A stretch of 64,000 nt of DNA from the NCBI RefSeq assembly GCF_018861145.1, contig NZ_JAHKQT010000001.1:37093-101092 (forward strand), read 5' to 3'. The notes below the pieces were generated by a model that made no database searches, was not told the origin of the DNA, and was given only the letters and a program-made list of their open reading frames with translations. This DNA is from Poseidonibacter lekithochrous. GTDB lineage: Bacteria; Campylobacterota; Campylobacteria; Campylobacterales; Arcobacteraceae. Made by a program: the position numbers and the translations under genes. Positions 1-64,000 of this stretch are shown one piece after another; the first letter of the stretch is position 1; each line of letters opens with the position of its first letter.

Positions 1-83
1 AATTACTTTTATAAGAATAAATTTGATCAAAAAAAAGCTATAAAACTCTCTTTGATCTAATTTATTTATAGATAGTTAAAATA

Positions 84-1595
84 CTAACTATATTTTTTAA
101 TTTCGCCTGAGTCAACTCTAGCAATAAAAGATTTTAATTCATCTTTAACAATTGGCATAAGATAGTATAAACCAATAATATTAAAAATAGACATAGCAAA
201 CATTGCAGCATCTGAGAAGTCAATTACTGCACTAAAGCTAATACTTGTACCAACAATCACAAATAAACAAAAAATTCCTTTATAAGCTAATTCAGTAGTT
301 TTACCTTCACCAAATAGATAAGTCCAAGCTTTAAGTCCATAATATGACCATGAAATCATAGTTGAAAATGCAAACATAATTACAGCAAGTGCTAAAATAT
401 ATTCAAAAATAAATGAAGTTTCTGAGAAAGCAGCAGCTGTTAATGTAACACCACTTAATTCACCTGTGTTCATACCTGAAATGATAATAACTAAAGCTGT
501 CATTGTACAAATTACAACTGTATCAATAAATGGTTCTAATAATGAAACAAAACCTTCTGTTATAGGTTCTTTAGTTTTTACAGCTGAGTGAGCAATTGCT
601 GCTGATCCAACTCCTGCTTCATTTGAGAATGTTGCTCTTTTTAAACCTTGGATTAATGCTCCAATAAAACCACCAGCAACTCCAGCACCTGTAAATGCTC
701 CAACAAATATTTGTTCAAAAGCAGCACCAATTTGATCATAATGAGAAATTAATACAATAAGAGCCATACCTAGATATAAAGTAGCCATAAATGGAACTAA
801 TTTTGAAGTTACGGAACCAATTGATGGCATACCACCTATAATAACACCCGCAACAAGTACAGCAAAGATAATACCAGTAACCCATCCATAACCAGCATCA
901 ACACCAAATGTCTGTACAATCATTGCATTTGCTTGATTACCTTGGAACATATTTCCTGCACCTAGAGCTGCAAATATTGTCATTATAGCAAAACCAACAG
1001 CTAAAACTCTACCAATTTTTGCATGACCTTTTTCTTTAAATGCTTTTGATAAATAGTACATTGGACCACCAGATACTGTTCCATCTGGATTTTCATTTCT
1101 ATATTTCACACCTAATGTACATTCAGTAAATTTTGATGCCATTCCAAATAAACCACAAACAATCATCCAAAAAGTTGCACCCGCACCACCAATTGCAATA
1201 GCAACTCCAACTCCCGCAATATTTCCAAGTCCAACAGTTCCTGATAAGGCAGTTGTTAATGCTTGAAAGTGTGAAACTTCACCTGGTTCTTTTTTATCTG
1301 GATTTGAAAATTTCCCTCGAACAATATCAAGTGCTAAACCTACTTTTCTAAATTGTATAAACCCAAAATAAAAAGTAAATACAATTGCTGCAACAAGCAA
1401 CCATCCTACAATTAATGGAAATGTTACACCATCCTCAATTTTTATACCATAAAAAATTGTACTTGCAAACCAACCAAAATAAGTAGTAAAAAATTGATCT
1501 ATTTTTTGATCAATTCCTATAATCTCTTCAGCAAAACTAATACTTGGTATACTTAACATTGTTATGTAAAACAGCATATTCTTAAACATTTTCAT
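84..1595 (-). CDS. Sodium:alanine symporter family protein (AGCS)
   Basis: A 503-residue inner-membrane secondary transporter that probably imports alanine, glycine or D-alanine with sodium. The N-terminus is hydrophobic (about residues 5-22), followed by about ten membrane segments. The family signature region GTVGLGNIAGVG lies near residues 118-129, and the segment ATFSNEAGVGSAAIAHSA sits near residue 320. Length and motifs fit the family over the whole protein. The ATG at 1595 follows a GGGGA ribosome site. It is the third gene in the direction ridA, dadA-like, transporter, which makes uptake feeding the amino-acid oxidase upstream the natural reading. The exact amino acid is inferred. Bases 1-83 beyond its stop hold nothing recognisable. 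Confidence 0.93.
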   Translation of the reverse strand: MKMFKNMLFYITMLSIPSISFAEEIIGIDQKIDQFFTTYFGWFASTIFYGIKIEDGVTFPLIVGWLLVAAIVFTFYFGFIQFRKVGLALDIVRGKFSNPDKKEPGEVSHFQALTTALSGTVGLGNIAGVGVAIAIGGAGATFWMIVCGLFGMASKFTECTLGVKYRNENPDGTVSGGPMYYLSKAFKEKGHAKIGRVLAVGFAIMTIFAALGAGNMFQGNQANAMIVQTFGVDAGYGWVTGIIFAVLVAGVIIGGMPSIGSVTSKLVPFMATLYLGMALIVLISHYDQIGAAFEQIFVGAFTGAGVAGGFIGALIQGLKRATFSNEAGVGSAAIAHSAVKTKEPITEGFVSLLEPFIDTVVICTMTALVIIISGMNTGELSGVTLTAAAFSETSFIFEYILALAVIMFAFSTMISWSYYGLKAWTYLFGEGKTTELAYKGIFCLFVIVGTSISFSAVIDFSDAAMFAMSIFNIIGLYYLMPIVKDELKSFIARVDSGEIKKYS

Positions 1596-1671
1596 AAGTC
1601 TTTCCCCTTTTTTGTATAATGTAGTACGATATTACATTATTATTTTTAATCACGTAGCTAACTAAACCTTT

Positions 1672-1714
1672 GTTTAATTACTAAAATAATCATTAATTAA
1701 TTTAGTAATTAAAC
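1672..1714. repeat. 14-bp perfect inverted repeat upstream of the symporter
   Basis: The arms GTTTAATTACTAAA (1672-1685) and TTTAGTAATTAAAC (1701-1714) are perfect complements separated by 15 bases. The repeat lies between the DadA-like gene and the symporter start. It could be an operator or an RNA hairpin. There is no T-run typical of a terminator beside it. Confidence 0.6.
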
Positions 1715-1724
1715 ATTTTTAAAC

Positions 1725-1750
1725 TAAAGAAAGAGAGAACTCTTTCTTTA
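1725..1750 (-). terminator. Hairpin terminator after the DadA-like gene
   Basis: The 11-bp arms TAAAGAAAGAG and CTCTTTCTTTA with an AGAA loop lie five bases beyond the stop codon of the minus-strand gene. The following minus-strand bases are only moderately T-rich, so termination may be partial and allow read-through into the symporter gene. Confidence 0.6.
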
Positions 1751-1754
1751 AAAT

Positions 1755-2993
1755 TTATCCTTGAAAAAATGAAGAGAATAATAAAATATCAGCATTTGTT
1801 TCATTTTTCTTATCAATTGTAATTACATCACTTATAATTTTTCCAATTGAAGGAGCAAATGTGATTCCAAGCCAACCTAAACCAGTAGCATGAACTAAAT
1901 TGTTATAATTTTCATCATATCCTAAAATAGGAATGTCATTTGGAGTAAGGGGTCTAAATCCTGCCCATTCAACAACATCTCTTCTTTCAAAGTCATTTGT
2001 ATATTGTGCTAAGTTTTTATTCATACTATCAATTTGTTTTTTAACAATTGAAGGGTTAGTAGTCCCTAGTTCAAGTTTTGAAGTCATTCTTAAAGTATCT
2101 CTTCTTGGAGTCATTGCAATAAATAAATCAGCAAATAAAGATGTAGTTTTAGGCATTAGTTCTTCATTCATTTTAAATGTAAGACTATAACCTTTTGCAG
2201 GAGTCATCATAAATTTGTTTTTAGCTTGTCTTGCTAATTTATCATCAGCTCCAGTTGAAAGAATAAATGTTTCAGCTTCATAAACATCTTTTGATGTTCT
2301 AATTTTACTAACTTTTGAACCTTCAAATTCTAATCTTTCAACTTCTTCATTTAAAAGAAACTCTACACCTTTTTCTTCTAAATATTTTTTCACTGTAAGC
2401 ATCATTTCACCTGGATCAATATGCCCATTTTCTTTTAAAAGAATTGAGCCAATTACTTTATCATTTAAAATTGGCATATATTCTTTAGTTTTTTCTTTTG
2501 AAAGAATTTCATAAGCTTTTGGATCATTACAATGAGCAGCTTTTGCATCAAATGTAGCTTGTTCTGTATAAATCATTAATAAACCATCTTTTCTAAAATG
2601 GAAATCTATCCCATCATCATTAACCATAGATTCATACATATCTAAACTAACTTGTCCATATCTTTCAAATAAAGCTAATGTTCTTTTTAATCTAGCTTCA
2701 GTTGAACTTGCTGCAAATTTTAAAAGCCATTTATATAAATGTAGATTTAATGTAGGATGAACACTTGCAGGTGATTCTCCTTTTAGCATTAATTTAAGCG
2801 TATCAGGAATTGCTCCAGGTGCACTTAAAGGAGCTTTTTTAAAAGCAGATAATAATCCTGCATTACCAAAAGACGTTCCATTAGTAATATCATTTTTTTC
2901 TATTACAGTAACACTTCTACCACTTTTTTGTAAACAATATGCCGACATAAGTCCAATACAACCACCACCTACAATTACAACATCTTTTTTCAT
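1755..2993 (-). CDS. FAD-dependent D-amino-acid dehydrogenase (DadA-like)
   Basis: A 412-residue flavoprotein of the DAO/DadA family that oxidises amino acids, probably D-amino acids, to 2-oxo acids and passes electrons to the quinone pool at the inner membrane. The N-terminal dinucleotide fold VVIVGGGCIGLMSAYCLQ occupies residues 5-22. The C-terminal FAD-contacting segment reads HATGLGWLGITFAPSIGK, as in DadA. Length is normal for the family. It lies 38 bases downstream of ridA, whose product removes the reactive imine released by such oxidases, and upstream of an alanine symporter. Glycine or proline oxidation are alternatives; sequence alone does not settle the substrate. Confidence 0.88.
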   Translation of the reverse strand: MKKDVVIVGGGCIGLMSAYCLQKSGRSVTVIEKNDITNGTSFGNAGLLSAFKKAPLSAPGAIPDTLKLMLKGESPASVHPTLNLHLYKWLLKFAASSTEARLKRTLALFERYGQVSLDMYESMVNDDGIDFHFRKDGLLMIYTEQATFDAKAAHCNDPKAYEILSKEKTKEYMPILNDKVIGSILLKENGHIDPGEMMLTVKKYLEEKGVEFLLNEEVERLEFEGSKVSKIRTSKDVYEAETFILSTGADDKLARQAKNKFMMTPAKGYSLTFKMNEELMPKTTSLFADLFIAMTPRRDTLRMTSKLELGTTNPSIVKKQIDSMNKNLAQYTNDFERRDVVEWAGFRPLTPNDIPILGYDENYNNLVHATGLGWLGITFAPSIGKIISDVITIDKKNETNADILLFSSFFQG

Positions 2994-3031
2994 CTTACTT
3001 CTCCATTAATATATAATAAATTTATTTTACT

Positions 3032-3415
3032 TTACTTTTTTGCAATAGATTCTATTTCAATTAAAGCATCTTTTGGTAATCTTGCAACTTCATATGTTGC
3101 TCGTGCTGGAAATGGTGCTTGAAAATATTCTCCATAAATTTCATTTACTACTGCAAAACTTTCAATATCTTTTAACAAGATTGTAGTTTTGATAATATCA
3201 TTCATATCTAAACCAGCTTCTTCTAAAACATATTTTGTATTTTCTAAAGATTGTTTAGCTTGTGATGCAATATCACTTCCTGGAAATTCTCCTGTAGTTT
3301 GATCAATTGGTAATTGACCTGATACATATATAAATCCATCTTTTTCAATAGCTTGTGAATATGGTCCAATTGCACCAGGTGCTTTATTTGAATTAATTGC
3401 TTTTTTAGAGTTCAT
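3032..3415 (-). CDS. ridA: RidA family enamine/imine deaminase
   Basis: A 127-residue YjgF/RidA protein that hydrolyses reactive 2-aminoacrylate and other imines made by PLP enzymes and amino-acid oxidases. Typical motifs are [14 protein letters not shown] near residues 10-23 and [12 protein letters not shown] near residues 103-114, which includes the conserved arginine that binds the substrate carboxylate. Full length. It is the first gene of the minus-strand ridA, dadA-like, symporter set and is divergent from a YheO-type regulator at 3601, which probably controls it. Confidence 0.93.
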
Positions 3416-3600
3416 TTTTTTCCTTTTTTGTAATAATTTTTTTTCATTAAAAGCAGTATATAATAAAATTTTATCAATGTAAAGAGTTTTCTGTATATTT
3501 TTAATACAAATTTATTACTATGAGAATAATTTATTATTAATTGACAATTATTTATTATTATTCTATAATAATTTACTTATCAAATTATTTAAGGATTTTC

Positions 3601-4248
3601 TTGAATCAATATATTAAAAAGTTCATATCAATTGCCGATTTTCTAGGAGAAATTCTAGGAACAAATACCGAAATAATACTTCATGATTTAACAAACTATA
3701 AGCACTCAATTGTTCATATTATAAATGGACATATAAGTAATAGAAAGATTGGAGATTCAATAACTGACCTTGTTTTAGAGTTTATGCTAACTGAATCAAA
3801 AGGGAATAAACAATATATATGTAATTATAATTCAAAAAACATACAAGGAAGACTTCTTTATTCTTCTACTTATTTTATTAGAGATGATTCAAATAAGATA
3901 GTAGGAGCCTTATGTTTAAATTCTGATTATCATGATGTAAAAAAATCTTTATCATTTTTAACATCTTTATTACCAAATTATGTTGATGATAAAATCATCT
4001 CATTAAATAATATAAAAGAAAACCTAAGCTCTGACCCACAAGAATTAACACTTAATAAAATTGATACAATTGTAAATCAATTTAATGTTATTCCAAATAG
4101 AATGACAACAGAAGAAAAAACGGAAGTAATTGCAGCACTTGATTCTTGTGGAATTTTTAATATAAGAGGTTCTGTTCAAGAAGTAGCAAAAAAGTTACAA
4201 ATGTCAGAACCTTCAATTTATAGATATATTAAAAAAATCAAAAGCTAA
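3601..4248 (+). CDS. YheO-type transcriptional regulator (PAS_6 plus HTH_22)
   Basis: A 215-residue regulator starting at a TTG preceded by AAGGA five bases upstream. The longer reading from 3541 adds a leader that resembles noncoding AT-rich DNA. The N-terminal half (about residues 5-110) is a YheO/PAS_6 sensor region. The C-terminal end GSVQEVAKKLQMSEPSIYRY is a helix-turn-helix. Family members include DauR, which controls D-arginine catabolism in Pseudomonas. The divergent position opposite ridA and the DadA-like gene suggests control of D-amino-acid use here; that role is inferred from context. Confidence 0.85.
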   Translation: MNQYIKKFISIADFLGEILGTNTEIILHDLTNYKHSIVHIINGHISNRKIGDSITDLVLEFMLTESKGNKQYICNYNSKNIQGRLLYSSTYFIRDDSNKIVGALCLNSDYHDVKKSLSFLTSLLPNYVDDKIISLNNIKENLSSDPQELTLNKIDTIVNQFNVIPNRMTTEEKTEVIAALDSCGIFNIRGSVQEVAKKLQMSEPSIYRYIKKIKS

Positions 4249-4282
4249 CTTTTCAGTTATACTAAAATAAAAAGGAAAGCAA

Positions 4283-4750
4283 ATGTCTGGAAAAATAGAA
4301 AACTTACTTATATCACAAAATCCAAATAGTAATATGCAAGAGGTAACTCAAATCATTTTAGAAGAAGGAAAAGGTATTTATGGAGATAGATATTACTCGC
4401 AAGAAGGAACTTTTTCAAAAAAAGATGAAATACAAGCAGATAGAGATGTTACTTTAATAGAAATAGAAAAGATAACTGCTTTTAATACTGAATATTCTCA
4501 AAATTTAACTGCCTTAGATTTAAGACGAAATATTGTAGTTTCAAATTGTAATTTAAATGATTTAGTAGGTAAAGAATTTCAAATAGGAAATGTAATATTA
4601 AAAGGTATTAGACTTTGTGAACCTTGTAAATATTTATCTGAAAAATTAGAAAATCCAAAAGTATTAAGTGAACTTGTTAATAAAGCTGGATTGAGAGCAC
4701 AAATTATTAAAGGTGGAAGTATAGATAAAACTTCACAAATAGAAATATAA
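4283..4750 (+). CDS. MOSC domain protein
   Basis: A 155-residue stand-alone MOSC domain, related to the C-terminal domain of molybdenum cofactor sulfurase and to YiiM/YuaD. Visible motifs are GDRYY near residue 35, the segment LTALDLRRNIVVS near residues 76-88, and LCEPCKYL, whose cysteine is in the position expected for sulfur or metal-cofactor chemistry. The ATG has an AGGAAAG ribosome site. It lies 34 bases after the YheO-type regulator and may be co-transcribed with it. The substrate is unknown. A link to the molybdenum/tungsten chemistry elsewhere in the window is possible but unproved. Confidence 0.82.
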   Translation: MSGKIENLLISQNPNSNMQEVTQIILEEGKGIYGDRYYSQEGTFSKKDEIQADRDVTLIEIEKITAFNTEYSQNLTALDLRRNIVVSNCNLNDLVGKEFQIGNVILKGIRLCEPCKYLSEKLENPKVLSELVNKAGLRAQIIKGGSIDKTSQIEI

Positions 4751-4776
4751 AAGTTAACCTAAAAAGGTTAGCTTTT
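4749..4776 (+). terminator. Hairpin terminator between convergent genes
   Basis: The 12-base arms AAAAGTTAACCT and AGGTTAGCTTTT, with one mismatch and an AAAA loop, overlap the stop codon of the MOSC gene. The next gene runs toward it on the other strand, so the hairpin can serve both. Confidence 0.65.
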
Positions 4777-4784
4777 ACCCTATT

Positions 4785-5006
4785 CTATTTTTTATTTCTC
4801 TTTTTTGAAGCTTTTGCCATTTTAGCTTTTTTCTTAGCTTTTGCTTTTGCTAAAGCTACATTTGCACCTTTTCTAGCATTTATTACTTGTTCATCTGCTT
4901 TTTTATGGTCAAAACTTACAGGAATAGCATTTTTTATTTCCCTAGATTTTCTTGCGATTTTATCGCCTTCTGTTGTGTCTACACTTGAAGTATTTTTTCT
5001 TGACAT
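4785..5006 (-). CDS. Small lysine/alanine-rich basic protein
   Basis: A 73-residue protein with a strongly basic C-terminal tail made mostly of lysine and alanine (about residues 52-73), which resembles histone-H1-like or ribosome-associated tails. No family is recognised. The ATG follows AAGGTAAAAT, a usable ribosome site. It follows the SelW-like gene by 44 bases on the same strand and could share its transcript. Nucleic-acid binding is suggested only by the charge pattern. Confidence 0.6.
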   Translation of the reverse strand: MSRKNTSSVDTTEGDKIARKSREIKNAIPVSFDHKKADEQVINARKGANVALAKAKAKKKAKMAKASKKRNKK

Positions 5007-5050
5007 ATTTTACCTTAGTTTATAATTCCCGTATTCTATAAAAATTTTAA

Positions 5051-5278
5051 TTATAAAGACTTAATTCTAGTAGTAATTTCATTTTCTTTTGGAAATCTCT
5101 TATGAATCTCTAACTTATCGAAGATAATAAAGCCATCTACAATCACTTTAAAGATACCACCTGAACCTTTATTTAATTTTATCTTTACATTTGAAAAATT
5201 ACCTGTTAATTCATCTTCTAACCTAGAAGCTTCTGGTAAATAGTTTCATTCTCCGCAATAGTGTATTTCTATATTCAT
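5051..5278 (-). CDS. SelW-like (Rdx family) selenoprotein, UGA read as selenocysteine
   Basis: The frame opens with ATG at 5278 after AAGGATTTAAA, meets UGA at 5246-5248 as codon 11, and runs on to TAA at 5051-5053: 75 residues with selenocysteine. The N-terminus reads HYCGEU, the CxxU redox motif of the SelW/SelT/Rdx family. The continuation matches family features: YLPEASRLEDEL, then GSGGIFKVIVDG, then a C-terminal RFP. Both sides of the UGA match one small family, so a stop is unlikely. A hairpin sits at the position expected of a bacterial SECIS. SelA, SelB, SelD and tRNA-Sec are all in this window. The family is linked to thiol redox; the exact role here is unknown. Confidence 0.85.
5221..5248 (-). 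promoter_or_regulatory. Candidate bacterial SECIS element in the SelW-like gene
   Basis: Directly after the UGA, RNA nucleotides 12-28 (counted from its U) can pair as ACCAGA / UCU(A)GGU around an AGCU loop at nucleotides 18-21. This puts the apical loop in the usual window for SelB recognition. The stem is short and has one bulged A. Pairing was done by eye. Confidence 0.5.
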
Positions 5279-5340
5279 TTTAAATCCTTATATATTTACA
5301 TATAAATGATTATATAGTATTTATTTTTAGATAACAAGTT

Positions 5341-5940
5341 TTATTTTTTTCTATACTCTATTAATAAATCTAATGTTCTCAAGTCCTTGGTAGTTCCTCT
5401 TTGTTTTAAGTGCTCACATACACGAGTGAATCTTTCTTCATTATAATCTTGTCCTAAATGAAACTTTGCACTTCTTAGTCTAGGAACTAGTTTATACAAA
5501 AATGTTGCGTTTATTATCTTTTTATACATTTCATCATTTAAAGGTTTATATCCACCCTCTTTTTGATACTTTTGCATTAGAAATTCTAAAGCATTTGCTT
5601 TTTCTTTGTAATCTTCCACAAACTCTATAGTCCCATCTATTATCAAAGATTTAAACATATGAGTTGCAGGTGAAGCATTTCCAGTGTCCGTACTAAAATA
5701 TGAAGGAAGTTGGGAATAAGACTCAACCACTGAAAAACTAGCATGGTTATTATTCTTCATAATATCTATTTTTTTACCTTTTTTTGCTCCATGGAAGAAA
5801 ATCTCTTTATTTATTGATACAAAGTTTAAAGGCAAGGAATAAGGTATATTATCATTACAAATTGCTAATGTTCCATATTCAACATCTTCTAAAATATTTT
5901 CTATTAAATTTTCATCTTTTATTTCATAAACTTTTCTCAT
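5341..5940 (-). CDS. Pyridoxamine 5'-phosphate oxidase family protein (NimA-like)
   Basis: A 199-residue split-barrel flavin or heme-binding-fold protein of the PNPOx/NimA type. The early segment EYGTLAICNDNIPYSLPLNF and the following FFHGAKKGKKIDIM match the barrel of that family, and HM near residue 114 sits where NimA-like proteins carry a conserved histidine. The ATG at 5940 begins two bases after the stop of the remnant ORF at 5942-6118, so translation may be coupled. A TTG or GTG farther upstream is possible. It is divergent from a MocR regulator at 6209, which probably controls it. Confidence 0.8.
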   Translation of the reverse strand: MRKVYEIKDENLIENILEDVEYGTLAICNDNIPYSLPLNFVSINKEIFFHGAKKGKKIDIMKNNNHASFSVVESYSQLPSYFSTDTGNASPATHMFKSLIIDGTIEFVEDYKEKANALEFLMQKYQKEGGYKPLNDEMYKKIINATFLYKLVPRLRSAKFHLGQDYNEERFTRVCEHLKQRGTTKDLRTLDLLIEYRKK

Positions 5941-5941
5941 T

Positions 5942-6118
5942 TTAACTATTTTCACTCCAATCAAATTGCATTTGTTTTGCTAACTTATAATTTTCAAGTT
6001 TTGAAACCATAGGATGATTATTGAAAGTATTAAATTTTTTATCCTCATTTAAAAACCTTGAAGCAACAGAAAAATCTAAAACTTCCGCATCATCATAAAT
6101 ATAAATTCCAACATTCAT
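5942..6118 (-). pseudogene. Internally deleted DJ-1/PfpI family remnant
   Basis: This 58-codon ORF begins with MNVGIYIYDDAEVLDF, the first strand and acidic motif of DJ-1/PfpI proteins, and ends with ENYKLAKQMQFDWSENS, which resembles the C-terminal helix of the same family (pattern AxxxAxxMxYxW). The roughly 130 residues that should lie between, including the nucleophile-elbow cysteine, are missing, and the join is in frame. It has a ribosome site (AAAGGA) and may still be translated. It precedes the PNPOx-family gene, a partner pairing seen with MocR regulators. That this is a deletion is my inference from the two matching ends. Confidence 0.65.
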
Positions 6119-6208
6119 TAGTCTTTCCTTTTAATCTTTTTTTAGTACTATATCAAATATCTGACATTGTCACAAGTGCCAATTTTTGAAAATATTATAA
6201 GGACAATT

Positions 6209-7600
6209 ATGTATCATATAAATCAAAATAGTAAAATAGCACTTCATAAACAACTTTTTGAAGCTTTAAAACAAGATATTATAGATAACTATAAAATAGA
6301 TGAAAAGTTGCCATCTATAAGAAAAGTTATGTCTATGTATAATCTTAGTAAAAATACTGTTGAGTCTGCCTATTCACAACTAGTTGCAGAAGGTTATATA
6401 GATAGTATTCCTAAAAGTGGTTATATCGTAATTGAAAATAACTTTACAAATTTCAAGGATACTTTTACAAATAAAAAAGTAAAAAAAGATGAAGATATTT
6501 TATATGATTTTTTTCCAGCAAGACTTCAAAAAGAAAGTTTTCCTTTAAAGATATGGAAAAGACTGTCTTCTAAAGTTATTGATGACTCCTTAGATTTAGG
6601 AAGATATTCTGATAAACAAGGAGAAATTGATTTAAGAATAGAGATTGCAAAGTATCTAAATACATCAAGAGCTGTAAAATGTTCTGAAAATCAAATAATT
6701 ATAGGTAATGGATTTATAAACTCTCTTAGTCTGTTAGCTTTAATTTTAAATAAAGAGCATGATACCTTAGCTATAGAAGAACCAGGTTATCATGTGGCTA
6801 GAAAAGTATATGAAAACCATAAATATAAAATAGAAAGAATTGAAGTAAATGAAAATGGAATAAATATAGAAAAATTAGAAAAAAGTAAAGTAAGACTAGT
6901 TTATCTAACACCTTCTCACCAATATCCAACAGGTGTTTCAATACCTATTTCAAATAGACTTAAACTAATACAATGGGCAAATAGAAACGATGGAATTATT
7001 ATAGAAGATGATTATGATAGTGAGCTAAATTATGTAAATAAACCTATTCCTTCCTTGCAAGGGCTCGATACAGATAAAAGAGTTGTTTATATAGGAACAT
7101 TTTCAAAAGCTCTCTCCCCAGCTTTAAGAGTTAGTTATATGGTATTACCAAGCAACATACTTAATATCTACCAAAAAAACTATTCTTATTATGATTCAGG
7201 AGTATCACTTCTTACTCAAAAAACTCTTCATAGTTTTATAAAAGAAGGATATTGGGATAAACATTTAAGAAAGATACGAACCCAAAATAAAAAGAAACAT
7301 AATCTTTTAAAATTCCTATTAAAAGACAAACTTAATTCTAGTATGAAAATAGTAAGTCAAGGTGGAGGATTAGCTATTTTAATACAGCCTACAGCTAGTT
7401 TTAATTGGAAAATGCTTGAAGATCTAGCACTTGAAAAAAAGATAAAAGTTTATTTTACAAAACCTAGATGTGGCGGAATATATCAAGCTGTGATGATGGG
7501 ATTTGGTGGTATAAAAGAAGAAGAATTGGAAGATGCTATAAATATTTTTTCAAAGATTTGGTTTAAATGTTTTATAAAAGAGAAAGAAAAGTCTGATTAA
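6209..7600 (+). CDS. MocR/PdxR-type regulator (GntR HTH plus aminotransferase domain)
   Basis: A 463-residue regulator. A GntR-type winged helix comes first (LPSIRKVMSMYNLSKNTVES near residues 38-57), then a type-I PLP aminotransferase-like domain with IEEPGYHVARKVY, LTPSHQYPTG, IIEDDYDSE and the PLP-lysine segment YIGTFSKALSPALR. The start at 6209 has AAGGA five bases upstream; the longer reading from 6167 lacks this. It is divergent from the PNPOx-like gene and the PfpI remnant, so it probably senses PLP or an amino compound and controls them. Confidence 0.9.
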   Translation: MYHINQNSKIALHKQLFEALKQDIIDNYKIDEKLPSIRKVMSMYNLSKNTVESAYSQLVAEGYIDSIPKSGYIVIENNFTNFKDTFTNKKVKKDEDILYDFFPARLQKESFPLKIWKRLSSKVIDDSLDLGRYSDKQGEIDLRIEIAKYLNTSRAVKCSENQIIIGNGFINSLSLLALILNKEHDTLAIEEPGYHVARKVYENHKYKIERIEVNENGINIEKLEKSKVRLVYLTPSHQYPTGVSIPISNRLKLIQWANRNDGIIIEDDYDSELNYVNKPIPSLQGLDTDKRVVYIGTFSKALSPALRVSYMVLPSNILNIYQKNYSYYDSGVSLLTQKTLHSFIKEGYWDKHLRKIRTQNKKKHNLLKFLLKDKLNSSMKIVSQGGGLAILIQPTASFNWKMLEDLALEKKIKVYFTKPRCGGIYQAVMMGFGGIKEEELEDAINIFSKIWFKCFIKEKEKSD

Positions 7601-7611
7601 CTCTTTTCTTT
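7583..7611. terminator. Weak hairpin between convergent genes
   Basis: AAAGAAAAG (7583-7591) and CTTTTCTTT (7603-7611) pair across the stop codon of the MocR gene, followed by a T-rich stretch. The stem is all A/T apart from two G-C pairs, so strength is doubtful. Confidence 0.4.
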
Positions 7612-7621
7612 TCTACTCTTT

Positions 7622-9454
7622 TTAAATATTATATAGCAGTGGTAAAAGCCATGAAAAAGTAATCCACATGATAAAAGTCAAAGGAATACCTACTTTTAAG
7701 AAATCTCCAAAAGTATATCCACCTGCTGTCATAACTAGTAAATTTGTTTTATATGCCATTGGTGTCGCATAACTCATATTTGCTCCAAAAAGAACAGCTA
7801 AAACAAAAGGTTCTGCTGGCAAGTTTAATTGTTGAGCAATTCCTATTGCTATTGGAGTTCCAATTACAGCTGCTGCATTATTTGACACGATATTTGTCAT
7901 AATTGCCATTAAAAGCATTAAGCCACTTAACATAAAAGTCGTAGACATTCCATCCATAGATATTACAAAAAGATTTGCTATATATGAAGCTGCCCCTGTT
8001 TTTAAAAGTGCACCTCCAAGTGCTAAAGAAGCTACAACTATCAATATAACTTGTGTATTTAAAGCAGCTGAAGCGTCTTTCCAATTTATACAATTAGTTA
8101 AAAACATCAGAAAAACTCCAAGTGTTGCACTAATAGCAATAGGAAGTATTCCTAAAGCTGCAACAGCAACTATTCCAAACATAATAAAAAATGCTATTGG
8201 CGCTTGTTTTGTATGTGTTAAATCAGAAGTTGCATCTAAAACTAATAGTTCTCTACTTTGTTTTAATTCTAATATATGTTCATTTTTTCCTTGAATTAAT
8301 AAAACATCACCAATTTTTAGACTAATTTGGGCTATATCTTTTAAAATTGTTTCTGTTTTCTTTCCCGAACGATGTAAAGCTAGGGCTATTAAATTATGTC
8401 TTTGTAAAAATCTACTTTGTGAAAGAGTTGTATTATTTAGTTTTGAGCCTTGAGAAATTATCACCTCAGCTATTTGCTGTTCTTCAGCAAGTAAAGGATG
8501 ATCATCATCAACAGCACCTAAACTTGAGTATAAAACTGCATCAAGAATTTTCTCATAACTTTTTAAATTTTCAGGTGTATCTTCAACAACTAACATATCT
8601 TCTGCTTTTATAATTGTCTTAGAATTTGGTAAAACATACATATCATTACTATTTCTATGTATTCTTAAAACCTTCATCATTCCATCTGTTTTTAAAATAA
8701 GTTCATCCAAAGGTTGATCTTTGGAAGCTGATTCTTCTGTAATCATAAGTTTAGCAGTAAATACTCTTGGTGAAGTATCTGAAAAAGGAGCTTGTCTTTC
8801 TTTAATAAAATATGGTACAACTAACCATAAATAAAGCATAGCAAAAGCCCCAGCAATTAAAACAGGTAAAAAGAAATCAAACATCCCAAAATCTTTCATA
8901 CCCATATCAACTGCAACAGAAACAACAAGTAAGTTTGTAGAAGTTCCTATTGTAGTACTCATTCCACCTATTAGTGTTGCAAAGCCCATTGGCATTAAAA
9001 CTTTTGAAGCAGATGTTTTTGTTTTAATTGAAACTGCTGTTAATATTGGCAATAGTAAAATCACAATTGGCACATTATTAACAAAAGCACTCAAAACAGC
9101 ACCTACTATTAAAGTAAGAAGAAGTGATAATTTTGGATAACTACCCCAAATTTTCGATAAAACCCTACCAACTGGTTCTAGTGCACCTGTTCGCACCAAT
9201 CCTTGTCCTGCAATCATTAAAGCACAAACAGCAATTAAAGCTTCATGTCCAAATCCTGAGAAGAAATCTATTGCATGAAGTTCTTTGTTTTCATACTCAT
9301 AAGGAAATATTGTAAAACCCACTGTTAAAGCTACAATAATAAAAAGACTTGAAGTTTCTAATGGAATTTTTTCTCTTGTAAAAAGGAAAAGTGCTAAAAC
9401 AGTCAAAAGCATCACTGCTATTGAATGATTATTAACAGTTGTGATTAATTGCAT
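7622..9454 (-). CDS. SLC13/DASS anion permease with two TrkA-C domains
   Basis: A 610-residue inner-membrane permease. N-terminal membrane segments carry FVNNVPIVILLLPIL near residue 125. A soluble middle part (about residues 220-400) holds two TrkA-C/RCK-C units, each ending in a GD-type turn (KIGDVLLIQG in the second). C-terminal membrane segments carry IVSNNAAAVIGTPIAIG. The paired SNN-type motifs are the ion and substrate sites of the SLC13 fold. Such RCK-bearing members are often assigned to sulfate or other divalent anions; the substrate here is not determinable. It is monocistronic, with AAAAGG upstream of the ATG. Confidence 0.88.
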   Translation of the reverse strand: MQLITTVNNHSIAVMLLTVLALFLFTREKIPLETSSLFIIVALTVGFTIFPYEYENKELHAIDFFSGFGHEALIAVCALMIAGQGLVRTGALEPVGRVLSKIWGSYPKLSLLLTLIVGAVLSAFVNNVPIVILLLPILTAVSIKTKTSASKVLMPMGFATLIGGMSTTIGTSTNLLVVSVAVDMGMKDFGMFDFFLPVLIAGAFAMLYLWLVVPYFIKERQAPFSDTSPRVFTAKLMITEESASKDQPLDELILKTDGMMKVLRIHRNSNDMYVLPNSKTIIKAEDMLVVEDTPENLKSYEKILDAVLYSSLGAVDDDHPLLAEEQQIAEVIISQGSKLNNTTLSQSRFLQRHNLIALALHRSGKKTETILKDIAQISLKIGDVLLIQGKNEHILELKQSRELLVLDATSDLTHTKQAPIAFFIMFGIVAVAALGILPIAISATLGVFLMFLTNCINWKDASAALNTQVILIVVASLALGGALLKTGAASYIANLFVISMDGMSTTFMLSGLMLLMAIMTNIVSNNAAAVIGTPIAIGIAQQLNLPAEPFVLAVLFGANMSYATPMAYKTNLLVMTAGGYTFGDFLKVGIPLTFIMWITFSWLLPLLYNI

Positions 9455-9554
9455 AAAATACCTTTTTTATTTATTACTTTGATTATATCAAATATAGATA
9501 TAAATAGAAATATTTGTTATAATCATTTTTTTAAATATATACTCAAGGATATAA

Positions 9555-10304
9555 ATGAAAATAGCTATTTTATCTGATATCAAATCTAATGTTTATGCTC
9601 TACAAGCTGTACTAGAAGATATAAAAACTAAACAAATTGATGTTATGTTAAACCTTGGTGATTCTTTTTATGGACCAATAGAACCTAAAGCTACCTATGA
9701 TTTAATAAGATAAAATCAATTTATCAATCTTTTAGGAGATGAAGATAGAAAGATTTTAGAATCAACACTTGCTCAACTTGAAGAAAATGAGACATTAAGA
9801 TATGCCTACAATAATTTAGGAGATGATGTTTTATATTGGATTCAAGATTTACCTTTTGAAAAACTAGTTGGATCAGATTATTATATGATTCATGGAACAT
9901 ATTTAGATGATAGTGTTTATATGATAGAAGATATTACAAGTGGAAAAGCAATTCTAAGAGATGACAAAAAAATATTAGAAATCATAGATGATATAAGCTC
10001 GACATTTGTACTGTGTGGAAATTCATGCCTACCTAGATGTATAACTTTAAGTTCAGGTCAAGTTGTAATAAATCCAGGTTCAGTTGGACTTCAAGCTTTT
10101 AAAGCTGAAAATCCAAATGAGTATTCAATAGAAAATAACACTCCTCATGCTTCTTATGTTATTTTAACAGTTGAGGATAATACATATGCAGTTGAACCTG
10201 TACGAGTCGCTTATGACTATGAGAAGGCAGCTTTAAAGGCAGAAGAAAATAACAGACCTGATTGGGCATATAGTTTAAGAACAGGAAAAGTTTTAAACAA
10301 ATAG
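9555..10304 (+). pseudogene. Decayed metallophosphoesterase (YfcE-like fold) with an in-frame TAA
   Basis: A 249-codon reading frame is interrupted at codon 53 by TAA (9711-9713), with no frameshift; both sides belong to one calcineurin-like phosphoesterase. Several metal ligands are also changed: SDIK replaces SDIH (residues 7-10), GDED replaces the GNxD motif, and GNSC replaces the GHTH motif. LGD near residue 38 and the HGT motif remain. Loss of ligands together with the stop argues that function was lost before or alongside the nonsense change. The part from 9885 on is an open frame of 139 residues. The stop is TAA, so selenocysteine cannot explain it. Confidence 0.8.
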
Positions 10305-10386
10305 TTAGTTAATTATTTAATAAGTAAATGAAGTCTCTTTGGCTATCATACAAAAAAGTAATCTGATAATAGGAATTTTAAATATA

Positions 10387-11556
10387 ATGCAAAATATAAG
10401 TGAATTAGTAGAACAAGTAATAAATGAAGAAAATATAATATCTGCAGTTTTTAGTGGTATTCAAAAAAAAGCTATTAAAACTTTTAACAAAGTTACAATA
10501 AAAAAAGTAACAATCCAAAATGAAGTAAAATATCAATTTGAGTATTTTTATGATAAAAATGTTGAGCATAAAAACTTAGAAGACAATGAAACAAAAGCTG
10601 AAATAAGTAATTTACTTGAAACATATTTTAAACAAGCACTTATAAATACTACTCATTCAGATTATCACATACTAATAAATAAAAAAGGTGAGGCAAAAAT
10701 AAATAAAAAAGCACCTACAAAAAAGTTTGAAGAAGTATCTCACAATAGAAAAAAAAAGTATATTCTAAATGAAGGTGAACTATCGCCCTTTTTAATTGAA
10801 CTTGGAATCATGACTAGTGAGGGTAAAATTGTAAACTCAAAATATGATAAGTTTAAACAAATAAATCGTTACTTAGAGTTAGTATCTGACTGTATTCCTT
10901 ACTTAGATAAAAATAAAACTATTAGAATTATTGATTTTGGATGTGGAAAAGCATACCTTACTTTTGCACTTTATGATTATCTTGTACTAAAAATGGGATA
11001 TAACGTAGAAATTGTTGGATTAGATTTAAAAGAAAATGTTATCAAGTTCTGCTCAAACTTAGCTAAAAAATTAAATTATGATGATTTAAGATTTGAACAA
11101 GGCGATATTAAAGGCTTTGATCAATTTGGTGATGTTGATATGGTTATTTCACTACATGCTTGTAATACAGCAACAGATGAAGCACTAGCAAAAGCAGTTA
11201 ACTGGGGTGCTAAAGTAATCTTAGCAGTTCCATGTTGTCAACATGAATTCTTAAAGAAAATCAAAAATGATAAAATGATTCCTATGATGAAATTTGGAAT
11301 CATAAAAGAAAAATTAGCTTCATTACTAACAGATAGTGTTAGAGCAAATGTGTTAGAAATTATGGGTTATCGTACTCAAGTTCTTGAATTTATAGACATG
11401 GAACATACCCCTAAAAATATAATGATAAGAGCTTTTTTTGAAGAAACTTCTAATATTGACAAAGTTGTTAATCAATATAAAGAGTTTAAAAATGAATGGA
11501 GTATTTCTCCATATATAGAAGAAGCTTTTGGAAAAAGTTTAACAGATAAATTATAA
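10387..11556 (+). CDS. SAM-dependent methyltransferase (Methyltransf_32-like)
   Basis: A 389-residue class I methyltransferase. The SAM-binding loop IRIIDFGCGKAYLTFALYDY lies near residues 178-197, the acidic end of strand two is VGLDLKE, and the catalytic-region motif is VPCCQHEFL near residue 285. This CC(Q)HE pattern is shared with the methyltransferase part of GSTCD-like proteins and may act on RNA. The N-terminal 150 residues are lysine-rich. Start choice is uncertain: the ATG at 10387 has AGGA twelve bases upstream, and an alternative TTG lies at 10339. It stands alone downstream of the phosphoesterase pseudogene. Confidence 0.83.
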   Translation: MQNISELVEQVINEENIISAVFSGIQKKAIKTFNKVTIKKVTIQNEVKYQFEYFYDKNVEHKNLEDNETKAEISNLLETYFKQALINTTHSDYHILINKKGEAKINKKAPTKKFEEVSHNRKKKYILNEGELSPFLIELGIMTSEGKIVNSKYDKFKQINRYLELVSDCIPYLDKNKTIRIIDFGCGKAYLTFALYDYLVLKMGYNVEIVGLDLKENVIKFCSNLAKKLNYDDLRFEQGDIKGFDQFGDVDMVISLHACNTATDEALAKAVNWGAKVILAVPCCQHEFLKKIKNDKMIPMMKFGIIKEKLASLLTDSVRANVLEIMGYRTQVLEFIDMEHTPKNIMIRAFFEETSNIDKVVNQYKEFKNEWSISPYIEEAFGKSLTDKL

Positions 11557-11558
11557 AC

Positions 11559-11583
11559 CCAAGTTATTTAATTAATAACTTGG
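11559..11583. terminator. Bidirectional hairpin between convergent genes
   Basis: The perfect 10-bp arms CCAAGTTATT and AATAACTTGG with a TAATT loop lie three bases past the methyltransferase stop and eight before the opposing gene's stop. The T-run on either side is poor. Confidence 0.6.
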
Positions 11584-11591
11584 AAATATAT

Positions 11592-11891
11592 TTAACTTAC
11601 ACTACATGTACCATCAGAACATTTTTTCTCTGTATCATCATCCCAACTAGATAATGCTGTTCTTGCTACAACACCAGCATTAGTTAGTGCAACAAGATCT
11701 GTTAACTCTATAAGTTCTTCTTTTGTAATACCATCTTCTAATGCATCTTTAAATCTTCTATTTGAACAAACTGTACATCCTACTGTAAGAGTTACAGCTA
11801 AACCTATTAAGTGTTTTTCTCTTTTTGAAAGAGATAAACTCTCACTTGTTTCATTTAATGCTTTTACTGTTTTTAAATCTTGTCCTGTCAT
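11592..11891 (-). CDS. AhpD-like carboxymuconolactone decarboxylase family protein
   Basis: A 99-residue all-helical CMD-family protein. The redox motif CTVC lies near residues 39-42 in VGCTVCSNRRFKDALEDG, which fits an AhpD-type thiol peroxidase partner more than a true decarboxylase, although the histidine after the second cysteine is replaced. A second cysteine pair occurs at the C-terminus (CSDGTCS). It is the last gene of a minus-strand series from 14975, 94 bases after yaeQ. The physiological electron donor is unknown. Confidence 0.82.
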   Translation of the reverse strand: MTGQDLKTVKALNETSESLSLSKREKHLIGLAVTLTVGCTVCSNRRFKDALEDGITKEELIELTDLVALTNAGVVARTALSSWDDDTEKKCSDGTCSVS

Positions 11892-11985
11892 TTTATAGCC
11901 TTTTATATAATATTTTTTAGATTGTAGAATAAATATTCTACAATGTCAAGACTTTAATTAGCTATTTTTATAAAATAGAAAATAC

Positions 11986-12516
11986 TTACTTACAAATGTC
12001 CTGAGTGATTACTACGCTGTTATTATCATCGATTAAAGTTAGTTCATTATCAAGTATATTGCACTGAATCTTCATAGAGCGATTATATAGTAATTCAATA
12101 TCACCATCAATATTTAAATGTATTATGTGAAGATTTTTAAAACGAAAAAGTGAGTTTTCTATTTGTTTAAACCATATACTAGCTAGACTCTCTTTGAAAG
12201 TATATATTATTACTTTTTCAGAACGTCCACATGCTTTTTTAATTCGTTTTTCATCAGGTTGACCTAAATCTATCCACATTTCAATATCATCACCAAATGA
12301 TTTTTGCCATAAATCAGGCTCATCATCAGTAGATATCCCTTTACAGAACATCAGTGTATCATTTGCATTTAATACAAAAGCCACTAATCTAATCATTAGT
12401 CGTAAATCATTTTCTGATGGATGCTGAGCTATTGTTAAATGATGTTCTTCATAATAGTTTTCATCCATATTTGATATATTTAGTAAAGCTTTGTTAATAG
12501 TTGCGTTTGCAGCCAT
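11986..12516 (-). CDS. yaeQ: YaeQ family protein
   Basis: A 176-residue YaeQ protein, a family with a PD-(D/E)XK-like nuclease fold but no established enzyme activity. Strong family motifs are HHLTIAQHPSEND near residues 25-37, STDDEPDLWQKS near 62-73, and EMWIDLGQPDEKRIKKACGR near 78-97. Length is typical. It lies 53 bases after the rhodanese gene on the same strand. YaeQ has been linked to suppression of RfaH-dependent phenotypes in enterobacteria; that does not transfer reliably here. Confidence 0.9.
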   Translation of the reverse strand: MAANATINKALLNISNMDENYYEEHHLTIAQHPSENDLRLMIRLVAFVLNANDTLMFCKGISTDDEPDLWQKSFGDDIEMWIDLGQPDEKRIKKACGRSEKVIIYTFKESLASIWFKQIENSLFRFKNLHIIHLNIDGDIELLYNRSMKIQCNILDNELTLIDDNNSVVITQDICK

Positions 12517-12569
12517 TGATATCCTTTTTCATATCTAGTTTGACTGATTATAGCCAAATAGCTTAGATA

Positions 12570-12920
12570 TTACTGAAACTTTGTAAGAGATTTCCATGTT
12601 CCTGCATTATGAACATTGTCAAATCCTATTGCTTTTAAGTTACGTTTTGCAGCGGCACTTCTACTTCCACTTGCACAACAAAGAATTATAGGTTTTGTAT
12701 TATCAAACTCTTTCATTCTTTTTTCTAGTGAGCCTAATGGAATATTAATACTTCCATCTTTATGTGCACTTGCAAACTCATCTTCAGTTCGAACATCAAT
12801 AATTTGTCCACCTTGTTTAAGTAGAGAAGGAACAAGCTTCAATACTTTATAGGTAGTGTATTTTCTATATCCTATAAAAACTGCCAATGCTAAAACTGCA
12901 TAAATTATATTTTCGTTCAT
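12570..12920 (-). CDS. Membrane-anchored rhodanese-like protein
   Basis: A 116-residue single rhodanese domain with an N-terminal membrane helix (about residues 4-18). The domain shows IIDVRTEDEFASAHKDGSIN, then the active-site loop CCASGSRS, with the catalytic cysteine being the first or second of the pair. It ends NAGTWKSL as in other single-domain rhodaneses. Sulfur transfer at the membrane is likely, with the partner unknown. It lies 10 bases after the SMI1/KNR4 gene. Confidence 0.88.
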   Translation of the reverse strand: MNENIIYAVLALAVFIGYRKYTTYKVLKLVPSLLKQGGQIIDVRTEDEFASAHKDGSINIPLGSLEKRMKEFDNTKPIILCCASGSRSAAAKRNLKAIGFDNVHNAGTWKSLTKFQ

Positions 12921-12930
12921 AAACTTTTCC

Positions 12931-13494
12931 TTATTCTATTTCATCTTTGTAAACTATAGAGTTATATTCTTTTGAATAAAAAAGCTCACCTGAATTTAAC
13001 TGATTAACATATTCTTTAAACCATTGAGAAAAACTCATAGCTACTATTTCTCTTTGCTCAACTTCATACCATAAAGTAATAACTTGACCTTTTGTTCCAG
13101 AAGAATTTGGGTCTAAATCAAGACAATAGTGATCTCCACAACCATCACTTGTAAAGGGAATCCAACATTTATTCCACCAGTCATTCTTTACACCCTCATC
13201 GGGTATTGATACTTTATTTATACGGTCATTTTCAAGTAAGTTTTTCCAAATATTAAATTCTTCAATAATACGATGCGTTGACAAAAATTCCTGAGAATCA
13301 AAAAGCCAAGCAGCCTTTCCTTTTTGACCATTATGTATTTTTAATATTTCAAGAAAGTCATCTGGTAAATCTACACCAATTGTAAATGTAAGTTCTTCTA
13401 TCTCAGCAGTTGTAGCTGGTGGATTTAAATCTAATAAACCATCACTATAATTGAAAGAAAGCCATTGTTTAAACTTGTCAAATTCTTTATTCAT
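12931..13494 (-). CDS. SMI1/KNR4 family protein
   Basis: A 187-residue SMI1/KNR4 (SUKH superfamily) protein. The N-terminal pattern PPATTAEIEELTFTIGVDLP (residues 25-44) followed by DDFLEILKIHNGQ is the family signature, and CWIPFTSDGCGDHYCLDLDP forms the central sheet. SUKH proteins are often immunity proteins against contact-dependent toxins, but many are stand-alone regulators as here. No toxin gene lies beside it. Eight bases separate it from the diguanylate cyclase gene. Confidence 0.85.
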   Translation of the reverse strand: MNKEFDKFKQWLSFNYSDGLLDLNPPATTAEIEELTFTIGVDLPDDFLEILKIHNGQKGKAAWLFDSQEFLSTHRIIEEFNIWKNLLENDRINKVSIPDEGVKNDWWNKCWIPFTSDGCGDHYCLDLDPNSSGTKGQVITLWYEVEQREIVAMSFSQWFKEYVNQLNSGELFYSKEYNSIVYKDEIE

Positions 13495-13502
13495 TTAAAT
13501 CC

Positions 13503-14975
13503 TTATTTTTTAAAACTTGTTTTATTTTTCCCAGAATTTTTTGAATTATAAAGTAAATCATCAAGTCTCTTTAAAATATTTTCTGTTAAATCTTCATCAT
13601 TTTTTTGTACTACAGAAAGACTTATTGTCATATGCCCTACTGTTTTAAATACATTTTTATCTATTAATAATCTTAATTTTTCTGCTAGTTTCAATGCATT
13701 ATCTAAATCTGTTTCAGGAGCAAGTATTAAAAATTCTTCTCCACCCCAACGTATAAGATAATCATTTTCTCTTATGCTTTTATTTATTAATTCACACATT
13801 GATACAAGAACATCATCTCCAACTAAATGTCCATAATTATCATTAATCTTTTTAAAAGAATCAATATCAAGCATAATCATAGAAAAGGGCCTATTATATC
13901 TATCACATCTTTTTGTTTCAAGATCATAAATATATTGAAAACCATTTCTATTATATGTTTTAGTTAAATTATCATACATATGTTTCTTTTCCATTTTTCT
14001 CATAAAAAAAGTTACTACTAGAGATATAACACAAGCTAAAACTATCAAATATAAAAGAATTTTATAAATTTTTAATATATTTTCATATTTAGTTTGATCA
14101 AAAAGTATTGAATACATTATTTTTGCATTTGAAGAAATTGGACTCTCTTCAATAATAAAAACTTCTCTAAATACATTATTCTCTTTTTTTATAATCTTTG
14201 AAATAGAATTATTAAAATCTAATTTAGAGAGTCTATTCCCTTCTAAAATTCTATGTTTTAATTCTTCAAGAGAGGGCTTTAATCCTTTATATTTTTTAAA
14301 ATAAAAATCTGCCGTAAACTTTTCATCTTCAAGATATAAATAAACTTTTAATCCTTTTATATATTTATACTTATCTACATTCGCATGCAATTTTTCTAAA
14401 ACATTATCAAAGCCTTCATAAGTATAACTTACTTGCAATATTTTTTTATCATTAGGAGAATTAAGATATGAGTCAGAAAAACTAAAAAATCTATTAGTGC
14501 TAGATTCGATAGTAGGAGCAGAAACACCTATCTTTTTATCTTTTTTATGTTTTTTAAAAGTATCTTTTGCAAATGATATATCAAATCCTATATCATTTTT
14601 AAATGTAGTATTTCTTATTATTAAATTATCATCCGAAATGTAAATATTGTATCTGTTATTATTATCATTGATTTTATTGTAGATTTCTTGTAAATCAATA
14701 TTTAATGGATCTTTTTGTTTATTAATATAATCTAATACAATTTGATGTTTTTGTTTCAATAATTGTTTTTGCTTTTCATATTTATATAAAACTTTTGCAA
14801 ATATATTTGAAGTGTCTCTTTGTATTGTATTAAATACAATTTCTTGTTCTAACTTATTTGATACAATTAAATTACTTCTTAGAAAAAATATACTAATAAA
14901 TGAGATAACAGCAAATAAGAGAAGAAACAATCCAAGATATGTTGATAAATTTAGTTTATTTAATCTTTTAACCAT
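13503..14975 (-). CDS. Diguanylate cyclase with periplasmic sensor region
   Basis: A 490-residue membrane protein making cyclic di-GMP. A transmembrane helix at about residues 13-31 and another at about 305-325 flank a periplasmic sensor region of roughly 270 residues, probably Cache-type. The GGDEF domain follows, with the active site WGGEEF and, five residues before it, the inhibitory-site pattern RxxD (REND), so product inhibition is expected. No EAL domain is present. It heads the minus-strand series running down to the AhpD-like gene. The signal sensed is unknown. Confidence 0.93.
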   Translation of the reverse strand: MVKRLNKLNLSTYLGLFLLLFAVISFISIFFLRSNLIVSNKLEQEIVFNTIQRDTSNIFAKVLYKYEKQKQLLKQKHQIVLDYINKQKDPLNIDLQEIYNKINDNNNRYNIYISDDNLIIRNTTFKNDIGFDISFAKDTFKKHKKDKKIGVSAPTIESSTNRFFSFSDSYLNSPNDKKILQVSYTYEGFDNVLEKLHANVDKYKYIKGLKVYLYLEDEKFTADFYFKKYKGLKPSLEELKHRILEGNRLSKLDFNNSISKIIKKENNVFREVFIIEESPISSNAKIMYSILFDQTKYENILKIYKILLYLIVLACVISLVVTFFMRKMEKKHMYDNLTKTYNRNGFQYIYDLETKRCDRYNRPFSMIMLDIDSFKKINDNYGHLVGDDVLVSMCELINKSIRENDYLIRWGGEEFLILAPETDLDNALKLAEKLRLLIDKNVFKTVGHMTISLSVVQKNDEDLTENILKRLDDLLYNSKNSGKNKTSFKK

Positions 14976-15004
14976 AATATATATTCTATCTTGTTTTCAC
15001 TGAT

Positions 15005-15892
15005 TTAATTCGAAGTTATTACTGAAGCTAATTTTTTTTCAACAAATTTTATAAAAGTATCAAATAATAAACTTGAAGTTTTATTTTTATTATAAATAAG
15101 TGAAAACTCTCTTTTAAAAGATATATTTGTTAATTTAATTTCAAAAAGTTTTTTTTCTTCCAATTCTTTTTTTACAGCAAGTTTAGATATTGCAGTTATA
15201 GTATTTGGATTATCTAAAATAATTGTTTTAATCTCTTGAAAACTGTGTAATTGCATAAATATATTTATATTTTTTGCATACTCACCTAAGGAATCTATAA
15301 AAATTTCTTTTGTTCCAGACCCACTCTCTCTTAAAATCCATTTTTTATCTATAGTATCTATATATTTCTCTTTTTCATAATTTTTGTCTGATGTAACTAT
15401 AATAAGTTCGTCATCACAAAGATATTTTTTTATGATACTTGAATGAGTAAGATTTGTTTCAATAAGTCCAATATCTAAATCTCCATCAACAATTTTTTCG
15501 ATAGTTTCTGTTGAATTAATTGAATCTATTTTAAATGATACTTCAGGATATATACTTAAAAATTCAAAATATATATCTGGCATGACATAGTTTGAAATTG
15601 TTTTACTTGCTGAAATTTTTAAAGTACCTGCTAATTTGTTCTTTTGGAAAATAGTTTGTGCATCTTTAAGTGCTATATAGTGTTGATAAGTTTGTGCTTT
15701 AAAATATCTTCCTCTTTCATTTAAAAGAAGTTTTTTTCCTATTCTATCGAAAAGCTTTTCATTGAGTTTCTCTTCTAATGATTTAATAGCTATAGAGATT
15801 GCTGATTGGCTTATGTCTAATTCTTGTGCTAGTTTAGTTACTTGTGGATTGTCACACAAGTGATAGAAAAAATTCAATTCTTTAAATGTCAT
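15005..15892 (-). CDS. LysR family transcriptional regulator
   Basis: A 295-residue LysR regulator. The N-terminal winged helix has QVTKLAQELDISQSAISIAI (residues 17-36), followed by a periplasmic-binding-protein-like effector domain from about residue 90. It is divergent from the YeiH-family exporter at 15989 with 96 bases between, the arrangement seen in many genomes where a LysR regulator controls a neighbouring YeiH. The effector is not evident. Confidence 0.92.
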   Translation of the reverse strand: MTFKELNFFYHLCDNPQVTKLAQELDISQSAISIAIKSLEEKLNEKLFDRIGKKLLLNERGRYFKAQTYQHYIALKDAQTIFQKNKLAGTLKISASKTISNYVMPDIYFEFLSIYPEVSFKIDSINSTETIEKIVDGDLDIGLIETNLTHSSIIKKYLCDDELIIVTSDKNYEKEKYIDTIDKKWILRESGSGTKEIFIDSLGEYAKNINIFMQLHSFQEIKTIILDNPNTITAISKLAVKKELEEKKLFEIKLTNISFKREFSLIYNKNKTSSLLFDTFIKFVEKKLASVITSN

Positions 15893-15988
15893 ATCTATCC
15901 TTATATAAAATATATATTATTATATTAAATTTAATATATTTTACATATTAATTTAAAAGAGTTATACTTCAAAAAATAAAGGAAGATT

Positions 15989-17005
15989 ATGAAAATAGAA
16001 AAAAACTTACTCTATGGCTTACTAATAATAGGCTTAGGTACAGGTATTTCAATTTTAATTGCAAATATAGAAGTAATCAGAGTTTTAAGTATTAGTCCAC
16101 TTATAATTGCTATTTTTTTAGGAGCAATACTAACACATATTTTAAATCAAAAAACAATGGATTATCTAGAAAGTGCTATTGGTTTTAGTACAAAAAGAGT
16201 TTTACGATTTGGTATTATCTTATATGGTTTTAGGCTAACTCTACAAAATCTTGAAGAAGTAGGATTAGAAGGTTTTATATTTGCTGTTTTTATTGTAGCT
16301 AGTACTTTTATCATTGGTTATTTTATAGGGACTAAAATACTTAAAATGGATAAAGAAATCACTATTTTAACAAGTATAGGAAGCTCAATTTGTGGTGCAG
16401 CTGCAGTCTTAGCAACTGAATCAGTTATAAAAACACCTGCATATAAAAGTGCAGTTGCTGTATCAACGGTTGTAATATTTGGAACATTTGCAATGTTGTT
16501 GTATCCATTTTTGTATAAATTAGGTATTTTTGATTTAAGTCCACAAGACTTTGGAATCTATTTAGGTGGAACATTACATGAAGTTGCACATGTGGTAGCT
16601 GCCGGTAATGCTGTTGATAATGAAGTTGCAAGTTATGCTGTTATTGAAAAGATGATAAGAGTGATGATGCTTGCACCTTTTTTAATCATACTTGGCTTTT
16701 TTTGGATAAAAAAAGAAACTAATAAAATAAAACAAAAAGTAGTTATTCCATGGTTTGCAGTTTTATTTTGCGTAGTTATTGTATTTAATTCTTTTGAGTT
16801 TATCTCTGCAGAAAATATTATTTTGATAAATGATTTTGATACTTTTTTATTGGCTATGGCAATGTTTGCCTTGGGATTACAAACACATATCTCAAAATTC
16901 AAGAAAGTAGGTGCTAAACCATTTTATTTAGCATCTATTTTATTTATTTGGCTTATTGTTGGGGGATTGAATGGTTTAGAGTTTATAGTAAATGTTATGC
17001 ATTAA
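15989..17005 (+). CDS. YeiH family putative sulfate exporter
   Basis: A 338-residue integral membrane protein of the YeiH/UPF0324 family with about ten hydrophobic segments. Signatures include FGIILYGFRLTLQ near residue 75, SIGSSICGAAAVLATE near residues 129-144 and GTLHEVAHVVAAG near 194. Family members are annotated as putative sulfate or sulfite-related exporters on limited evidence. AAGGAAGATT precedes the ATG. Its last eleven bases overlap the end of the convergent pseudouridine synthase gene. Confidence 0.88.
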   Translation: MKIEKNLLYGLLIIGLGTGISILIANIEVIRVLSISPLIIAIFLGAILTHILNQKTMDYLESAIGFSTKRVLRFGIILYGFRLTLQNLEEVGLEGFIFAVFIVASTFIIGYFIGTKILKMDKEITILTSIGSSICGAAAVLATESVIKTPAYKSAVAVSTVVIFGTFAMLLYPFLYKLGIFDLSPQDFGIYLGGTLHEVAHVVAAGNAVDNEVASYAVIEKMIRVMMLAPFLIILGFFWIKKETNKIKQKVVIPWFAVLFCVVIVFNSFEFISAENIILINDFDTFLLAMAMFALGLQTHISKFKKVGAKPFYLASILFIWLIVGGLNGLEFIVNVMH

Positions 17006-17603
17006 AGGGCTTGAGTACATCATCAAAATTAGGAAGAGGAACAACATCACCAGGAATCATACTATCAATATGGATATTACCAATCCTAATTCTTACAAGT
17101 CTTAAGGTAGGAAAACCAACAGCAGCTGTCATTTTTCTTATCTGACGTTTTTTCCCTTCACTAAGAGTGATAGATATCCAAGAAGTAGGACCATGTCTTG
17201 CATCACGAATATTACGACCGCGAGAGGGAAGATTTGGTTCATCTTCAAGAGCGAATGCTTTACAAGGGAGTGTTTGATATTTAGTACTATTAACAGTAAT
17301 TTCAACACCATTTTGTAGTGCTAAGATAGCATCTTCTGTAATCTCTCCATCAACTTGAACATAGTACTCTTTTTCTATACCTTTATCTCTTATTTGAAAG
17401 CTTTTCATACCATCAGTTGTAAGTAATAATAAGCCTTCAGAGTCATGATCTAAGCGTCCTATAGCCATAGTCTTTTCTGGAAAATCAGATAAATCACCTA
17501 ATAGTTTTTTCTTTCTTTTAGCTTCTTGTACAAACTGACTTAAAAAACCATGAGGTTTAAATATTTTGAAATGATAGTGATTTCCAACCTTTGACTTGGC
17601 CAT
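16995..17603 (-). CDS. RsuA/RluE-type rRNA pseudouridine synthase
   Basis: A 202-residue synthase lacking an S4 domain, like RluE. The catalytic motif GRLDHDSEGLLLLTTDG contains the aspartate nucleophile; later segments KEYYVQVDG, ISITLSEGKKRQIRKM and VRIRIGNI follow the family order. The start at 17603 lies five bases past the stop of the PEBP gene; the longer frame to 17651 would overlap that gene and has no family match. Co-transcription with the PEBP gene is likely. The exact target uridine in 23S rRNA is inferred only from similarity. Confidence 0.87.
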   Translation of the reverse strand: MAKSKVGNHYHFKIFKPHGFLSQFVQEAKRKKKLLGDLSDFPEKTMAIGRLDHDSEGLLLLTTDGMKSFQIRDKGIEKEYYVQVDGEITEDAILALQNGVEITVNSTKYQTLPCKAFALEDEPNLPSRGRNIRDARHGPTSWISITLSEGKKRQIRKMTAAVGFPTLRLVRIRIGNIHIDSMIPGDVVPLPNFDDVLKPFNA

Positions 17604-17608
17604 TGATA

Positions 17609-18247
17609 TTAACTCTGAACTTTGGGATTCATAGAATATGTCCCTACCCAAGAATTTTCTGCAAGGATATGACCTTCCATAGCTTTGATTAGATCATTTG
17701 CATCAAATATCTCATTTAGTTCTAGACTAACTTCATCTAAAGCATAAACAGTAAAATGATAATGATGAACTATAGAGTCATTCCAAGGAGGACATGGACC
17801 ATCATAATCAGCATAATATCCTCCCATATCCAAATCACCTTCAAACCATTGTGTATAGTTATTTAGACCTGCCAAACCATATTCTTTTTTACCTGGTGAT
17901 TTACCTTTAGCAGTTACACCAGAAGAAGCTTCACCTTCAGTTAAACTTGTGATATGTACAGGAATATCTGCTAATACCCAGTGATAAAAATCAACTCTAG
18001 GTAAATCAGAAGGAATAACTTTCCCTTCTTGGTTAACATCATCACCAATAGAAGGTACATCAGGATCATGACAAATAATAGCAAATGATTTTGTTTCCTT
18101 TGGTGCATTCTCCCATGATATAGAGGGACTTATATTCCCACCAAGTTCAAAGTGTCCAGTTTTTGGAATTTGACCAAAAGCATATTTAGAGGGTATTTGC
18201 TCACCATTTTTCCAACTATCAATTGATACAATAAAAGATTCTTTCAT
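17609..18247 (-). CDS. YbhB/YbcL family (PEBP, Raf-kinase-inhibitor-like) protein
   Basis: A 212-residue phosphatidylethanolamine-binding-protein fold. The family motif appears as ICHDPDVPS near residues 58-66, then FYHWVLADIP near 86-95, and YDGPCPPWNDSIVHHYHFTVYALD with the conserved GPCPP and HHYHF signatures. No signal peptide, so probably cytosolic. Function of bacterial members is unresolved. It lies immediately upstream of the pseudouridine synthase gene. Confidence 0.9.
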   Translation of the reverse strand: MKESFIVSIDSWKNGEQIPSKYAFGQIPKTGHFELGGNISPSISWENAPKETKSFAIICHDPDVPSIGDDVNQEGKVIPSDLPRVDFYHWVLADIPVHITSLTEGEASSGVTAKGKSPGKKEYGLAGLNNYTQWFEGDLDMGGYYADYDGPCPPWNDSIVHHYHFTVYALDEVSLELNEIFDANDLIKAMEGHILAENSWVGTYSMNPKVQS

Positions 18248-18403
18248 TATGATTTCCTTCGTTAATATATTTTTTAGTTAACTAGATAATAGTAATATTT
18301 TACAAAATTCAGACTTAATTAAAACTTGCCATATTTTTAGTCAAAGGATGTTATCTTACGCTTAATATAAATATCATTTAGAATATGATTATAAGGAAAA
18401 TAT

Positions 18404-18745
18404 ATGAAGAAATCTATTGGAATGAAAAGTTCTTATGTTTTAACACAAAAAAGTGTAGATTATGAAATCACAAAAATATCAGCTGGTAACTTTGCTTTAG
18501 GATATGAAACTAAAAGTGGATTATTTGTAGTTCAAAATTTTGGTCGTTCTGACACAGATTTAAATTCAGAAATTAAAAATTGGATTGGTAGATATGAAAG
18601 ATTTAAATTCTTTTATGCAACAAGTCCCAAAAGTGCTTTTATAAAAGAGTGCAAAAATTATCATGCTTTTGATAAAAATAAAATAGATAATAAAACACAC
18701 CCTATAAAACCTGAAAATACGGATTATACCTGTCCTTATTGTTAA
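18404..18745 (+). CDS. Hypothetical protein with C-terminal CxxC
   Basis: A 113-residue protein with AAGGAAAAT before the ATG. No family recognised. The last six residues are YTCPYC, an exposed CxxC that could bind metal or form a disulfide; a further cysteine lies at about residue 86. It is the only plus-strand gene between divergent and convergent minus-strand neighbours and ends at a strong hairpin. Confidence 0.7.
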   Translation: MKKSIGMKSSYVLTQKSVDYEITKISAGNFALGYETKSGLFVVQNFGRSDTDLNSEIKNWIGRYERFKFFYATSPKSAFIKECKNYHAFDKNKIDNKTHPIKPENTDYTCPYC

Positions 18746-18773
18746 TAATGAACTTTCTTAAATAAAAAACAGT

Positions 18774-18796
18774 AAATTCCGGAGATTCCGGAATTT
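18774..18796. terminator. Strong bidirectional terminator
   Basis: The 10-bp perfect arms AAATTCCGGA and TCCGGAATTT around a GAT loop are followed by TATT on the plus strand and TTACTG on the minus strand. It separates two convergent genes whose stops are 54 bases apart. It is unusually GC-rich at its core for this region. Confidence 0.75.
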
Positions 18797-18798
18797 TA

Positions 18799-19794
18799 TT
18801 AATCAAACCAAATTTTTGAAATTAGTTCATAAGATTTTATTTTATCTTCTGGATTATGTATCATGGCATTTATCATAACTTCATTTGTTTGAGTTCTCTC
18901 AATTAGTTTTTCAAGTCTTTCTTTAACAACTTCAGGTGTTCCCCATATTGACTCTCTTGCCTTATGTCTTATACTTTTTTCTTCCCACTCTTCCCATAAA
19001 CCACTCATATTTTTTATAGGTTTTGGTAATTGCCTATTATCACCTCTTTGCAAATAAAGAAATTTCTGAAGTTCTGTAGTAGCTAAATATTGAGCTTCTT
19101 CATTTGTTTTCGAGCATACAATATTTATACAAACTATTACATATGGCTCTTTTAACTGATTAGAAGGCTTAAAATTAGCATGATATATTTTAATAGCATC
19201 ATCCATTGAATCAGGTGCAAAGTGTGAAGCAAAAACAAAAGGTAAACCTTTTTGTGCAGCTAATTGTGCACTAAAAGTACTAGAACCAAGTAGCCAAATA
19301 GGTATATCTAATCCATATCCAGGTACTGCTTTTATATCTTTATCACTAGCTTCATTAGATAAATAGTATTGTAATTCTTGAAGCATCATAGGAAACTCTG
19401 AACCATCATTATATATATCGCGTCTTAAGGCTAGCATTGTTTTTCTATCCGTACCAGGAGCTCTTCCTAAACCTAAATCTATTCTATTTGGGTATAAAGA
19501 TTCTAAAGTTCCAAATTGTTCAGCAATAATCAATGGTGCATGATTAGGCAACATAATTCCACCAGAACCTATTCTAATTTTTTTAGTTTTCGCTCCAATA
19601 TAACTTAATATTACAGATGTAGCAGCACTTGCTATTCCACTAAAATTATGGTGTTCTGCTACCCAGTAACGCTTATAACCAAACTCTTCAACAGCTTGGG
19701 CTAGTTTTGTACTATTTTCTATTGCTTGAGGTATCGTAAATCCCTCTGCAATTGGAATTAAATCTAATACAGATAATGGTATTTTTTTATTCAT
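18799..19794 (-). CDS. LLM-class (luciferase-like) flavin-dependent oxidoreductase
   Basis: A 331-residue bacterial-luciferase-fold monooxygenase. Motifs are AEHHNFSGIASAATSVIL near residues 46-63, IRIGSGGIMLPNHAPL near 73-88, RIDLGLGRAPGTD near 104-116 and PIWLLGSSTFSAQLAA near 165-180. These fit the MsnO8-like branch of the family. Reduced FMN would come from a separate reductase. It lies downstream of the dienelactone hydrolase gene with a 25-base gap. Substrate unknown. Confidence 0.9.
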   Translation of the reverse strand: MNKKIPLSVLDLIPIAEGFTIPQAIENSTKLAQAVEEFGYKRYWVAEHHNFSGIASAATSVILSYIGAKTKKIRIGSGGIMLPNHAPLIIAEQFGTLESLYPNRIDLGLGRAPGTDRKTMLALRRDIYNDGSEFPMMLQELQYYLSNEASDKDIKAVPGYGLDIPIWLLGSSTFSAQLAAQKGLPFVFASHFAPDSMDDAIKIYHANFKPSNQLKEPYVIVCINIVCSKTNEEAQYLATTELQKFLYLQRGDNRQLPKPIKNMSGLWEEWEEKSIRHKARESIWGTPEVVKERLEKLIERTQTNEVMINAMIHNPEDKIKSYELISKIWFD

Positions 19795-19819
19795 ATTTTT
19801 TCCATTTATATAAAGAATA

Positions 19820-20710
19820 TTAACTCAATTTTTTATTAAAAAACTCAATAGTTCTTTGCCATGCGAGTTGCGCATTTGCTTTATCATATCGACCTGTTGA
19901 GTCATTATGAAAACCATGATTAGCATTTTTATACATATGCATTGTATACTCGACATTATTCGCTTTTAAATCTTCTTCATATTCAGGCCATGTAGCATTA
20001 ACACGTTTATCGAGTTCACCTAATTGAATCATAAGAGGTGCTTTAATATTTTTACGTAAGTTCTGGCTTGCTGGAGTACCATAAAAAGGAACACCTGCAT
20101 TAATAAGCTTAGAATCAACAGCAGCTAAATAATTTACAATATAACCACCAAAACAAAAACCAACAGCACCTAAGTTACCATTACTATTTGGATGTGATTT
20201 TAAAAACTGTGCCGCTGCTACAAAATCATTTTGGATTTTAGCTCTATCCATAGTTTTTTGCATAGCACGACCTTCATCATCGTTTCCAGGATAACCACCT
20301 AAAGGAAATAATGCATCAGGAGCAAATGCAATAAAACCTTCTTTTGCAAGTCGTCTTGCAACATCTTTAATATATGGATTTAAACCACGATTTTCATGTA
20401 CAACTAATACAACAGGAAGTTTCTCATCTAAATTTTTAGGAACTACAAGATAACCTCTTCCTTTGCCATAACCTTCAGGAGAATTAAACTCTTCGTATGT
20501 AGCTTTTATACCTTCGTCATTAAACGATACTTGTTCTGCTAAAAGATAATTAGGTAATAAAGCAGAAGTTAATACACTCATAGAAAAACCAAGAGCAGTT
20601 AATCCGCCAAGTTTTTTCATAAAAGTACGTCTATCAATTATTCCATGTGCGTATTCATCATACCAATCAAAGGCTTCTTGAGGAATATTATCTGTTTGTT
20701 TAGTATTCAT
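19820..20710 (-). CDS. Dienelactone hydrolase family protein with Tat-like leader
   Basis: A 296-residue alpha/beta hydrolase. The start at 20710 has AAGGA before it; a 12-codon longer frame lacks support. Residues 26-35 read DRRTFMKKLG, a twin-arginine-like motif followed by a hydrophobic segment, so periplasmic export or anchoring is likely. The catalytic cysteine is in GFCFGG, the aspartate in GELDKRV and the histidine in ANHGFHND, a complete triad. The YghX/YghY type of such proteins has the same leader. Substrate unknown. Confidence 0.88.
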   Translation of the reverse strand: MNTKQTDNIPQEAFDWYDEYAHGIIDRRTFMKKLGGLTALGFSMSVLTSALLPNYLLAEQVSFNDEGIKATYEEFNSPEGYGKGRGYLVVPKNLDEKLPVVLVVHENRGLNPYIKDVARRLAKEGFIAFAPDALFPLGGYPGNDDEGRAMQKTMDRAKIQNDFVAAAQFLKSHPNSNGNLGAVGFCFGGYIVNYLAAVDSKLINAGVPFYGTPASQNLRKNIKAPLMIQLGELDKRVNATWPEYEEDLKANNVEYTMHMYKNANHGFHNDSTGRYDKANAQLAWQRTIEFFNKKLS

Positions 20711-20786
20711 ATTTAATCCTTTATTTTTTATATTATAGTATATCAAAAATATCTAATTATTTCTTTTTAGAGAAATAATTAAAAAA

Positions 20787-20815
20787 AAAGCTAACAAAAT
20801 AAATTGTTAGCTTTT
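20787..20815 (-). terminator. Intrinsic terminator of the FYPAEN-repeat gene
   Basis: The 12-bp arms AAAAGCTAACAA and TTGTTAGCTTTT around five bases, followed on the minus strand by a run of T. It lies 41 bases beyond the stop of the gene at 20856. Confidence 0.8.
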
Positions 20816-20855
20816 AAATAAAGGAGAGGGTTAGAAAGTTTAAATTGTTAACTAC

Positions 20856-21218
20856 TTAACAGCTAGATTGAACTCTAGTATCAAGACCTTCTTCAGGATA
20901 GAATGAAGCTAATGAACAATGAGAAATTCCAGATGCAGCTAAAATAGCAGTACTAGCTTTTGATGTTTGTGTATTATTATAAGCTAAATAATCTGGAGAA
21001 TCGTTATTCTCAGCAGGATAAAAAGATGCAAATACTTTGTTATCTGATGTTGCTACTGCTAAAGTTTGATATGTACTTGAATCACTCTTAAGAGATGAAA
21101 GATAACTTGGTGTATCATCATTTTCAGCTGGGTAAAAACTTGTAAATGTATCTTGTGCTGATAATGCACTTCCTGCTAATAAACTTAATCCGATAATTGT
21201 TGTTGATAATTTTTTCAT
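20856..21218 (-). CDS. Secreted small protein with three FYPAEN-type repeats
   Basis: A 120-residue protein with a Sec signal peptide (residues 1-21, ending SALSA). Three copies of a short unit follow: SFYPAENDDTPSYL (about residues 26-39), SFYPAENNDSPDYL (about 65-78) and a diverged SFYPEEGLDTR (about 105-115), spaced about 39 residues apart. Two cysteines in the last unit may form a disulfide. I recognise no family. It has its own terminator and stands alone, so it is probably a separately expressed periplasmic or secreted protein. Confidence 0.78.
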   Translation of the reverse strand: MKKLSTTIIGLSLLAGSALSAQDTFTSFYPAENDDTPSYLSSLKSDSSTYQTLAVATSDNKVFASFYPAENNDSPDYLAYNNTQTSKASTAILAASGISHCSLASFYPEEGLDTRVQSSC

Positions 21219-21343
21219 TGTGTAAATCCTATTTTTTATTAATTTTTTAATTGTTCGTTTGTTTTGTAGTTGAATTATAGGATTTTACTGTGTATCTTGT
21301 ATAAAGGGTTCGTTTATTGTTTGTGTAGTGAAGATTTTTAAGT

Positions 21344-21374
21344 GAATAAAGAAAATCGTCATTTTTCTTTATTC
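21344..21374. terminator. 12-bp A/T-rich hairpin
   Basis: GAATAAAGAAAA (21344-21355) pairs perfectly with TTTTCTTTATTC (21363-21374), seven bases beyond which the minus-strand gene at 21381 ends. It probably ends that transcript and insulates the next gene's promoter. The longer T-run is on the plus-strand side. Confidence 0.6.
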
Positions 21375-21380
21375 TCTTTT

Positions 21381-22037
21381 TTATTTTAAGTAAGTCAAAA
21401 TCTCTTCATTGATATTAAAAGATTTTGGTTTAATATCTTTCATTAAATTCTTAAAATTTAATTCTATTTCATCTTTATTTTGCAAAGTTACTTTTTGATT
21501 AGATTTAATTAAATAAATAGTAAAGTCACTTAGGAATAAATTGATAAAAGACATCCATTGGGCTATTAGTCCTTTAAAATCTAAAGATTTAATATTTACA
21601 TTTGGAACATCATTATTAGCAATGATAGCTTGATATTCTTCTAATTTATAGTAAGTTCTTAAAAAACTTGAAGCTCTATTTTTAAGTTTATTTTTTAAAT
21701 CCTTGTTATTTGAAACATCTGCTAAAAGTAAAAAGTAACCCATATGGTAAAGAGGAGTTAGAAATGAAACTAGACGTGAAGGCTCTTCTTCCCATTGATT
21801 AAATATATTTTCAATAGAACTCTTTTGAAAGTATAATTCTTTCATTTTGTCAAAATAAGAAACTATATTCATAGAATCACCTTTGTGAACTATTTCTGGC
21901 ATATATCTTGTTGTTTGTGAAATAAGTACAAATTTCTCTGCCGATTCTTTCATCACACTTTCTTTAAATTCAGAAGATTTAAATAAAACACTATTGTTGA
22001 TTTCTAGATGATTTTTTTTTGAATAACTTGTTTCCAT
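21381..22037 (-). CDS. Hypothetical protein downstream of the YefM/YoeB module
   Basis: A 218-residue protein of unknown family. Predicted mostly helical, with a hydrophobic stretch near residues 93-106 and another near 165-180, which may be buried helices rather than membrane spans. It starts 36 bases after the toxin gene on the same strand and may be read from the same promoter. It could be cargo of the same cassette region, but no attC-like site was found after it. Confidence 0.65.
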   Translation of the reverse strand: METSYSKKNHLEINNSVLFKSSEFKESVMKESAEKFVLISQTTRYMPEIVHKGDSMNIVSYFDKMKELYFQKSSIENIFNQWEEEPSRLVSFLTPLYHMGYFLLLADVSNNKDLKNKLKNRASSFLRTYYKLEEYQAIIANNDVPNVNIKSLDFKGLIAQWMSFINLFLSDFTIYLIKSNQKVTLQNKDEIELNFKNLMKDIKPKSFNINEEILTYLK

Positions 22038-22073
22038 TTTAATATTTCCTTGGTATTTGTATTACTAACTTTT

Positions 22074-22343
22074 TTATTCTCCATAATGAGACCACATTCT
22101 ATGTATTCTTATCTTCTTATCTTCTTCTCTTACTTCGTAGACTAATCTATGTTGAATATTTATTCTTCTTGAGTATACACCTGTTAAGTTACCAACTAGT
22201 TTCTCGTAAGGTGGTGGATTTTCAAATGGATTTTTCTTAAGGATTTCTAGTAAAACTTTTGCTTTTTCACTAAGATTAGAACTAGATAGTTTTTTAGCAT
22301 CTTTTAAAGCTAATTTACTATAAAGAATTTTATATTCTACCAT
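22074..22343 (-). CDS. yoeB: YoeB-type mRNA interferase toxin
   Basis: An 89-residue Txe/YoeB family toxin that cleaves mRNA in the ribosomal A site. The family pattern is complete: LALKDAKKL near residues 11-19, ENPPPYEKLVGNLTGVYSRR near 41-60, LVYEV near 67, and the C-terminal RMWSHYGE with the catalytic histidine-tyrosine pair. It overlaps the antitoxin gene by seven bases, so translation is coupled. Confidence 0.92.
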   Translation of the reverse strand: MVEYKILYSKLALKDAKKLSSSNLSEKAKVLLEILKKNPFENPPPYEKLVGNLTGVYSRRINIQHRLVYEVREEDKKIRIHRMWSHYGE

Positions 22344-22582
22344 TCGATAGTTTCACTAAATTCACTATCATCCTCATTCATTGAATCTTTTATTGAAGAT
22401 ACCATATTAGGTATAGAATTTAAATATAGTGTTTCTTCTATTGCCTTCCAATCTTCTTCTGAAAGCATCACTGCATTATTTCTTTTTCCAGTAATAAGAA
22501 TAGGTTCATGAGTTAAAGCTGTTTCATCCATCACATTATAAATATTTGCTCGAACTTGACTTACGGACATTGTTTTTGTCAT
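22337..22582 (-). CDS. yefM: YefM-type (Phd/YefM family) antitoxin
   Basis: An 81-residue antitoxin. The N-terminal DNA-binding region has SVSQVRANIYNVMDE (residues 6-20), then EPILITGKRNNAVMLSEEDW, the usual Phd/YefM core, and an acidic C-terminal tail that wraps the toxin. A near-consensus promoter lies 28-56 bases upstream of the start. As in other YefM/YoeB pairs it should repress its own promoter. Confidence 0.92.
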   Translation of the reverse strand: MTKTMSVSQVRANIYNVMDETALTHEPILITGKRNNAVMLSEEDWKAIEETLYLNSIPNMVSSIKDSMNEDDSEFSETIEW

Positions 22583-22609
22583 TTTTAACCTTTGTATTCA
22601 TTTTTTTAA

Positions 22610-22638
22610 ATTGTACTTAATATCGTACGTTTTGTCAA
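22610..22638 (-). promoter_or_regulatory. Near-consensus sigma-70 promoter of yefM-yoeB with embedded operator
   Basis: On the minus strand TTGACA (-35) and TACAAT (-10) are separated by exactly 17 bases. Between and over them lie CGTACG and AGTAC, giving GTAC repeats ten bases apart, similar in kind to the TGTACA elements bound by YefM. The operator role is inferred. Confidence 0.75.
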
Positions 22639-22672
22639 GATTGAATATTTTTATGTTTTTGAAAGTGGAAAT

Positions 22673-22759
22673 TCATGACCTGACCCCTATTTTCATAGAT
22701 TTTTCATTTACAGGTTCAACATCCGCTTCTGTATCAATATCTTCTAAATTTGTATTCAT
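22673..22759 (-). CDS. 28-residue acidic ORF, possible gene fragment
   Basis: The ATG at 22759 has a good ribosome site (AAGGAAG, three bases upstream). The 28-residue product is acidic at first and ends at a TGA inside GGGGTCAGGTCATGA. No family match. It lies just inside the start of the third cassette-like segment, after the attC-like site at 22789. It may be a leader, a truncated cassette gene or chance. Confidence 0.35.
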   Translation of the reverse strand: MNTNLEDIDTEADVEPVNEKSMKIGVRS

Positions 22760-22788
22760 TGACTTCCTTTTTTATTATTTCAATTGAA

Positions 22789-22923
22789 ACATAACGCATG
22801 AAGTGAGGGACGATGTAACCCTAGTGACATTTTAAATTACTTTCTCACTAACTTTTATAAAGATAGCTTGACCCTACTTAAAAGCCGATGGGTTACTCGT
22901 TCCTCTCCTCTGTTTTGTTGTAC
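22789..22923 (-). mobile_element. attC-like integron recombination site B
   Basis: On the minus strand this starts two bases after the stop of the repeat-nuclease gene with R'' GTACAAC and ends with R' GTTATGT. The arms read GAGGGACGATGTAACCC and GGGTTACTCGTTCCTC on the plus strand. They pair along their length with one extra unpaired T and one mismatch, as attC sites show, around a 68-base variable loop. R'' matches perfectly the R' that the cassette would have as a circle (G plus TTGTAC from its left end at 24040). This end-to-end agreement is the strongest evidence for an integron cassette. Confidence 0.8.
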
Positions 22924-22925
22924 TT

Positions 22926-23996
22926 TTAATTATGTGATAGTTCATCTTTTACAATATATGGTGTTATTGTTTCTACTGCTTCTTCAATATTTTCTCTTGA
23001 AAATGCCCTAAAGTCAGAAGCACCATTAAATCCAGACAAATTTATATTTTCACCTAATCTTAATATTTTTGTTTCTAAATCAGAAGCTTTACAAGTTACT
23101 TGTGAAATTATTATTATTTCAACTTCAATTTTCGCTTCATTTGCAACAAAGTGTATTCTTTCTTCACCTAGTCTTGCTGATGTTTTTCCAATTTTATAAA
23201 TATCTTTATCATTCCATTGTCCTAAGCCAATTGCTTTCCATATATAAATAACATTGTTATCTGTTTTTGCCTTATCGACCATGTGATTACAGATTTCATC
23301 TAAATAGCCATTTCTGTATGCGAAGCAATATGCTCCACAAGAATTTCTTTCAAAGTCTTTTCTTGATTCATATTTTATTGCTTCTTTTTGAGCAAGGGAT
23401 ATAGTCCAAAAACCATATCCTATTACCATATGTGAACATACTTCGTCAAGTATTCCTTTATTTAAAGCATAGCTATATGCTCCGTTAGGAGCATTTTGAA
23501 AATCTACTTTTCTTGTATATTTTAATGCCTCTTCATGTGTAAGTAATAAATTCCATTTACCTCTTCCTGATTCCATATGAGAACAAATATCATTAATTAT
23601 ATTTTTACTATGTGAATAAAAATATTCACGAGGGCTTCCATTTTCAAATTCTTTTTTTGTTTTATATTTTAGTGCTTCTTGTGTTACTATTTCTATAGTT
23701 AAATCAGTATATCCTGATTTCATATGAGAACAAGCACTATCAATGATATTATTTCTGTGACACCATGTATATGCACCACATGAATATTTTCTAAAATCTT
23801 TTTTGTATTGATATTTTAAAGCTTCTGCAGTTGCTGATTCTACATTCCAGTCTTTATTTATTATTATCATGTGTGAACAAATAATATCGATAACATTATT
23901 TCTATGTCCCCATGAATAGGCACTATAATTATTTTTTCTAAAGTCTTTTTTATATTTATATTTTAAGGCTTCGTTATGAGCTTCGTTTAATGTCAT
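22926..23996 (-). CDS. Five-repeat protein with C-terminal GIY-YIG-like domain
   Basis: A 356-residue protein. Five units of exactly 49 residues each end in C(S/N)HM (at 40-43, 89-92, 138-141, 187-190, 236-239), with the pattern EALKYxxKxDFxxxxxxAY then an aromatic-rich stretch and ID/LDEIC. Residues about 247-350 resemble a T5orf172/GIY-YIG nuclease, with VIYIWKA and IYKIGKTS in the positions of the two defining strands and a later conserved-looking arginine region (ARLGEERIHF). Similar repeats occur in phage and mobile-element nucleases, where DNA binding is assumed. A defence or mobility role is possible. It is the sole gene of a predicted cassette. Confidence 0.75.
   Translation of the reverse strand: MTLNEAHNEALKYKYKKDFRKNNYSAYSWGHRNNVIDIICSHMIIINKDWNVESATAEALKYQYKKDFRKYSCGAYTWCHRNNIIDSACSHMKSGYTDLTIEIVTQEALKYKTKKEFENGSPREYFYSHSKNIINDICSHMESGRGKWNLLLTHEEALKYTRKVDFQNAPNGAYSYALNKGILDEVCSHMVIGYGFWTISLAQKEAIKYESRKDFERNSCGAYCFAYRNGYLDEICNHMVDKAKTDNNVIYIWKAIGLGQWNDKDIYKIGKTSARLGEERIHFVANEAKIEVEIIIISQVTCKASDLETKILRLGENINLSGFNGASDFRAFSRENIEEAVETITPYIVKDELSHN
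23277..23990 (-). repeat. Five tandem 147-bp coding repeats
   Basis: The DNA encodes five 49-residue units in register, diverged in sequence but identical in period. They are coding repeats and not a CRISPR array: no short identical repeat or unrelated spacer pattern exists. Confidence 0.8.
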
Positions 23997-24034
23997 TTAT
24001 TATTCGCATCCATTTTAATTATTTTAAGACTGTA

Positions 24035-24103
24035 GTACAACGTTTGAGTTGAGAAATATTTGAGCCGCAGGGTCAAATATTTCTCTCCAAAGTTTTGTTA
24101 TAT
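24035..24103 (-). mobile_element. attC-like integron recombination site A
   Basis: On the minus strand it starts with R'' ATATAAC and ends with R' GTTGTAC. The inner arms GAGAAATATTTGA and TCAAATATTTCTC pair perfectly over 13 bp around GCCGCAGGG. Outside them lie L-box-like sequences (TTTGAGTT against CTCCAAAG) with unequal unpaired bases, the extrahelical bases that give attC its polarity. It begins ten bases past the stop of the ion-channel gene. The text CAACGTTTGAGTT on the plus strand closely resembles classical cassette attC ends. Confidence 0.82.
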
Positions 24104-25256
24104 TTGTAAATTACTAAAAAATATATGATAACTCTTTTTTAGTAATTTTTTCTGAATAATGTTTTTCAATTTGCTCTTTAACAAAATTTGCGTCCTTTGA
24201 AGCTATATCTATATATTTATTTAATGCCCATTTTGCTTTTTTTATTTTACTAAGCTTTAGATATGCAATTATTGCAAGAAAATATGCATTTTTAGCATAT
24301 GTAGTATCTTTAAAAAGATATTTTGCATACTTTAAACCTTTATTATACTCACTATTGTGAACAATTGCATTACTCATAATTGAGCTTGCAACAGAATAGT
24401 TATGTGAAAAATTATCTACAAGATATGCATGAAGTGTATGATATATTAGGTGAAGTTGATAAAATTTGTTCGAATGTTCTGAAATATCCATATCCTGATA
24501 AGGATGTATTACACCATACCTTGTAACGGGAGGAGTTGTGTTATATTCAATCAACCAACGGTCAAACATTTGCTTATTTTCAATACTAGAAATTATATTA
24601 ATAAGTTTTGGATCTAAAAAAACTATAATAGCCATCAATCCTTCTACTGAAGCATTAATTTTACGCATACAATTCGCTACTGTTTCGCCAACGATTCCTG
24701 TATGTGATGGTATTGGACTTTTGTAAAATACATTTTTCATATTATTTTTGATAATTTCTTCCGATAAAATGCTAAATTTGATTTTTGTTTGAGGAATACG
24801 ATTAAGTGTTGATTTTTGAATTATATGAATATGATTTGATAAAATAGAATTTATTAATGAAATAACACGTTCTTCAAGTGCTTTTGTTTGATTATACTGC
24901 GAACGCTGAGATATGGAATTTAAAAATAGACCAATGAGGACTATTCCTAATACCGCTTCCGAGGCAGAAGTTAATTGTGAAATTGCATTATTTGGACTAA
25001 TGTCTCCATAGCCTAAAGTTGTAATAGTTACAGCACTAAAATATATAGATTGATAAAAATTTAATAAAGTTTTTCCATCATTTAATGTTAAAGTATTATA
25101 TATGTCAGGGATATACTGATATATAAGTGCATATATAGGAATTAGCAGTAGATAAAATACTCCAAAGAATAAAGGTGACCGCATTATTTTTTTTATCGTA
25201 TTCAATATTCCATTAAGTTTTCTTAAAATAGCACTACTTATTTATCACAGATATAA
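24041..25256 (-). mobile_element. Predicted integron gene cassette carrying a two-TM ion channel
   Basis: The right end is the crossover in site A. From its R'' (ATATAAC) the cassette should begin with TTATAT on the minus strand, and exactly this hexamer occurs at 25251-25256, 46 bases before the start codon. The base before it is A instead of the usual G, so the partner site on that side is absent or decayed, and this end is less certain. About 1.2 kb with one gene, typical cassette size. Confidence 0.55.
24114..25205 (-). CDS. Two-transmembrane potassium-channel-like protein
   Basis: A 363-residue protein with helices at about residues 11-30 and 73-93 flanking a pore loop with the selectivity filter TLGYGD (63-68), as in Kir/KcsA-type channels. 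The cytosolic part of about 265 residues has no RCK motifs and is helical, ending in a TPR-like stretch. The start is TTG with GGA four bases before; an ATG at 25184 lacks a ribosome site. Potassium or nonselective cation flow is expected. As cargo of a predicted cassette it may serve membrane stress or phage defence, which is speculation. Confidence 0.82.
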   Translation of the reverse strand: MNTIKKIMRSPLFFGVFYLLLIPIYALIYQYIPDIYNTLTLNDGKTLLNFYQSIYFSAVTITTLGYGDISPNNAISQLTSASEAVLGIVLIGLFLNSISQRSQYNQTKALEERVISLINSILSNHIHIIQKSTLNRIPQTKIKFSILSEEIIKNNMKNVFYKSPIPSHTGIVGETVANCMRKINASVEGLMAIIVFLDPKLINIISSIENKQMFDRWLIEYNTTPPVTRYGVIHPYQDMDISEHSNKFYQLHLIYHTLHAYLVDNFSHNYSVASSIMSNAIVHNSEYNKGLKYAKYLFKDTTYAKNAYFLAIIAYLKLSKIKKAKWALNKYIDIASKDANFVKEQIEKHYSEKITKKELSYIF

Positions 25257-25529
25257 TTTAGCCAGTTAGAATTGTGATTTTAGATAAATACTCTCGTTAA
25301 CTTCTAAGAGCATCCTTTAAATTTATTAGCTATAATTCTGCTTAATTAAGCAAGTATGAATTATTAAATCATTAAAATAGTAAAATTTATTTTACCAAAT
25401 ATAATAATATGCAATTTTTGCATATTAAGTATTTATAATGTTTTATAGTACATAAATTAGAATTATCTATATTATTCTAAAAATAGTAAAATCTATATTA
25501 CCAAATTTAATTTTATAAAAAGGCAGAGA
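25206..25529. promoter_or_regulatory. 324-bp intergenic region upstream of the TonB receptor
   Basis: Very AT-rich. It holds a repeated motif, ATAGTAAAATYTATWTTACCAAAT, at 25377-25400 and again 106 bases on at 25483-25506, each containing an imperfect palindrome with GTAAAA/TTTTAC arms (25380-25395 and 25486-25501). The second copy ends 24 bases before the start codon. These look like sites for a metal- or cofactor-responsive repressor. No gene fits between 25257 and 25529. Confidence 0.55.
25405..25427. repeat. 23-bp palindrome between the two operator-like repeats
   Basis: TAATATGCAA and TTGCATATTA pair perfectly around TTT. It lies 103 bases before the receptor start codon between the two repeated motifs. 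It could be another operator. It is not followed by a T-run. Confidence 0.55.
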
Positions 25530-27476
25530 ATGAAAAAAAGTTTATTTCTAATAACATGTATTAGTGCTAATGTATTATTAGCAGATAATGTATTTACTTT
25601 AGGAGAGATATCAGTTGTAGACAAGAAAAATGAATACCTTGACATTAAAAAGATTGAATCTAAAGATTTAGAGTCAAATTCTAAAAAAGATATAGCATCT
25701 GTTTTAGATGAAGTCTCTGGTTTATCTATTATCAATCGTGGAGGTAGAGGAGAAAAAGCAATTGGTATAAGAGGTTTTGCAACTGGAAAAACTGGAGTTT
25801 TTTTAGATGGCATACCAATTTATGTTCCTTTTGATGGACAGTTTGATTATTCAAGAATATTAACAACAAACCTTTCTTCTATTGATGTTGCAAAAGGTTT
25901 TAGTTCAACTTTATATGGCCCAAATACAGGGGCTGGAGTTATTAATTTAATATCAAAAAAACCTGAAAAAGAGTTTGAAGGAAGTTTCTCATCTCAAGTT
26001 AATCTTGATAATGATGCCGATTATGCAAGTACAATTAATACATTAAGTCTTGGTTCTAAAAAAAAGAATTATTATCTTCAACTTGATGCAACAATCAAAG
26101 ATAGAGATCATTGGAATTTATCAAATGATTACAATCCAACTGTAACACAAGATAGTGGAGAAAGAAACAATAGTGACTCTCAAAGTAAATCTATAAGTTT
26201 AAAGGTAGGATTAACACCTGATGATTCAAGTGAATATGTATTTGGATATTCTTATTTAGATTCAGAAAAGAGTCAAGCTATTATTACTGATAGTACAAAG
26301 AATACAGAAAAGTTTTGGGAATGGCCACAATGGGATAAACAAACTATGTATTTTATAGCAAATAAATTATATGACTCAGGAGATATAAAATTTAGATTAT
26401 ATAGAGATGATTATAATAATATTACTGAAATGTATGAAGATTCTACTTTTACAGGAACACCTTCTTTTACAGACTATGATGAGCATACAATAGGATCAAG
26501 TTTAGAATATACAAATTTTTCTTGGATAGAAGATAATATAATTAAAATGAGTCTAAATTTCAAACAAGATTCTCATAAAGGATATGAAGAAAAAGTTGGG
26601 AAGAAAAGTACAACTAAAAGTAATGACGAATATAAAGACAATATTTATTCTATTGCAATAGAAGATACTATTTTTGTTTCAGATGAGTTTAAAATTGTTA
26701 CAGGTGCAAGTTATGATAAGATGAAACCTTCTGATGCGGTAACATCTGGAAATGTTATTTCAACAGATAGCCAATCAGCTTTTAATCCACAAATTGGTTT
26801 ATTCTATGACTTTTTTGAAAACCAAACGACAAGATTAACTTACTCTAAAAAGACAAATTTTCCTACAATGAAAGAAAGATTTTCTGATAAAAGAGGAAAA
26901 GCTATAACTAATCCTTATTTAGAACCAGAAGAAGTTACTCACTATGAATTAGGTCATACAATTACAAAAAATAATTTTATTATTGATTCTTCTATTTTTT
27001 ACTCAAAAGTTAAAGATCCAATTGTAAGTGTATCTGTTGGGTCAAAAGATCAAGAACAAAATACAGGAAATGAAAGATATAAAGGATTTGAATCAAATAT
27101 TAAATATGAAAAGAATCGAATAAAAACTGGTTTTAACTATACATATTTAGATATAAATAAAGATTCAGAAGAAACTGTAATTGAAATTCCTGAAAATGAA
27201 TTTATGTTTTATATAGATTATAAGGTAAGTGAAAATACATCTATTGGAGCTAACTATATTATTAAACATGGTGTTATACTACAAAATAATACAACTGAGG
27301 CATATGAAAAACAAAGTAACATAACAATTGCAAATATAGATTTAAACTATGATTATTCTAAAAATACAAAACTTGGTTTTGGAATTGATAATTTATTTGA
27401 TGAAAATTATGAATATGACTTAGGATATCCAGAGCCTGGTAGAGAATATTATTTTAAATTAAAATATACTTTTTAA
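25530..27476 (+). CDS. TonB-dependent outer-membrane receptor
   Basis: A 648-residue receptor. A Sec signal peptide (residues 1-18) is followed by a plug domain (about 30-150) with DIASVLDEVSGLSIINRGG, the IRGF and FLDGIPI motifs and YGPNTGAGVINLISKKP, then a 22-strand-type barrel ending in the required terminal phenylalanine (KLKYTF). The TonB box is probably in the stretch near FTLGEISVVD. It converges on the ABC importer genes at 27493-31128 and should feed that importer with a siderophore, cobalamin or metal-oxyanion complex. Confidence 0.92.
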   Translation: MKKSLFLITCISANVLLADNVFTLGEISVVDKKNEYLDIKKIESKDLESNSKKDIASVLDEVSGLSIINRGGRGEKAIGIRGFATGKTGVFLDGIPIYVPFDGQFDYSRILTTNLSSIDVAKGFSSTLYGPNTGAGVINLISKKPEKEFEGSFSSQVNLDNDADYASTINTLSLGSKKKNYYLQLDATIKDRDHWNLSNDYNPTVTQDSGERNNSDSQSKSISLKVGLTPDDSSEYVFGYSYLDSEKSQAIITDSTKNTEKFWEWPQWDKQTMYFIANKLYDSGDIKFRLYRDDYNNITEMYEDSTFTGTPSFTDYDEHTIGSSLEYTNFSWIEDNIIKMSLNFKQDSHKGYEEKVGKKSTTKSNDEYKDNIYSIAIEDTIFVSDEFKIVTGASYDKMKPSDAVTSGNVISTDSQSAFNPQIGLFYDFFENQTTRLTYSKKTNFPTMKERFSDKRGKAITNPYLEPEEVTHYELGHTITKNNFIIDSSIFYSKVKDPIVSVSVGSKDQEQNTGNERYKGFESNIKYEKNRIKTGFNYTYLDINKDSEETVIEIPENEFMFYIDYKVSENTSIGANYIIKHGVILQNNTTEAYEKQSNITIANIDLNYDYSKNTKLGFGIDNLFDENYEYDLGYPEPGREYYFKLKYTF

Positions 27477-27478
27477 AT

Positions 27479-27507
27479 AAAACAAATCCTATCTAAGGAT
27501 TTGTTTT
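27479..27507. terminator. Bidirectional terminator between receptor and importer genes
   Basis: AAAACAAATCCT and AGGATTTGTTTT form a perfect 12-bp stem around ATCTA. It begins right after the receptor stop and overlaps the last codons of the opposing small gene. The plus strand continues with a short T/A stretch. Confidence 0.75.
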
Positions 27508-27702
27508 ATACATACAAGTAAAACTAACTTGAGTCCATCGTCTATAAAGACAATTGTAACAGGAGTTTTTTTTAGTGCTTGTAATACATTCATCATCATC
27601 TTTATCTAAAATAAAATTTTTACATAAAGCTGCTGATTCTATTGCTTTTGAATAGTTTTCTTTTCCATATTTGAATAATCTGTTTTCTTTTTCAAAATAC
27701 AT
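27493..27702 (-). CDS. Small cysteine-rich protein in the importer operon
   Basis: A 69-residue protein (ATG at 27702; a GTG one codon earlier overlaps the previous stop). Six cysteines are visible; the C-terminal half reads SCYNCLYRRWTQVSFTCMYK, a CxxC followed by a further cysteine, suggesting zinc or iron-sulfur binding. No family recognised. It is the last gene of the minus-strand importer set, overlapping the TiaS-like gene's stop. Confidence 0.65.
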   Translation of the reverse strand: MYFEKENRLFKYGKENYSKAIESAALCKNFILDKDDDECITSTKKNSCYNCLYRRWTQVSFTCMYKTNP

Positions 27703-27704
27703 CA

Positions 27705-28436
27705 CTAATACTTTTTTAAATTTTCTCTGGAAATATTTTTATAAATATCATTATCTTTTTCTATAAGTAATACATAGTTATTATTCAAATATACCATTTT
27801 TAAGTCACTCCTTGTTTCTACGATTAAATCATTTTTAGCTATAGAACCATCTTCAAATTGTACAATATCAATCTCTTTATACTGAAGTAACTCGGAAACA
27901 GTATAAGAATCTTTTTGAGTTTTTATTTTACCTTTTACTCTTCCATCATTTCCATATATTCTTAAAGCAACTCCTGCCAGTGCACCAATTATACCCTGTC
28001 CATCATTTTTATGTTCACTTAAATGTAAGTTTTGTAACTCAGCCATTTTATAAGCATTTTCTTTTGTAAGTACTTTTTGTTTTGCATCTAATCCATATTG
28101 AATTAAAGTTTCTTTGTCTTTAATATCCTTATCAAAACCAATACACAATCCAGGCTGAGAACTTGGAGCACAAACAGTATTTAAATGTTTTATAATAAAT
28201 TCTATTACCTCATCTTTTTGTTCTTCATTTAAATGTGTTATAAAACACATTGAACTATTATGAGAAGTGTAGGGAATACTTTCATGAATAAAAAGTTGGT
28301 GTCTTGTAACAAAAGAACAAGGTGCAAATTTTTCTTCTATGTACTTTTTTATCTCTTCAGCAATTTCACCTGTTGATTTTTCATATGCAATTTCATCTGT
28401 ATCATCGATACAAACATATGTTTTAAATGTACTCAT
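27705..28436 (-). CDS. TiaS-like protein (IDDTD domain)
   Basis: A 243-residue protein whose N-terminus YVCIDDTDE matches the IDDTDS motif of the archaeal tRNA-Ile2 agmatidine synthetase TiaS. Similar segments follow: SFVTRHQLFIHESIPYTSHN (residues 41-60) and NDGQGIIGALAGVALRIYGN (about 144-163). It lacks the C-terminal OB-fold and zinc ribbon of full TiaS, so the tRNA reaction is unlikely. It overlaps the binding-protein gene by four bases, within an ABC-importer operon. Bacterial members are uncharacterised. Its tie to import is contextual. Confidence 0.7.
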   Translation of the reverse strand: MSTFKTYVCIDDTDEIAYEKSTGEIAEEIKKYIEEKFAPCSFVTRHQLFIHESIPYTSHNSSMCFITHLNEEQKDEVIEFIIKHLNTVCAPSSQPGLCIGFDKDIKDKETLIQYGLDAKQKVLTKENAYKMAELQNLHLSEHKNDGQGIIGALAGVALRIYGNDGRVKGKIKTQKDSYTVSELLQYKEIDIVQFEDGSIAKNDLIVETRSDLKMVYLNNNYVLLIEKDNDIYKNISRENLKKY

Positions 28437-29332
28437 ATATTTTCCTTATTTAAAAATAGAGTAAAAAAGATTTCTTCTTCTTTTTTCATATCATAACTAT
28501 AATACTTAGGATAAAGTGAGGAACCTAACCATAAAGCACCCAGTGATTTAAAAAAAGAAGGAGGATTATCCATCCAATTTATTGGTGTATTTGGAATCAT
28601 AAATACCTTTTTTTCTTTTACTGCTTTTAAGAATTTATATTTTTTACTTTTATATACTTTTTTATAAAATCCTTTATTATCAGTAATGATTACATCAGGA
28701 TTTTGAATTAACAGTTCTTCAAAGTTTAATTTAATTCTTTGCTTTTTCATCTTATTACATATAATAGGATTCTTAGCACCTACAAACTCTATTAGTTCAC
28801 TATGAGGTGAATTTTTACAGTTTGTTAATAAGCCATCTTCTCCTTTTGCATGGTAAAGTGTTACTCTCTTATTTTCTGGTATTATTTTTCTTATTTTATT
28901 AACTAATTCTACTTTTTCTTTTATATAATTTGATAATTTTGAAGCTCTCACTTCTTTATTCATCAATCTTCCTAATATCTTATATGATTCAACATAATTT
29001 GAAATCGTATCTAAATTTAAACTACAAGTATTAATTCCAATAGTATTTAACTTATTAGAAATATTTAATAAGTCTCCTTTTGAATTCCATAACACAACTA
29101 AGTCTATATTATTTCTTGCTAAAACTTCAATACTTGGCATTTTTGCAAAAAGTGAATTATTTTTGTTAATTTTAAAGGGAAAATTTGTTCCGTCTAAACT
29201 TTTAATCATTAAGTTCATAGATCTTGTCTGTCCAATTAAATTTTTACTTTTTCCAAAATAATCTTTACACTCTATTACTTGAGATGAAAACAAATAGGTT
29301 GAGAGAACAATTAGTATTAAAAAAAACTTCAT
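28433..29332 (-). CDS. Periplasmic binding protein of a FecCD-type importer
   Basis: A 299-residue class III solute-binding protein (FepB/BtuF fold) with a Sec signal peptide (residues 1-16). The N-lobe contains MPSIEVLARNNIDLVVLW, the long linking helix is about residues 130-165, and the C-lobe has NFEELLIQNPDVIITDN and PINWMDNPPSFFKSLGALWL. The last motif occurs in binding proteins for iron chelates and in molybdate-binding MolA-like proteins. Three bases separate it from the ATPase gene. Confidence 0.85.
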   Translation of the reverse strand: MKFFLILIVLSTYLFSSQVIECKDYFGKSKNLIGQTRSMNLMIKSLDGTNFPFKINKNNSLFAKMPSIEVLARNNIDLVVLWNSKGDLLNISNKLNTIGINTCSLNLDTISNYVESYKILGRLMNKEVRASKLSNYIKEKVELVNKIRKIIPENKRVTLYHAKGEDGLLTNCKNSPHSELIEFVGAKNPIICNKMKKQRIKLNFEELLIQNPDVIITDNKGFYKKVYKSKKYKFLKAVKEKKVFMIPNTPINWMDNPPSFFKSLGALWLGSSLYPKYYSYDMKKEEEIFFTLFLNKENI

Positions 29333-29335
29333 ACG

Positions 29336-30112
29336 TTATACCTTATTATTAAATTTTGGAATACAAATATTAAATCCATATTCAGTTTTATCAATATTTA
29401 CATCAATATTATAAAGTTTTTGAATACTTTGGTTTGTAATAACTTCATTAGCTTTACCTTGAGCTAAAATCTCACCCTCTTTTAATAAAATCACTTCATT
29501 AGAGACTAAAAAAGCATGGTCTGGATAATGGGTTGTTTTTAAAAATGTCAAACCCTGTTGTGATAGACTTTGAATAGTTTCTAAAAGTCTTATTTGATTA
29601 CCATAATCTAAGCCTGTTACAGGTTCATCCATTATAAAGAACTCTGCTTCTTGAGTTAATGCTCTTGCAATTAATACAAGTTGTTGTTCTCCCCCACTTA
29701 GTTGATTAAATAATCTATCTTTTAAATGAGCAATACCTAGTTTTTCTAAACTATTGATTGCAATTTCTTCATCTTTTTTAGTATATTTTGAAAAAATTCC
29801 TTGATATGATATTCTGCCCATTATCACAATATCTATAACATCATAAGCAAAAGGCAAAGAGCTTCCTTGAGAAACATATGCAACTTTTTTTGCTAAATCT
29901 TTTTTAGAATAACTTTGAATACATTTATCTTCTAAAAGAACTTTTCCACTATCAGGTTTAATCAATCCTAATAAAATTTTAATCAAAGTACTTTTACCTG
30001 TACCATTAGGACCTAATAAAGAAAGAATATCTCCTCTTTTTATACTCAAAGATATATCATTTAAAATGATTTTCTTTCCATAAGAGAAAGAAATATTTTT
30101 TGCTTCAATCAC
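29336..30112 (-). CDS. ABC transporter ATPase, FepC/BtuD type
   Basis: A 258-residue ATPase. Walker A is GPNGTGKST (residues 34-42), the signature motif is LSGGEQQLVLIARAL and Walker B FFIMDEP, with H-loop histidine in KTTHYPDH. It overlaps the permease gene by one base (ATG/TGA-type junction) and powers the FecCD permease. Confidence 0.93.
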   Translation of the reverse strand: MIEAKNISFSYGKKIILNDISLSIKRGDILSLLGPNGTGKSTLIKILLGLIKPDSGKVLLEDKCIQSYSKKDLAKKVAYVSQGSSLPFAYDVIDIVIMGRISYQGIFSKYTKKDEEIAINSLEKLGIAHLKDRLFNQLSGGEQQLVLIARALTQEAEFFIMDEPVTGLDYGNQIRLLETIQSLSQQGLTFLKTTHYPDHAFLVSNEVILLKEGEILAQGKANEVITNQSIQKLYNIDVNIDKTEYGFNICIPKFNNKV

Positions 30113-31128
30113 TAATGTAAACCTTTCTTTGAATTTTTAAGAGCAATTATAAAAATTGGAATTCCAATTAAAGAAGTTAATATACCAATTGGAATTTCTA
30201 CATCTAAGATTAATCTTGAAGCATTATCTACAATTAATAAAAACAATGCTCCCATCAAAGCAGATACTATTAATAAAATACTATTATTAGGCCCTACTAT
30301 TAACCTTGCAAAATGAGGGATTATTAAACCTATCCAACCTATCATTCCTCCTATAGATACACTTAAAGCACAAACAAATGTTGCTAAAACTATAACAATT
30401 ACTCGAATAAGTTTAGTATTAACACCTAAACTTTGAGCTTCTTGGTCTCCAAAACTTAGAACATTTAAGTATTTTGACATTAATATTAATCCTGAAATAC
30501 TTAATAACATTGGAATTATAAAAAGTAAAATTTCATCAATTTCTACAAAAGATAAACTCCCCATTAACCAATATACAATTGATGGTAATTTATCATAAGG
30601 ATCAGCTGTATATTTTACAATTGATAATAGTGTAGAAAAAAAAGAGCCACTTATAATTCCCCCTAATATTAAAATCAAAGTAGAATTACTTTTATCTTTA
30701 TAAATATAGGTAATGGAAATAGAAAAAAGTACAGCAATAACTCCAAAGCTAAATGACAGAACTTGGGTAATATACCAATTGTCAAAAAATGCAATTGATA
30801 AAGCAGCACCAAATGCAGCTCCGGATAAAACACCCAAAATTCCAGGAGAAACTAAGGGGTTTATAAACATAGCTTGAAAAGAAGCTCCAGATATTGCATA
30901 TGAAGCACCAATTAATATAGCAGCAATAATTCTAGGTAATCTTATGTTTATAAGTATATTGTCTATTAGTATTGTTTTATCCATATCAAGAGAATCAATA
31001 CTGAATAATTTATATAATCCGTATTCATATAAATCAAATAGTGTAATAGGATATTTACCAAGTGTTAGAGAAACTATAAATAAAACAATTAAAGATAAAC
31101 AAAGGAATATTATAATTTTTTTCATCAT
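30112..31128 (-). CDS. FecCD-family permease
   Basis: A 338-residue permease with about ten membrane helices, as in BtuC/FepD/MolB. Motifs include RLPRIIAAILIGASYAISGA (residues 64-83), NPLVSPGILGVLSGAAFGAA and the coupling region GWIGLIIPHFARLIVG. First gene of the importer set. Substrate could be an iron chelate, cobalamin or molybdate/tungstate, the last being suggested by the neighbouring Tup/Wtp genes. Confidence 0.92.
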   Translation of the reverse strand: MMKKIIIFLCLSLIVLFIVSLTLGKYPITLFDLYEYGLYKLFSIDSLDMDKTILIDNILINIRLPRIIAAILIGASYAISGASFQAMFINPLVSPGILGVLSGAAFGAALSIAFFDNWYITQVLSFSFGVIAVLFSISITYIYKDKSNSTLILILGGIISGSFFSTLLSIVKYTADPYDKLPSIVYWLMGSLSFVEIDEILLFIIPMLLSISGLILMSKYLNVLSFGDQEAQSLGVNTKLIRVIVIVLATFVCALSVSIGGMIGWIGLIIPHFARLIVGPNNSILLIVSALMGALFLLIVDNASRLILDVEIPIGILTSLIGIPIFIIALKNSKKGLH

Positions 31129-31188
31129 TAGCCTCGTAAATATCTAATAGAAAAAACTATTGTTTGTATTCTTTTTAATAATCACTCT

Positions 31189-32220
31189 TTAAATCCAACA
31201 AACACAAGAGGTATCAATATTCACATTTATTTTATCGCCAGGAAGCAGTGTTTGTTTGTGCATTTCTTCTCTTGTGATTTTACTGGTAAAGCAAATACCT
31301 CCTATTGTAAATTCTATTAGAAGCTCACTTGTTGAGGGTTGTTGTCTTATTGTATCAATCACACCTATTAGAGTGTTTTCATTTTTCATATCATCACAGT
31401 TTTCTCTACAGATTTCTATATGATCTGATTTTATCATCATTACTGAATCTCTTTTTTTATCAAAACTATTTTGGATTATTAGTCTTTGATTATCTAAGAA
31501 TACTTTTACAAGGTTTCCATTTGTATCTTTTTCCCATGGTGCAAAAAGTAGGTTTACACTTCCACTTTCTACTAAGTTTCCTTGAAATAATGCTACTTTT
31601 CTATCACAGATATGATTTAACCAGTTGTGGTCATGGCTTGAGATAAATATTGTTGTATTATAATTTTGCTTTGCGTAGAGTATTGCTTCTTTTATTAGCT
31701 GTGCTGAGTTTGTATCAACTCCTGAAGTTGGTTCATCTAATATTAGAACCTTTGGTCGTAGGATTAATCTTGCTGCTAGGGCAACTCTTTGTGCTTCTCC
31801 ACCTGATAATTGACTCCATTTTCTTTGAGCGAAACTACTATCAAGACCTACGATATTTAGTGCTTCAGATACTCTTTCTTCTAGATTATCAAATTGTTTT
31901 CTTAGTTTCAAACCAAATGTTATATTATCAAATACAGTTCTTTTTAAAAGGTATGGATTTTGAGGAACAATTACTACACTTTGTTTTGTTTCATGATCTA
32001 TTTTTTTATTACTAATTCCATTAAATTCTATCTCTCCGTGTGAAGGTTTATCAATAAAAGACAATAGTGAGAAAAGTGTTGATTTTCCACTTCCATTTGG
32101 ACCAAAGAATCCAACTATTTGATTAGCTTCTATTACTAGATTATCAATATCTAATACTTTTCTTCCATCATAGTATTGTTCAATATTATGTAGTTCATAT
32201 AAACTTTTCACTGTGTCCAT
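31189..32220 (-). CDS. tupC: Tungstate ABC transporter ATPase
   Basis: A 343-residue ATPase with Walker A GPNGSGKST near residues 39-47, signature LSGGEAQRVALAARLI and Walker B KVLILDEP. The last 80 residues form a TOBE/MOP-like domain (ending NVNIDTSCVCWI) that probably senses the oxyanion. It overlaps the permease gene by 13 bases. Together with the two genes before it this is a TupABC tungstate importer. Confidence 0.9.
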   Translation of the reverse strand: MDTVKSLYELHNIEQYYDGRKVLDIDNLVIEANQIVGFFGPNGSGKSTLFSLLSFIDKPSHGEIEFNGISNKKIDHETKQSVVIVPQNPYLLKRTVFDNITFGLKLRKQFDNLEERVSEALNIVGLDSSFAQRKWSQLSGGEAQRVALAARLILRPKVLILDEPTSGVDTNSAQLIKEAILYAKQNYNTTIFISSHDHNWLNHICDRKVALFQGNLVESGSVNLLFAPWEKDTNGNLVKVFLDNQRLIIQNSFDKKRDSVMMIKSDHIEICRENCDDMKNENTLIGVIDTIRQQPSTSELLIEFTIGGICFTSKITREEMHKQTLLPGDKINVNIDTSCVCWI

Positions 32221-32903
32221 TTCCTTTTTAACTGTGATAATGCAATATTAACTATAAGTGCAACAGCAAATAATACAAGCCCTAGTGCAATACCCGTTAC
32301 AAACTCACCTTTACCAGTTTCAAGTGCAATTGCCGTTGTTACTGTTCTTGTGTGATATTTAATATTACCACCAACCATCATAGAAATACCAATCTCAGTG
32401 ATAATTCTTCCATATGCAGTCATAGCAGCTGTCATAAGTCCAAATCTAGCTTCGACTAAAGTTGCTACTAAAACTTGGTACTGAGTAGCTCCTAAACCTT
32501 TTAAAGATGTATATAATCTTTTATCTACAGACTCAACTTGAGTCGCTGTTAAAGCAATAATAATAGGTAATCCAAGAACTATTTGACCTATTATTATTGC
32601 TTGTTGCGTGAAGAGCAAATTATGCTCTCCAAAAGGCCCTGCTTGTGAAAGCATAGTATACGCAATAAGTCCAATTACAACAGTGGGAAGAGCTAATAGC
32701 GTATCAACTATAGTTCTAATAACTGCCTTACCAAAGAAGTTATAATAACCAAGAGCAAATCCCAAAGGAAGCCCTATAGCTAAACTAATTAATAAAGACC
32801 AAGAAGAAACTGTTAATGTTGTACTAATGGCAGAATAAACACTTTCGTTCCCTGTCATTAGCAAATCTATTGCTTCATTAAAACCATCTGTAAAAAGATT
32901 CAT
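32208..32903 (-). CDS. tupB: Tungstate ABC transporter permease
   Basis: A 231-residue permease with about five or six membrane helices. The ABC-permease coupling motif is near residues 155-180 with TAAMTAYGRIITEIGISMMV, where EIG replaces the usual EAA-type core as in TupB. It is between tupA (42 bases upstream) and tupC (overlap). Confidence 0.9.
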   Translation of the reverse strand: MNLFTDGFNEAIDLLMTGNESVYSAISTTLTVSSWSLLISLAIGLPLGFALGYYNFFGKAVIRTIVDTLLALPTVVIGLIAYTMLSQAGPFGEHNLLFTQQAIIIGQIVLGLPIIIALTATQVESVDKRLYTSLKGLGATQYQVLVATLVEARFGLMTAAMTAYGRIITEIGISMMVGGNIKYHTRTVTTAIALETGKGEFVTGIALGLVLFAVALIVNIALSQLKRKWTQ

Positions 32904-32945
32904 TCTATATACTAACCTTCAAATTTAATTATTTACTTAATTTAC

Positions 32946-33764
32946 TTATTTTCCAGCGTTAGGAATAAATAATGCTTGACCTAATAATCTAAAGTCAGCA
33001 ATTGTTTTTTGTGTAGCATCAGATACAACCCAGTTAGTAAACTTTTTAGCTAATTCTGGTTTTACATTTGAACATTTATCTTTGTTGATAGTAACAACTG
33101 AATATTGGTTAAATAGTGTTTTATCACCTTCAACTACAACTTTTAATTTATTATCATCACCTTTTTGTGACATATACTTAATCCAAGTACCTCTATCTGT
33201 CATTGTATAACCATCTTTTTCAGCAGCCATATTAATAGTAACTAGCATTCCTTGACCTGTTTGAACATACCAAGAAGAAGCAGATTTTGCATCTACATTT
33301 GCATTTTTCCATAAAGATAATTCTTTTTTATTAGTCCCTGAGTTATCTCCTCTTGAGAAAAAATTAGCTTTGTTATCTCTAATTTTTTGTAAAGCTGCAC
33401 TTGGAGTTAATCCATTTACAGTTGCAGGGTCTTTTTTAGGACCTACAATAATAAAATCATTGTACATTACTTGTTGTCTATCAACACCAAAACCAGTATC
33501 AATAAACTTTTTCTCAGATGCAGGTGCATGAACAAATAAAATATCAACATCACAATTTCCACCCATTTTAAGAGCTTTACCAGTTCCAGTTGCTACCCAT
33601 TTTAAAGTAGTTCCAGTATCTTTTTCAAACTTAGGAGCTAAGTAATCTAATAATCCTGTATTATCTGTACTTGTAGTTGTAGCCATCATTAAAGAATCTT
33701 TTGCAAATAATGAAGATGCTAATACAGCACTTAGTCCTAGCGTTAATAATGTTTTTTTGATCAT
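32946..33764 (-). CDS. tupA: Tungstate-binding periplasmic protein
   Basis: A 272-residue solute-binding protein with a signal peptide (residues 1-21). The TupA signature TTSTDNTGLLDYL (residues 29-41) supplies the threonine/serine ligands that bind tungstate tightly. Further TupA-like segments are CDVDILFVHAPASEKKFID and SRGDNSGTNKKELSLW. TupA prefers tungstate over molybdate by orders of magnitude in studied Campylobacterota and Firmicutes. RBS AAAGGGAA before the ATG. Confidence 0.92.
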   Translation of the reverse strand: MIKKTLLTLGLSAVLASSLFAKDSLMMATTTSTDNTGLLDYLAPKFEKDTGTTLKWVATGTGKALKMGGNCDVDILFVHAPASEKKFIDTGFGVDRQQVMYNDFIIVGPKKDPATVNGLTPSAALQKIRDNKANFFSRGDNSGTNKKELSLWKNANVDAKSASSWYVQTGQGMLVTINMAAEKDGYTMTDRGTWIKYMSQKGDDNKLKVVVEGDKTLFNQYSVVTINKDKCSNVKPELAKKFTNWVVSDATQKTIADFRLLGQALFIPNAGK

Positions 33765-33901
33765 TTTTATTTCCCTTTAAATTAAATATATTTGTCTGTT
33801 TATTTATTAATTTGTTATTAATCTTAATAACATAAACCTCTGCTTATACATCAATACTAGATGTTAACTCTTTTTTTACTTTAAAACCTCCATCTTTAAG
33901 T

Positions 33902-34861
33902 TTAATTTTTAATAATAGAAGCATCACCTGCTATAAGTGGTGGATTTATTACACCTTGACCATGTTTAGTCATAATAGATTGACCTTCATTTGACAATAC
34001 AAAATTCACGAACTTAATAGCACCTTCTTTATTAGCAGGAGATTTTGTATTTTGTGGAATTGTAATACCATATACCATAGCACCACCCTTTTTATTAATC
34101 AATTCACCTGCTTTTTTTCCATTAATACTAAATGATGCTGTTTTATAAAAATCTGCATTTTCATTATCTTTTAAAGAAACTTCTTTAGGTAATGTAATAT
34201 AATTTAGACCATGTTGTTCTGCAACTGATTTATAAATATATAAATAGTCATATACATTTGATTCAATTAGCTCAAGTAACTCAGTCTCTTTTCCTCTTAC
34301 GATTACTTTTTCTTTATTCTCTTCTCCAGCTTTATATGATTCACCATAATTAAATAGTTTATTAAATAAACCAGGCATTTTATAATGTGTTTCAGCAAGT
34401 TTAGTAACAAGTATTGATCTATATCCACATGGGTCTAAATTAGGATTTGAATGTCCAATTTTCACACCATCTCTTAAAAAAATCTCTGGCCAATTTTGTG
34501 CATTTATTTCATTAGCAAATTTTGCTTTAGGAGTATATGCAATTGCCATTTCATTTGTAGCAAAGTGTGCATTAAATTTTGCATCTTTAGGAATTAATAG
34601 ATTATCAATTACTTTATAGTCAGCACTAGCCATTACATCTGCAACTTTTCCAAGTTCAGATATTTTTCTTGCAGCAGCTATAGAACCAGAAGCTTCTCTT
34701 TGAATATCATATTGAGGATATTTAGCTTCAAAAACTTTTTCAATTTCTAAAAAAGGTACAGCTAAACTTCCTGCATGAAATACTGTTATAACTTCTTTTG
34801 CCATAATTGAACTTGATGCCATTGTTGTAATTAATGCAGATGATAATAATCTTTTTTTCAT
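33902..34861 (-). CDS. wtpA: WtpA-type tungstate/molybdate binding protein
   Basis: A 319-residue binding protein with a signal peptide (1-21). VITVFHAGSLAVPFLEIEKV (residues 24-43) and REASGSIAAARKISELGK (residues 56-73) are the WtpA pattern. Cognate WtpB and WtpC permease and ATPase are not in the window. It sits between moeA and tupA, so it either delivers to the TupBC membrane part or works with distant partners. WtpA binds both tungstate and molybdate by an octahedral site. Confidence 0.87.
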   Translation of the reverse strand: MKKRLLSSALITTMASSSIMAKEVITVFHAGSLAVPFLEIEKVFEAKYPQYDIQREASGSIAAARKISELGKVADVMASADYKVIDNLLIPKDAKFNAHFATNEMAIAYTPKAKFANEINAQNWPEIFLRDGVKIGHSNPNLDPCGYRSILVTKLAETHYKMPGLFNKLFNYGESYKAGEENKEKVIVRGKETELLELIESNVYDYLYIYKSVAEQHGLNYITLPKEVSLKDNENADFYKTASFSINGKKAGELINKKGGAMVYGITIPQNTKSPANKEGAIKFVNFVLSNEGQSIMTKHGQGVINPPLIAGDASIIKN

Positions 34862-34874
34862 TTATATTTACCTT

Positions 34875-36134
34875 TTAATTAAATATGTTTATTTGTGTTT
34901 TTAAGAATTTATTATTAAATTTAACAAGCTTAACCATCTGCTCTTTTTCAATACTTGAAGTATTTTCTTGTGTTACTAAAATGCAATTACTTTCATATAA
35001 AGCAGTAATCATTCCTGAACCATATTTATTGTTTCTAGTAACACTAAATTCAGCATTTTCACAATTTCCAAGGACAAGATTAACTCGTCCTTTTTTTGTT
35101 TTAAAAGTTTCTTTATTTTCTGCAATTATTACATCATGATAAAAGCCACTATTTCCTTGTATTTTATTTAATACAGGTATTGCAAATAGTTGCATATTAA
35201 CCATTGCAGTTAATGGATTTCCAGGTAAACACATTACAAATGTTTGTTTATTTTTATCTTGAATACTTCCCATCATAATAGGACGACCTGGTTTTACATT
35301 TACTCCATGAAAAGCAGTTTCCAAACCATTTTTCACAAAAGCTTCACCCATGAAATCAGCATCTCCCATAGAAATACCACCTGTTGTAATAATCACATCA
35401 TATGTTTTTAGATTACTTATAAAGTTTATTGATTCATCTAAGTTATCTGGAACAACTCCACTATAAGTAGCTGCAAATCCTGCTTCTTCTAAAAGTGAAA
35501 CTAATGCATATGAATTACAGTTATATATCTCTTCTTCATTTGCATTTTCCCATGGCTCTTTTAGTTCATTACCAGTTGATACAACAGCAATTGAGATTTG
35601 CTTGAAAACTTCAATCATCATAAGACCTTGTGAAGCTAAAAGAGTTATATGAGAGGAGTTAATAACTTCACCTTTTTTGAACAATACATTGCCCTCTTTT
35701 TGTTCTTCACCTTTTAATCTTAAGTTACTTCCAACTTTTACATCTTCTGGAATTCTTACACTTGAATCACTTACATCAAAACAGTTTTCAATAGGAACAA
35801 TAGTATTAGCATCACTAGGAACTTTTGCACCTGTCATAATCTTATAACATTCACCTTCTTCTAGAATAGCTTGAACATCATCACCTTTATCACCTGCAAA
35901 TATCACTTTTTTGATTTTTAATACTTTTCCACAATCAGTTGATTTAAAAGCAAAACCATCCATTGCTGAGTTATTAAAAGATGGAAGATTTTTCTTACAA
36001 ATCACATCAGATGAAACTACTCTTCCTAATGCTTTTGAAATAGGAACAATCTCTTTTAATGTTGTAGTTTTTGCTAAGTCTAGACTTATTTTCACAGCTT
36101 CCTCAAAGTCTAGAAAGTTTAATTTAAAGCTCAT
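34875..36134 (-). CDS. moeA: Molybdopterin molybdotransferase MoeA
   Basis: A 419-residue enzyme that inserts molybdate (or tungstate) into adenylylated molybdopterin. The four-domain MoeA order is present: domain I with NNSAMDGFAF (about residues 52-61), then domain III with ITTGGISMGDADF and PGRPIMMG, and the PGNPLTAMVNMQLF loop near residue 305. It overlaps the desulfurase-like gene by 11 bases. The operon position suggests dedicated cofactor assembly for the formate dehydrogenase. Confidence 0.95.
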   Translation of the reverse strand: MSFKLNFLDFEEAVKISLDLAKTTTLKEIVPISKALGRVVSSDVICKKNLPSFNNSAMDGFAFKSTDCGKVLKIKKVIFAGDKGDDVQAILEEGECYKIMTGAKVPSDANTIVPIENCFDVSDSSVRIPEDVKVGSNLRLKGEEQKEGNVLFKKGEVINSSHITLLASQGLMMIEVFKQISIAVVSTGNELKEPWENANEEEIYNCNSYALVSLLEEAGFAATYSGVVPDNLDESINFISNLKTYDVIITTGGISMGDADFMGEAFVKNGLETAFHGVNVKPGRPIMMGSIQDKNKQTFVMCLPGNPLTAMVNMQLFAIPVLNKIQGNSGFYHDVIIAENKETFKTKKGRVNLVLGNCENAEFSVTRNNKYGSGMITALYESNCILVTQENTSSIEKEQMVKLVKFNNKFLKTQINIFN

Positions 36135-37113
36135 TTAAAACCCTTATTTGTCTATATTTTTTTGAAAATGTATTTACTATTTTTTCTATTTCTTCAACTT
36201 CAAAACTTTGCGTAAATGTCAAAGATATTGCATTTCTTGAAATTAATTCTTCATAGCCCATAGCTTGAATAACTCTTGAAGGCATTGATAATCCTAAAGA
36301 ACAACCTTCACCATTTGTAATAAGTATAGAGTTTAAAGCTAGTGTTCGTATAATTTCTCTTGCTTTTATATTTTTTAACGCAAAATGAAGTGAGTATTCT
36401 AAAGTATCTTTTGAGTCAACAAAGAAATATATATCATCAGCAAAAGCATTTATTAGTTTTTCTTTAAATAACTCTTTTTGGCTTGTTTCAAAGTTTTGTA
36501 TCTTTAATGATTCATTAATAGAATTTACAGCAACAACATCTTTAAAACCAATAACTTGTTCTTCAAATAATTCATTGTTAAACAATAAACAAGAAGATAA
36601 AGCAAAACCTGTTAGCTTATAAGTATCAAAATATATAGCATCACTACTTTTTGAGAAATCTGCACTTGCATTTGAAATAATTTTTGCAGAACTTAATTTT
36701 TTAACTTCAGCTAAATCAGTTTTAACAAAAGTATCAATTACATAAGAAGAGATAAATATAAAATCTACATTTGCATTTTCTAATTGTTTTTTATTTACTT
36801 GTCCATTTTTTTCTAAGTCAATCCATACAAGAGGAAAACCTAAATCTTCATAAGCTTTTGCAGCTTGAATAATTGCATATGATTCACCAACACAAACGGC
36901 TATTTTCCCTTTCTTTTTTAGTTCTAAGAATAAACCTAAAAATCCACTTTTACAAAAAGAAAATGTCACTAAATCTGAAAAAGAATATTTAGCTTTTAGC
37001 TCATTTTCTACTTTTAGAAAATCATCATTATTTTTTAATATATCAAGTGAAAGCTCATTAGTTATATGCAAATCTTGCACATTTGGGTATTGTAAAGAAT
37101 TTAATTTAATCAC
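36124..37113 (-). CDS. Divergent cysteine-desulfurase-like (NifS/IscS fold) protein
   Basis: A 329-residue PLP enzyme of the aminotransferase class V fold, shorter than IscS (about 400). The PLP lysine is probably K166 in DTYKLTGF. The C-terminal part NGEGCSLGLSMPSRVIQAMG (residues 268-287) lines up with the catalytic-cysteine loop of IscS (GSACTSASLEPSYVLRALG), which puts a cysteine at C271 in the sulfur-relay position. It overlaps modE by four bases and moeA by 11. In E. coli IscS passes sulfur to FdhD for formate dehydrogenase. A dedicated donor for FdhD, encoded in the same operon, is the natural inference; selenium transfer is an alternative. Confidence 0.75.
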   Translation of the reverse strand: MIKLNSLQYPNVQDLHITNELSLDILKNNDDFLKVENELKAKYSFSDLVTFSFCKSGFLGLFLELKKKGKIAVCVGESYAIIQAAKAYEDLGFPLVWIDLEKNGQVNKKQLENANVDFIFISSYVIDTFVKTDLAEVKKLSSAKIISNASADFSKSSDAIYFDTYKLTGFALSSCLLFNNELFEEQVIGFKDVVAVNSINESLKIQNFETSQKELFKEKLINAFADDIYFFVDSKDTLEYSLHFALKNIKAREIIRTLALNSILITNGEGCSLGLSMPSRVIQAMGYEELISRNAISLTFTQSFEVEEIEKIVNTFSKKYRQIRVLNEL

Positions 37114-37484
37114 TTCTGAGTATCCTTTGTACTTAGTATCTCTTTGTTATCTTTCAAAAATAGCTCTTTGAATCTTTCATCTGCATATTTTTTAATATCA
37201 TACTGCAAGATTTTATAAGTTTGAATAACTTCTCTTGCTTTTGGAGTAAGAGAACTACCACTTAGTTCTCCTTGTCCTTTGTTTGTATGTACTAAAGCAT
37301 CTTCAATATTATTCTCTAATATTTTAATATGACTCCATGCTTTTTTATAATTCATCCCAACTCTTTGGGCTGCTTTTGAAATAGAACCTGTTTCATCAAT
37401 TAATTCTAAAACTTCAGTTTTCCCACCACCAAATATAAGATTTTTATTATCATCTTCTATCCAGATTTTAACTTTAACTTTCAT
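37110..37484 (-). CDS. modE: ModE-like molybdenum/tungsten regulator (HTH domain only)
   Basis: A 124-residue regulator. ATG at 37484 has AGGGA before it; the longer frame to 37535 overlaps the preceding gene. The N-terminal helix-turn-helix ELIDETGSISKAAQRVGMNY (residues 30-49) with KKAWSHIKILENN is the ModE/LysR-like signature. There is no C-terminal MOP oxyanion domain, so it cannot sense molybdate as E. coli ModE does, unless by a partner such as the 139-residue protein encoded just before it. Confidence 0.85.
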   Translation of the reverse strand: MKVKVKIWIEDDNKNLIFGGGKTEVLELIDETGSISKAAQRVGMNYKKAWSHIKILENNIEDALVHTNKGQGELSGSSLTPKAREVIQTYKILQYDIKKYADERFKELFLKDNKEILSTKDTQK

Positions 37485-37893
37485 GATGTCCCTTTTTTTC
37501 TCTAAAACATCCAAGTTGACAATGTACAACATCAAGGTCAGTACCCTTAATCGTAGAACCTACTGTATTTAAAGAAGTTTTTTTAGCTTCTTCCCAAAGA
37601 ATCTCACATTCAAGCTTTTTTTTGCCATTGTAATTTTCTTCTAATTTGTTATAAACTGACATATTAGGTTCTTGAAATTTGATTTTTCCAAATACTCCTA
37701 ACTCACAATTTGTAATTTTCAATCCTAAGCTTTTTGTAATTCCTGACATTTCTTTAGGCTCTCGACCTATTAAACGTGCAACTTTAAACGCTTTTAGACA
37801 AGATAGTTTCCCATCTTCATCTAAATTCGTCATTATTAACTCTTTTTGAATATCATCTATTTTAGAATCAATTTTATCATCAATACTAGACAT
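37474..37893 (-). CDS. Conserved-looking protein with a duplicated C(x)LGxF motif
   Basis: A 139-residue protein without a family I can name. Two halves align: KLSCLKAFKVARLIGREPKE with ITNCELGVFGK (about residues 28-70), and KLECEILWEEAKKTSLNTV with VVHCQLGCFRE (about 92-133). Each half has LxC, a helix and a closing CxLGxF, so the protein is an internal duplication, with four or five cysteines well placed to bind metal. It overlaps fdhD by eight bases and modE by 11. It may be a metal or cofactor sensor or an FDH maturation factor. Confidence 0.7.
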   Translation of the reverse strand: MSSIDDKIDSKIDDIQKELIMTNLDEDGKLSCLKAFKVARLIGREPKEMSGITKSLGLKITNCELGVFGKIKFQEPNMSVYNKLEENYNGKKKLECEILWEEAKKTSLNTVGSTIKGTDLDVVHCQLGCFREKKGHHES

Positions 37894-38683
37894 CTATTCT
37901 TCCTTGATGTGTATATAAATTCATTTTCTTTCCTCTTGCAAAACCTATCATTGTAATACCATGTTTATGTGCTACTTGCACACCTAAATACGTTGGTGCA
38001 GTTCTTGATACAATAACAGGTATTCTATGCATTACAGCTTTTGTAACCATTTCAGAACTAAGTCTACCTGAAACAAATAAAACAGATTTTGTAGTATCTA
38101 AACCTTGTAATTTACATTTACCAACAACTTTATCAATTGCATTATGACGTCCTATATCTTCAGCAGTAATAGTCGAACCATCAAGTAAATAAATCATAGC
38201 TTTATGTACACATCCTGTTAAATTATAAAGTTCACTCTCTCTATAAAATATTTTTACTTCACTAGAAATTGTTTCAGGTTTAATTTTAAATGCCGTTTGG
38301 TTAAATGGTATTTCTAATGAACCTTCAATATTACCAGTAACTCCACCACCACAACCACTTACAAGTGTTTTTTCTTTGTATAGATTTTGTAAAGAATCTT
38401 CATCAATATTAGCTTTTATATCAACTCTTAATCCATCTTCACTTACAGTTAATTCTTCAATATCATCTACACTTGAAATTACATTTTCACTCATAAGAAA
38501 ACCAATTGCATGGGCATCTTGATCTTTTGGAATACACATCATAGATATAGTTTTTTCACCATTTAAATACAAGTTCAGACGTGATTCATCAATAGTCACA
38601 TCTTCAAATTCAGTTGCTTCATTTTCTATAAGTTTGTCAATAATTACTGTTTTTAAATATTTAGCGTTTTCTATATTTTCCAT
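37886..38683 (-). CDS. fdhD: FdhD formate dehydrogenase sulfur carrier
   Basis: A 265-residue FdhD protein, which takes sulfur from a desulfurase and sulfurates the molybdopterin cofactor of formate dehydrogenase. Motifs: HAIGFLMSENVI (residues 58-69), then SGCGGGVTG with C111, YNLTGCVHKA and EDIGRHNAIDKVVGKC, and SGRLSSEMVTKA. E. coli FdhD has a CxxC here; this protein has CGGG, with one cysteine only. It starts its own transcript after the fdhC terminator and heads nine overlapping genes. Confidence 0.93.
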   Translation of the reverse strand: MENIENAKYLKTVIIDKLIENEATEFEDVTIDESRLNLYLNGEKTISMMCIPKDQDAHAIGFLMSENVISSVDDIEELTVSEDGLRVDIKANIDEDSLQNLYKEKTLVSGCGGGVTGNIEGSLEIPFNQTAFKIKPETISSEVKIFYRESELYNLTGCVHKAMIYLLDGSTITAEDIGRHNAIDKVVGKCKLQGLDTTKSVLFVSGRLSSEMVTKAVMHRIPVIVSRTAPTYLGVQVAHKHGITMIGFARGKKMNLYTHQGRIDV

Positions 38684-38740
38684 GTTTTTCCTTAATATGC
38701 AAATATAGCATATTTATATATAATAAAAAAGAAAAGTTGC

Positions 38741-38760
38741 TTTACTCCCTAAAGAGTAAA
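38741..38760 (-). terminator. Terminator after fdhC
   Basis: TTTACTC and GAGTAAA pair around six bases; the minus strand continues into GCAACTTTTCTTTTTT. It lies 11 bases beyond the fdhC stop and separates the fdhABC unit from the fdhD unit. Confidence 0.65.
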
Positions 38761-38770
38761 ACTACTTAAT

Positions 38771-39730
38771 CTATTTCTTTAAATCTTCATATTCTAAAAT
38801 TTCAGGTCTAAATTGTTCTAAATATTCAACCGGTAATTTTCCTGTAATTACACCAGGAATATAACCTTTTACTGAAACAAAATACGAATATATTGTTTCA
38901 AATGTAAAGAACGAAATAATCGCACTTCCCATAAAGTGAACAAATAAAATCAATCTTTTAAACTGAATAGTTTCAGAATGTGTTGCTGCATCAGGGTACA
39001 TAAACCAAATGATAAAACCACTTAATACAAGTAAGAACCCAAAGGCTACATACGCATAATAGTTAACTCTATTCATAGGTTCATATTTTCCTCGCAAAAA
39101 GATCTTATTCCAAATTTTAATACTTGGTCTGAAGAAGAATTTATGATCTTTAAAAGCAATAATAGTCATGATGAACCAAACTGGAATCCAGCCTACTCCA
39201 ACAATTTCATGTGTTGCTCTCATAAATCTTGCAATATTTCCACCACCAGTCCAGTTTCCAAATGTAATTGAGAAACCAGTGATAAATAAATATATCATAA
39301 TGATAATATTTAATAAAAGTACTATTCTTTGAAAAATAGAATATACTTGAACAGTATCTTGTGCTCTAGTAATTTTTGCTTGTTTTCTACCCTTTGCAAC
39401 AATGAACATAGTTAAAAATAAAAAGAATTCAACAAGAAATACTATAGGTAATAAATGCTGTCTCTCTTCAAATGCTCTAATAACTTCTGGTGCAATTGCA
39501 TGATAATCTGGTCCAAAAAGTCCCACTTCTTTTTGCTGATAATGAGTTAAACTATCAAAGGGAACAATTTGCCCAGTGAAGTTTCCTTGCATCATCTGTA
39601 AAATGAATTCATATACATATGAAATATCTGCAATAGTTGCTAACCAAAAGTACCAATATGTTAAAAGGCCGAATATAAAACCTATAACTAAATAGACTTT
39701 ATATTCACTTAGAAAACTTTTATTTTCCAT
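38771..39730 (-). CDS. fdhC: Formate dehydrogenase cytochrome b subunit
   Basis: A 319-residue inner-membrane diheme cytochrome b of the FdnI/FdhC type, passing electrons from the periplasmic enzyme to menaquinone. ATG at 39730 overlaps fdhB by 11 bases; the longer frame is not supported. Four main membrane spans are seen (about 12-30, 130-155, 205-225, 245-270), with histidines in FMRATHEIVGVGW and LFVHFMGSA positioned as heme ligands. Confidence 0.92.
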   Translation of the reverse strand: MENKSFLSEYKVYLVIGFIFGLLTYWYFWLATIADISYVYEFILQMMQGNFTGQIVPFDSLTHYQQKEVGLFGPDYHAIAPEVIRAFEERQHLLPIVFLVEFFLFLTMFIVAKGRKQAKITRAQDTVQVYSIFQRIVLLLNIIIMIYLFITGFSITFGNWTGGGNIARFMRATHEIVGVGWIPVWFIMTIIAFKDHKFFFRPSIKIWNKIFLRGKYEPMNRVNYYAYVAFGFLLVLSGFIIWFMYPDAATHSETIQFKRLILFVHFMGSAIISFFTFETIYSYFVSVKGYIPGVITGKLPVEYLEQFRPEILEYEDLKK

Positions 39731-40334
39731 ACGCTTTATCCCAACCATAAGGTGCAGATTGAACGCCATGTCCTGAAGACATTACTCTTTCTCTAAAAAT
39801 ATTTGATACAGATTCTGCATCACCTACTAATAGAGCTTTAGTAGAACACATAGCAGCACATACAGGAACTCTACCTTCAGAAATTCTGTTCTGACCGTAT
39901 AATTCTCTTTCATGTTCACTATTTGTTTCTAATGGTCCACCTGCACACATAGTACATTTATCCATAACACCTTTTGTTCCAAATGCTCCATTTTTAGGGA
40001 ACTGTGGAGCTCCAAATGGACAAGCATATAAACAATATGAACAACCAATACATTTATTTTTATCATGTAAAACGATTCCATCTTGTCTAATATAAAAACA
40101 ATCTACTGGACATACTTGTTCACAAGGTGCATCAGTACAATGCATACAAGCAACAGATAGAGAAAACTCTAATCCTTGCTTACCTTCATTTACCGTTACA
40201 ACTTTTCTTCTAGAGATTTCAACAGGTAGCTCATGAGCTTCGGCACAAGCAACTGAACAACCATCACAATGAATACATCTGTTTTCATCACAGTAAAATC
40301 TCATACTTGCGTAATCTACATTATTATTACTCAT
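39720..40334 (-). CDS. fdhB: Formate dehydrogenase iron-sulfur subunit
   Basis: A 204-residue ferredoxin-like subunit with four cysteine clusters: CIHCDGCSVAC (about residues 16-26), CMHCTDAPCEQVCP, CIGCSYCLYACP and the split CTMCAGG...CAAMC. These hold four [4Fe-4S] clusters wiring FdhA to FdhC. GGAGAG precedes the ATG. Ten bases after fdhA. Confidence 0.95.
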   Translation of the reverse strand: MSNNNVDYASMRFYCDENRCIHCDGCSVACAEAHELPVEISRRKVVTVNEGKQGLEFSLSVACMHCTDAPCEQVCPVDCFYIRQDGIVLHDKNKCIGCSYCLYACPFGAPQFPKNGAFGTKGVMDKCTMCAGGPLETNSEHERELYGQNRISEGRVPVCAAMCSTKALLVGDAESVSNIFRERVMSSGHGVQSAPYGWDKAYGK

Positions 40335-40343
40335 TTTGCTCTC

Positions 40344-43175
40344 CTATGCTCTTGCTACCTGACATAATCCACCCTTAGTTTCAGGAATTTGAGTAACAAT
40401 GTCATAACCGTAGTTACTAACAGTATTTGCACTCTCACCTATTGCATAAGGAGCAGTTCCATCAGGATACTTATGTAGTAAACTCTCACCTTCCAATACA
40501 CCAGCAAAGTGGAAAGGAATAAATATTCTATCAGGTGTTACTGAATATGAATAATGTGCTTTTACTTTAATTTTAGTTCCTTGAGGTGAATGAATCCACA
40601 TCATTGAACCATCTCTAATTCCATGTTTACCAGCTAAATCTGGATTAATATCACAGAACATTTCTGGTGTTAATTTTGCTAAATACTTAGATGCTCTATT
40701 TTCCATACCAGCACCATTCATATTAACAAGTCTTCCTGTAACTAAGTTAATAGGGAAGTCTTTTGCCCAATCTTGTTTAGATTGTTCAGAAATATATCTC
40801 GTATCAACTCTCCAGTGATTTGGCTTATCAGCAAAACTTGGATAGTCTTTTGTTAAATCTGTTCGAGGTGTGTGTAATGGTTCCCTATGTTTAGGAATCT
40901 CATCTTCCCATCCCCATACTTTTGCTCTTGCTTTTGCATTTCCATAAGGAGCTATTCCAGCTTCCATACATTTTTCAGCAATAATATCAGATGTATCAAC
41001 TTTCCAGTTTTTACCAATTTTTGACTTTTCATCTTCTGTTAAAGTTATTCCTAAAACAGCTTCAATATTGTCTTTATTTATCTCAGGATATCCATCTTTG
41101 TTATTTGAACCTATTGGTGCACTACCTTTAGCAGCTAATAAATCTTCACCATCACGTTCCATACCAAATCTATTTCTGAATCCCATACCACCTTCTTTAA
41201 CAGGTCTATTAATGTTATATAACACTGGGCTTCCTGAATGAGATTCTGTCCAACAAGGCCATGGTAAACCATAGTACTCACCAGCCATTTCTCCATATCC
41301 TCTTAAAGATACTTCATCAAACATATGCCAGTTTTTCTGATGTTTCTTTAATCTTTCAGCTGTCCAACCTGTTAATCCAATAGTTTTGATGATTCTAGCC
41401 ATCTCATCTGTTGCATCTTCTGGCCAAGTGAAGTCTTTTTTATTTTCCTTCATTTTCATACCAGCTGTAAATTCATCATAAAAACCTAGTCTTTTTGCTA
41501 ATTCAAACATGATATCTTGATCTGTTTTACATTCATACATTGGCTCTACAACTTTCTCTCTCCATTGAGCAGATCTGTTTGTAGCCGTTACTGAACCACT
41601 AGTTTCAAACTGAGTAGTTGCTGGTAAAATATAAACATCATTTTGTTTATCAGTTAAAATAGCACCCTCATTAACAAATGGATCACAGAATACTGCAAGA
41701 TCTAAGTTATCTAAAGCTTCTTTTACTTTTTTAGTTTGAGCAGTTGATGTAATACCATTACCCATTACTAATAGAGCTTTTAATCTAGTCCCAGCATTGT
41801 GAATAGCATCTTCACCTGGATTTTCACCAAGTACTCCAGCCCACCATCTAGCTAATGTAAAACCTTTTTTACCCATCCATGATGGATCTTTAAATCTTCC
41901 TTGAAGCCAATCAAAATCAACTCCCCATGAAGAAGCAAAGTACTTCCAAGAACCTTCACTTAAACCATAATATCCAGGTAAAGAATCAGCTAAACAACCG
42001 AAATCTGTAGCACCTTGAACATTATCGTGACCTCTAAGAATATTAGTTCCACCACCTTCAACACCCATATTACCAAGTGCTAACTGTAAAATTGGAGCCA
42101 TTCTAGTATTAGATGTCCCATTTGAATGTTGCGTTAATCCCATAGCCCAAATTAATGTACCTGGTGTATTTTGTGCATAATGCTTAGTAATTTGTACAAT
42201 TAAATCAGCATCAACACCTGTTACATCTGCAACTCTTTCAATCGGCCAGTTCTTAGCCTCTTCCATAATATCTTTCATTCCGAAAACTCTATCATTGATA
42301 AAGTTTTTATCATGCCACCCATTTTCAAAAATGATTTTTAACATTCCATACATAAATGGAATATCAGTACCAGGTCTGATTTGTGCATAATAGTCTGCTT
42401 TTGCAGCAGTTTTAGTAAATCTAGGATCTACTACAATTATTTTAGTGTTATTTCTTTCTTTTGCTTTTAAGAAATGTTGGAACCCTACTGGATGATTTAC
42501 TGCTGGATTTGCTCCAAAAATAATTATCGCTTTAGAATTTTGTATATCTCCTAAAGAATTTGTCATAGCACCATAACCCCATGTGTTTGCCACCCCGGCA
42601 ACTGTTGAGCTATGTCAAATTCTAGCTTGGTGATCTATATTATTAGTTCCAAACATTGCAGCAAATTTTCTGTAATAATATGATTGCTCATTACTGAATT
42701 TTGCTGATCCTAAAAACATTGTTGAATCTGGACCATCTTTTTGTCTAAGGTCTTCAAGTTTAGAAGCAATACCGTCTAAGGCTTCATCCCAAGAAATTCT
42801 TTTCCATTGACCATCTTTTTTCACCATCGGATGTTTAAGACGTACTTCAGATCTAACCATATCAATCATATCAGCACCTTTACAACAGTGCCCTCCAAGT
42901 GATACAGGATGATCTTGAGCAACTTCTTGTCTTACCCACACACCATTTTGTACTTCTGCTATTACACCACAACCTACAGAACAAGCTGTACAAACAGTTT
43001 TAACTGTTTTTGAACCAGGGAATGGATTTTTAATCTCTTCCTCTGTAGCTTTTCTAGTTGCTTCTGTACTAGCAAAAGAAGATGTTACTCCAAATGCAGT
43101 AGCTACTGCAGCCATTTTCATAAATGACCGACGTCCAACTTTTGCATTTAGAGTTTCATATGTATTTGCTGACAT
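40344..43175 (-). CDS. fdhA: Formate dehydrogenase catalytic subunit, selenocysteine-containing
   Basis: One 943-residue protein read through UGA at 42615-42617 (Sec187); naive translation splits it in two. AAGGAGTAAT precedes the ATG. A Tat signal (GRRSFMKMA, residues 14-22) sends it to the periplasm. The [4Fe-4S] ligands are C62, C65, C69 and C97 (CTACSVGC...HCCKG). Sec lies in ARIUHSSTVAG, followed by the family motif NTWGYGAMTN. The C-terminal part is the molybdopterin-dinucleotide-binding domain. It oxidises formate to CO2, with molybdenum or tungsten bound by the Sec. A SECIS hairpin follows the UGA. Confidence 0.96.
42587..42617 (-). promoter_or_regulatory. Bacterial SECIS element of fdhA
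   Basis: After the UGA at 42617-42615, RNA nucleotides 17-31 form TTGCC / GGCAA around a GGGGT loop. The loop lies 22-26 nucleotides downstream of the U, the distance SelB needs, with G residues as in E. coli fdhF. Confidence 0.72.
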
Positions 43176-43188
43176 ACATTACTCCTTT

Positions 43189-43401
43189 TTATTTTGCTTT
43201 CTTGTAATATTCTTCCCAAGTAGCACTTTTTTTGTATAAAATCTCTTTTTTAGTAGAGCTTCCTACAACAACACCATTATTTTCATCACCTTGAACTGAT
43301 GAACTACCAGTTGCAGCCAATACACTAGTACCTGCAACCGCGGCAGCACCTGCTGCGACAATTGCTGTTTTCTTCGCAAAATTTCTTCTACTTTCTTGCA
43401 C
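43189..43401 (-). CDS. Small Tat-exported formate dehydrogenase accessory protein
   Basis: A 70-residue protein with a twin-arginine leader (ESRRNFAKKT, residues 3-12, then an alanine-rich segment to about residue 30). The mature part ends SATWEEYYKKAK. An equivalent small Tat protein precedes fdhA in the Campylobacter jejuni formate dehydrogenase locus. GGAGG precedes the start. Probably a small subunit or assembly factor. Confidence 0.82.
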   Translation of the reverse strand: MQESRRNFAKKTAIVAAGAAAVAGTSVLAATGSSSVQGDENNGVVVGSSTKKEILYKKSATWEEYYKKAK

Positions 43402-43437
43402 GACTGACCTCCTTATAGAAATTAAGCCCCTGAATTA

Positions 43438-43479
43438 GAGACTTTAATAAAAAAACAATTATTCTTTTATTAAAGCCTC
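43438..43479. repeat. Intergenic hairpin between the TorD-like gene and the Tat protein gene
   Basis: CTTTAATAAAA (43442-43452) pairs with TTTTATTAAAG (43465-43475), extended by GAG/CTC beyond one mismatch. It may attenuate or process the transcript between accessory and structural genes. Confidence 0.55.
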
Positions 43480-43497
43480 TATAGGACTTTTAATCAA

Positions 43498-44274
43498 TTA
43501 AATATCAGTTTCCATTGCAGTAACTGTATCAACTGGACCGTGATAGATTTCTTCTTTCTTAGGTCCTTGTTCTCTTAAAGCTTTATTTTTAGCTCTTCGT
43601 TCTAATTCTTCATCAGAAATTGTCTCTGCTTTCACTACTTTTTCAATTTTTTCTTTAGGTTTTGGTTTAGATACTTCTAAATATAACCTTTCAAATTCAG
43701 CAAAAGAGTGTAAAACAATCATTAACTGAGTATATATTTTAGCACTTTTATGTTCATAAATTTCTTTGGCAAATTCATCAACAAAATCATTTAAAATTTG
43801 AGAGAAGATGCAATGAACAGTATTTTCATACTCCTTCTCACCATTTGCTATTTTATCACATAATTCCGCCATAAAAGAAAAAATAAAACCAACTGAATCC
43901 TCATAATCAAAGAATTTTTTTTCATCACGTCTAAGTTTTGTTTTTGCAACAAATTGAATCATCTCAACTCTTTTTTTACCAGATTCAACTCCTTCATCAT
44001 AATATGAAGCAGTAAGTCTTATCTTTTTATGAAGAGGACTATGAAATAAATCATCAAATTCTTGAACTAAAACAACATTTGAACTTGGATCTAATATATT
44101 TGAAATTTCTGATAAAGCTTTTCCTGATTCAACATCAAGAGGACTTTCTTTTAAAATATTAATTAATCTTACTAATTCAAAATAGTTCTCACTTTTAGAT
44201 GAAACAATAAAAAAGTTAGCAAATAAATTATAGTAAAGAGCTCTTGCTTTGTTTATTGAATTATTATCTTTCAT
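43498..44274 (-). CDS. TorD/DmsD-family chaperone for formate dehydrogenase
   Basis: A 258-residue TorD-family helical chaperone. The core spans about residues 8-200 with DDLFHSPLHKKIRLTASYYD (64-83) and the conserved-region tail FAEFERLYLE. The last 50 residues form a charged extension (PKPKEKIEKVVKAE...). Such chaperones hold the Tat leader of the catalytic subunit while cofactor is inserted. It overlaps the preceding ferredoxin gene by one codon position (TAATG). Confidence 0.85.
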   Translation of the reverse strand: MKDNNSINKARALYYNLFANFFIVSSKSENYFELVRLINILKESPLDVESGKALSEISNILDPSSNVVLVQEFDDLFHSPLHKKIRLTASYYDEGVESGKKRVEMIQFVAKTKLRRDEKKFFDYEDSVGFIFSFMAELCDKIANGEKEYENTVHCIFSQILNDFVDEFAKEIYEHKSAKIYTQLMIVLHSFAEFERLYLEVSKPKPKEKIEKVVKAETISDEELERRAKNKALREQGPKKEEIYHGPVDTVTAMETDI

Positions 44275-45962
44275 TAGGCAGTTCCTTTATTTTTTTGGTC
44301 ATAATAGTTTTGCATCATAATTTTTGGTTTACAATCAGCACAGCAGTATAAAGATCTTTCTTTCACTGGATCATGTGCAAAAATTGGACCCATCATATTA
44401 GCTATTTTTGTAACAGCTTTTGTAGTTGCAAACTCAACTCCACACTCAACACATGCAAATAACTCATCCTGTGCAAGAATACTTTCTTTAAACCAAGTTG
44501 GCTCTAATTTTATAACATCTCGCTCAATTGTTAAACAATCAGTTTCCGGACATGAAACCTCACAATAACCACATGATGTACATAAACTTGGATTTAATCT
44601 TAAAGTATTATCACTTGCATCTGCTTGTAAGGCATCCACGTTACATGCCCCTACACAAACAAGACATAAGGTACATTTGTCTTCATTTACTTTTACAAGT
44701 CCATAATGTACATGTTCACCAGTTTTAACCTCACCTAAATCCTCATCCCCTACAATTTTTTGTAATCTATGAGAAAAAATTTCTCTTTTTTTAAGAGTAT
44801 CTTGATTGAAATTAAACTGTGAGCCTTCAATAAATGAAACTTCATCTAGTGCTTTAATTAATTCTTCTTCAGTCATTGCAACTAAAATTGCATCTTTACC
44901 ATATTTAGCTTGGTAAATATCATTTACTATTCGAATAGCATCTCCAGAACCTTTTGAAATAAAGTCTGAATAGAAAATCACTTGAGAACCTGAAATTTGA
45001 AGTAAAGTTAAAAATGAAGCTTCATGTAAAAATTTTTCACCTTCAATTGCGAAAGGTAAAACATTTTCTTTTAATGGAACCTCTAAAGAACTCATATTCA
45101 TTTTCTCTGGAACTATTAAAGGATGAGTTTCTTCATAAAACTTACTCATCTCAAATAAAGATTCTTTATTTGATGGAGCATAATCTATTGCACCACTTGG
45201 ACATACTGAAACACATCCTCCACAGCCATGACAGTCAATTTGAGAGAAACCTAAAGTTTTTGTTTCATCATCTTTTGTAATAGCAACTGTGGGACAAACT
45301 TCTTCACACTTAGAACAAATTTCCTCTCTTCTTTCATGATACTGACAAATACTATGGTCGTAAGTAGTAAATTTTTTATATGAATAAGAATTTATATTTT
45401 CTTTTAAAGTCTTTACAACTTCTTCTACACTTGATAAGTTAGGATCAAATGTTCCACTTTGATTTAATCCAATTTGCTTAGCATCAAACCAAACAATTTG
45501 AGATACATTTAAAGTAACATCTTTACCTTCATCATCAACAATTACAGATAAATTTCCAATATGTCCAGAAATTTCTTTTATTATCTCTTCTTTAACAGAA
45601 AACAATTCAAAATCATCTGCTTGTATTTCATTTGTAAAAGCTTCATACTCTTCTTGTGAGTTAGCAACAAGTAATAATTGTTTTGATACTTCTTCTTCAT
45701 ATGAGATATCTTGTGCAAAATCATATTTAGTTGCTGCAATTTCATAAAGTTTTAATACATTTTCAATTTTTGCAGAAACTGAATCATTTGAATTTTTAAT
45801 ATAAAAATCAATTTCATCAGCATTTAACTCTGATTCTACTTCTTTTGTATTTGAAATTAAAAAGTTTTTTTCTTTTGTCTCATTAATATCAGTAGTAACT
45901 AAAATCTCTTCACTAATTGGGAAGTCTAGTCCTTTTTGATTATAATATATAAATTCTTGCAT
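44274..45962 (-). CDS. Multi-cluster ferredoxin-domain protein of the fdh operon
   Basis: A 562-residue cytosolic protein. ATG at 45962 begins MQEFIYYNQKGLDFPISEE; the longer frame is noncoding. From about residue 205 it has CSKCEEVCP and CHGCGGCVSVCPSGAIDY, later CTLCLVCVGACN and CTSCGYCEVSCPETDC, together four [4Fe-4S] motifs. The C-terminus has CVECGVEF and CCADCKPK, a zinc-ribbon-like pair. First gene of the fdh transcript. Possibly an electron carrier between the FDH pathway and cytosolic acceptors. Confidence 0.85.
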   Translation of the reverse strand: MQEFIYYNQKGLDFPISEEILVTTDINETKEKNFLISNTKEVESELNADEIDFYIKNSNDSVSAKIENVLKLYEIAATKYDFAQDISYEEEVSKQLLLVANSQEEYEAFTNEIQADDFELFSVKEEIIKEISGHIGNLSVIVDDEGKDVTLNVSQIVWFDAKQIGLNQSGTFDPNLSSVEEVVKTLKENINSYSYKKFTTYDHSICQYHERREEICSKCEEVCPTVAITKDDETKTLGFSQIDCHGCGGCVSVCPSGAIDYAPSNKESLFEMSKFYEETHPLIVPEKMNMSSLEVPLKENVLPFAIEGEKFLHEASFLTLLQISGSQVIFYSDFISKGSGDAIRIVNDIYQAKYGKDAILVAMTEEELIKALDEVSFIEGSQFNFNQDTLKKREIFSHRLQKIVGDEDLGEVKTGEHVHYGLVKVNEDKCTLCLVCVGACNVDALQADASDNTLRLNPSLCTSCGYCEVSCPETDCLTIERDVIKLEPTWFKESILAQDELFACVECGVEFATTKAVTKIANMMGPIFAHDPVKERSLYCCADCKPKIMMQNYYDQKNKGTA

Positions 45963-46080
45963 ATAACATGCCTTTTTGGTCAATAATATTTTACCTAATA
46001 ATATATGTATAAAAGTTAAACAAGGCTTAAAGGTTACAAAGTATTTTAACAAGTATTTAAGAACTGTTACTTTTAACCTC

Positions 46081-46105
46081 TATAAAAAAATTAAATTTTT
46101 TTATA
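46081..46105. repeat. A/T palindrome between divergent fdh and sensor genes
   Basis: TATAAAAAAA and TTTTTTTATA pair perfectly around TTAAA, in the 190-base divergent region between 45963 and 46153. It lies in the promoter zone for both directions and might be a regulator site, or just A/T-rich promoter DNA. Confidence 0.4.
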
Positions 46106-46153
46106 AGTAAAATATTAAAGCCATTTATTGATGATTTTTTAGTAAACTACATT

Positions 46154-47302
46154 ATGATTAAACGTATACCAATATTACTTTTTATTTTTGCATTAATTTA
46201 TATTTACTTTAAAGATGAAACTTTTACTAGTAATAAGATAACTATAGGTGCATCTATTCCCCAAACAGGAATTATAAAAACGTGGGGTGACTCAGTAACT
46301 GCTGGTGCAAACTCTTATTTTAAATATGCAAATGAAAATAATATCTTAGATAGAAAGAAAATAAACTTTTTGATTTATGATGATAAGTATGAACCAGAAC
46401 TAGCAAGTGATAATGCAGAAAAACTTGTATTTCAAGATAAAGCATTTGCACTTTTTGGTTTTGTGGGAACTCCTACAGTAAAAAGTGTTTTGCCTTTATT
46501 ATATGATGAAAACATTCCTTTTTTTGGTGCTTTTACAGGAGCCTCTTTCTTAAGAAATACCAACAATAAAAATTTTGTAAATTTTAGAAGTTCCTATGAA
46601 GAAGAAATTGAAGCTATAGTTAAACATTTATATAAAAATAACGGTCTTACTAGAATTGCAGTATTTTATCAAAATGATGATTATGGAGAAGAAGGTTATA
46701 TATCATTAATCAACTCTTTAAAAAAAAGAGAGCTATCTTTAGTTGCAGAAGGCTCATATAAAAGAAATACATTTTCTATAAACCATGCTTTTAATGAGAT
46801 AAAAGATGCAAGTCCTGAAGCTATTATAATGGTTGGAGCTTATAAAACGAATTCCTTATTTATCAAAAAAGCAAAAGAAAATGAGAAGTTAAAAAATACT
46901 ATATTTTGTAATCTTTCTTTTGGAGATGCAAATTCTATGATTAAAGAATTAAAAAAACAAAAAACGAATACGGATAACCTTTTATTTTCACAAGTTGTAC
47001 CTAATTATATAAATACTGATATCCCAGCGATACAAGAATATCAAACATTAATGAAAAAGTATTATCCTAAGCAAGAATTAGGTTTTATATCACTTGAGGC
47101 ATTTTTATCTGCAAAAGTTTTAGTAAAAGCTATTCAAAGAATACAAGGTGATATGACAAGAGAAAAGCTTCTTAAAAGTTTGAAAAATCTTCCATATAAT
47201 ACTTTAAAAGGATTTTATATAAACTTTAGAAATACACAACTTCTAAACAAAGTTTATTTATTTCATTATAAAAACCCTAGATTTGAAAAGATAGAAGACT
47301 AA
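46154..47302 (+). CDS. Periplasmic ligand-binding protein (branched-chain amino-acid type fold)
   Basis: A 382-residue binding protein of the Peripla_BP_6 class with an N-terminal hydrophobic leader (residues 1-20). Characteristic text: KITIGASIPQTGIIKTWGDS (28-47), the ALFGFVGTPTVKSVLPLL loop, and RIAVFYQNDDYGEEG. It has no ABC partner genes; instead it lies one base before a histidine kinase gene. It therefore probably presents a ligand to the kinase. Confidence 0.85.
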   Translation: MIKRIPILLFIFALIYIYFKDETFTSNKITIGASIPQTGIIKTWGDSVTAGANSYFKYANENNILDRKKINFLIYDDKYEPELASDNAEKLVFQDKAFALFGFVGTPTVKSVLPLLYDENIPFFGAFTGASFLRNTNNKNFVNFRSSYEEEIEAIVKHLYKNNGLTRIAVFYQNDDYGEEGYISLINSLKKRELSLVAEGSYKRNTFSINHAFNEIKDASPEAIIMVGAYKTNSLFIKKAKENEKLKNTIFCNLSFGDANSMIKELKKQKTNTDNLLFSQVVPNYINTDIPAIQEYQTLMKKYYPKQELGFISLEAFLSAKVLVKAIQRIQGDMTREKLLKSLKNLPYNTLKGFYINFRNTQLLNKVYLFHYKNPRFEKIED

Positions 47303-47303
47303 A

Positions 47304-48887
47304 ATGAGTTTAAAAAAAATATTTGCTATCTTTGATAATTTAAGTTTCAAGTATAAAACATCTTTTTTAATATTTATTATTGCTGGTGGAATGATTTGTA
47401 TTGTTGTATTATCTCAAGTTTTTACTTTTACAATAAAAGAAGATTTCGATGTTTTATTCGATAATAGAACAAAAACATTAATCAAATTAGAAAATATGAA
47501 AGATACATATAATGTAAATATTCAAGATACTATAAAAGATTTAAAAGAAAAAAACATCACTTATGATCAAGCCAAAGAAGTTTTAGATTTAGCTCAACAG
47601 CTAATTGAAAGAAACTGGAATGAATATAATGAAAATATAAAGAATAAATCAACTCCTTTATTTATCAATACTTTTATTAAAAAGTTTTTTATTAAAGAAG
47701 AAAAATATCATGAAAACAAGTTATTAAAAGAAGCTATAATAAAAAATATTAATAAAAAGTTATTTGAAATAAAAGACACCTTGATTAATTGTAAACTAGG
47801 AGAAGAATATCCTCGTTACACTGATTTAAATTTTAGTATAAATGCTATTTCTATTTATATAACAAGTTTGATTAACTATGATTTATCTCTTGCAATTAAT
47901 GAAAAAAGAAATACTCAAAAAGTTTTTAATACAATTATGATGTTCTCATTTATTTCAATATTTTTAGTATTTTTATTCTCTATTATTCTTACAGTTCTAA
48001 TAATCAATAACGTTAAAAATCTACATAATACTTTAGAGCAAAAAGTAGAAGAAAAAACAAAAGAATTAAAAGAACTAAATAAATATCTTGAAACAAAAGT
48101 TTCAAAAGAAGTAACGCAAAATAGAAAGAAAGATATTATTATGTTTCAGCAAGCAAGACTTGCATCTTTAGGTGAAATGTTAAATAATATTGCTCATCAG
48201 TGGAGACAACCTTTGGGTTCTTTAACTATGATAGTACAAAGTTTTCAGACAAAGATGCTAGTGGGAAAATTAACAAAAGAATTAGTAGATAGAAAAGTTG
48301 AAGACGCCCTATTTTTAGCACAAAACATGTCAAATACTCTTGATGATTTTAAAAACTTTTTTAGTCCCGATAAAACTAGAAGTAAATTTTGTATCAAAAA
48401 TTGTATTGAACACTCTATGCAACTATCTAAATATTTATTAGAACAAGAAAATATAAAAATAAACTTGATAATAAAAGAAGATGTTGAAATAAATACTTTT
48501 TATAATGAACTATCACATGTATTCTTAAATATTATTTCTAATTCTAAAGATGCTTTATGTTCTAATGTTGATAAAGATGATAGAATTATTAAAATAATAA
48601 TACATAAATATAAACAACATGTTATTATAAATATAATTGATAATGGTGGTGGAATTCCAGAAGAGATAAGCACTAAAATTTTTGAGCCTTATTATACGAC
48701 AAAATATAAAAGTGCAGGAACAGGAATTGGTCTTTACATGTCAAAACAAATTGTTGAAAAACATATGAATGGAACAATTTTATATAAAACTGTTACACAT
48801 AAAATAAAAGATAGAAGAAATTTTAATTGTTCCTTATTTACAATTAAAATTCCAATAATAAACGAAGAGGTTATAAATGCAAAATAA
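47304..48887 (+). CDS. Sensor histidine kinase
   Basis: A 527-residue membrane kinase. Helices at about residues 17-40 and 208-235 enclose a periplasmic region of about 170 residues. A coiled coil (about 240-275) leads to the H-box, phosphorylated at H298 in LASLGEMLNNIAHQWRQP, then N box NIISNSKDAL, G1 IIDNGGGIP and G2 GTGIGLYMSK. The gene overlaps the response-regulator gene by 11 bases. Confidence 0.93.
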   Translation: MSLKKIFAIFDNLSFKYKTSFLIFIIAGGMICIVVLSQVFTFTIKEDFDVLFDNRTKTLIKLENMKDTYNVNIQDTIKDLKEKNITYDQAKEVLDLAQQLIERNWNEYNENIKNKSTPLFINTFIKKFFIKEEKYHENKLLKEAIIKNINKKLFEIKDTLINCKLGEEYPRYTDLNFSINAISIYITSLINYDLSLAINEKRNTQKVFNTIMMFSFISIFLVFLFSIILTVLIINNVKNLHNTLEQKVEEKTKELKELNKYLETKVSKEVTQNRKKDIIMFQQARLASLGEMLNNIAHQWRQPLGSLTMIVQSFQTKMLVGKLTKELVDRKVEDALFLAQNMSNTLDDFKNFFSPDKTRSKFCIKNCIEHSMQLSKYLLEQENIKINLIIKEDVEINTFYNELSHVFLNIISNSKDALCSNVDKDDRIIKIIIHKYKQHVIINIIDNGGGIPEEISTKIFEPYYTTKYKSAGTGIGLYMSKQIVEKHMNGTILYKTVTHKIKDRRNFNCSLFTIKIPIINEEVINAK

Positions 48888-49539
48888 TGATTTAAATATT
48901 CTACATGACTTTAATATTTTATATCTAGAAGATGATGAAAACTTATTAAAACATACACATGATGTACTTGAAGATTTTGTTAATAATATATATGCTGTTA
49001 AAACTTCAACAGAAGCAATGGAAATATTACTTAATAAAAAAGTAGATGTAATAATCTCAGATATATTACTTGAAAATGAAAATGGAATTGATTTTTTAAA
49101 ACACATAAGAGAAAAGAATATCTATATTCCTACAATTTTAACAACTGCACATACTGATACAAAATACTTACTTGATGCTATTAAACTAAAAGTTGAAAAC
49201 TATATTGTAAAACCTATTAATATAAAAGAATTACTAAATACTTTACATGACATTTTACTTCCCGTTGTTCAAAAAAAAGAGATTCAAAAAAATATTCATC
49301 TAATTAAAACAATATCTGCTATCACAGATAGTAAGCAAGTAGATATCATAAAATATATAATCAATACTTTAGATAATGAAAACCTTTTTACAGCTTCATA
49401 TACAGATATTATGGAAGATTTTTCTATTTCTAAACCAACTCTTATAAAACTGTTTAAAGAATTAGCAGAAAAGGATATATTAGTAAAAGTAGCTCATAAA
49501 ACTTATAAGTTTAATGAAGCTACTTTAGATAGTATTTAA
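48877..49539 (+). CDS. Response regulator with short HTH-like output
   Basis: A 220-residue regulator. The receiver domain (about 10-125) has the acidic pair EDD (18-20), phospho-acceptor D62 in VDVIISDILLENE, TTAHT and the conserved lysine in IVKPIN. The C-terminal 75 residues include FSISKPTLIKLFKELAEKDI, a winged-helix-like motif distinct from OmpR or NarL outputs. GAGG precedes the start. Its divergent position suggests control of the fdh operon. Confidence 0.88.
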   Translation: MQNNDLNILHDFNILYLEDDENLLKHTHDVLEDFVNNIYAVKTSTEAMEILLNKKVDVIISDILLENENGIDFLKHIREKNIYIPTILTTAHTDTKYLLDAIKLKVENYIVKPINIKELLNTLHDILLPVVQKKEIQKNIHLIKTISAITDSKQVDIIKYIINTLDNENLFTASYTDIMEDFSISKPTLIKLFKELAEKDILVKVAHKTYKFNEATLDSI

Positions 49540-49571
49540 CTTGAAATAAACACAGTTAAATTATATGTAAA

Positions 49572-50147
49572 CTATTTTTGAAACTCTTTTATTAAAACTA
49601 AAAGTTCTGATTCATTTATAGTTACTTCTAAACCATCTTTTTTGATTTTTCCACTTTTCAATTCTTCTAGTGAATTCATAGCATCTAGAATTCTATTATT
49701 TAAGTCGCTTTCTTTAGTGGATATTGATTCATTAGCATTTTCTTCTTTAATCAAAGAATCACTCTGCTTTGCTTCAATAATTACTTGTCCTAAGAGCCTT
49801 TGTTTTAAAGCTTGAATACTCTTTTCTATACCACTTAACATTTCTTCTATTTCTTTTTCTGAATATTCACCTTCTTTAATCTTCTCTTTTAATTCTCTTA
49901 AAAGTTTTTGTAAGGATTCAACTTCATCTTCAGTCATTCCTGTTTTTAATAAAGATATAATATCAGCAAGTAATTCTTCTGAAGTTTTATTTATCTCAGA
50001 AGTAGCACTCTTATCTTCTTTTTTATTATCATAATCATCCATTGTCTCTTGAAATGAAGCAGCGTTATTATTCTCTTCTACTTGACTTGTATTTTTATTA
50101 TTAACTAAAGTAGAATACTCTGCTGTATTATTAGATGTAATTTCCAA
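49572..50147 (-). CDS. Hypothetical coiled-coil protein
   Basis: A 191-residue acidic, low-complexity N-terminus (to about residue 55) then a coiled-coil stretch (about 58-120) rich in E/L/K heptads with LREL, IEEMLSGIEKSIQ. The C-terminus ends ELLVLIKEFQK. No family recognised. It lies just after the gene at 50158 on the same strand, 10 bases apart, and the two are probably co-transcribed. Confidence 0.65.
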   Translation of the reverse strand: MEITSNNTAEYSTLVNNKNTSQVEENNNAASFQETMDDYDNKKEDKSATSEINKTSEELLADIISLLKTGMTEDEVESLQKLLRELKEKIKEGEYSEKEIEEMLSGIEKSIQALKQRLLGQVIIEAKQSDSLIKEENANESISTKESDLNNRILDAMNSLEELKSGKIKKDGLEVTINESELLVLIKEFQK

Positions 50148-50157
50148 AATAAATCCT

Positions 50158-50517
50158 TTAAATTACAGGTTTATCTATTCCAAACTTCTTATACCAATCA
50201 TATGATAATACTATATGATGATTAGCTTCATTGTCCAGACTTTTAAGATATTCGTCATTAGGGTATGTTTTTGATAGTTTTAACCAGATATTAACAGCAA
50301 ATAATAGATGAGCTTTTATATCTTTTGGAACTGGAATATATGGTCTAAAATCTGTAATACCTTCTTTTTCTAATTCAGCTAACTTTTCATCTGAAATATA
50401 ATCTATTGGTGTATTTGTTCTTGGATTTCTAACTATTTTAGCTTCCATATCTTTTTGATATTGAGCATAATCAAATACTTGAACTGGTTCGTAATCTTTA
50501 TTTATAACTTCATTCAT
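50158..50517 (-). CDS. Hypothetical protein
   Basis: A 119-residue soluble protein without a known family. The central segment DFRPYIPVPKDIKAHLLFAV and the end NHHIVLSYDWYKKFGIDKPV are the most structured parts. Same strand as the coiled-coil gene after it. AGAAG precedes the ATG. Confidence 0.65.
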   Translation of the reverse strand: MNEVINKDYEPVQVFDYAQYQKDMEAKIVRNPRTNTPIDYISDEKLAELEKEGITDFRPYIPVPKDIKAHLLFAVNIWLKLSKTYPNDEYLKSLDNEANHHIVLSYDWYKKFGIDKPVI

Positions 50518-50578
50518 TTTAAAACTTCTCTTATGTAATTTTTGCGTATTATAACAATATAATATTTAAAGGAAGAAA

Positions 50579-50791
50579 ATGGCTTATAAAGAATATAAAG
50601 TTATCCATATAATGGAAGGTGGTTTAGGCACTATTATTTTAGGAGCTTCGGGAATTCCAATAAAAGAGATGGAAATAAGATTGAATAGAGAAGCTCAATC
50701 AGGATGGCAAGTAGTTTTTCAAATTGTTGAACAAAAAAGATTTTTATTATTTTGGACAAGAGAAGCTGTTGTCGTAACATTAGGAAGATAA
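50579..50791 (+). CDS. DUF4177-type small protein
   Basis: A 70-residue protein with the DUF4177 pattern: KEYKVIHI at the start, EMEIRLNREAQSGWQVVFQI in the middle and FWTREAVVVTLGR at the end. Start has AAAGGAAG six bases upstream. Function of the family unknown. It is followed two bases later by the TM2-domain gene. Confidence 0.75.
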   Translation: MAYKEYKVIHIMEGGLGTIILGASGIPIKEMEIRLNREAQSGWQVVFQIVEQKRFLLFWTREAVVVTLGR

Positions 50792-50793
50792 AT

Positions 50794-51174
50794 ATGAATA
50801 AAGATGATATAGAACAGCAAGAAGAGTTTTTAAGAGAAGAAATAAATAAATTAGATGATGAAAAGAAAAAACTTTTTTTTACAAAAGTAGAAAAAGAGAT
50901 AAAAGACCCAGATACTTATGCCTCATTAAATTTCTTATTTTTAACTGGAGTACATCATTTTTATTTAGAGAAATGGTTAAAAGGAAGTATTAATCTACTT
51001 TTATTTATTTTTGGGCTAGTTTTATTATTTGGAAGTACATTTTCATATGGATTTGGATTAGGGATCATCTTAACTATTGTTATTATAGAGTTAAATGAAC
51101 TATTTAAATCTCAAATTATTGTACAAGATTATAATAATAAGGTTTTAGAAAAAAACCTTAAATTACTTAAGTAA
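50794..51174 (+). CDS. TM2 domain protein
   Basis: A 126-residue protein starting at ATG 50794 (the longer frame overlaps the DUF4177 gene). A charged N-terminus (1-43) precedes the TM2 domain (about 44-95) with FLTGVHHFYLEKWLKGSINL and two membrane helices. Family function is unknown. Probably co-transcribed with the DUF4177 gene. Confidence 0.8.
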   Translation: MNKDDIEQQEEFLREEINKLDDEKKKLFFTKVEKEIKDPDTYASLNFLFLTGVHHFYLEKWLKGSINLLLFIFGLVLLFGSTFSYGFGLGIILTIVIIELNELFKSQIIVQDYNNKVLEKNLKLLK

Positions 51175-51184
51175 AAATTAGTAG

Positions 51185-51316
51185 TTATTTACTTGGCTGT
51201 TGTGTTGATTTAATAGTCTCATTTGTAGTTTTAATAGTCTGATATCTATCTAATAAAATTGATCCCATGTAGCCAAGACCGGCAACTACAAGTATAATAA
51301 TTAATATATTTTTCAT
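51185..51316 (-). CDS. 43-residue single-span membrane protein
   Basis: Start ATG at 51316 with GAGGAAAAGC before it, stop TAA at 51185-51187. Residues 2-23 are hydrophobic (ILIIILVVAGLGYMGSILL), then a polar tail ending QQPSK. It lies 36 bases beyond the stop of the PhnE-like permease gene on the same strand and may be the last gene of that importer operon. No family recognised. Confidence 0.55.
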   Translation of the reverse strand: MKNILIIILVVAGLGYMGSILLDRYQTIKTTNETIKSTQQPSK

Positions 51317-51352
51317 GCTTTTCCTCAAATTTTTAATTTATTATAGAATAAT

Positions 51353-52834
51353 TTATTTTAAAGAACATCCACATGAAGAAAAACTATTATCAGCTCTTAA
51401 ATATGCTCTAGCTTTTTTAGAGATTAAATCAACAATAATATTTAAAAAAGCAGTCACAAGTAGTAGTAAAAACATTTTATCAAGTCTAAAATCAGCAATT
51501 GCAGAATCTATAAAGAATCCTAAAGTAGCAATTCCTAATATTCCTAAGATTGCACTTTCTCGCATAATAATTTCCCATCTATAAAATAAAAATGCTAAGA
51601 ACTGATTGTAAACTCTTGGTAGTATTTCATAAAAATATTTTTCAGTTCTCTTTTTTGTAACATCAGGACGAAGTTCTAGTAAATTTGCTTCATGTCCTAT
51701 TAGATGTCCAATAATTGAACCATTATGAAGCATTAAAGCTAAGGCTGCTGGAAGCATTGAGGGTCCAAATAATTGTAGGAATATATAAGCTAAAATATAT
51801 TCAGGAGTTGATCTTAAGATTACTAAAAATACATGAGATGTCACTCTTGTAGGTTTTGAGAAAAACTTTTTTGAAACTAAAGGAAATAAAATCAAAGCTA
51901 AAAGTGCAGTCAAAAAAAGTGATAGTTGAGTTAAAATAATAGTATTAAAAACTCCTGGAAGTATCTCATTTGAAAAGATGTTATCAAACCAAGCTAGCGT
52001 TTTATCAAAGCCTAAATCATTTCTTATTGGATGTGGAACAATATCACTTGTTACAAACCTTACTAAATTATTCCAGTTAAAACCTGAGAAATCATCTAGA
52101 TAAAAAAATGAAGCAATAGTTAAAGGAATAAAAGTATACTTGTTAAACCACCATTTAATAGTAGCAACTACAATATAAAATAAAATCAATATCATCCAAA
52201 CTTCATTATAATAACCTTGCATAAAAGAACTAGAAAGGTAATATCCTAAAGTAGTAATTCCAACAAATCCTAAAATTGCAGTTGAACGAAGCGCGCACTC
52301 AAATCTATATAAAGTATATGAAACTAAGTGAGGAAAAGCATCTGGAATTTTAGTGAATATAAAATATGATATCTTACTTTTACCACGTAAAACTTCAGGA
52401 AAAGTGTCATGTTCTTCTAGTATTTCAGCATAAACTTTTGCAAGTATTGCACTATAAGGAATTATGATTGCAAGAATTGCTGTTAGTGTATTTAGTCCAA
52501 ATATTTGTAAAAATATTAATGCCCAAAAAAGCTCATGAATTGCACGTGTAAAAGATAAGGATATTCGTACTAGCATATTAGAGAAAAATAATGATAAGAA
52601 AAAACCAATAATACAAGAGAGGAAAATAGATAAAATTGCAATTGAAATAGTATTTAAAAAAGCTTCAAATAAAACAGAATAATCACTAAAAGAAAGCTTT
52701 ATAATTGAGAAAAAGAAATCTTCAACTAATAAAGAAGTATCAACTGTAGAAATAGATAAATCAGCAATAAAAAAACTGATTACTCCTACAATAAAAATTA
52801 CAAAGCTTACTCTTAAATTTTTAGTCACAAACAT
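51353..52834 (-). CDS. Fused PhnE-like permease, two permease domains in one chain
   Basis: A 493-residue permease formed of two PhnE-type units joined head to tail. Each has a coupling motif: YTLYRFECALRSTAILGFVG (first half) and FLFYRWEIIMRESAILGILG (second half). Each half has about six membrane helices. A classical ABC importer uses a homodimer of one unit, so this fusion makes an asymmetric permease. The start at 52834 is preferred over 52858, though no strong ribosome site is seen. It overlaps the ATPase gene by 14 bases. Confidence 0.88.
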   Translation of the reverse strand: MFVTKNLRVSFVIFIVGVISFFIADLSISTVDTSLLVEDFFFSIIKLSFSDYSVLFEAFLNTISIAILSIFLSCIIGFFLSLFFSNMLVRISLSFTRAIHELFWALIFLQIFGLNTLTAILAIIIPYSAILAKVYAEILEEHDTFPEVLRGKSKISYFIFTKIPDAFPHLVSYTLYRFECALRSTAILGFVGITTLGYYLSSSFMQGYYNEVWMILILFYIVVATIKWWFNKYTFIPLTIASFFYLDDFSGFNWNNLVRFVTSDIVPHPIRNDLGFDKTLAWFDNIFSNEILPGVFNTIILTQLSLFLTALLALILFPLVSKKFFSKPTRVTSHVFLVILRSTPEYILAYIFLQLFGPSMLPAALALMLHNGSIIGHLIGHEANLLELRPDVTKKRTEKYFYEILPRVYNQFLAFLFYRWEIIMRESAILGILGIATLGFFIDSAIADFRLDKMFLLLLVTAFLNIIVDLISKKARAYLRADNSFSSCGCSLK

Positions 52835-53480
52835 AATACAACTTTTGTCTATCATCATCTGTTAAATCACTACATGCTTTATCAACTAAAACTTTTCCAT
52901 TTTTAAGTCCAATTACTCTATGGAAATTTTTAATTGCTAAATCTACATTGTGTAGCGCACAAATTGAAGTTTCAAACTTCTGTGTTAATAGTTTTAAAGT
53001 TTTATCACTTAAATACTCATCAAGTGCAGAAATTGGTTCATCTGCTAATAAAATAGACTTCTCATCAAAAATTGCACGAGAAATTGCACATCTTTGTTTT
53101 TGTCCACCTGATAGGTTTGCTATTTTAGCATGAAGTTTATCTTCTAATTCTACTTCTTCTAATACTTTTAAGATTTTATCTTTATATAGTTTTGAAGGAA
53201 GAATTAGATTTCTTAAGTTTTTAAAAAGTGAGTTTTCATCAAGTTTAGAAATATAAACATTATGAAAAACTGACAAATTATTTACTAGACCTAACTCTTG
53301 TGGAATATAAGTTGAGTTTTCTTTTTGTAAATCAAAAAGATGTTTTAACAAAGTAGATTTTCCACTACCACTTTTACCTAGAAGGGCTACTTTTTCGCCC
53401 TTCTTTATAGATAAATCAAAATCAATTAAAACATCAAAATCTCCATAAGAGATAGTTTCTTCTTGTAAATTAAATGCCAT
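52821..53480 (-). CDS. PhnC-like ABC ATPase
   Basis: A 219-residue ATPase, shorter than most PhnC. Walker A GKSGSGKST (residues 35-43), signature LSGGQKQRCAISRAI and Walker B ILLADEP; H-loop CALHNVD. It lies 7 bases after the binding-protein gene and powers the fused permease. Confidence 0.88.
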   Translation of the reverse strand: MAFNLQEETISYGDFDVLIDFDLSIKKGEKVALLGKSGSGKSTLLKHLFDLQKENSTYIPQELGLVNNLSVFHNVYISKLDENSLFKNLRNLILPSKLYKDKILKVLEEVELEDKLHAKIANLSGGQKQRCAISRAIFDEKSILLADEPISALDEYLSDKTLKLLTQKFETSICALHNVDLAIKNFHRVIGLKNGKVLVDKACSDLTDDDRQKLYYVCD

Positions 53481-53487
53481 ATTTTAA

Positions 53488-54333
53488 TTAGTCAATAAGA
53501 CCAATTTCCTTAGCAGTTTCTAAAATTGGTTCAAAGTCAGAATTTTTAGCTTTAATAAATGCACTTCTTGGGAATGCATCTAAAATTGCTTTATCTTTTA
53601 CATTTAATAATGCATTTGTAAGTTTTTCAGTAAATCCAGCTCCATAAACCTCATCTAAGTTACCATGTGCAGTAAATTGATAATCAGGGTAAGCAGGAGT
53701 TGTCCATAAAATTTCTACTTTAGAAGTATCAATGTTTCCAGCAGCTAATTCTCTATCCCAAACTTTAAAGTTAACAGCACCAGTTTGGTAAGCTCCACTT
53801 TCAACTAAAGAAATAGTTTTAGTATGACTTCCTGAGAAACCAACTTTTGTAAAGATATCTGTAGGAGCTTTTTTAAAGTTTTCTCTAATAAAATACTCAG
53901 GCATTAATCTACCACTTGTACTACCTTTAGAACCAAAAGTAAATGTTTTATCAGCAATTTCTTTTGGGAAAGCTTCATTCTTTTCTAAACCAAGTGCAGT
54001 ATTTGCAATGATGTAAGATCTAAATTGTGTATCTTCAACACCTTGAGCAATTGCAATTGAACCTGGAACAACAAGTCTTGCTTTAACACCAGATAATCCA
54101 CCAAACCATGCAAGTTGAACTTGATTGTTTCTAAATGCTGCAATAGATGCAGAATAAGATTTAACAGGGATAAACTTAACATCAACATCTAATTCTTTAG
54201 TTAAGTAAACAGCTAACTTAGAGAATCTTTCTTTTAATTGTGTTTCATCTTGATCTGGAATTGCAGTAAATGTAAAAGATTTTGCATATACAAAACCAAC
54301 AATCATGATTAACATTAGTAATATTTTTTTCAT
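53488..54333 (-). CDS. PhnD-like periplasmic binding protein, putative selenium oxyanion
   Basis: A 281-residue binding protein with a signal peptide (residues 1-17). AIPDQDETQLKERFSKLAVY (22-41) is the PhnD-family start; ASIAAFRNNQVQLAWFGGLS and FGSKGSTSGRLMPEYFIREN continue the pattern. A PhnD-related clade lying beside selD is annotated in the databases as a putative selenate binding protein. Here it is divergent from selD with 251 bases between, which supports selenium use. Phosphonate or phosphite are alternatives; no C-P lyase is in the window. Confidence 0.8.
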   Translation of the reverse strand: MKKILLMLIMIVGFVYAKSFTFTAIPDQDETQLKERFSKLAVYLTKELDVDVKFIPVKSYSASIAAFRNNQVQLAWFGGLSGVKARLVVPGSIAIAQGVEDTQFRSYIIANTALGLEKNEAFPKEIADKTFTFGSKGSTSGRLMPEYFIRENFKKAPTDIFTKVGFSGSHTKTISLVESGAYQTGAVNFKVWDRELAAGNIDTSKVEILWTTPAYPDYQFTAHGNLDEVYGAGFTEKLTNALLNVKDKAILDAFPRSAFIKAKNSDFEPILETAKEIGLID

Positions 54334-54584
54334 AGGGTAATAACCTCAATAAGTTGAAGCATAAATAAAGATATAAAGTAAGATTGCAAATAATCATTCT
54401 CTTTATGTCAAACCTAAACCTTAGGTCTAAATGCTATTTAATTCGAAATCATACAATATCAAAAATAAACAAAAGATTAAATGGTAAATTTTTTTTTACT
54501 ATTTATATACTATTAATATCAATTTAAAATAAAAAGATGTAAAATCATTTTATACTATTTTATTTAAAATAAAAAAGAGGTTAT

Positions 54585-55622
54585 ATGAATAACGAATATA
54601 AATTAACTAAATTCGTTCAAGCAGCAGGGTGCGCAGCAAAGATGGGTCCGGGGGATCTAAAACAAACTCTTTGTAATTTGTCACCAAGCGATGATAGAAT
54701 TTTAGTAGGATTTGATACAGCAGAAGATGCTAGTGTATTTCAAATAAATGAAGAACAAGCTATTGTGCAAACATTAGATTTTATCACACCAGTTGTAGAT
54801 GATCCATATATCTATGGACAAATTGCAGCAGCAAATGCTTTATCAGATGTCTTTGCTATGGGCGCAGAGGTAAAAACTGCTTTAAACATAGTAGGATTTG
54901 ATAAAAAGAATTTACCATATGAAGCTTTAGCGGAAATTCTAAAAGGTGGAAATGAAAAAATTAAAGAGTGTGGTGGACTTTTATTAGGTGGTCATACTAT
55001 TGAATCACCTGAAATGTATTATGGCTTATCAGTTACAGGAATGATTCATCCAAATGAAGTTGTAAGAAATAACACATCAAAAGTTGGACATGTTTTAGTT
55101 TTAACAAAACCTCTTGGAATGGGTATTTTAACAACTGCAATCAAAAGAGATTTATTAGCACTTGATAGAATGAAATATTGTGCGAATATTATGGCTGAAT
55201 TAAACTATATTCCATCAAGAATTATGAAAAAATATGATGTGAGTTCTTGTACAGATATTACAGGATTTGGATTATTAGGACATAGTTTAGAATCAGTAAA
55301 TGAAAATACATCATTTGTAATTCACGCAAATGATGTACCTGTTGTAAAAGACGCGATACAATTAGCACTAGATAAAGTAGTTCCAGGCGGAACAAGAAAA
55401 AATATGAAATATCTTGAAGATAAAGTTTTATATATGGATGGCTTAGATCCTATAGTTAAAACACTATTATGTGATGCTCAAACATCTGGTGGATTATTAA
55501 TAGCAATGGATCCAAATGATGCTAAAGAATACATAAAAGAAATCCAAGATTTAAGTTTTGGATATGCTTCAATTATTGGAGAAGTTATTCCAAAAGGTGT
55601 AAAAGATATAATAGTACACTAA
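54585..55622 (+). CDS. selD: Selenophosphate synthase SelD
   Basis: A 345-residue enzyme that makes selenophosphate from selenide and ATP. The N-terminal glycine-rich loop AAGCAAKMGPGDL carries C16 (the equivalent of the essential E. coli C17) and K19; the second cysteine of the usual GCGCK is alanine. DFITPVVDDPYIYGQIAAAN and DVFAMGAEVKTALN are ATP/metal-site motifs, and TSCTDITGFGLLGH-type text (SSCTDITGFG) is conserved. GAGGTTAT precedes the ATG. It uses Cys, not Sec, at the active site. Confidence 0.95.
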   Translation: MNNEYKLTKFVQAAGCAAKMGPGDLKQTLCNLSPSDDRILVGFDTAEDASVFQINEEQAIVQTLDFITPVVDDPYIYGQIAAANALSDVFAMGAEVKTALNIVGFDKKNLPYEALAEILKGGNEKIKECGGLLLGGHTIESPEMYYGLSVTGMIHPNEVVRNNTSKVGHVLVLTKPLGMGILTTAIKRDLLALDRMKYCANIMAELNYIPSRIMKKYDVSSCTDITGFGLLGHSLESVNENTSFVIHANDVPVVKDAIQLALDKVVPGGTRKNMKYLEDKVLYMDGLDPIVKTLLCDAQTSGGLLIAMDPNDAKEYIKEIQDLSFGYASIIGEVIPKGVKDIIVH

Positions 55623-55624
55623 TT

Positions 55625-55651
55625 AAAACTAGTCATAAAATGACTAGTTTT
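55625..55651. terminator. Intrinsic terminator after selD
   Basis: AAAACTAGTCA and TGACTAGTTTT pair perfectly around TAAAA, followed by ATCTTTCTT. It lies three bases past the selD stop and faces the convergent nitroreductase gene. Confidence 0.82.
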
Positions 55652-55686
55652 ATCTTTCTTAAATTGATAAAATCATTTAAAACATT

Positions 55687-56349
55687 TTAGTTAAACCATT
55701 GTGTTACTGTATCAACACTTTGTCTTACTTTTTCTCTTGATGGCTCAACTTTTCTATAACCAAAAGGAACCATAACAGATGCACCAAACTCTTCGGTGTC
55801 TATATTTAATTCGTCTCTTAAAAATTCTTCAGTCTTTAAAGCATCGAAACCTTCTGTTGGACAAGAATCTATTCCCATATAAGCAGCACCTGTCATCATA
55901 TTAGCTAATGCAATATAGTTTTGCTTAGTTGCCCAATCAAATAAATATCTCTCATCTTTTAATAAATCAAAATCTACTTTTTGGAATTGCTCATAAAATC
56001 CTAAATACATTTTTTGTACATCTTCAGGCATTTTTTTTACATCATTCATCATATGTTTAATATAATCACTATTATAAATCATACCTTTTTTCTTTCTTGC
56101 TAAAATTATTACAAAATGACTTGCTGTTGGAAGTGTTCCTTGAGCTCCCCAAGAGAATTCTTTTAATTTTTCTCGTAATGCTTCATTTTGAATAACTACA
56201 AATTTCCATGGTTCAAAACCAAAAGAACTTGGGCTTAATGTTCCTATTTCTAATATAGTATTAAAATCTTTTTCACTGATTTTTTTATCAGCATCAAACT
56301 CTTTTGTTGCATGTCTAAACTTCATAGCATCTAAAAACTTATTTTCCAT
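55687..56349 (-). CDS. NAD(P)H-dependent nitroreductase family protein
   Basis: A 220-residue FMN enzyme. RHATKEFDADKKIS (12-25) and LSPSSFGFEPWKFVVIQN (34-51) bind FMN; ASVMVPFGYRK near the end is the C-terminal family motif. NfsB/YdgI-like. It is divergent from the HxlR regulator at 56513 and its promoter region carries two matching repeats. Confidence 0.9.
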   Translation of the reverse strand: MENKFLDAMKFRHATKEFDADKKISEKDFNTILEIGTLSPSSFGFEPWKFVVIQNEALREKLKEFSWGAQGTLPTASHFVIILARKKKGMIYNSDYIKHMMNDVKKMPEDVQKMYLGFYEQFQKVDFDLLKDERYLFDWATKQNYIALANMMTGAAYMGIDSCPTEGFDALKTEEFLRDELNIDTEEFGASVMVPFGYRKVEPSREKVRQSVDTVTQWFN

Positions 56350-56392
56350 AATAACTCCATTTTTATTTTAATTTGTATATAAATTTACTTTA

Positions 56393-56465
56393 CAGTAATT
56401 TAAGTAAGTATTGGAATATTAACTATTTTGAACTTAATTTATCCTTGCAGTAATTAAAGTAAGTA
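56393..56465. promoter_or_regulatory. Paired direct-repeat operator between nitroreductase and HxlR genes
   Basis: CAGTAATTTAAGTAAGTA (56393-56410) and CAGTAATTAAAGTAAGTA (56448-56465) differ at one base and lie 55 bases apart in the divergent promoter region. This matches the expectation for HxlR-family binding sites. The second copy ends 47 bases before the regulator start. Confidence 0.65.
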
Positions 56466-56512
56466 AAGGAAATTAATATACTTTATGATATAGTTAGAAA
56501 CAAAGGATTTAA

Positions 56513-56905
56513 ATGTATAAAATCAATGATAAAGAATATCCTTGCTCAGTTGCATTAACAGTAGATATTTTTAATGATAAATGGAAACTATCAATTATAT
56601 GGAATTTATTAAGTGAAGAAAAAAGATTTAAAGATCTACATAAAAGTATTTCAAAAATAACTCAAAAAACTTTAACTGTGAAATTAAAAGAATTAGAAGA
56701 AAAAAACATTATACATAGAGAAGTTTTTGCTCAAGTTCCACCAAAAGTAGTTTACTCATTAACACCAGCAGGAGAAAGACTAAGACCAGTATTTAAAGAT
56801 ATGTATAATTGGGGTATCTCATATGTTGAAGAACATGGTGAAATTACAGAAGATCATGAATGTTGTGAAATTGAAATATCTAAAAAAATAGGATTAAGAA
56901 AGTAA
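56513..56905 (+). CDS. HxlR family transcriptional regulator
   Basis: A 130-residue winged-helix regulator. CSVALTVDIFNDKWKLSIIW (9-28) carries the cysteine that in HxlR/HypR/QorR-type proteins senses electrophiles. The wing region has ITQKTLTVKLKELEEKNIIH. The gene is divergent from the nitroreductase and probably derepresses it under quinone, aldehyde or nitro stress. Confidence 0.92.
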   Translation: MYKINDKEYPCSVALTVDIFNDKWKLSIIWNLLSEEKRFKDLHKSISKITQKTLTVKLKELEEKNIIHREVFAQVPPKVVYSLTPAGERLRPVFKDMYNWGISYVEEHGEITEDHECCEIEISKKIGLRK

Positions 56906-56975
56906 CTTGTTAAGGGTTTGTTGAATTAGTTTTTGATACAATCCATCAAAATAAAAGTTAATAAAACTAAATAAG

Positions 56976-57075
56976 TGGCGAGAAGGTGTAGGAATCGAAC
57001 CTACCGCGGCGTACACACGTAAACCGCCGATCAGGGTTGAAACCTGCGGTGCCCACCAGGGTCACATACCCCCCA
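56976..57075 (-). tRNA. selC: Selenocysteine tRNA, anticodon UCA
   Basis: A roughly 100-base tRNA with UCA in the loop TTTCAAC flanked by CAGG/CCTG. Long variable arm CGGCG/CGCCG, a T-arm GTAGG-TTCGATT-CCTAC, an eight-base 3' acceptor ACCTTCTC, discriminator G and encoded CCA mark it as tRNA-Sec. The 5' acceptor strand is mostly G and pairs by three G-C, one U-A and three G-U pairs, leaving position 1 (U) unpaired. It lies antisense to the intergenic DNA between hxlR and selA. It decodes UGA in fdhA and the SelW-like gene. Confidence 0.85.
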
Positions 57076-57128
57076 CTTAAGTTTGGAAGTTTACATTATT
57101 TAGTTTTAAAAACATCTGAAAGAGAAAA

Positions 57129-58475
57129 ATGAGTTTATTAAAAAACATTCCCAAGATTGATAAGTTTATCAAACACAAAGAATTTGAGGGGTTTTCAACA
57201 TCTCTAATCACCCAAATATCAAAAGATATAATCACAAAACTAAGAGCTGATATTCTTAAAGAAAAGATTGATAGCATTAATGAAGTTGAATTAATACAAG
57301 CTGTCAAAAATGAGTATAAAAATTTAACTTCACCATCACTACAAAGTGTTATAAATGCTACAGGAATTATTGTCCATACCAATTTAGGACGCTCACTAAT
57401 AAATGAAGAAAGTTTTAACAAAGCAATGAAAGTAGCCACTTCTTATAATAACCTTGAGTATGATTTAGAACAAGGTAAAAGAGGTGAAAGGTATTCGCAT
57501 ATTGTAAAAACTCTACAAGCACTAACTGCTTGTGAAGATGCGATAGTTGTAAATAATAATGCAAGTGCAGTTTTTTTAATCCTTAATACTTTTTGTAAAA
57601 ACAAAGAAGCAGTTGTAAGTCGTGGTGAACTTGTAGAAATTGGTGGAAGTTTTAGAGTTCCTGAAGTAATGGCACAAAGTGGTGCGATACTTAAAGAAAT
57701 AGGAACTACAAACAAAACTCATCCAAGAGATTATCAAAATGCTGTAAATGAAAATACTGCAATGCTTATGAAAGTACATAAATCAAACTATACAATTGAA
57801 GGTTTTACTTCAGAAGTAGGATACGAAGAGATTGTGCAAATTGCAAAAGAAAAAGATGTGATTGATTACTATGATATGGGAAGTGGCCATATGATTGACT
57901 TACCATATAATTTAGACCAAGTGGAACCATCTATTTTAAAAATCATGCAATATAATCCAAGTTTATTGAGTTTTTCAGGAGATAAGCTTTTAGGTTCTGT
58001 TCAAGCTGGTGTTATTATTGGTAAAAAAGAGTTAATTGGAAAAATTAAAAAGAATCAACTCTTAAGAATGTTAAGAGTTGATAAAATTACCCTAGCCTTA
58101 CTTGAAGATAATCTAACTTCATATTTAGAAAATAAACTTGATGATATCCCTACATTAAAAATGTTACATACTTCAATTATAGAATTAGAAGAACGCGCAA
58201 ACTTACTAAAAGAATCAATTGAAGATTTATGTACTTGTGAAGTAATACAAACGCAAACTTTAATAGGTGGTGGGACTACTCCTAATAAAAAAATACCAAC
58301 TATTGCACTTAGTATTACTTACAAAGATTATAAAGCAAATAGAATTGAAAAACTTTTAAGACGTGAAAACTTAATTACAAGAATAGAAAATGAAAAAGTT
58401 CTAATTGATTTTAGAAGTATAAAAGAGAATCAAATATTACAAATTGCAAATATTATAAAAAAGGTGTTTAACTAA
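57129..58475 (+). CDS. selA: Selenocysteine synthase SelA
   Basis: A 448-residue PLP enzyme that converts seryl-tRNA-Sec to selenocysteyl-tRNA. NATGIIVHTNLGRSLI (residues 76-91) and the PLP lysine K286 in SGDKLLGSVQAGVIIG are typical; length matches bacterial decameric SelA. It overlaps selB by one base (TAATG) and they form one transcript. Confidence 0.96.
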   Translation: MSLLKNIPKIDKFIKHKEFEGFSTSLITQISKDIITKLRADILKEKIDSINEVELIQAVKNEYKNLTSPSLQSVINATGIIVHTNLGRSLINEESFNKAMKVATSYNNLEYDLEQGKRGERYSHIVKTLQALTACEDAIVVNNNASAVFLILNTFCKNKEAVVSRGELVEIGGSFRVPEVMAQSGAILKEIGTTNKTHPRDYQNAVNENTAMLMKVHKSNYTIEGFTSEVGYEEIVQIAKEKDVIDYYDMGSGHMIDLPYNLDQVEPSILKIMQYNPSLLSFSGDKLLGSVQAGVIIGKKELIGKIKKNQLLRMLRVDKITLALLEDNLTSYLENKLDDIPTLKMLHTSIIELEERANLLKESIEDLCTCEVIQTQTLIGGGTTPNKKIPTIALSITYKDYKANRIEKLLRRENLITRIENEKVLIDFRSIKENQILQIANIIKKVFN

Positions 58476-60304
58476 TGTCAAATATTATTATAGGAACAGC
58501 AGGACATATTGACCATGGTAAAACAGCTTTAATTAAAGCATTAAATGGTTATGAGGGTGATAGTACAAACGAAGAGAAACAAAGAGGTATTACTATTGAT
58601 TTATCTTTCTCAAATTTGAGTAAGGGTCAGCAAAATATCGCTTTTATTGATGTACCAGGACATGAAAAACTAGTTAAGAATATGATTGCTGGGGCTTTTG
58701 GTTTTGATTATGTAATGCTTGTTGTTTCTGCGGTTGAGGGTATTATGCCTCAAACAATTGAGCATATTGAGATTATTAATTTACTTGGAATTAAAGATAT
58801 TATTCTGACTATAACAAAAAGTGATTTAGTAACACCAGAAGAACTTGAAATACAAAAGAAAAAAACATTAGAGTTTTTGGGTACTTTTGATTTTAGTATT
58901 AAATTTGTTCAAGAAGTATCTATTTTTGATCCTAAATCTATTGAGGCTTTAAAAAACAATTTATTTACAATTAAAAACTCTTCAAAACAAGAAGAAAATT
59001 TCTTTAGATATTATGTTGATAGAGTATTTTCACCAAAAGGAATTGGAACAATTGTAACAGGAACAGTTCTTGGGAAAAAGCTTGAGTTAAATGAAAAAGT
59101 ATTTGTTTGTGAAGCAGGAAAAGAATCAGTAGTAAAAAATATTCAAGTACATAATGAAAATACAATAGAAGCAAATATTTCAAATAGAGCAGCTTTAAAT
59201 CTACAAGGAATAAACAGTACAAATATTAAAAGAGGTGATTTAATTACAAAGAAAGGCTTTATTAGAGGTTTTGATGAAATCGATATCTCTTTTAAAGCTC
59301 TAAAAGGTAAAAAACTACATCATAATAAAGCATATACAGTATTTATAGGAGCTAAGAAACTTGAAGCAAAAGTTTTATTATTTAACTCAACTGAAGAACT
59401 AGAATCTGGTTTTGCAACGATAAAAGCAAATGAAAAGCTATTTACTATTTTTGGTGAAAAACTTATTATTAGACAAGGGAATCAAACTATTTCGGGAGGA
59501 AAAGTTTTAAATCCAATAATTGACCCAATGAAGAAAAATCAAAAGAAAAAATTATTAGAATTTTTAAATGAAAATAATTTCGAAGAAGCTTATTATCAAT
59601 TACTTCAAGCACATAAAAAAGGGCTAGGAATAATCTCTTCAGCACAAAGATTTGCACTATCTCATGCCCAAGCTATATCTTTTGCAAGAAATTTAAAGAA
59701 TGTTTTTATTGATGAAAAAGAACTTATTATTTATCCCATAGCAACAAAAGATTTTATTATTAATTCTGTTAAAGATATTTATACAAAAAATACTTATGCC
59801 CTACTTTCAAATGCCTCTATTGGTTTACGATTAAAATGGGCAAGTACTTCTTTTATTCAAACAGCTTTAGATGAATTAGAGAAAGAAGGCTTTTTACAAA
59901 AAGATAACAACTTATATAAAAATGCAAATATAAAAGAAGACTTTGCAAAAAATCTTGAAGACTCATTCTTAGATAGACTAAAAAAAGAAGATATCACTCC
60001 AACAGCTCCTTACAATATCTATGATGAACTAGATTTAGATAGAAAACTTGGCGATGATATTTTAAAATCTTTAACAGCAAAGAAACAAGTTGTGAGGCTT
60101 CAACATAATCTTTTTATTCATGCAGAGAGTTTAAATAATATCATTACTAAAATGAAAGAAATCATAAAAGAAGAAGGATATATTGATATTATAAACTTTA
60201 AAGAAAAATATCCAATGAGCAGAAAATATTTAATTACATATCTAGATTATCTTGATAATTTTTCAAATATTAAAAAGCAAGAGAACAAAAGAGTTTTTGT
60301 TTGA
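58475..60304 (+). CDS. selB: Selenocysteine-specific elongation factor SelB
   Basis: A 609-residue GTPase. Walker-type G1 GHIDHGKTAL (residues 9-18), G3 DVPGHEKLVKNMIAGAFG and G4-like ITKSDL lead, then two beta-barrel domains and C-terminal winged helices that bind the SECIS hairpin (from about residue 360). It brings Sec-tRNA to UGA codons. The final 70 residues are KEKYPMSRKYLITYLDYLDN. Confidence 0.95.
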   Translation: MSNIIIGTAGHIDHGKTALIKALNGYEGDSTNEEKQRGITIDLSFSNLSKGQQNIAFIDVPGHEKLVKNMIAGAFGFDYVMLVVSAVEGIMPQTIEHIEIINLLGIKDIILTITKSDLVTPEELEIQKKKTLEFLGTFDFSIKFVQEVSIFDPKSIEALKNNLFTIKNSSKQEENFFRYYVDRVFSPKGIGTIVTGTVLGKKLELNEKVFVCEAGKESVVKNIQVHNENTIEANISNRAALNLQGINSTNIKRGDLITKKGFIRGFDEIDISFKALKGKKLHHNKAYTVFIGAKKLEAKVLLFNSTEELESGFATIKANEKLFTIFGEKLIIRQGNQTISGGKVLNPIIDPMKKNQKKKLLEFLNENNFEEAYYQLLQAHKKGLGIISSAQRFALSHAQAISFARNLKNVFIDEKELIIYPIATKDFIINSVKDIYTKNTYALLSNASIGLRLKWASTSFIQTALDELEKEGFLQKDNNLYKNANIKEDFAKNLEDSFLDRLKKEDITPTAPYNIYDELDLDRKLGDDILKSLTAKKQVVRLQHNLFIHAESLNNIITKMKEIIKEEGYIDIINFKEKYPMSRKYLITYLDYLDNFSNIKKQENKRVFV

Positions 60305-60311
60305 GTTACTT

Positions 60312-61937
60312 ATGGATTTAACCCAAGAACAAGAAAATATAATCAATGCAAAAGAGGATTCTTTTAAAATAAATGCTGTAGCAGGTAGTGGTAAGACAAC
60401 TACTTTGCTAGAATATGCAAGGAAAAACTCTCATTTAAAAATTTTATATTTAGCATATAATAAATCATTACAAACTTCTTTACAAAAAAAACTACAAGAA
60501 TATAAACTTTCACATATGCATGTAAGTACGATTCATTCACTTGCATATCAAAAAATTGGAGCTTATGAATATAACTTAGCCCACGACTTAAAAGTACAAG
60601 TTATTGAAAAACTTTTAAACGGCTACGAACAAACTTTTAATCAAAAAAATAATTACTATCCAGTTGCTGAGTATATTGCGTTGATAAAAGACTTAGTGAA
60701 CTTTTACTGTAACTCTTCACTAATAGCACTGGATATGAAACTTCTAGAAACTTATAAAAAACAAGCTGATTTAAGTGCTAAGATTCTTGAACTACTAAAC
60801 AAAGACGAACAAAAAGCACTAAATCATTTAAAACATATTTTATCAGCAATGAAAAATAAACTTGTAGATGCAACTCATGACTTCTACTTAAAAATGTTTT
60901 ATTTAAATAAAAAAGTATCTACTAACCTTCCATATGATTTAATCTTAGTAGATGAAGCACAAGATATTTCAGATGTAATGATTGGAATTGTAGAAGCACA
61001 AAATTGTAGACGAATTTATGTAGGAGATTCTTTTCAACAAATATACTCTTTTAGATATGCAATAAATGCCTTAAATAAGTTGGAACTTCCAGAGTATGAG
61101 CTTAGTAAAAGTTTTAGGTTTAGTGACTCATATGCAAAACTATTGGAAAAAAACCTAAACTCATTATATGAGAAAAATAGCTCAAGAGTTTTAAAAATAT
61201 CTGGGGTTGAAATGAAAACAGAAGTAGGAGAGAAAGCAATTGATTATGATAAACAAATCTGTGTAATAGCCAGATCTACTTTTGGTTTAATTCAACAAAT
61301 TGTTCATTTTATTCAAGATGATAAAAAAATATATTTTGAAGGAAACTATAACTCTTACTCATTTATGAATCAAACTGTTTATTCTATTTTTTATTTAAAA
61401 GAGAAAAAAAACGACAAAATCACAATGGATGAAATTAAAGATTTTGAAACAATCCAAGAGTTAGAACAATTTGCAAAAGATACAAAAAATCAAGACTATT
61501 TAAATATCATAAAATTTATCAACACTTATGGGGACAATATTTTTGAGATAAATAAAAAAATAAAATCTAAAATAACTACAAAAAAAGATGAAGCAGATAT
61601 TATCTTTACAACAACTCATAAGTCAAAAGGTTTAGAATATGAGCAAGTTATAATGGCAGATGATTTTATTACAAAAAAAGAACTTTCAAATCCTAAAAAT
61701 AAAGTCTCATTTTTAAAACTTCAAGAAGAGTTAAATATATATTATGTTGCAGCAACTAGAGTAAAAAATGCTATCTGGCAAGCTTCTTTAGATTTAAATT
61801 ATGTTTACAAAGAAGGTGATGAAAACAACTATACTAAATCTAATTATTCAACAAAGAAAACAAGTAGTAAAAAAATGAAACAAATGCAAGAAGAGTGGTT
61901 AAAACAAAATAGAGTTAATAAAGTAAATGCTTTTTAG
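60312..61937 (+). CDS. UvrD/Rep-family helicase
   Basis: A 541-residue superfamily-1A helicase. Motif I AVAGSGKTTTLLEY (about residues 22-35), motif II LILVDEAQDISDVM, motif III GDSFQQIYSFR, motif V-like TTHKSKGLEYEQVIMADD and motif VI YYVAATRVKNAIW are complete. Smaller than UvrD (about 720), lacking much of the 1B/2B insertions. The start at 60312 fits the first family-like text MDLTQEQENIINAKE. It begins eight bases after selB, so may be co-transcribed. Confidence 0.9.
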   Translation: MDLTQEQENIINAKEDSFKINAVAGSGKTTTLLEYARKNSHLKILYLAYNKSLQTSLQKKLQEYKLSHMHVSTIHSLAYQKIGAYEYNLAHDLKVQVIEKLLNGYEQTFNQKNNYYPVAEYIALIKDLVNFYCNSSLIALDMKLLETYKKQADLSAKILELLNKDEQKALNHLKHILSAMKNKLVDATHDFYLKMFYLNKKVSTNLPYDLILVDEAQDISDVMIGIVEAQNCRRIYVGDSFQQIYSFRYAINALNKLELPEYELSKSFRFSDSYAKLLEKNLNSLYEKNSSRVLKISGVEMKTEVGEKAIDYDKQICVIARSTFGLIQQIVHFIQDDKKIYFEGNYNSYSFMNQTVYSIFYLKEKKNDKITMDEIKDFETIQELEQFAKDTKNQDYLNIIKFINTYGDNIFEINKKIKSKITTKKDEADIIFTTTHKSKGLEYEQVIMADDFITKKELSNPKNKVSFLKLQEELNIYYVAATRVKNAIWQASLDLNYVYKEGDENNYTKSNYSTKKTSSKKMKQMQEEWLKQNRVNKVNAF

Positions 61938-61940
61938 ATT

Positions 61941-62882
61941 ATGAAAAAAATACTATTTATTCTTCTTAGTTTTACTATAATAATTTCTCTAATATTACTT
62001 TTCCTACCAAAGAAGAAAAATTTAAATTACTCTTTTTATCATTGGAGTAATACTTATAATCAAAAAGATATAAAAGATAAACTATATATAAAAATACTTG
62101 ATATTGATTACTCTACAAAACTTGAACTTGTAAATACATACTTTAAACAAAAACCTAAAGAAGATTTTGTTCCTGTTGTTTATATTACAAATGAAACTAT
62201 GAAAAATGTAGATTATAAAAACATCTCAAAAGCTATAAGATTAAGAATAGCAGCTTTAGGTTTTAGCTATGAAGAGATACAAATAGATTGTGATTGGTCT
62301 AATCAATCAAGAAGTAACTACTTTAACCTACTTCAAGATTTAAAAAAGAAGTTAAATAAAACTCTAAGTGCGACTATAAGATTACATCAAATAAAATATT
62401 ATGATAAAACAGGAATTCCTCCTGTTGATTATGGTTTATTGATGTATTATAATATGTCTGATATTACGAAAAAAGAGACTAAAAATTCTATTTTAGATAC
62501 TAGTACTGCAAGAAAATATCATTATAATTTTGATAAATATAAATTAAAATTAAAACTAGCACTTCCTTTATATTCACAAGCTGTACAGTTTAGATATGAT
62601 AAAGCTTTAGATATTTTTGAAGGTGTTATTTTAAGTGATTTTAATGAGAATTTTAAAATGATAAGTCCCAATATTTATAAAGCTTTAAAAAGTAGCTACT
62701 TTAAAGGTAGATATATTTATAAAAATGATATTTTTAGATTTGAAGACTCTAAAGAAGAAGATATTAAACTTGCAATAAAAGATTTTTTCTCTCTTTCAAA
62801 AAATAGTTTTGAAGAAATTATTTTTTATACAATAAAATATAAAAATAAATATAATCTAGACGAGTTAATAAAGGAAATATAA
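61941..62882 (+). CDS. DUF3142-like membrane-anchored protein
   Basis: A 313-residue protein with an N-terminal membrane helix (residues 4-24). The text FVPVVYITNE, IRLRIAALGFSYEEIQIDCD and DYGLLMYYNM follows the pattern of DUF3142, a TIM-barrel glycosidase-like fold. The acidic pair IQIDCD is where such enzymes place catalytic or metal-binding residues. It lies three bases beyond the helicase gene and two before the lipoprotein gene. Confidence 0.65.
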   Translation: MKKILFILLSFTIIISLILLFLPKKKNLNYSFYHWSNTYNQKDIKDKLYIKILDIDYSTKLELVNTYFKQKPKEDFVPVVYITNETMKNVDYKNISKAIRLRIAALGFSYEEIQIDCDWSNQSRSNYFNLLQDLKKKLNKTLSATIRLHQIKYYDKTGIPPVDYGLLMYYNMSDITKKETKNSILDTSTARKYHYNFDKYKLKLKLALPLYSQAVQFRYDKALDIFEGVILSDFNENFKMISPNIYKALKSSYFKGRYIYKNDIFRFEDSKEEDIKLAIKDFFSLSKNSFEEIIFYTIKYKNKYNLDELIKEI

Positions 62883-62884
62883 TT

Positions 62885-64000
62885 ATGATAAAAATTTTAT
62901 CTTTTATTCTAATATTTAATATTGCACTATTTTCATGTGCAACAAGTTGGGATGAAAATGATAAATCATTTTTATTCTTAGAAAAAAGAGAACAAGCCTT
63001 TTCAAATACTCCCAAAAATTTAAAACATCCAAGTGTTTATAATGAACTTAAATATAAGTATGAAAAAAAGTCAAAAGAAGAAAACTTAAAAGAATGGCAA
63101 AAGCACTTAAAAACAAGTATTGATATAAAAACTATAGAACAAATTGTTTATAAAAGAGAAAATCTTGAATTAATTAAAAATCAAGAAATACTTGAATATT
63201 TAAACTTTGTTCAAAAGCAAGAACAACATGTAATAAATCACTACTATTCAAAAAAACAAGTAAAAATCAAAAAAGAAGTTTTAATAAAAAATGCCTTAGA
63301 AAAAATAAATACTGTAAAATCATCTTGGTTAAAACTTAGATATTTTTATTTAGGATTACGACTTGCACATTATTCAAAGTTAAATAGTTTAGAAATATAT
63401 GATAAATACAAATACCTACTTGATATTGTTGATAAAACTATAGTTAAAGACTGGATTCATGCTATTTATGCAGGAGCACTAATACAAAATAGAAATGTGG
63501 AATTAGGTGTTTATGAGTTTTCTAAACTCTTTGATAAAAGTAACATCAATTGGTATTTATCTTACTACAATTTTAATTATATAAAAACAGATGCTCAATG
63601 GCAAAAGCTTTTATCTTTAGCTAAAAACAATGATGAAAAAACAAAATTATATGCAATAAGAGCCTTGAATAAAAATAGTAATAAGATTGAAGAATTAAAA
63701 AATATTTATAAAATAGATAAAAACTCTAAATGGTTTGATTTTGTATTATATAAAGCCTTACTAAACTCTCAACACTATTTTGATACTTTTGATATCTATG
63801 TACGTAATTTTCAAACAAAAGAGTTTTTAGAGTATCTAAAAGATGTGAAAAAAGACGATATGTACATGATTAATCTCTCTTTAGCATATTTTAATTTATA
63901 TGAAAGAAACTTGAAAGAAGCCTTTATTATTGGTAAAAAACTTGATAATGATTATCCAAATAATCATGAAATTGAAACCTTAAATTATATTATATATTTA
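62885..64000 (+). CDS. Lipoprotein with helical (TPR-like) repeats, truncated by the window end
   Basis: The frame opens with ATG at 62885 after AAGGAAAT and stays open to the window end (372 codons). The N-terminus ends in IALFSCATSW, a lipobox with the cysteine at about residue 18. The rest is helical and rich in tyrosine and lysine, with pairs of helices like TPR units (for example LRYFYLGLRLAHYSKLNSLE). It lies two bases after the DUF3142-like gene, probably its partner. The 3' end is outside the window. Confidence 0.72.
   Translation, partial: MIKILSFILIFNIALFSCATSWDENDKSFLFLEKREQAFSNTPKNLKHPSVYNELKYKYEKKSKEENLKEWQKHLKTSIDIKTIEQIVYKRENLELIKNQEILEYLNFVQKQEQHVINHYYSKKQVKIKKEVLIKNALEKINTVKSSWLKLRYFYLGLRLAHYSKLNSLEIYDKYKYLLDIVDKTIVKDWIHAIYAGALIQNRNVELGVYEFSKLFDKSNINWYLSYYNFNYIKTDAQWQKLLSLAKNNDEKTKLYAIRALNKNSNKIEELKNIYKIDKNSKWFDFVLYKALLNSQHYFDTFDIYVRNFQTKEFLEYLKDVKKDDMYMINLSLAYFNLYERNLKEAFIIGKKLDNDYPNNHEIETLNYIIYL

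Follow-up and report, generated by a model that had tools for sequence, protein, structure and literature searches.

Among the selenoproteins of Epsilonproteobacteria, SelW is already described: a 2015 survey of epsilonproteobacterial selenoproteomes lists it, and SelW genes especially were found to be wholly missed by annotation (PMC4607533). For C. jejuni SelW (CJnc60), Ribo-seq across the UGA and mass spectrometry revealed the full-length protein in 2025 (PMC11955535). The locus described here resembles this group (NF041051; PMC4607533; PMC11955535) in its length class (75–85 aa), in a CxxU motif at residues 8–11, in the register of the SECIS element, in the position of the Sec codon and in being missed by annotation. 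It lies in a window of 64,000 nt from the genome of Poseidonibacter lekithochrous, and all positions given below without a genome label refer to this window. We conclude that the minus-strand frame from 5278 to 5051 is almost certainly a real small gene, selW, in which an internal UGA encodes selenocysteine and which specifies a SelW redox protein. Insertion of Sec by SelB at a SECIS element within the coding region is the established bacterial route, and the SECIS of selW is likewise located inside the frame, whereas animal SECIS elements are found in the 3' UTR. Mammalian selenoprotein W has a CxxU motif and belongs to the same family; in sequence it is very distant from the product studied here (2npb, E = 1.5). 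The best PDB relatives are Cys-type bacterial Rdx structures of the same family (2fa8 Atu0228, 3dex SAV_2001 and 2p0g; E between 8.8e-8 and 1.8e-5), which are 105–107 aa long and in the best two of which a Cys is aligned with the Sec place.

The selW reading frame and its family

The frame consists of an ATG start, 75 codons with a single internal TGA and a TAA stop. The TGA is codon 11 (5248–5246, minus strand) and falls within a CGEU (CxxU) redox motif; reading through it yields the product MNIEIHYCGEUNYLPEASRLEDELTGNFSNVKIKLNKGSGGIFKVIVDGFIIFDKLEIHKRFPKENEITTRIKSL. In the default ORF list, made with the ordinary code, no ORF of at least 60 aa is present at this place. A preliminary description of the window had proposed that ORF callers miss a gene here because UGA is codon 11; its coordinates (5051–5278) proved to be exact, and the strand, which it did not give, is minus. 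By searching the window we found that in 4 of 2293 ATG frames a TGA occurs early and the frame then stays open to at least 75 codons, so that the openness of the frame alone is not decisive and homology decides. An AAGGA ribosome binding site, also proposed earlier, is located at 5289–5285, 6 bases upstream of the ATG, and AAGG-type sites occur upstream of most selW homologues as well. A possible sigma-70 promoter (TTGTTA-17-TATAAT, 10/12) at 5337–5309 on the same strand is only weakly indicated, as we found 6 promoter-like sites against 4.0 expected from shuffles. The gene order around selW is the same in the two nearest relatives. Immediately downstream, at 4785–5006 on the minus strand, we observed a gene for a 73-residue basic protein rich in Lys and Ala, which is kept in these two relatives and is without an NCBIfam match.

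The preliminary description had named a 75-residue Rdx-family protein with family-like sequence on both sides of the UGA and had suggested a search against SelW/Rdx proteins. This assignment held: the product matches Pfam Rdx (PF10262; SelT/SelW/SelH) with 65.8 bits (cut-off 22.6, E = 4.1e-18), and the match covers residues 2–73 and profile positions 1–73 of 74, thus spanning both sides of the TGA. TIGR02174 is matched with 54.5 bits (cut-off 34.2), and the CxxC or CxxU motif required of the Rdx family after the first strand is present as C8-G-E-U11. The gene is shorter than most epsilonproteobacterial selW genes and reaches 86.3 bits over positions 1–70 of 70 of NF041051 (SelTWH_Campy, the NCBIfam model for Campylobacterota), the cut-off of which is 88, a value reached by none of the 104 genomes of the family. 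Motif, SECIS and TGA are common to this gene and to the homologues that pass the cut-off. In the whole genome it is the only Rdx gene above the cut-off, with one TGA, the next place scoring 13.9 bits.

A covarying SECIS hairpin follows the UGA

The apical hairpin of the SECIS element (5229–5215, minus strand) is composed of CUUCU (5229–5225), the loop AGGUU (5224–5220) and AGAAG (5219–5215), and its stem begins 16 nt after the UGA. A SECIS-like hairpin had been noticed in the preliminary description, and it is backed by covariation though not by energy. As the folding energy of the hairpin alone is unremarkable (z = -0.5) and not significant, we used covariation to test the SECIS. Of the 44 distinct sequences compared, 43 have a stem of five pairs with a loop of five bases at a fixed distance 3' of the TGA, with stems as different as CUGCA-AGGGU-UGCAG, CUUCC-CGUGU-GGAAG, CUUCG-CGUGU-CGGAG and CUCUG-CGUGU-CAGAG, and CGGUC-AGUUU-GGCCG in a contig labelled Gammaproteobacteria. 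When all 44 are counted, pairing is seen in 99.5% of the cells, both sides have changed in four of the five pairs, and covariation scores 0.584, compared to 0.160 for shuffled sequences and at most 0.211 with the partner slid. The second base of the loop is G in all 44 sequences, which fits the invariant loop guanosine of epsilonproteobacterial SECIS elements (PMC4607533). From these data, the selW hairpin is a genuine bacterial SECIS. In the contig labelled Gammaproteobacteria, which is of metagenomic origin (L010, 2468–2698), the Sec-type SelW has its SECIS in the same codon register with an entirely different stem sequence and an additional outer G-C pair.

The loop sequence AGGUU contains an AGG Arg codon, in contrast to about half of the relatives, which use CGU. 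In 16 sampled genes of the window AGG makes up 3.7% of the Arg codons and AGA 82.7%. The rare AGG in the SECIS loop shows an RNA constraint that is visible in the codon choice.

Sec machinery and other selenoproteins

The complete Sec machinery that had been reported for the window could be located. The tRNA-Sec gene selC (anticodon TCA; ARAGORN, and Rfam RF01852 with 49 bits) lies at 56980–57074 on the minus strand, and three genes are found on the plus strand: selA at 57129–58475 (TIGR00474, 555.8 bits, cut-off 267.9), selB for the Sec-specific elongation factor at 58475–60304 (TIGR00475, 291.2 bits, cut-off 242.25) and selD at 54585–55622 (TIGR00476, 357.9 bits, cut-off 125). We looked for an in-frame stop in selD and found none, so that SelD is not a selenoprotein here. 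FdhA, which had been named as a selenoprotein, is one: the gene (40344–43175, minus strand) encodes a protein of 943 residues in which residue 187 is Sec (TGA 42617–42615), and it has a SECIS-like hairpin of its own, UUGCC-GGGGU-GGCAA. Outside the window, FdhA-like matches are free of internal stops, and DUF466, known as a further selenoprotein of Campylobacterales, is absent from the genome. The claim that SelW is a second selenoprotein besides FdhA holds for the window, and the genome was checked for Rdx, SelD, FdhA and DUF466.

In Sec genes generally, termination at the UGA competes with its decoding as Sec. It is conceivable on this ground that the UGA of selW is not decoded as Sec, being either read through by another tRNA or kept as a regulated stop, so that mainly a peptide of 10 residues is made. 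We regard this as very improbable, as tRNA-Sec, SelA, SelB and SelD are all present, the UGA occupies the CxxU place that forms the family's redox centre, and the SECIS agrees with the form known from Epsilonproteobacteria, including the invariant loop G (PMC4607533).

The UGA codon is kept across relatives

We compared selW places in the genus, the family and the order. In the genus, selW is found in 5 of 10 genomes, each time with one TGA. In the family, selW was found at 17 places, spread over 16 of 104 genomes, and each of them has one TGA; in an order sample of 399 genomes we found 84 places in 82 genomes of 14 genera, 83 of them with one in-frame TGA; among the distinct homologous stretches compared, the TGA is at this codon in 44 of 44. 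The preliminary description had stated that close relatives lacking one half of the gene, or showing frame decay on one side of the UGA, would speak against it; neither was seen in close relatives, and both halves around the UGA are present in all genus homologues. It had also suggested looking for Cys-for-Sec homologues in related genomes. No Cys form of selW was found in genus, family or order by the NF041051 search with a limit of E = 0.001, at which Cys-type Rdx proteins of greater distance might be missed. This absence agrees with Zhang et al. 2006, who described SelW-like selenoproteins with few or no Cys homologues in Sec users (PMC1794560). Searching plasmid records gave two distant matches only (34–37% identity).

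The gene is distributed less widely than selB. In the half of the genus genomes from which selW is missing selB is kept, and in the family selB occurs in 70 genomes compared to 16 with selW. Of the family genomes with at least 90% completeness and at most 5% contamination, all 13 with SelW contain selB, compared to 66 of 88 overall, and the probability of this co-occurrence by chance is 0.017 (hypergeometric). Three SelW genomes give no full match to selB; they are 74–86% complete, and in one of them selB is in two pieces.

Some genomes carry more than one copy. In G044 two selW-like genes are located 16 kb apart (L022, G044:C96:103766-103966; L017, G044:C96:119819-120037); the second has lost the first motif Cys and one residue (YSKU compared to YCGMU), but its UGA is retained and its SECIS, which includes a G-U pair, is intact. 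A tandem pair was found in L064 (G422:C1:1224400-1225400), with the UGA codons 414 bases apart and one more codon between UGA and SECIS stem in the first copy (19 nt compared to 16 nt).

The 84th place of the order sample (L063, G352:C1:252900-253500) is different: no stop appeared in its profile match, which begins only at position 10. By reading the DNA base by base we found a frameshift just upstream of the TGA, which is itself retained, and a SECIS stem with its outer pair broken. This is a decaying selW copy.

Selection on selW

We next compared dN and dS. Downstream of the UGA, dN is lower than dS in all genus pairs. The dN/dS of selW is 0.52 and 0.38, ratios that are rough since they rest on 74 codons only, while the same two comparisons give 0.05–0.17 for four flanking genes. 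Hardly any change is seen in the first 22 codons, where the motif and the greater part of the SECIS are located. With a dN/dS of 0.4–0.5 for selW compared to about 0.1 in the neighbours, constraint on the C-terminal part is modest. A C-terminal dN/dS near 0.5 could mean that SelW evolves fast in this lineage by adapting to lineage-specific partners, with redox loop and SECIS frozen, instead of being weakly constrained; we consider this unlikely.

The raised dN/dS, the absence of selW from half of the genus genomes and the true decay by frameshift of one order homologue could be taken to mean that the locus is a former Cys-type Rdx gene in which a TGA mutation arose and left a pseudogene, or that the TGA is a sequencing error. 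Against this stand a TGA that homologues from 14 genera share at one and the same codon, the failure to find any Cys form, the covarying SECIS and dN below dS past the TGA; universal TGA and covariation refute the idea, to which we give hardly any credence. A plus-strand reading of 5051–5278 was rejected because stops occur throughout.

Discussion

Taken together, our findings indicate, with a probability of roughly 0.96, that this Arcobacter-like bacterium (Campylobacterota) has a single-copy selW gene of the Rdx family whose product is a selenoprotein, Sec being inserted at UGA-11 via SECIS and SelB. We infer Sec insertion for the Poseidonibacter gene itself. The hairpin 16 nt past UGA-11 would be bound in the mRNA by SelB carrying Sec-tRNA-Sec, and this binding would lead the ribosome to insert selenocysteine at UGA-11 rather than to stop. 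The predicted product has a mass of about 8.5 kDa and a thioredoxin fold, and its active site is Cys-Gly-Glu-Sec. Judging from the CxxU motif and the fold family, it is likely a thiol/selenol oxidoreductase; we know of no physiological substrate of a bacterial SelW.

The mechanism is not new. What is added here is the covariation count for the SECIS, the rare AGG kept in its loop and a dN/dS above that of the neighbours. The gene is an ordinary SelW of a family already known, and the result corrects an annotation and is no discovery: selW at 5278–5051 is a gene that ORF callers lose. For the family, its presence in 16 of the 104 genomes, as opposed to 70 with selB, marks selW as dispensable in most niches.
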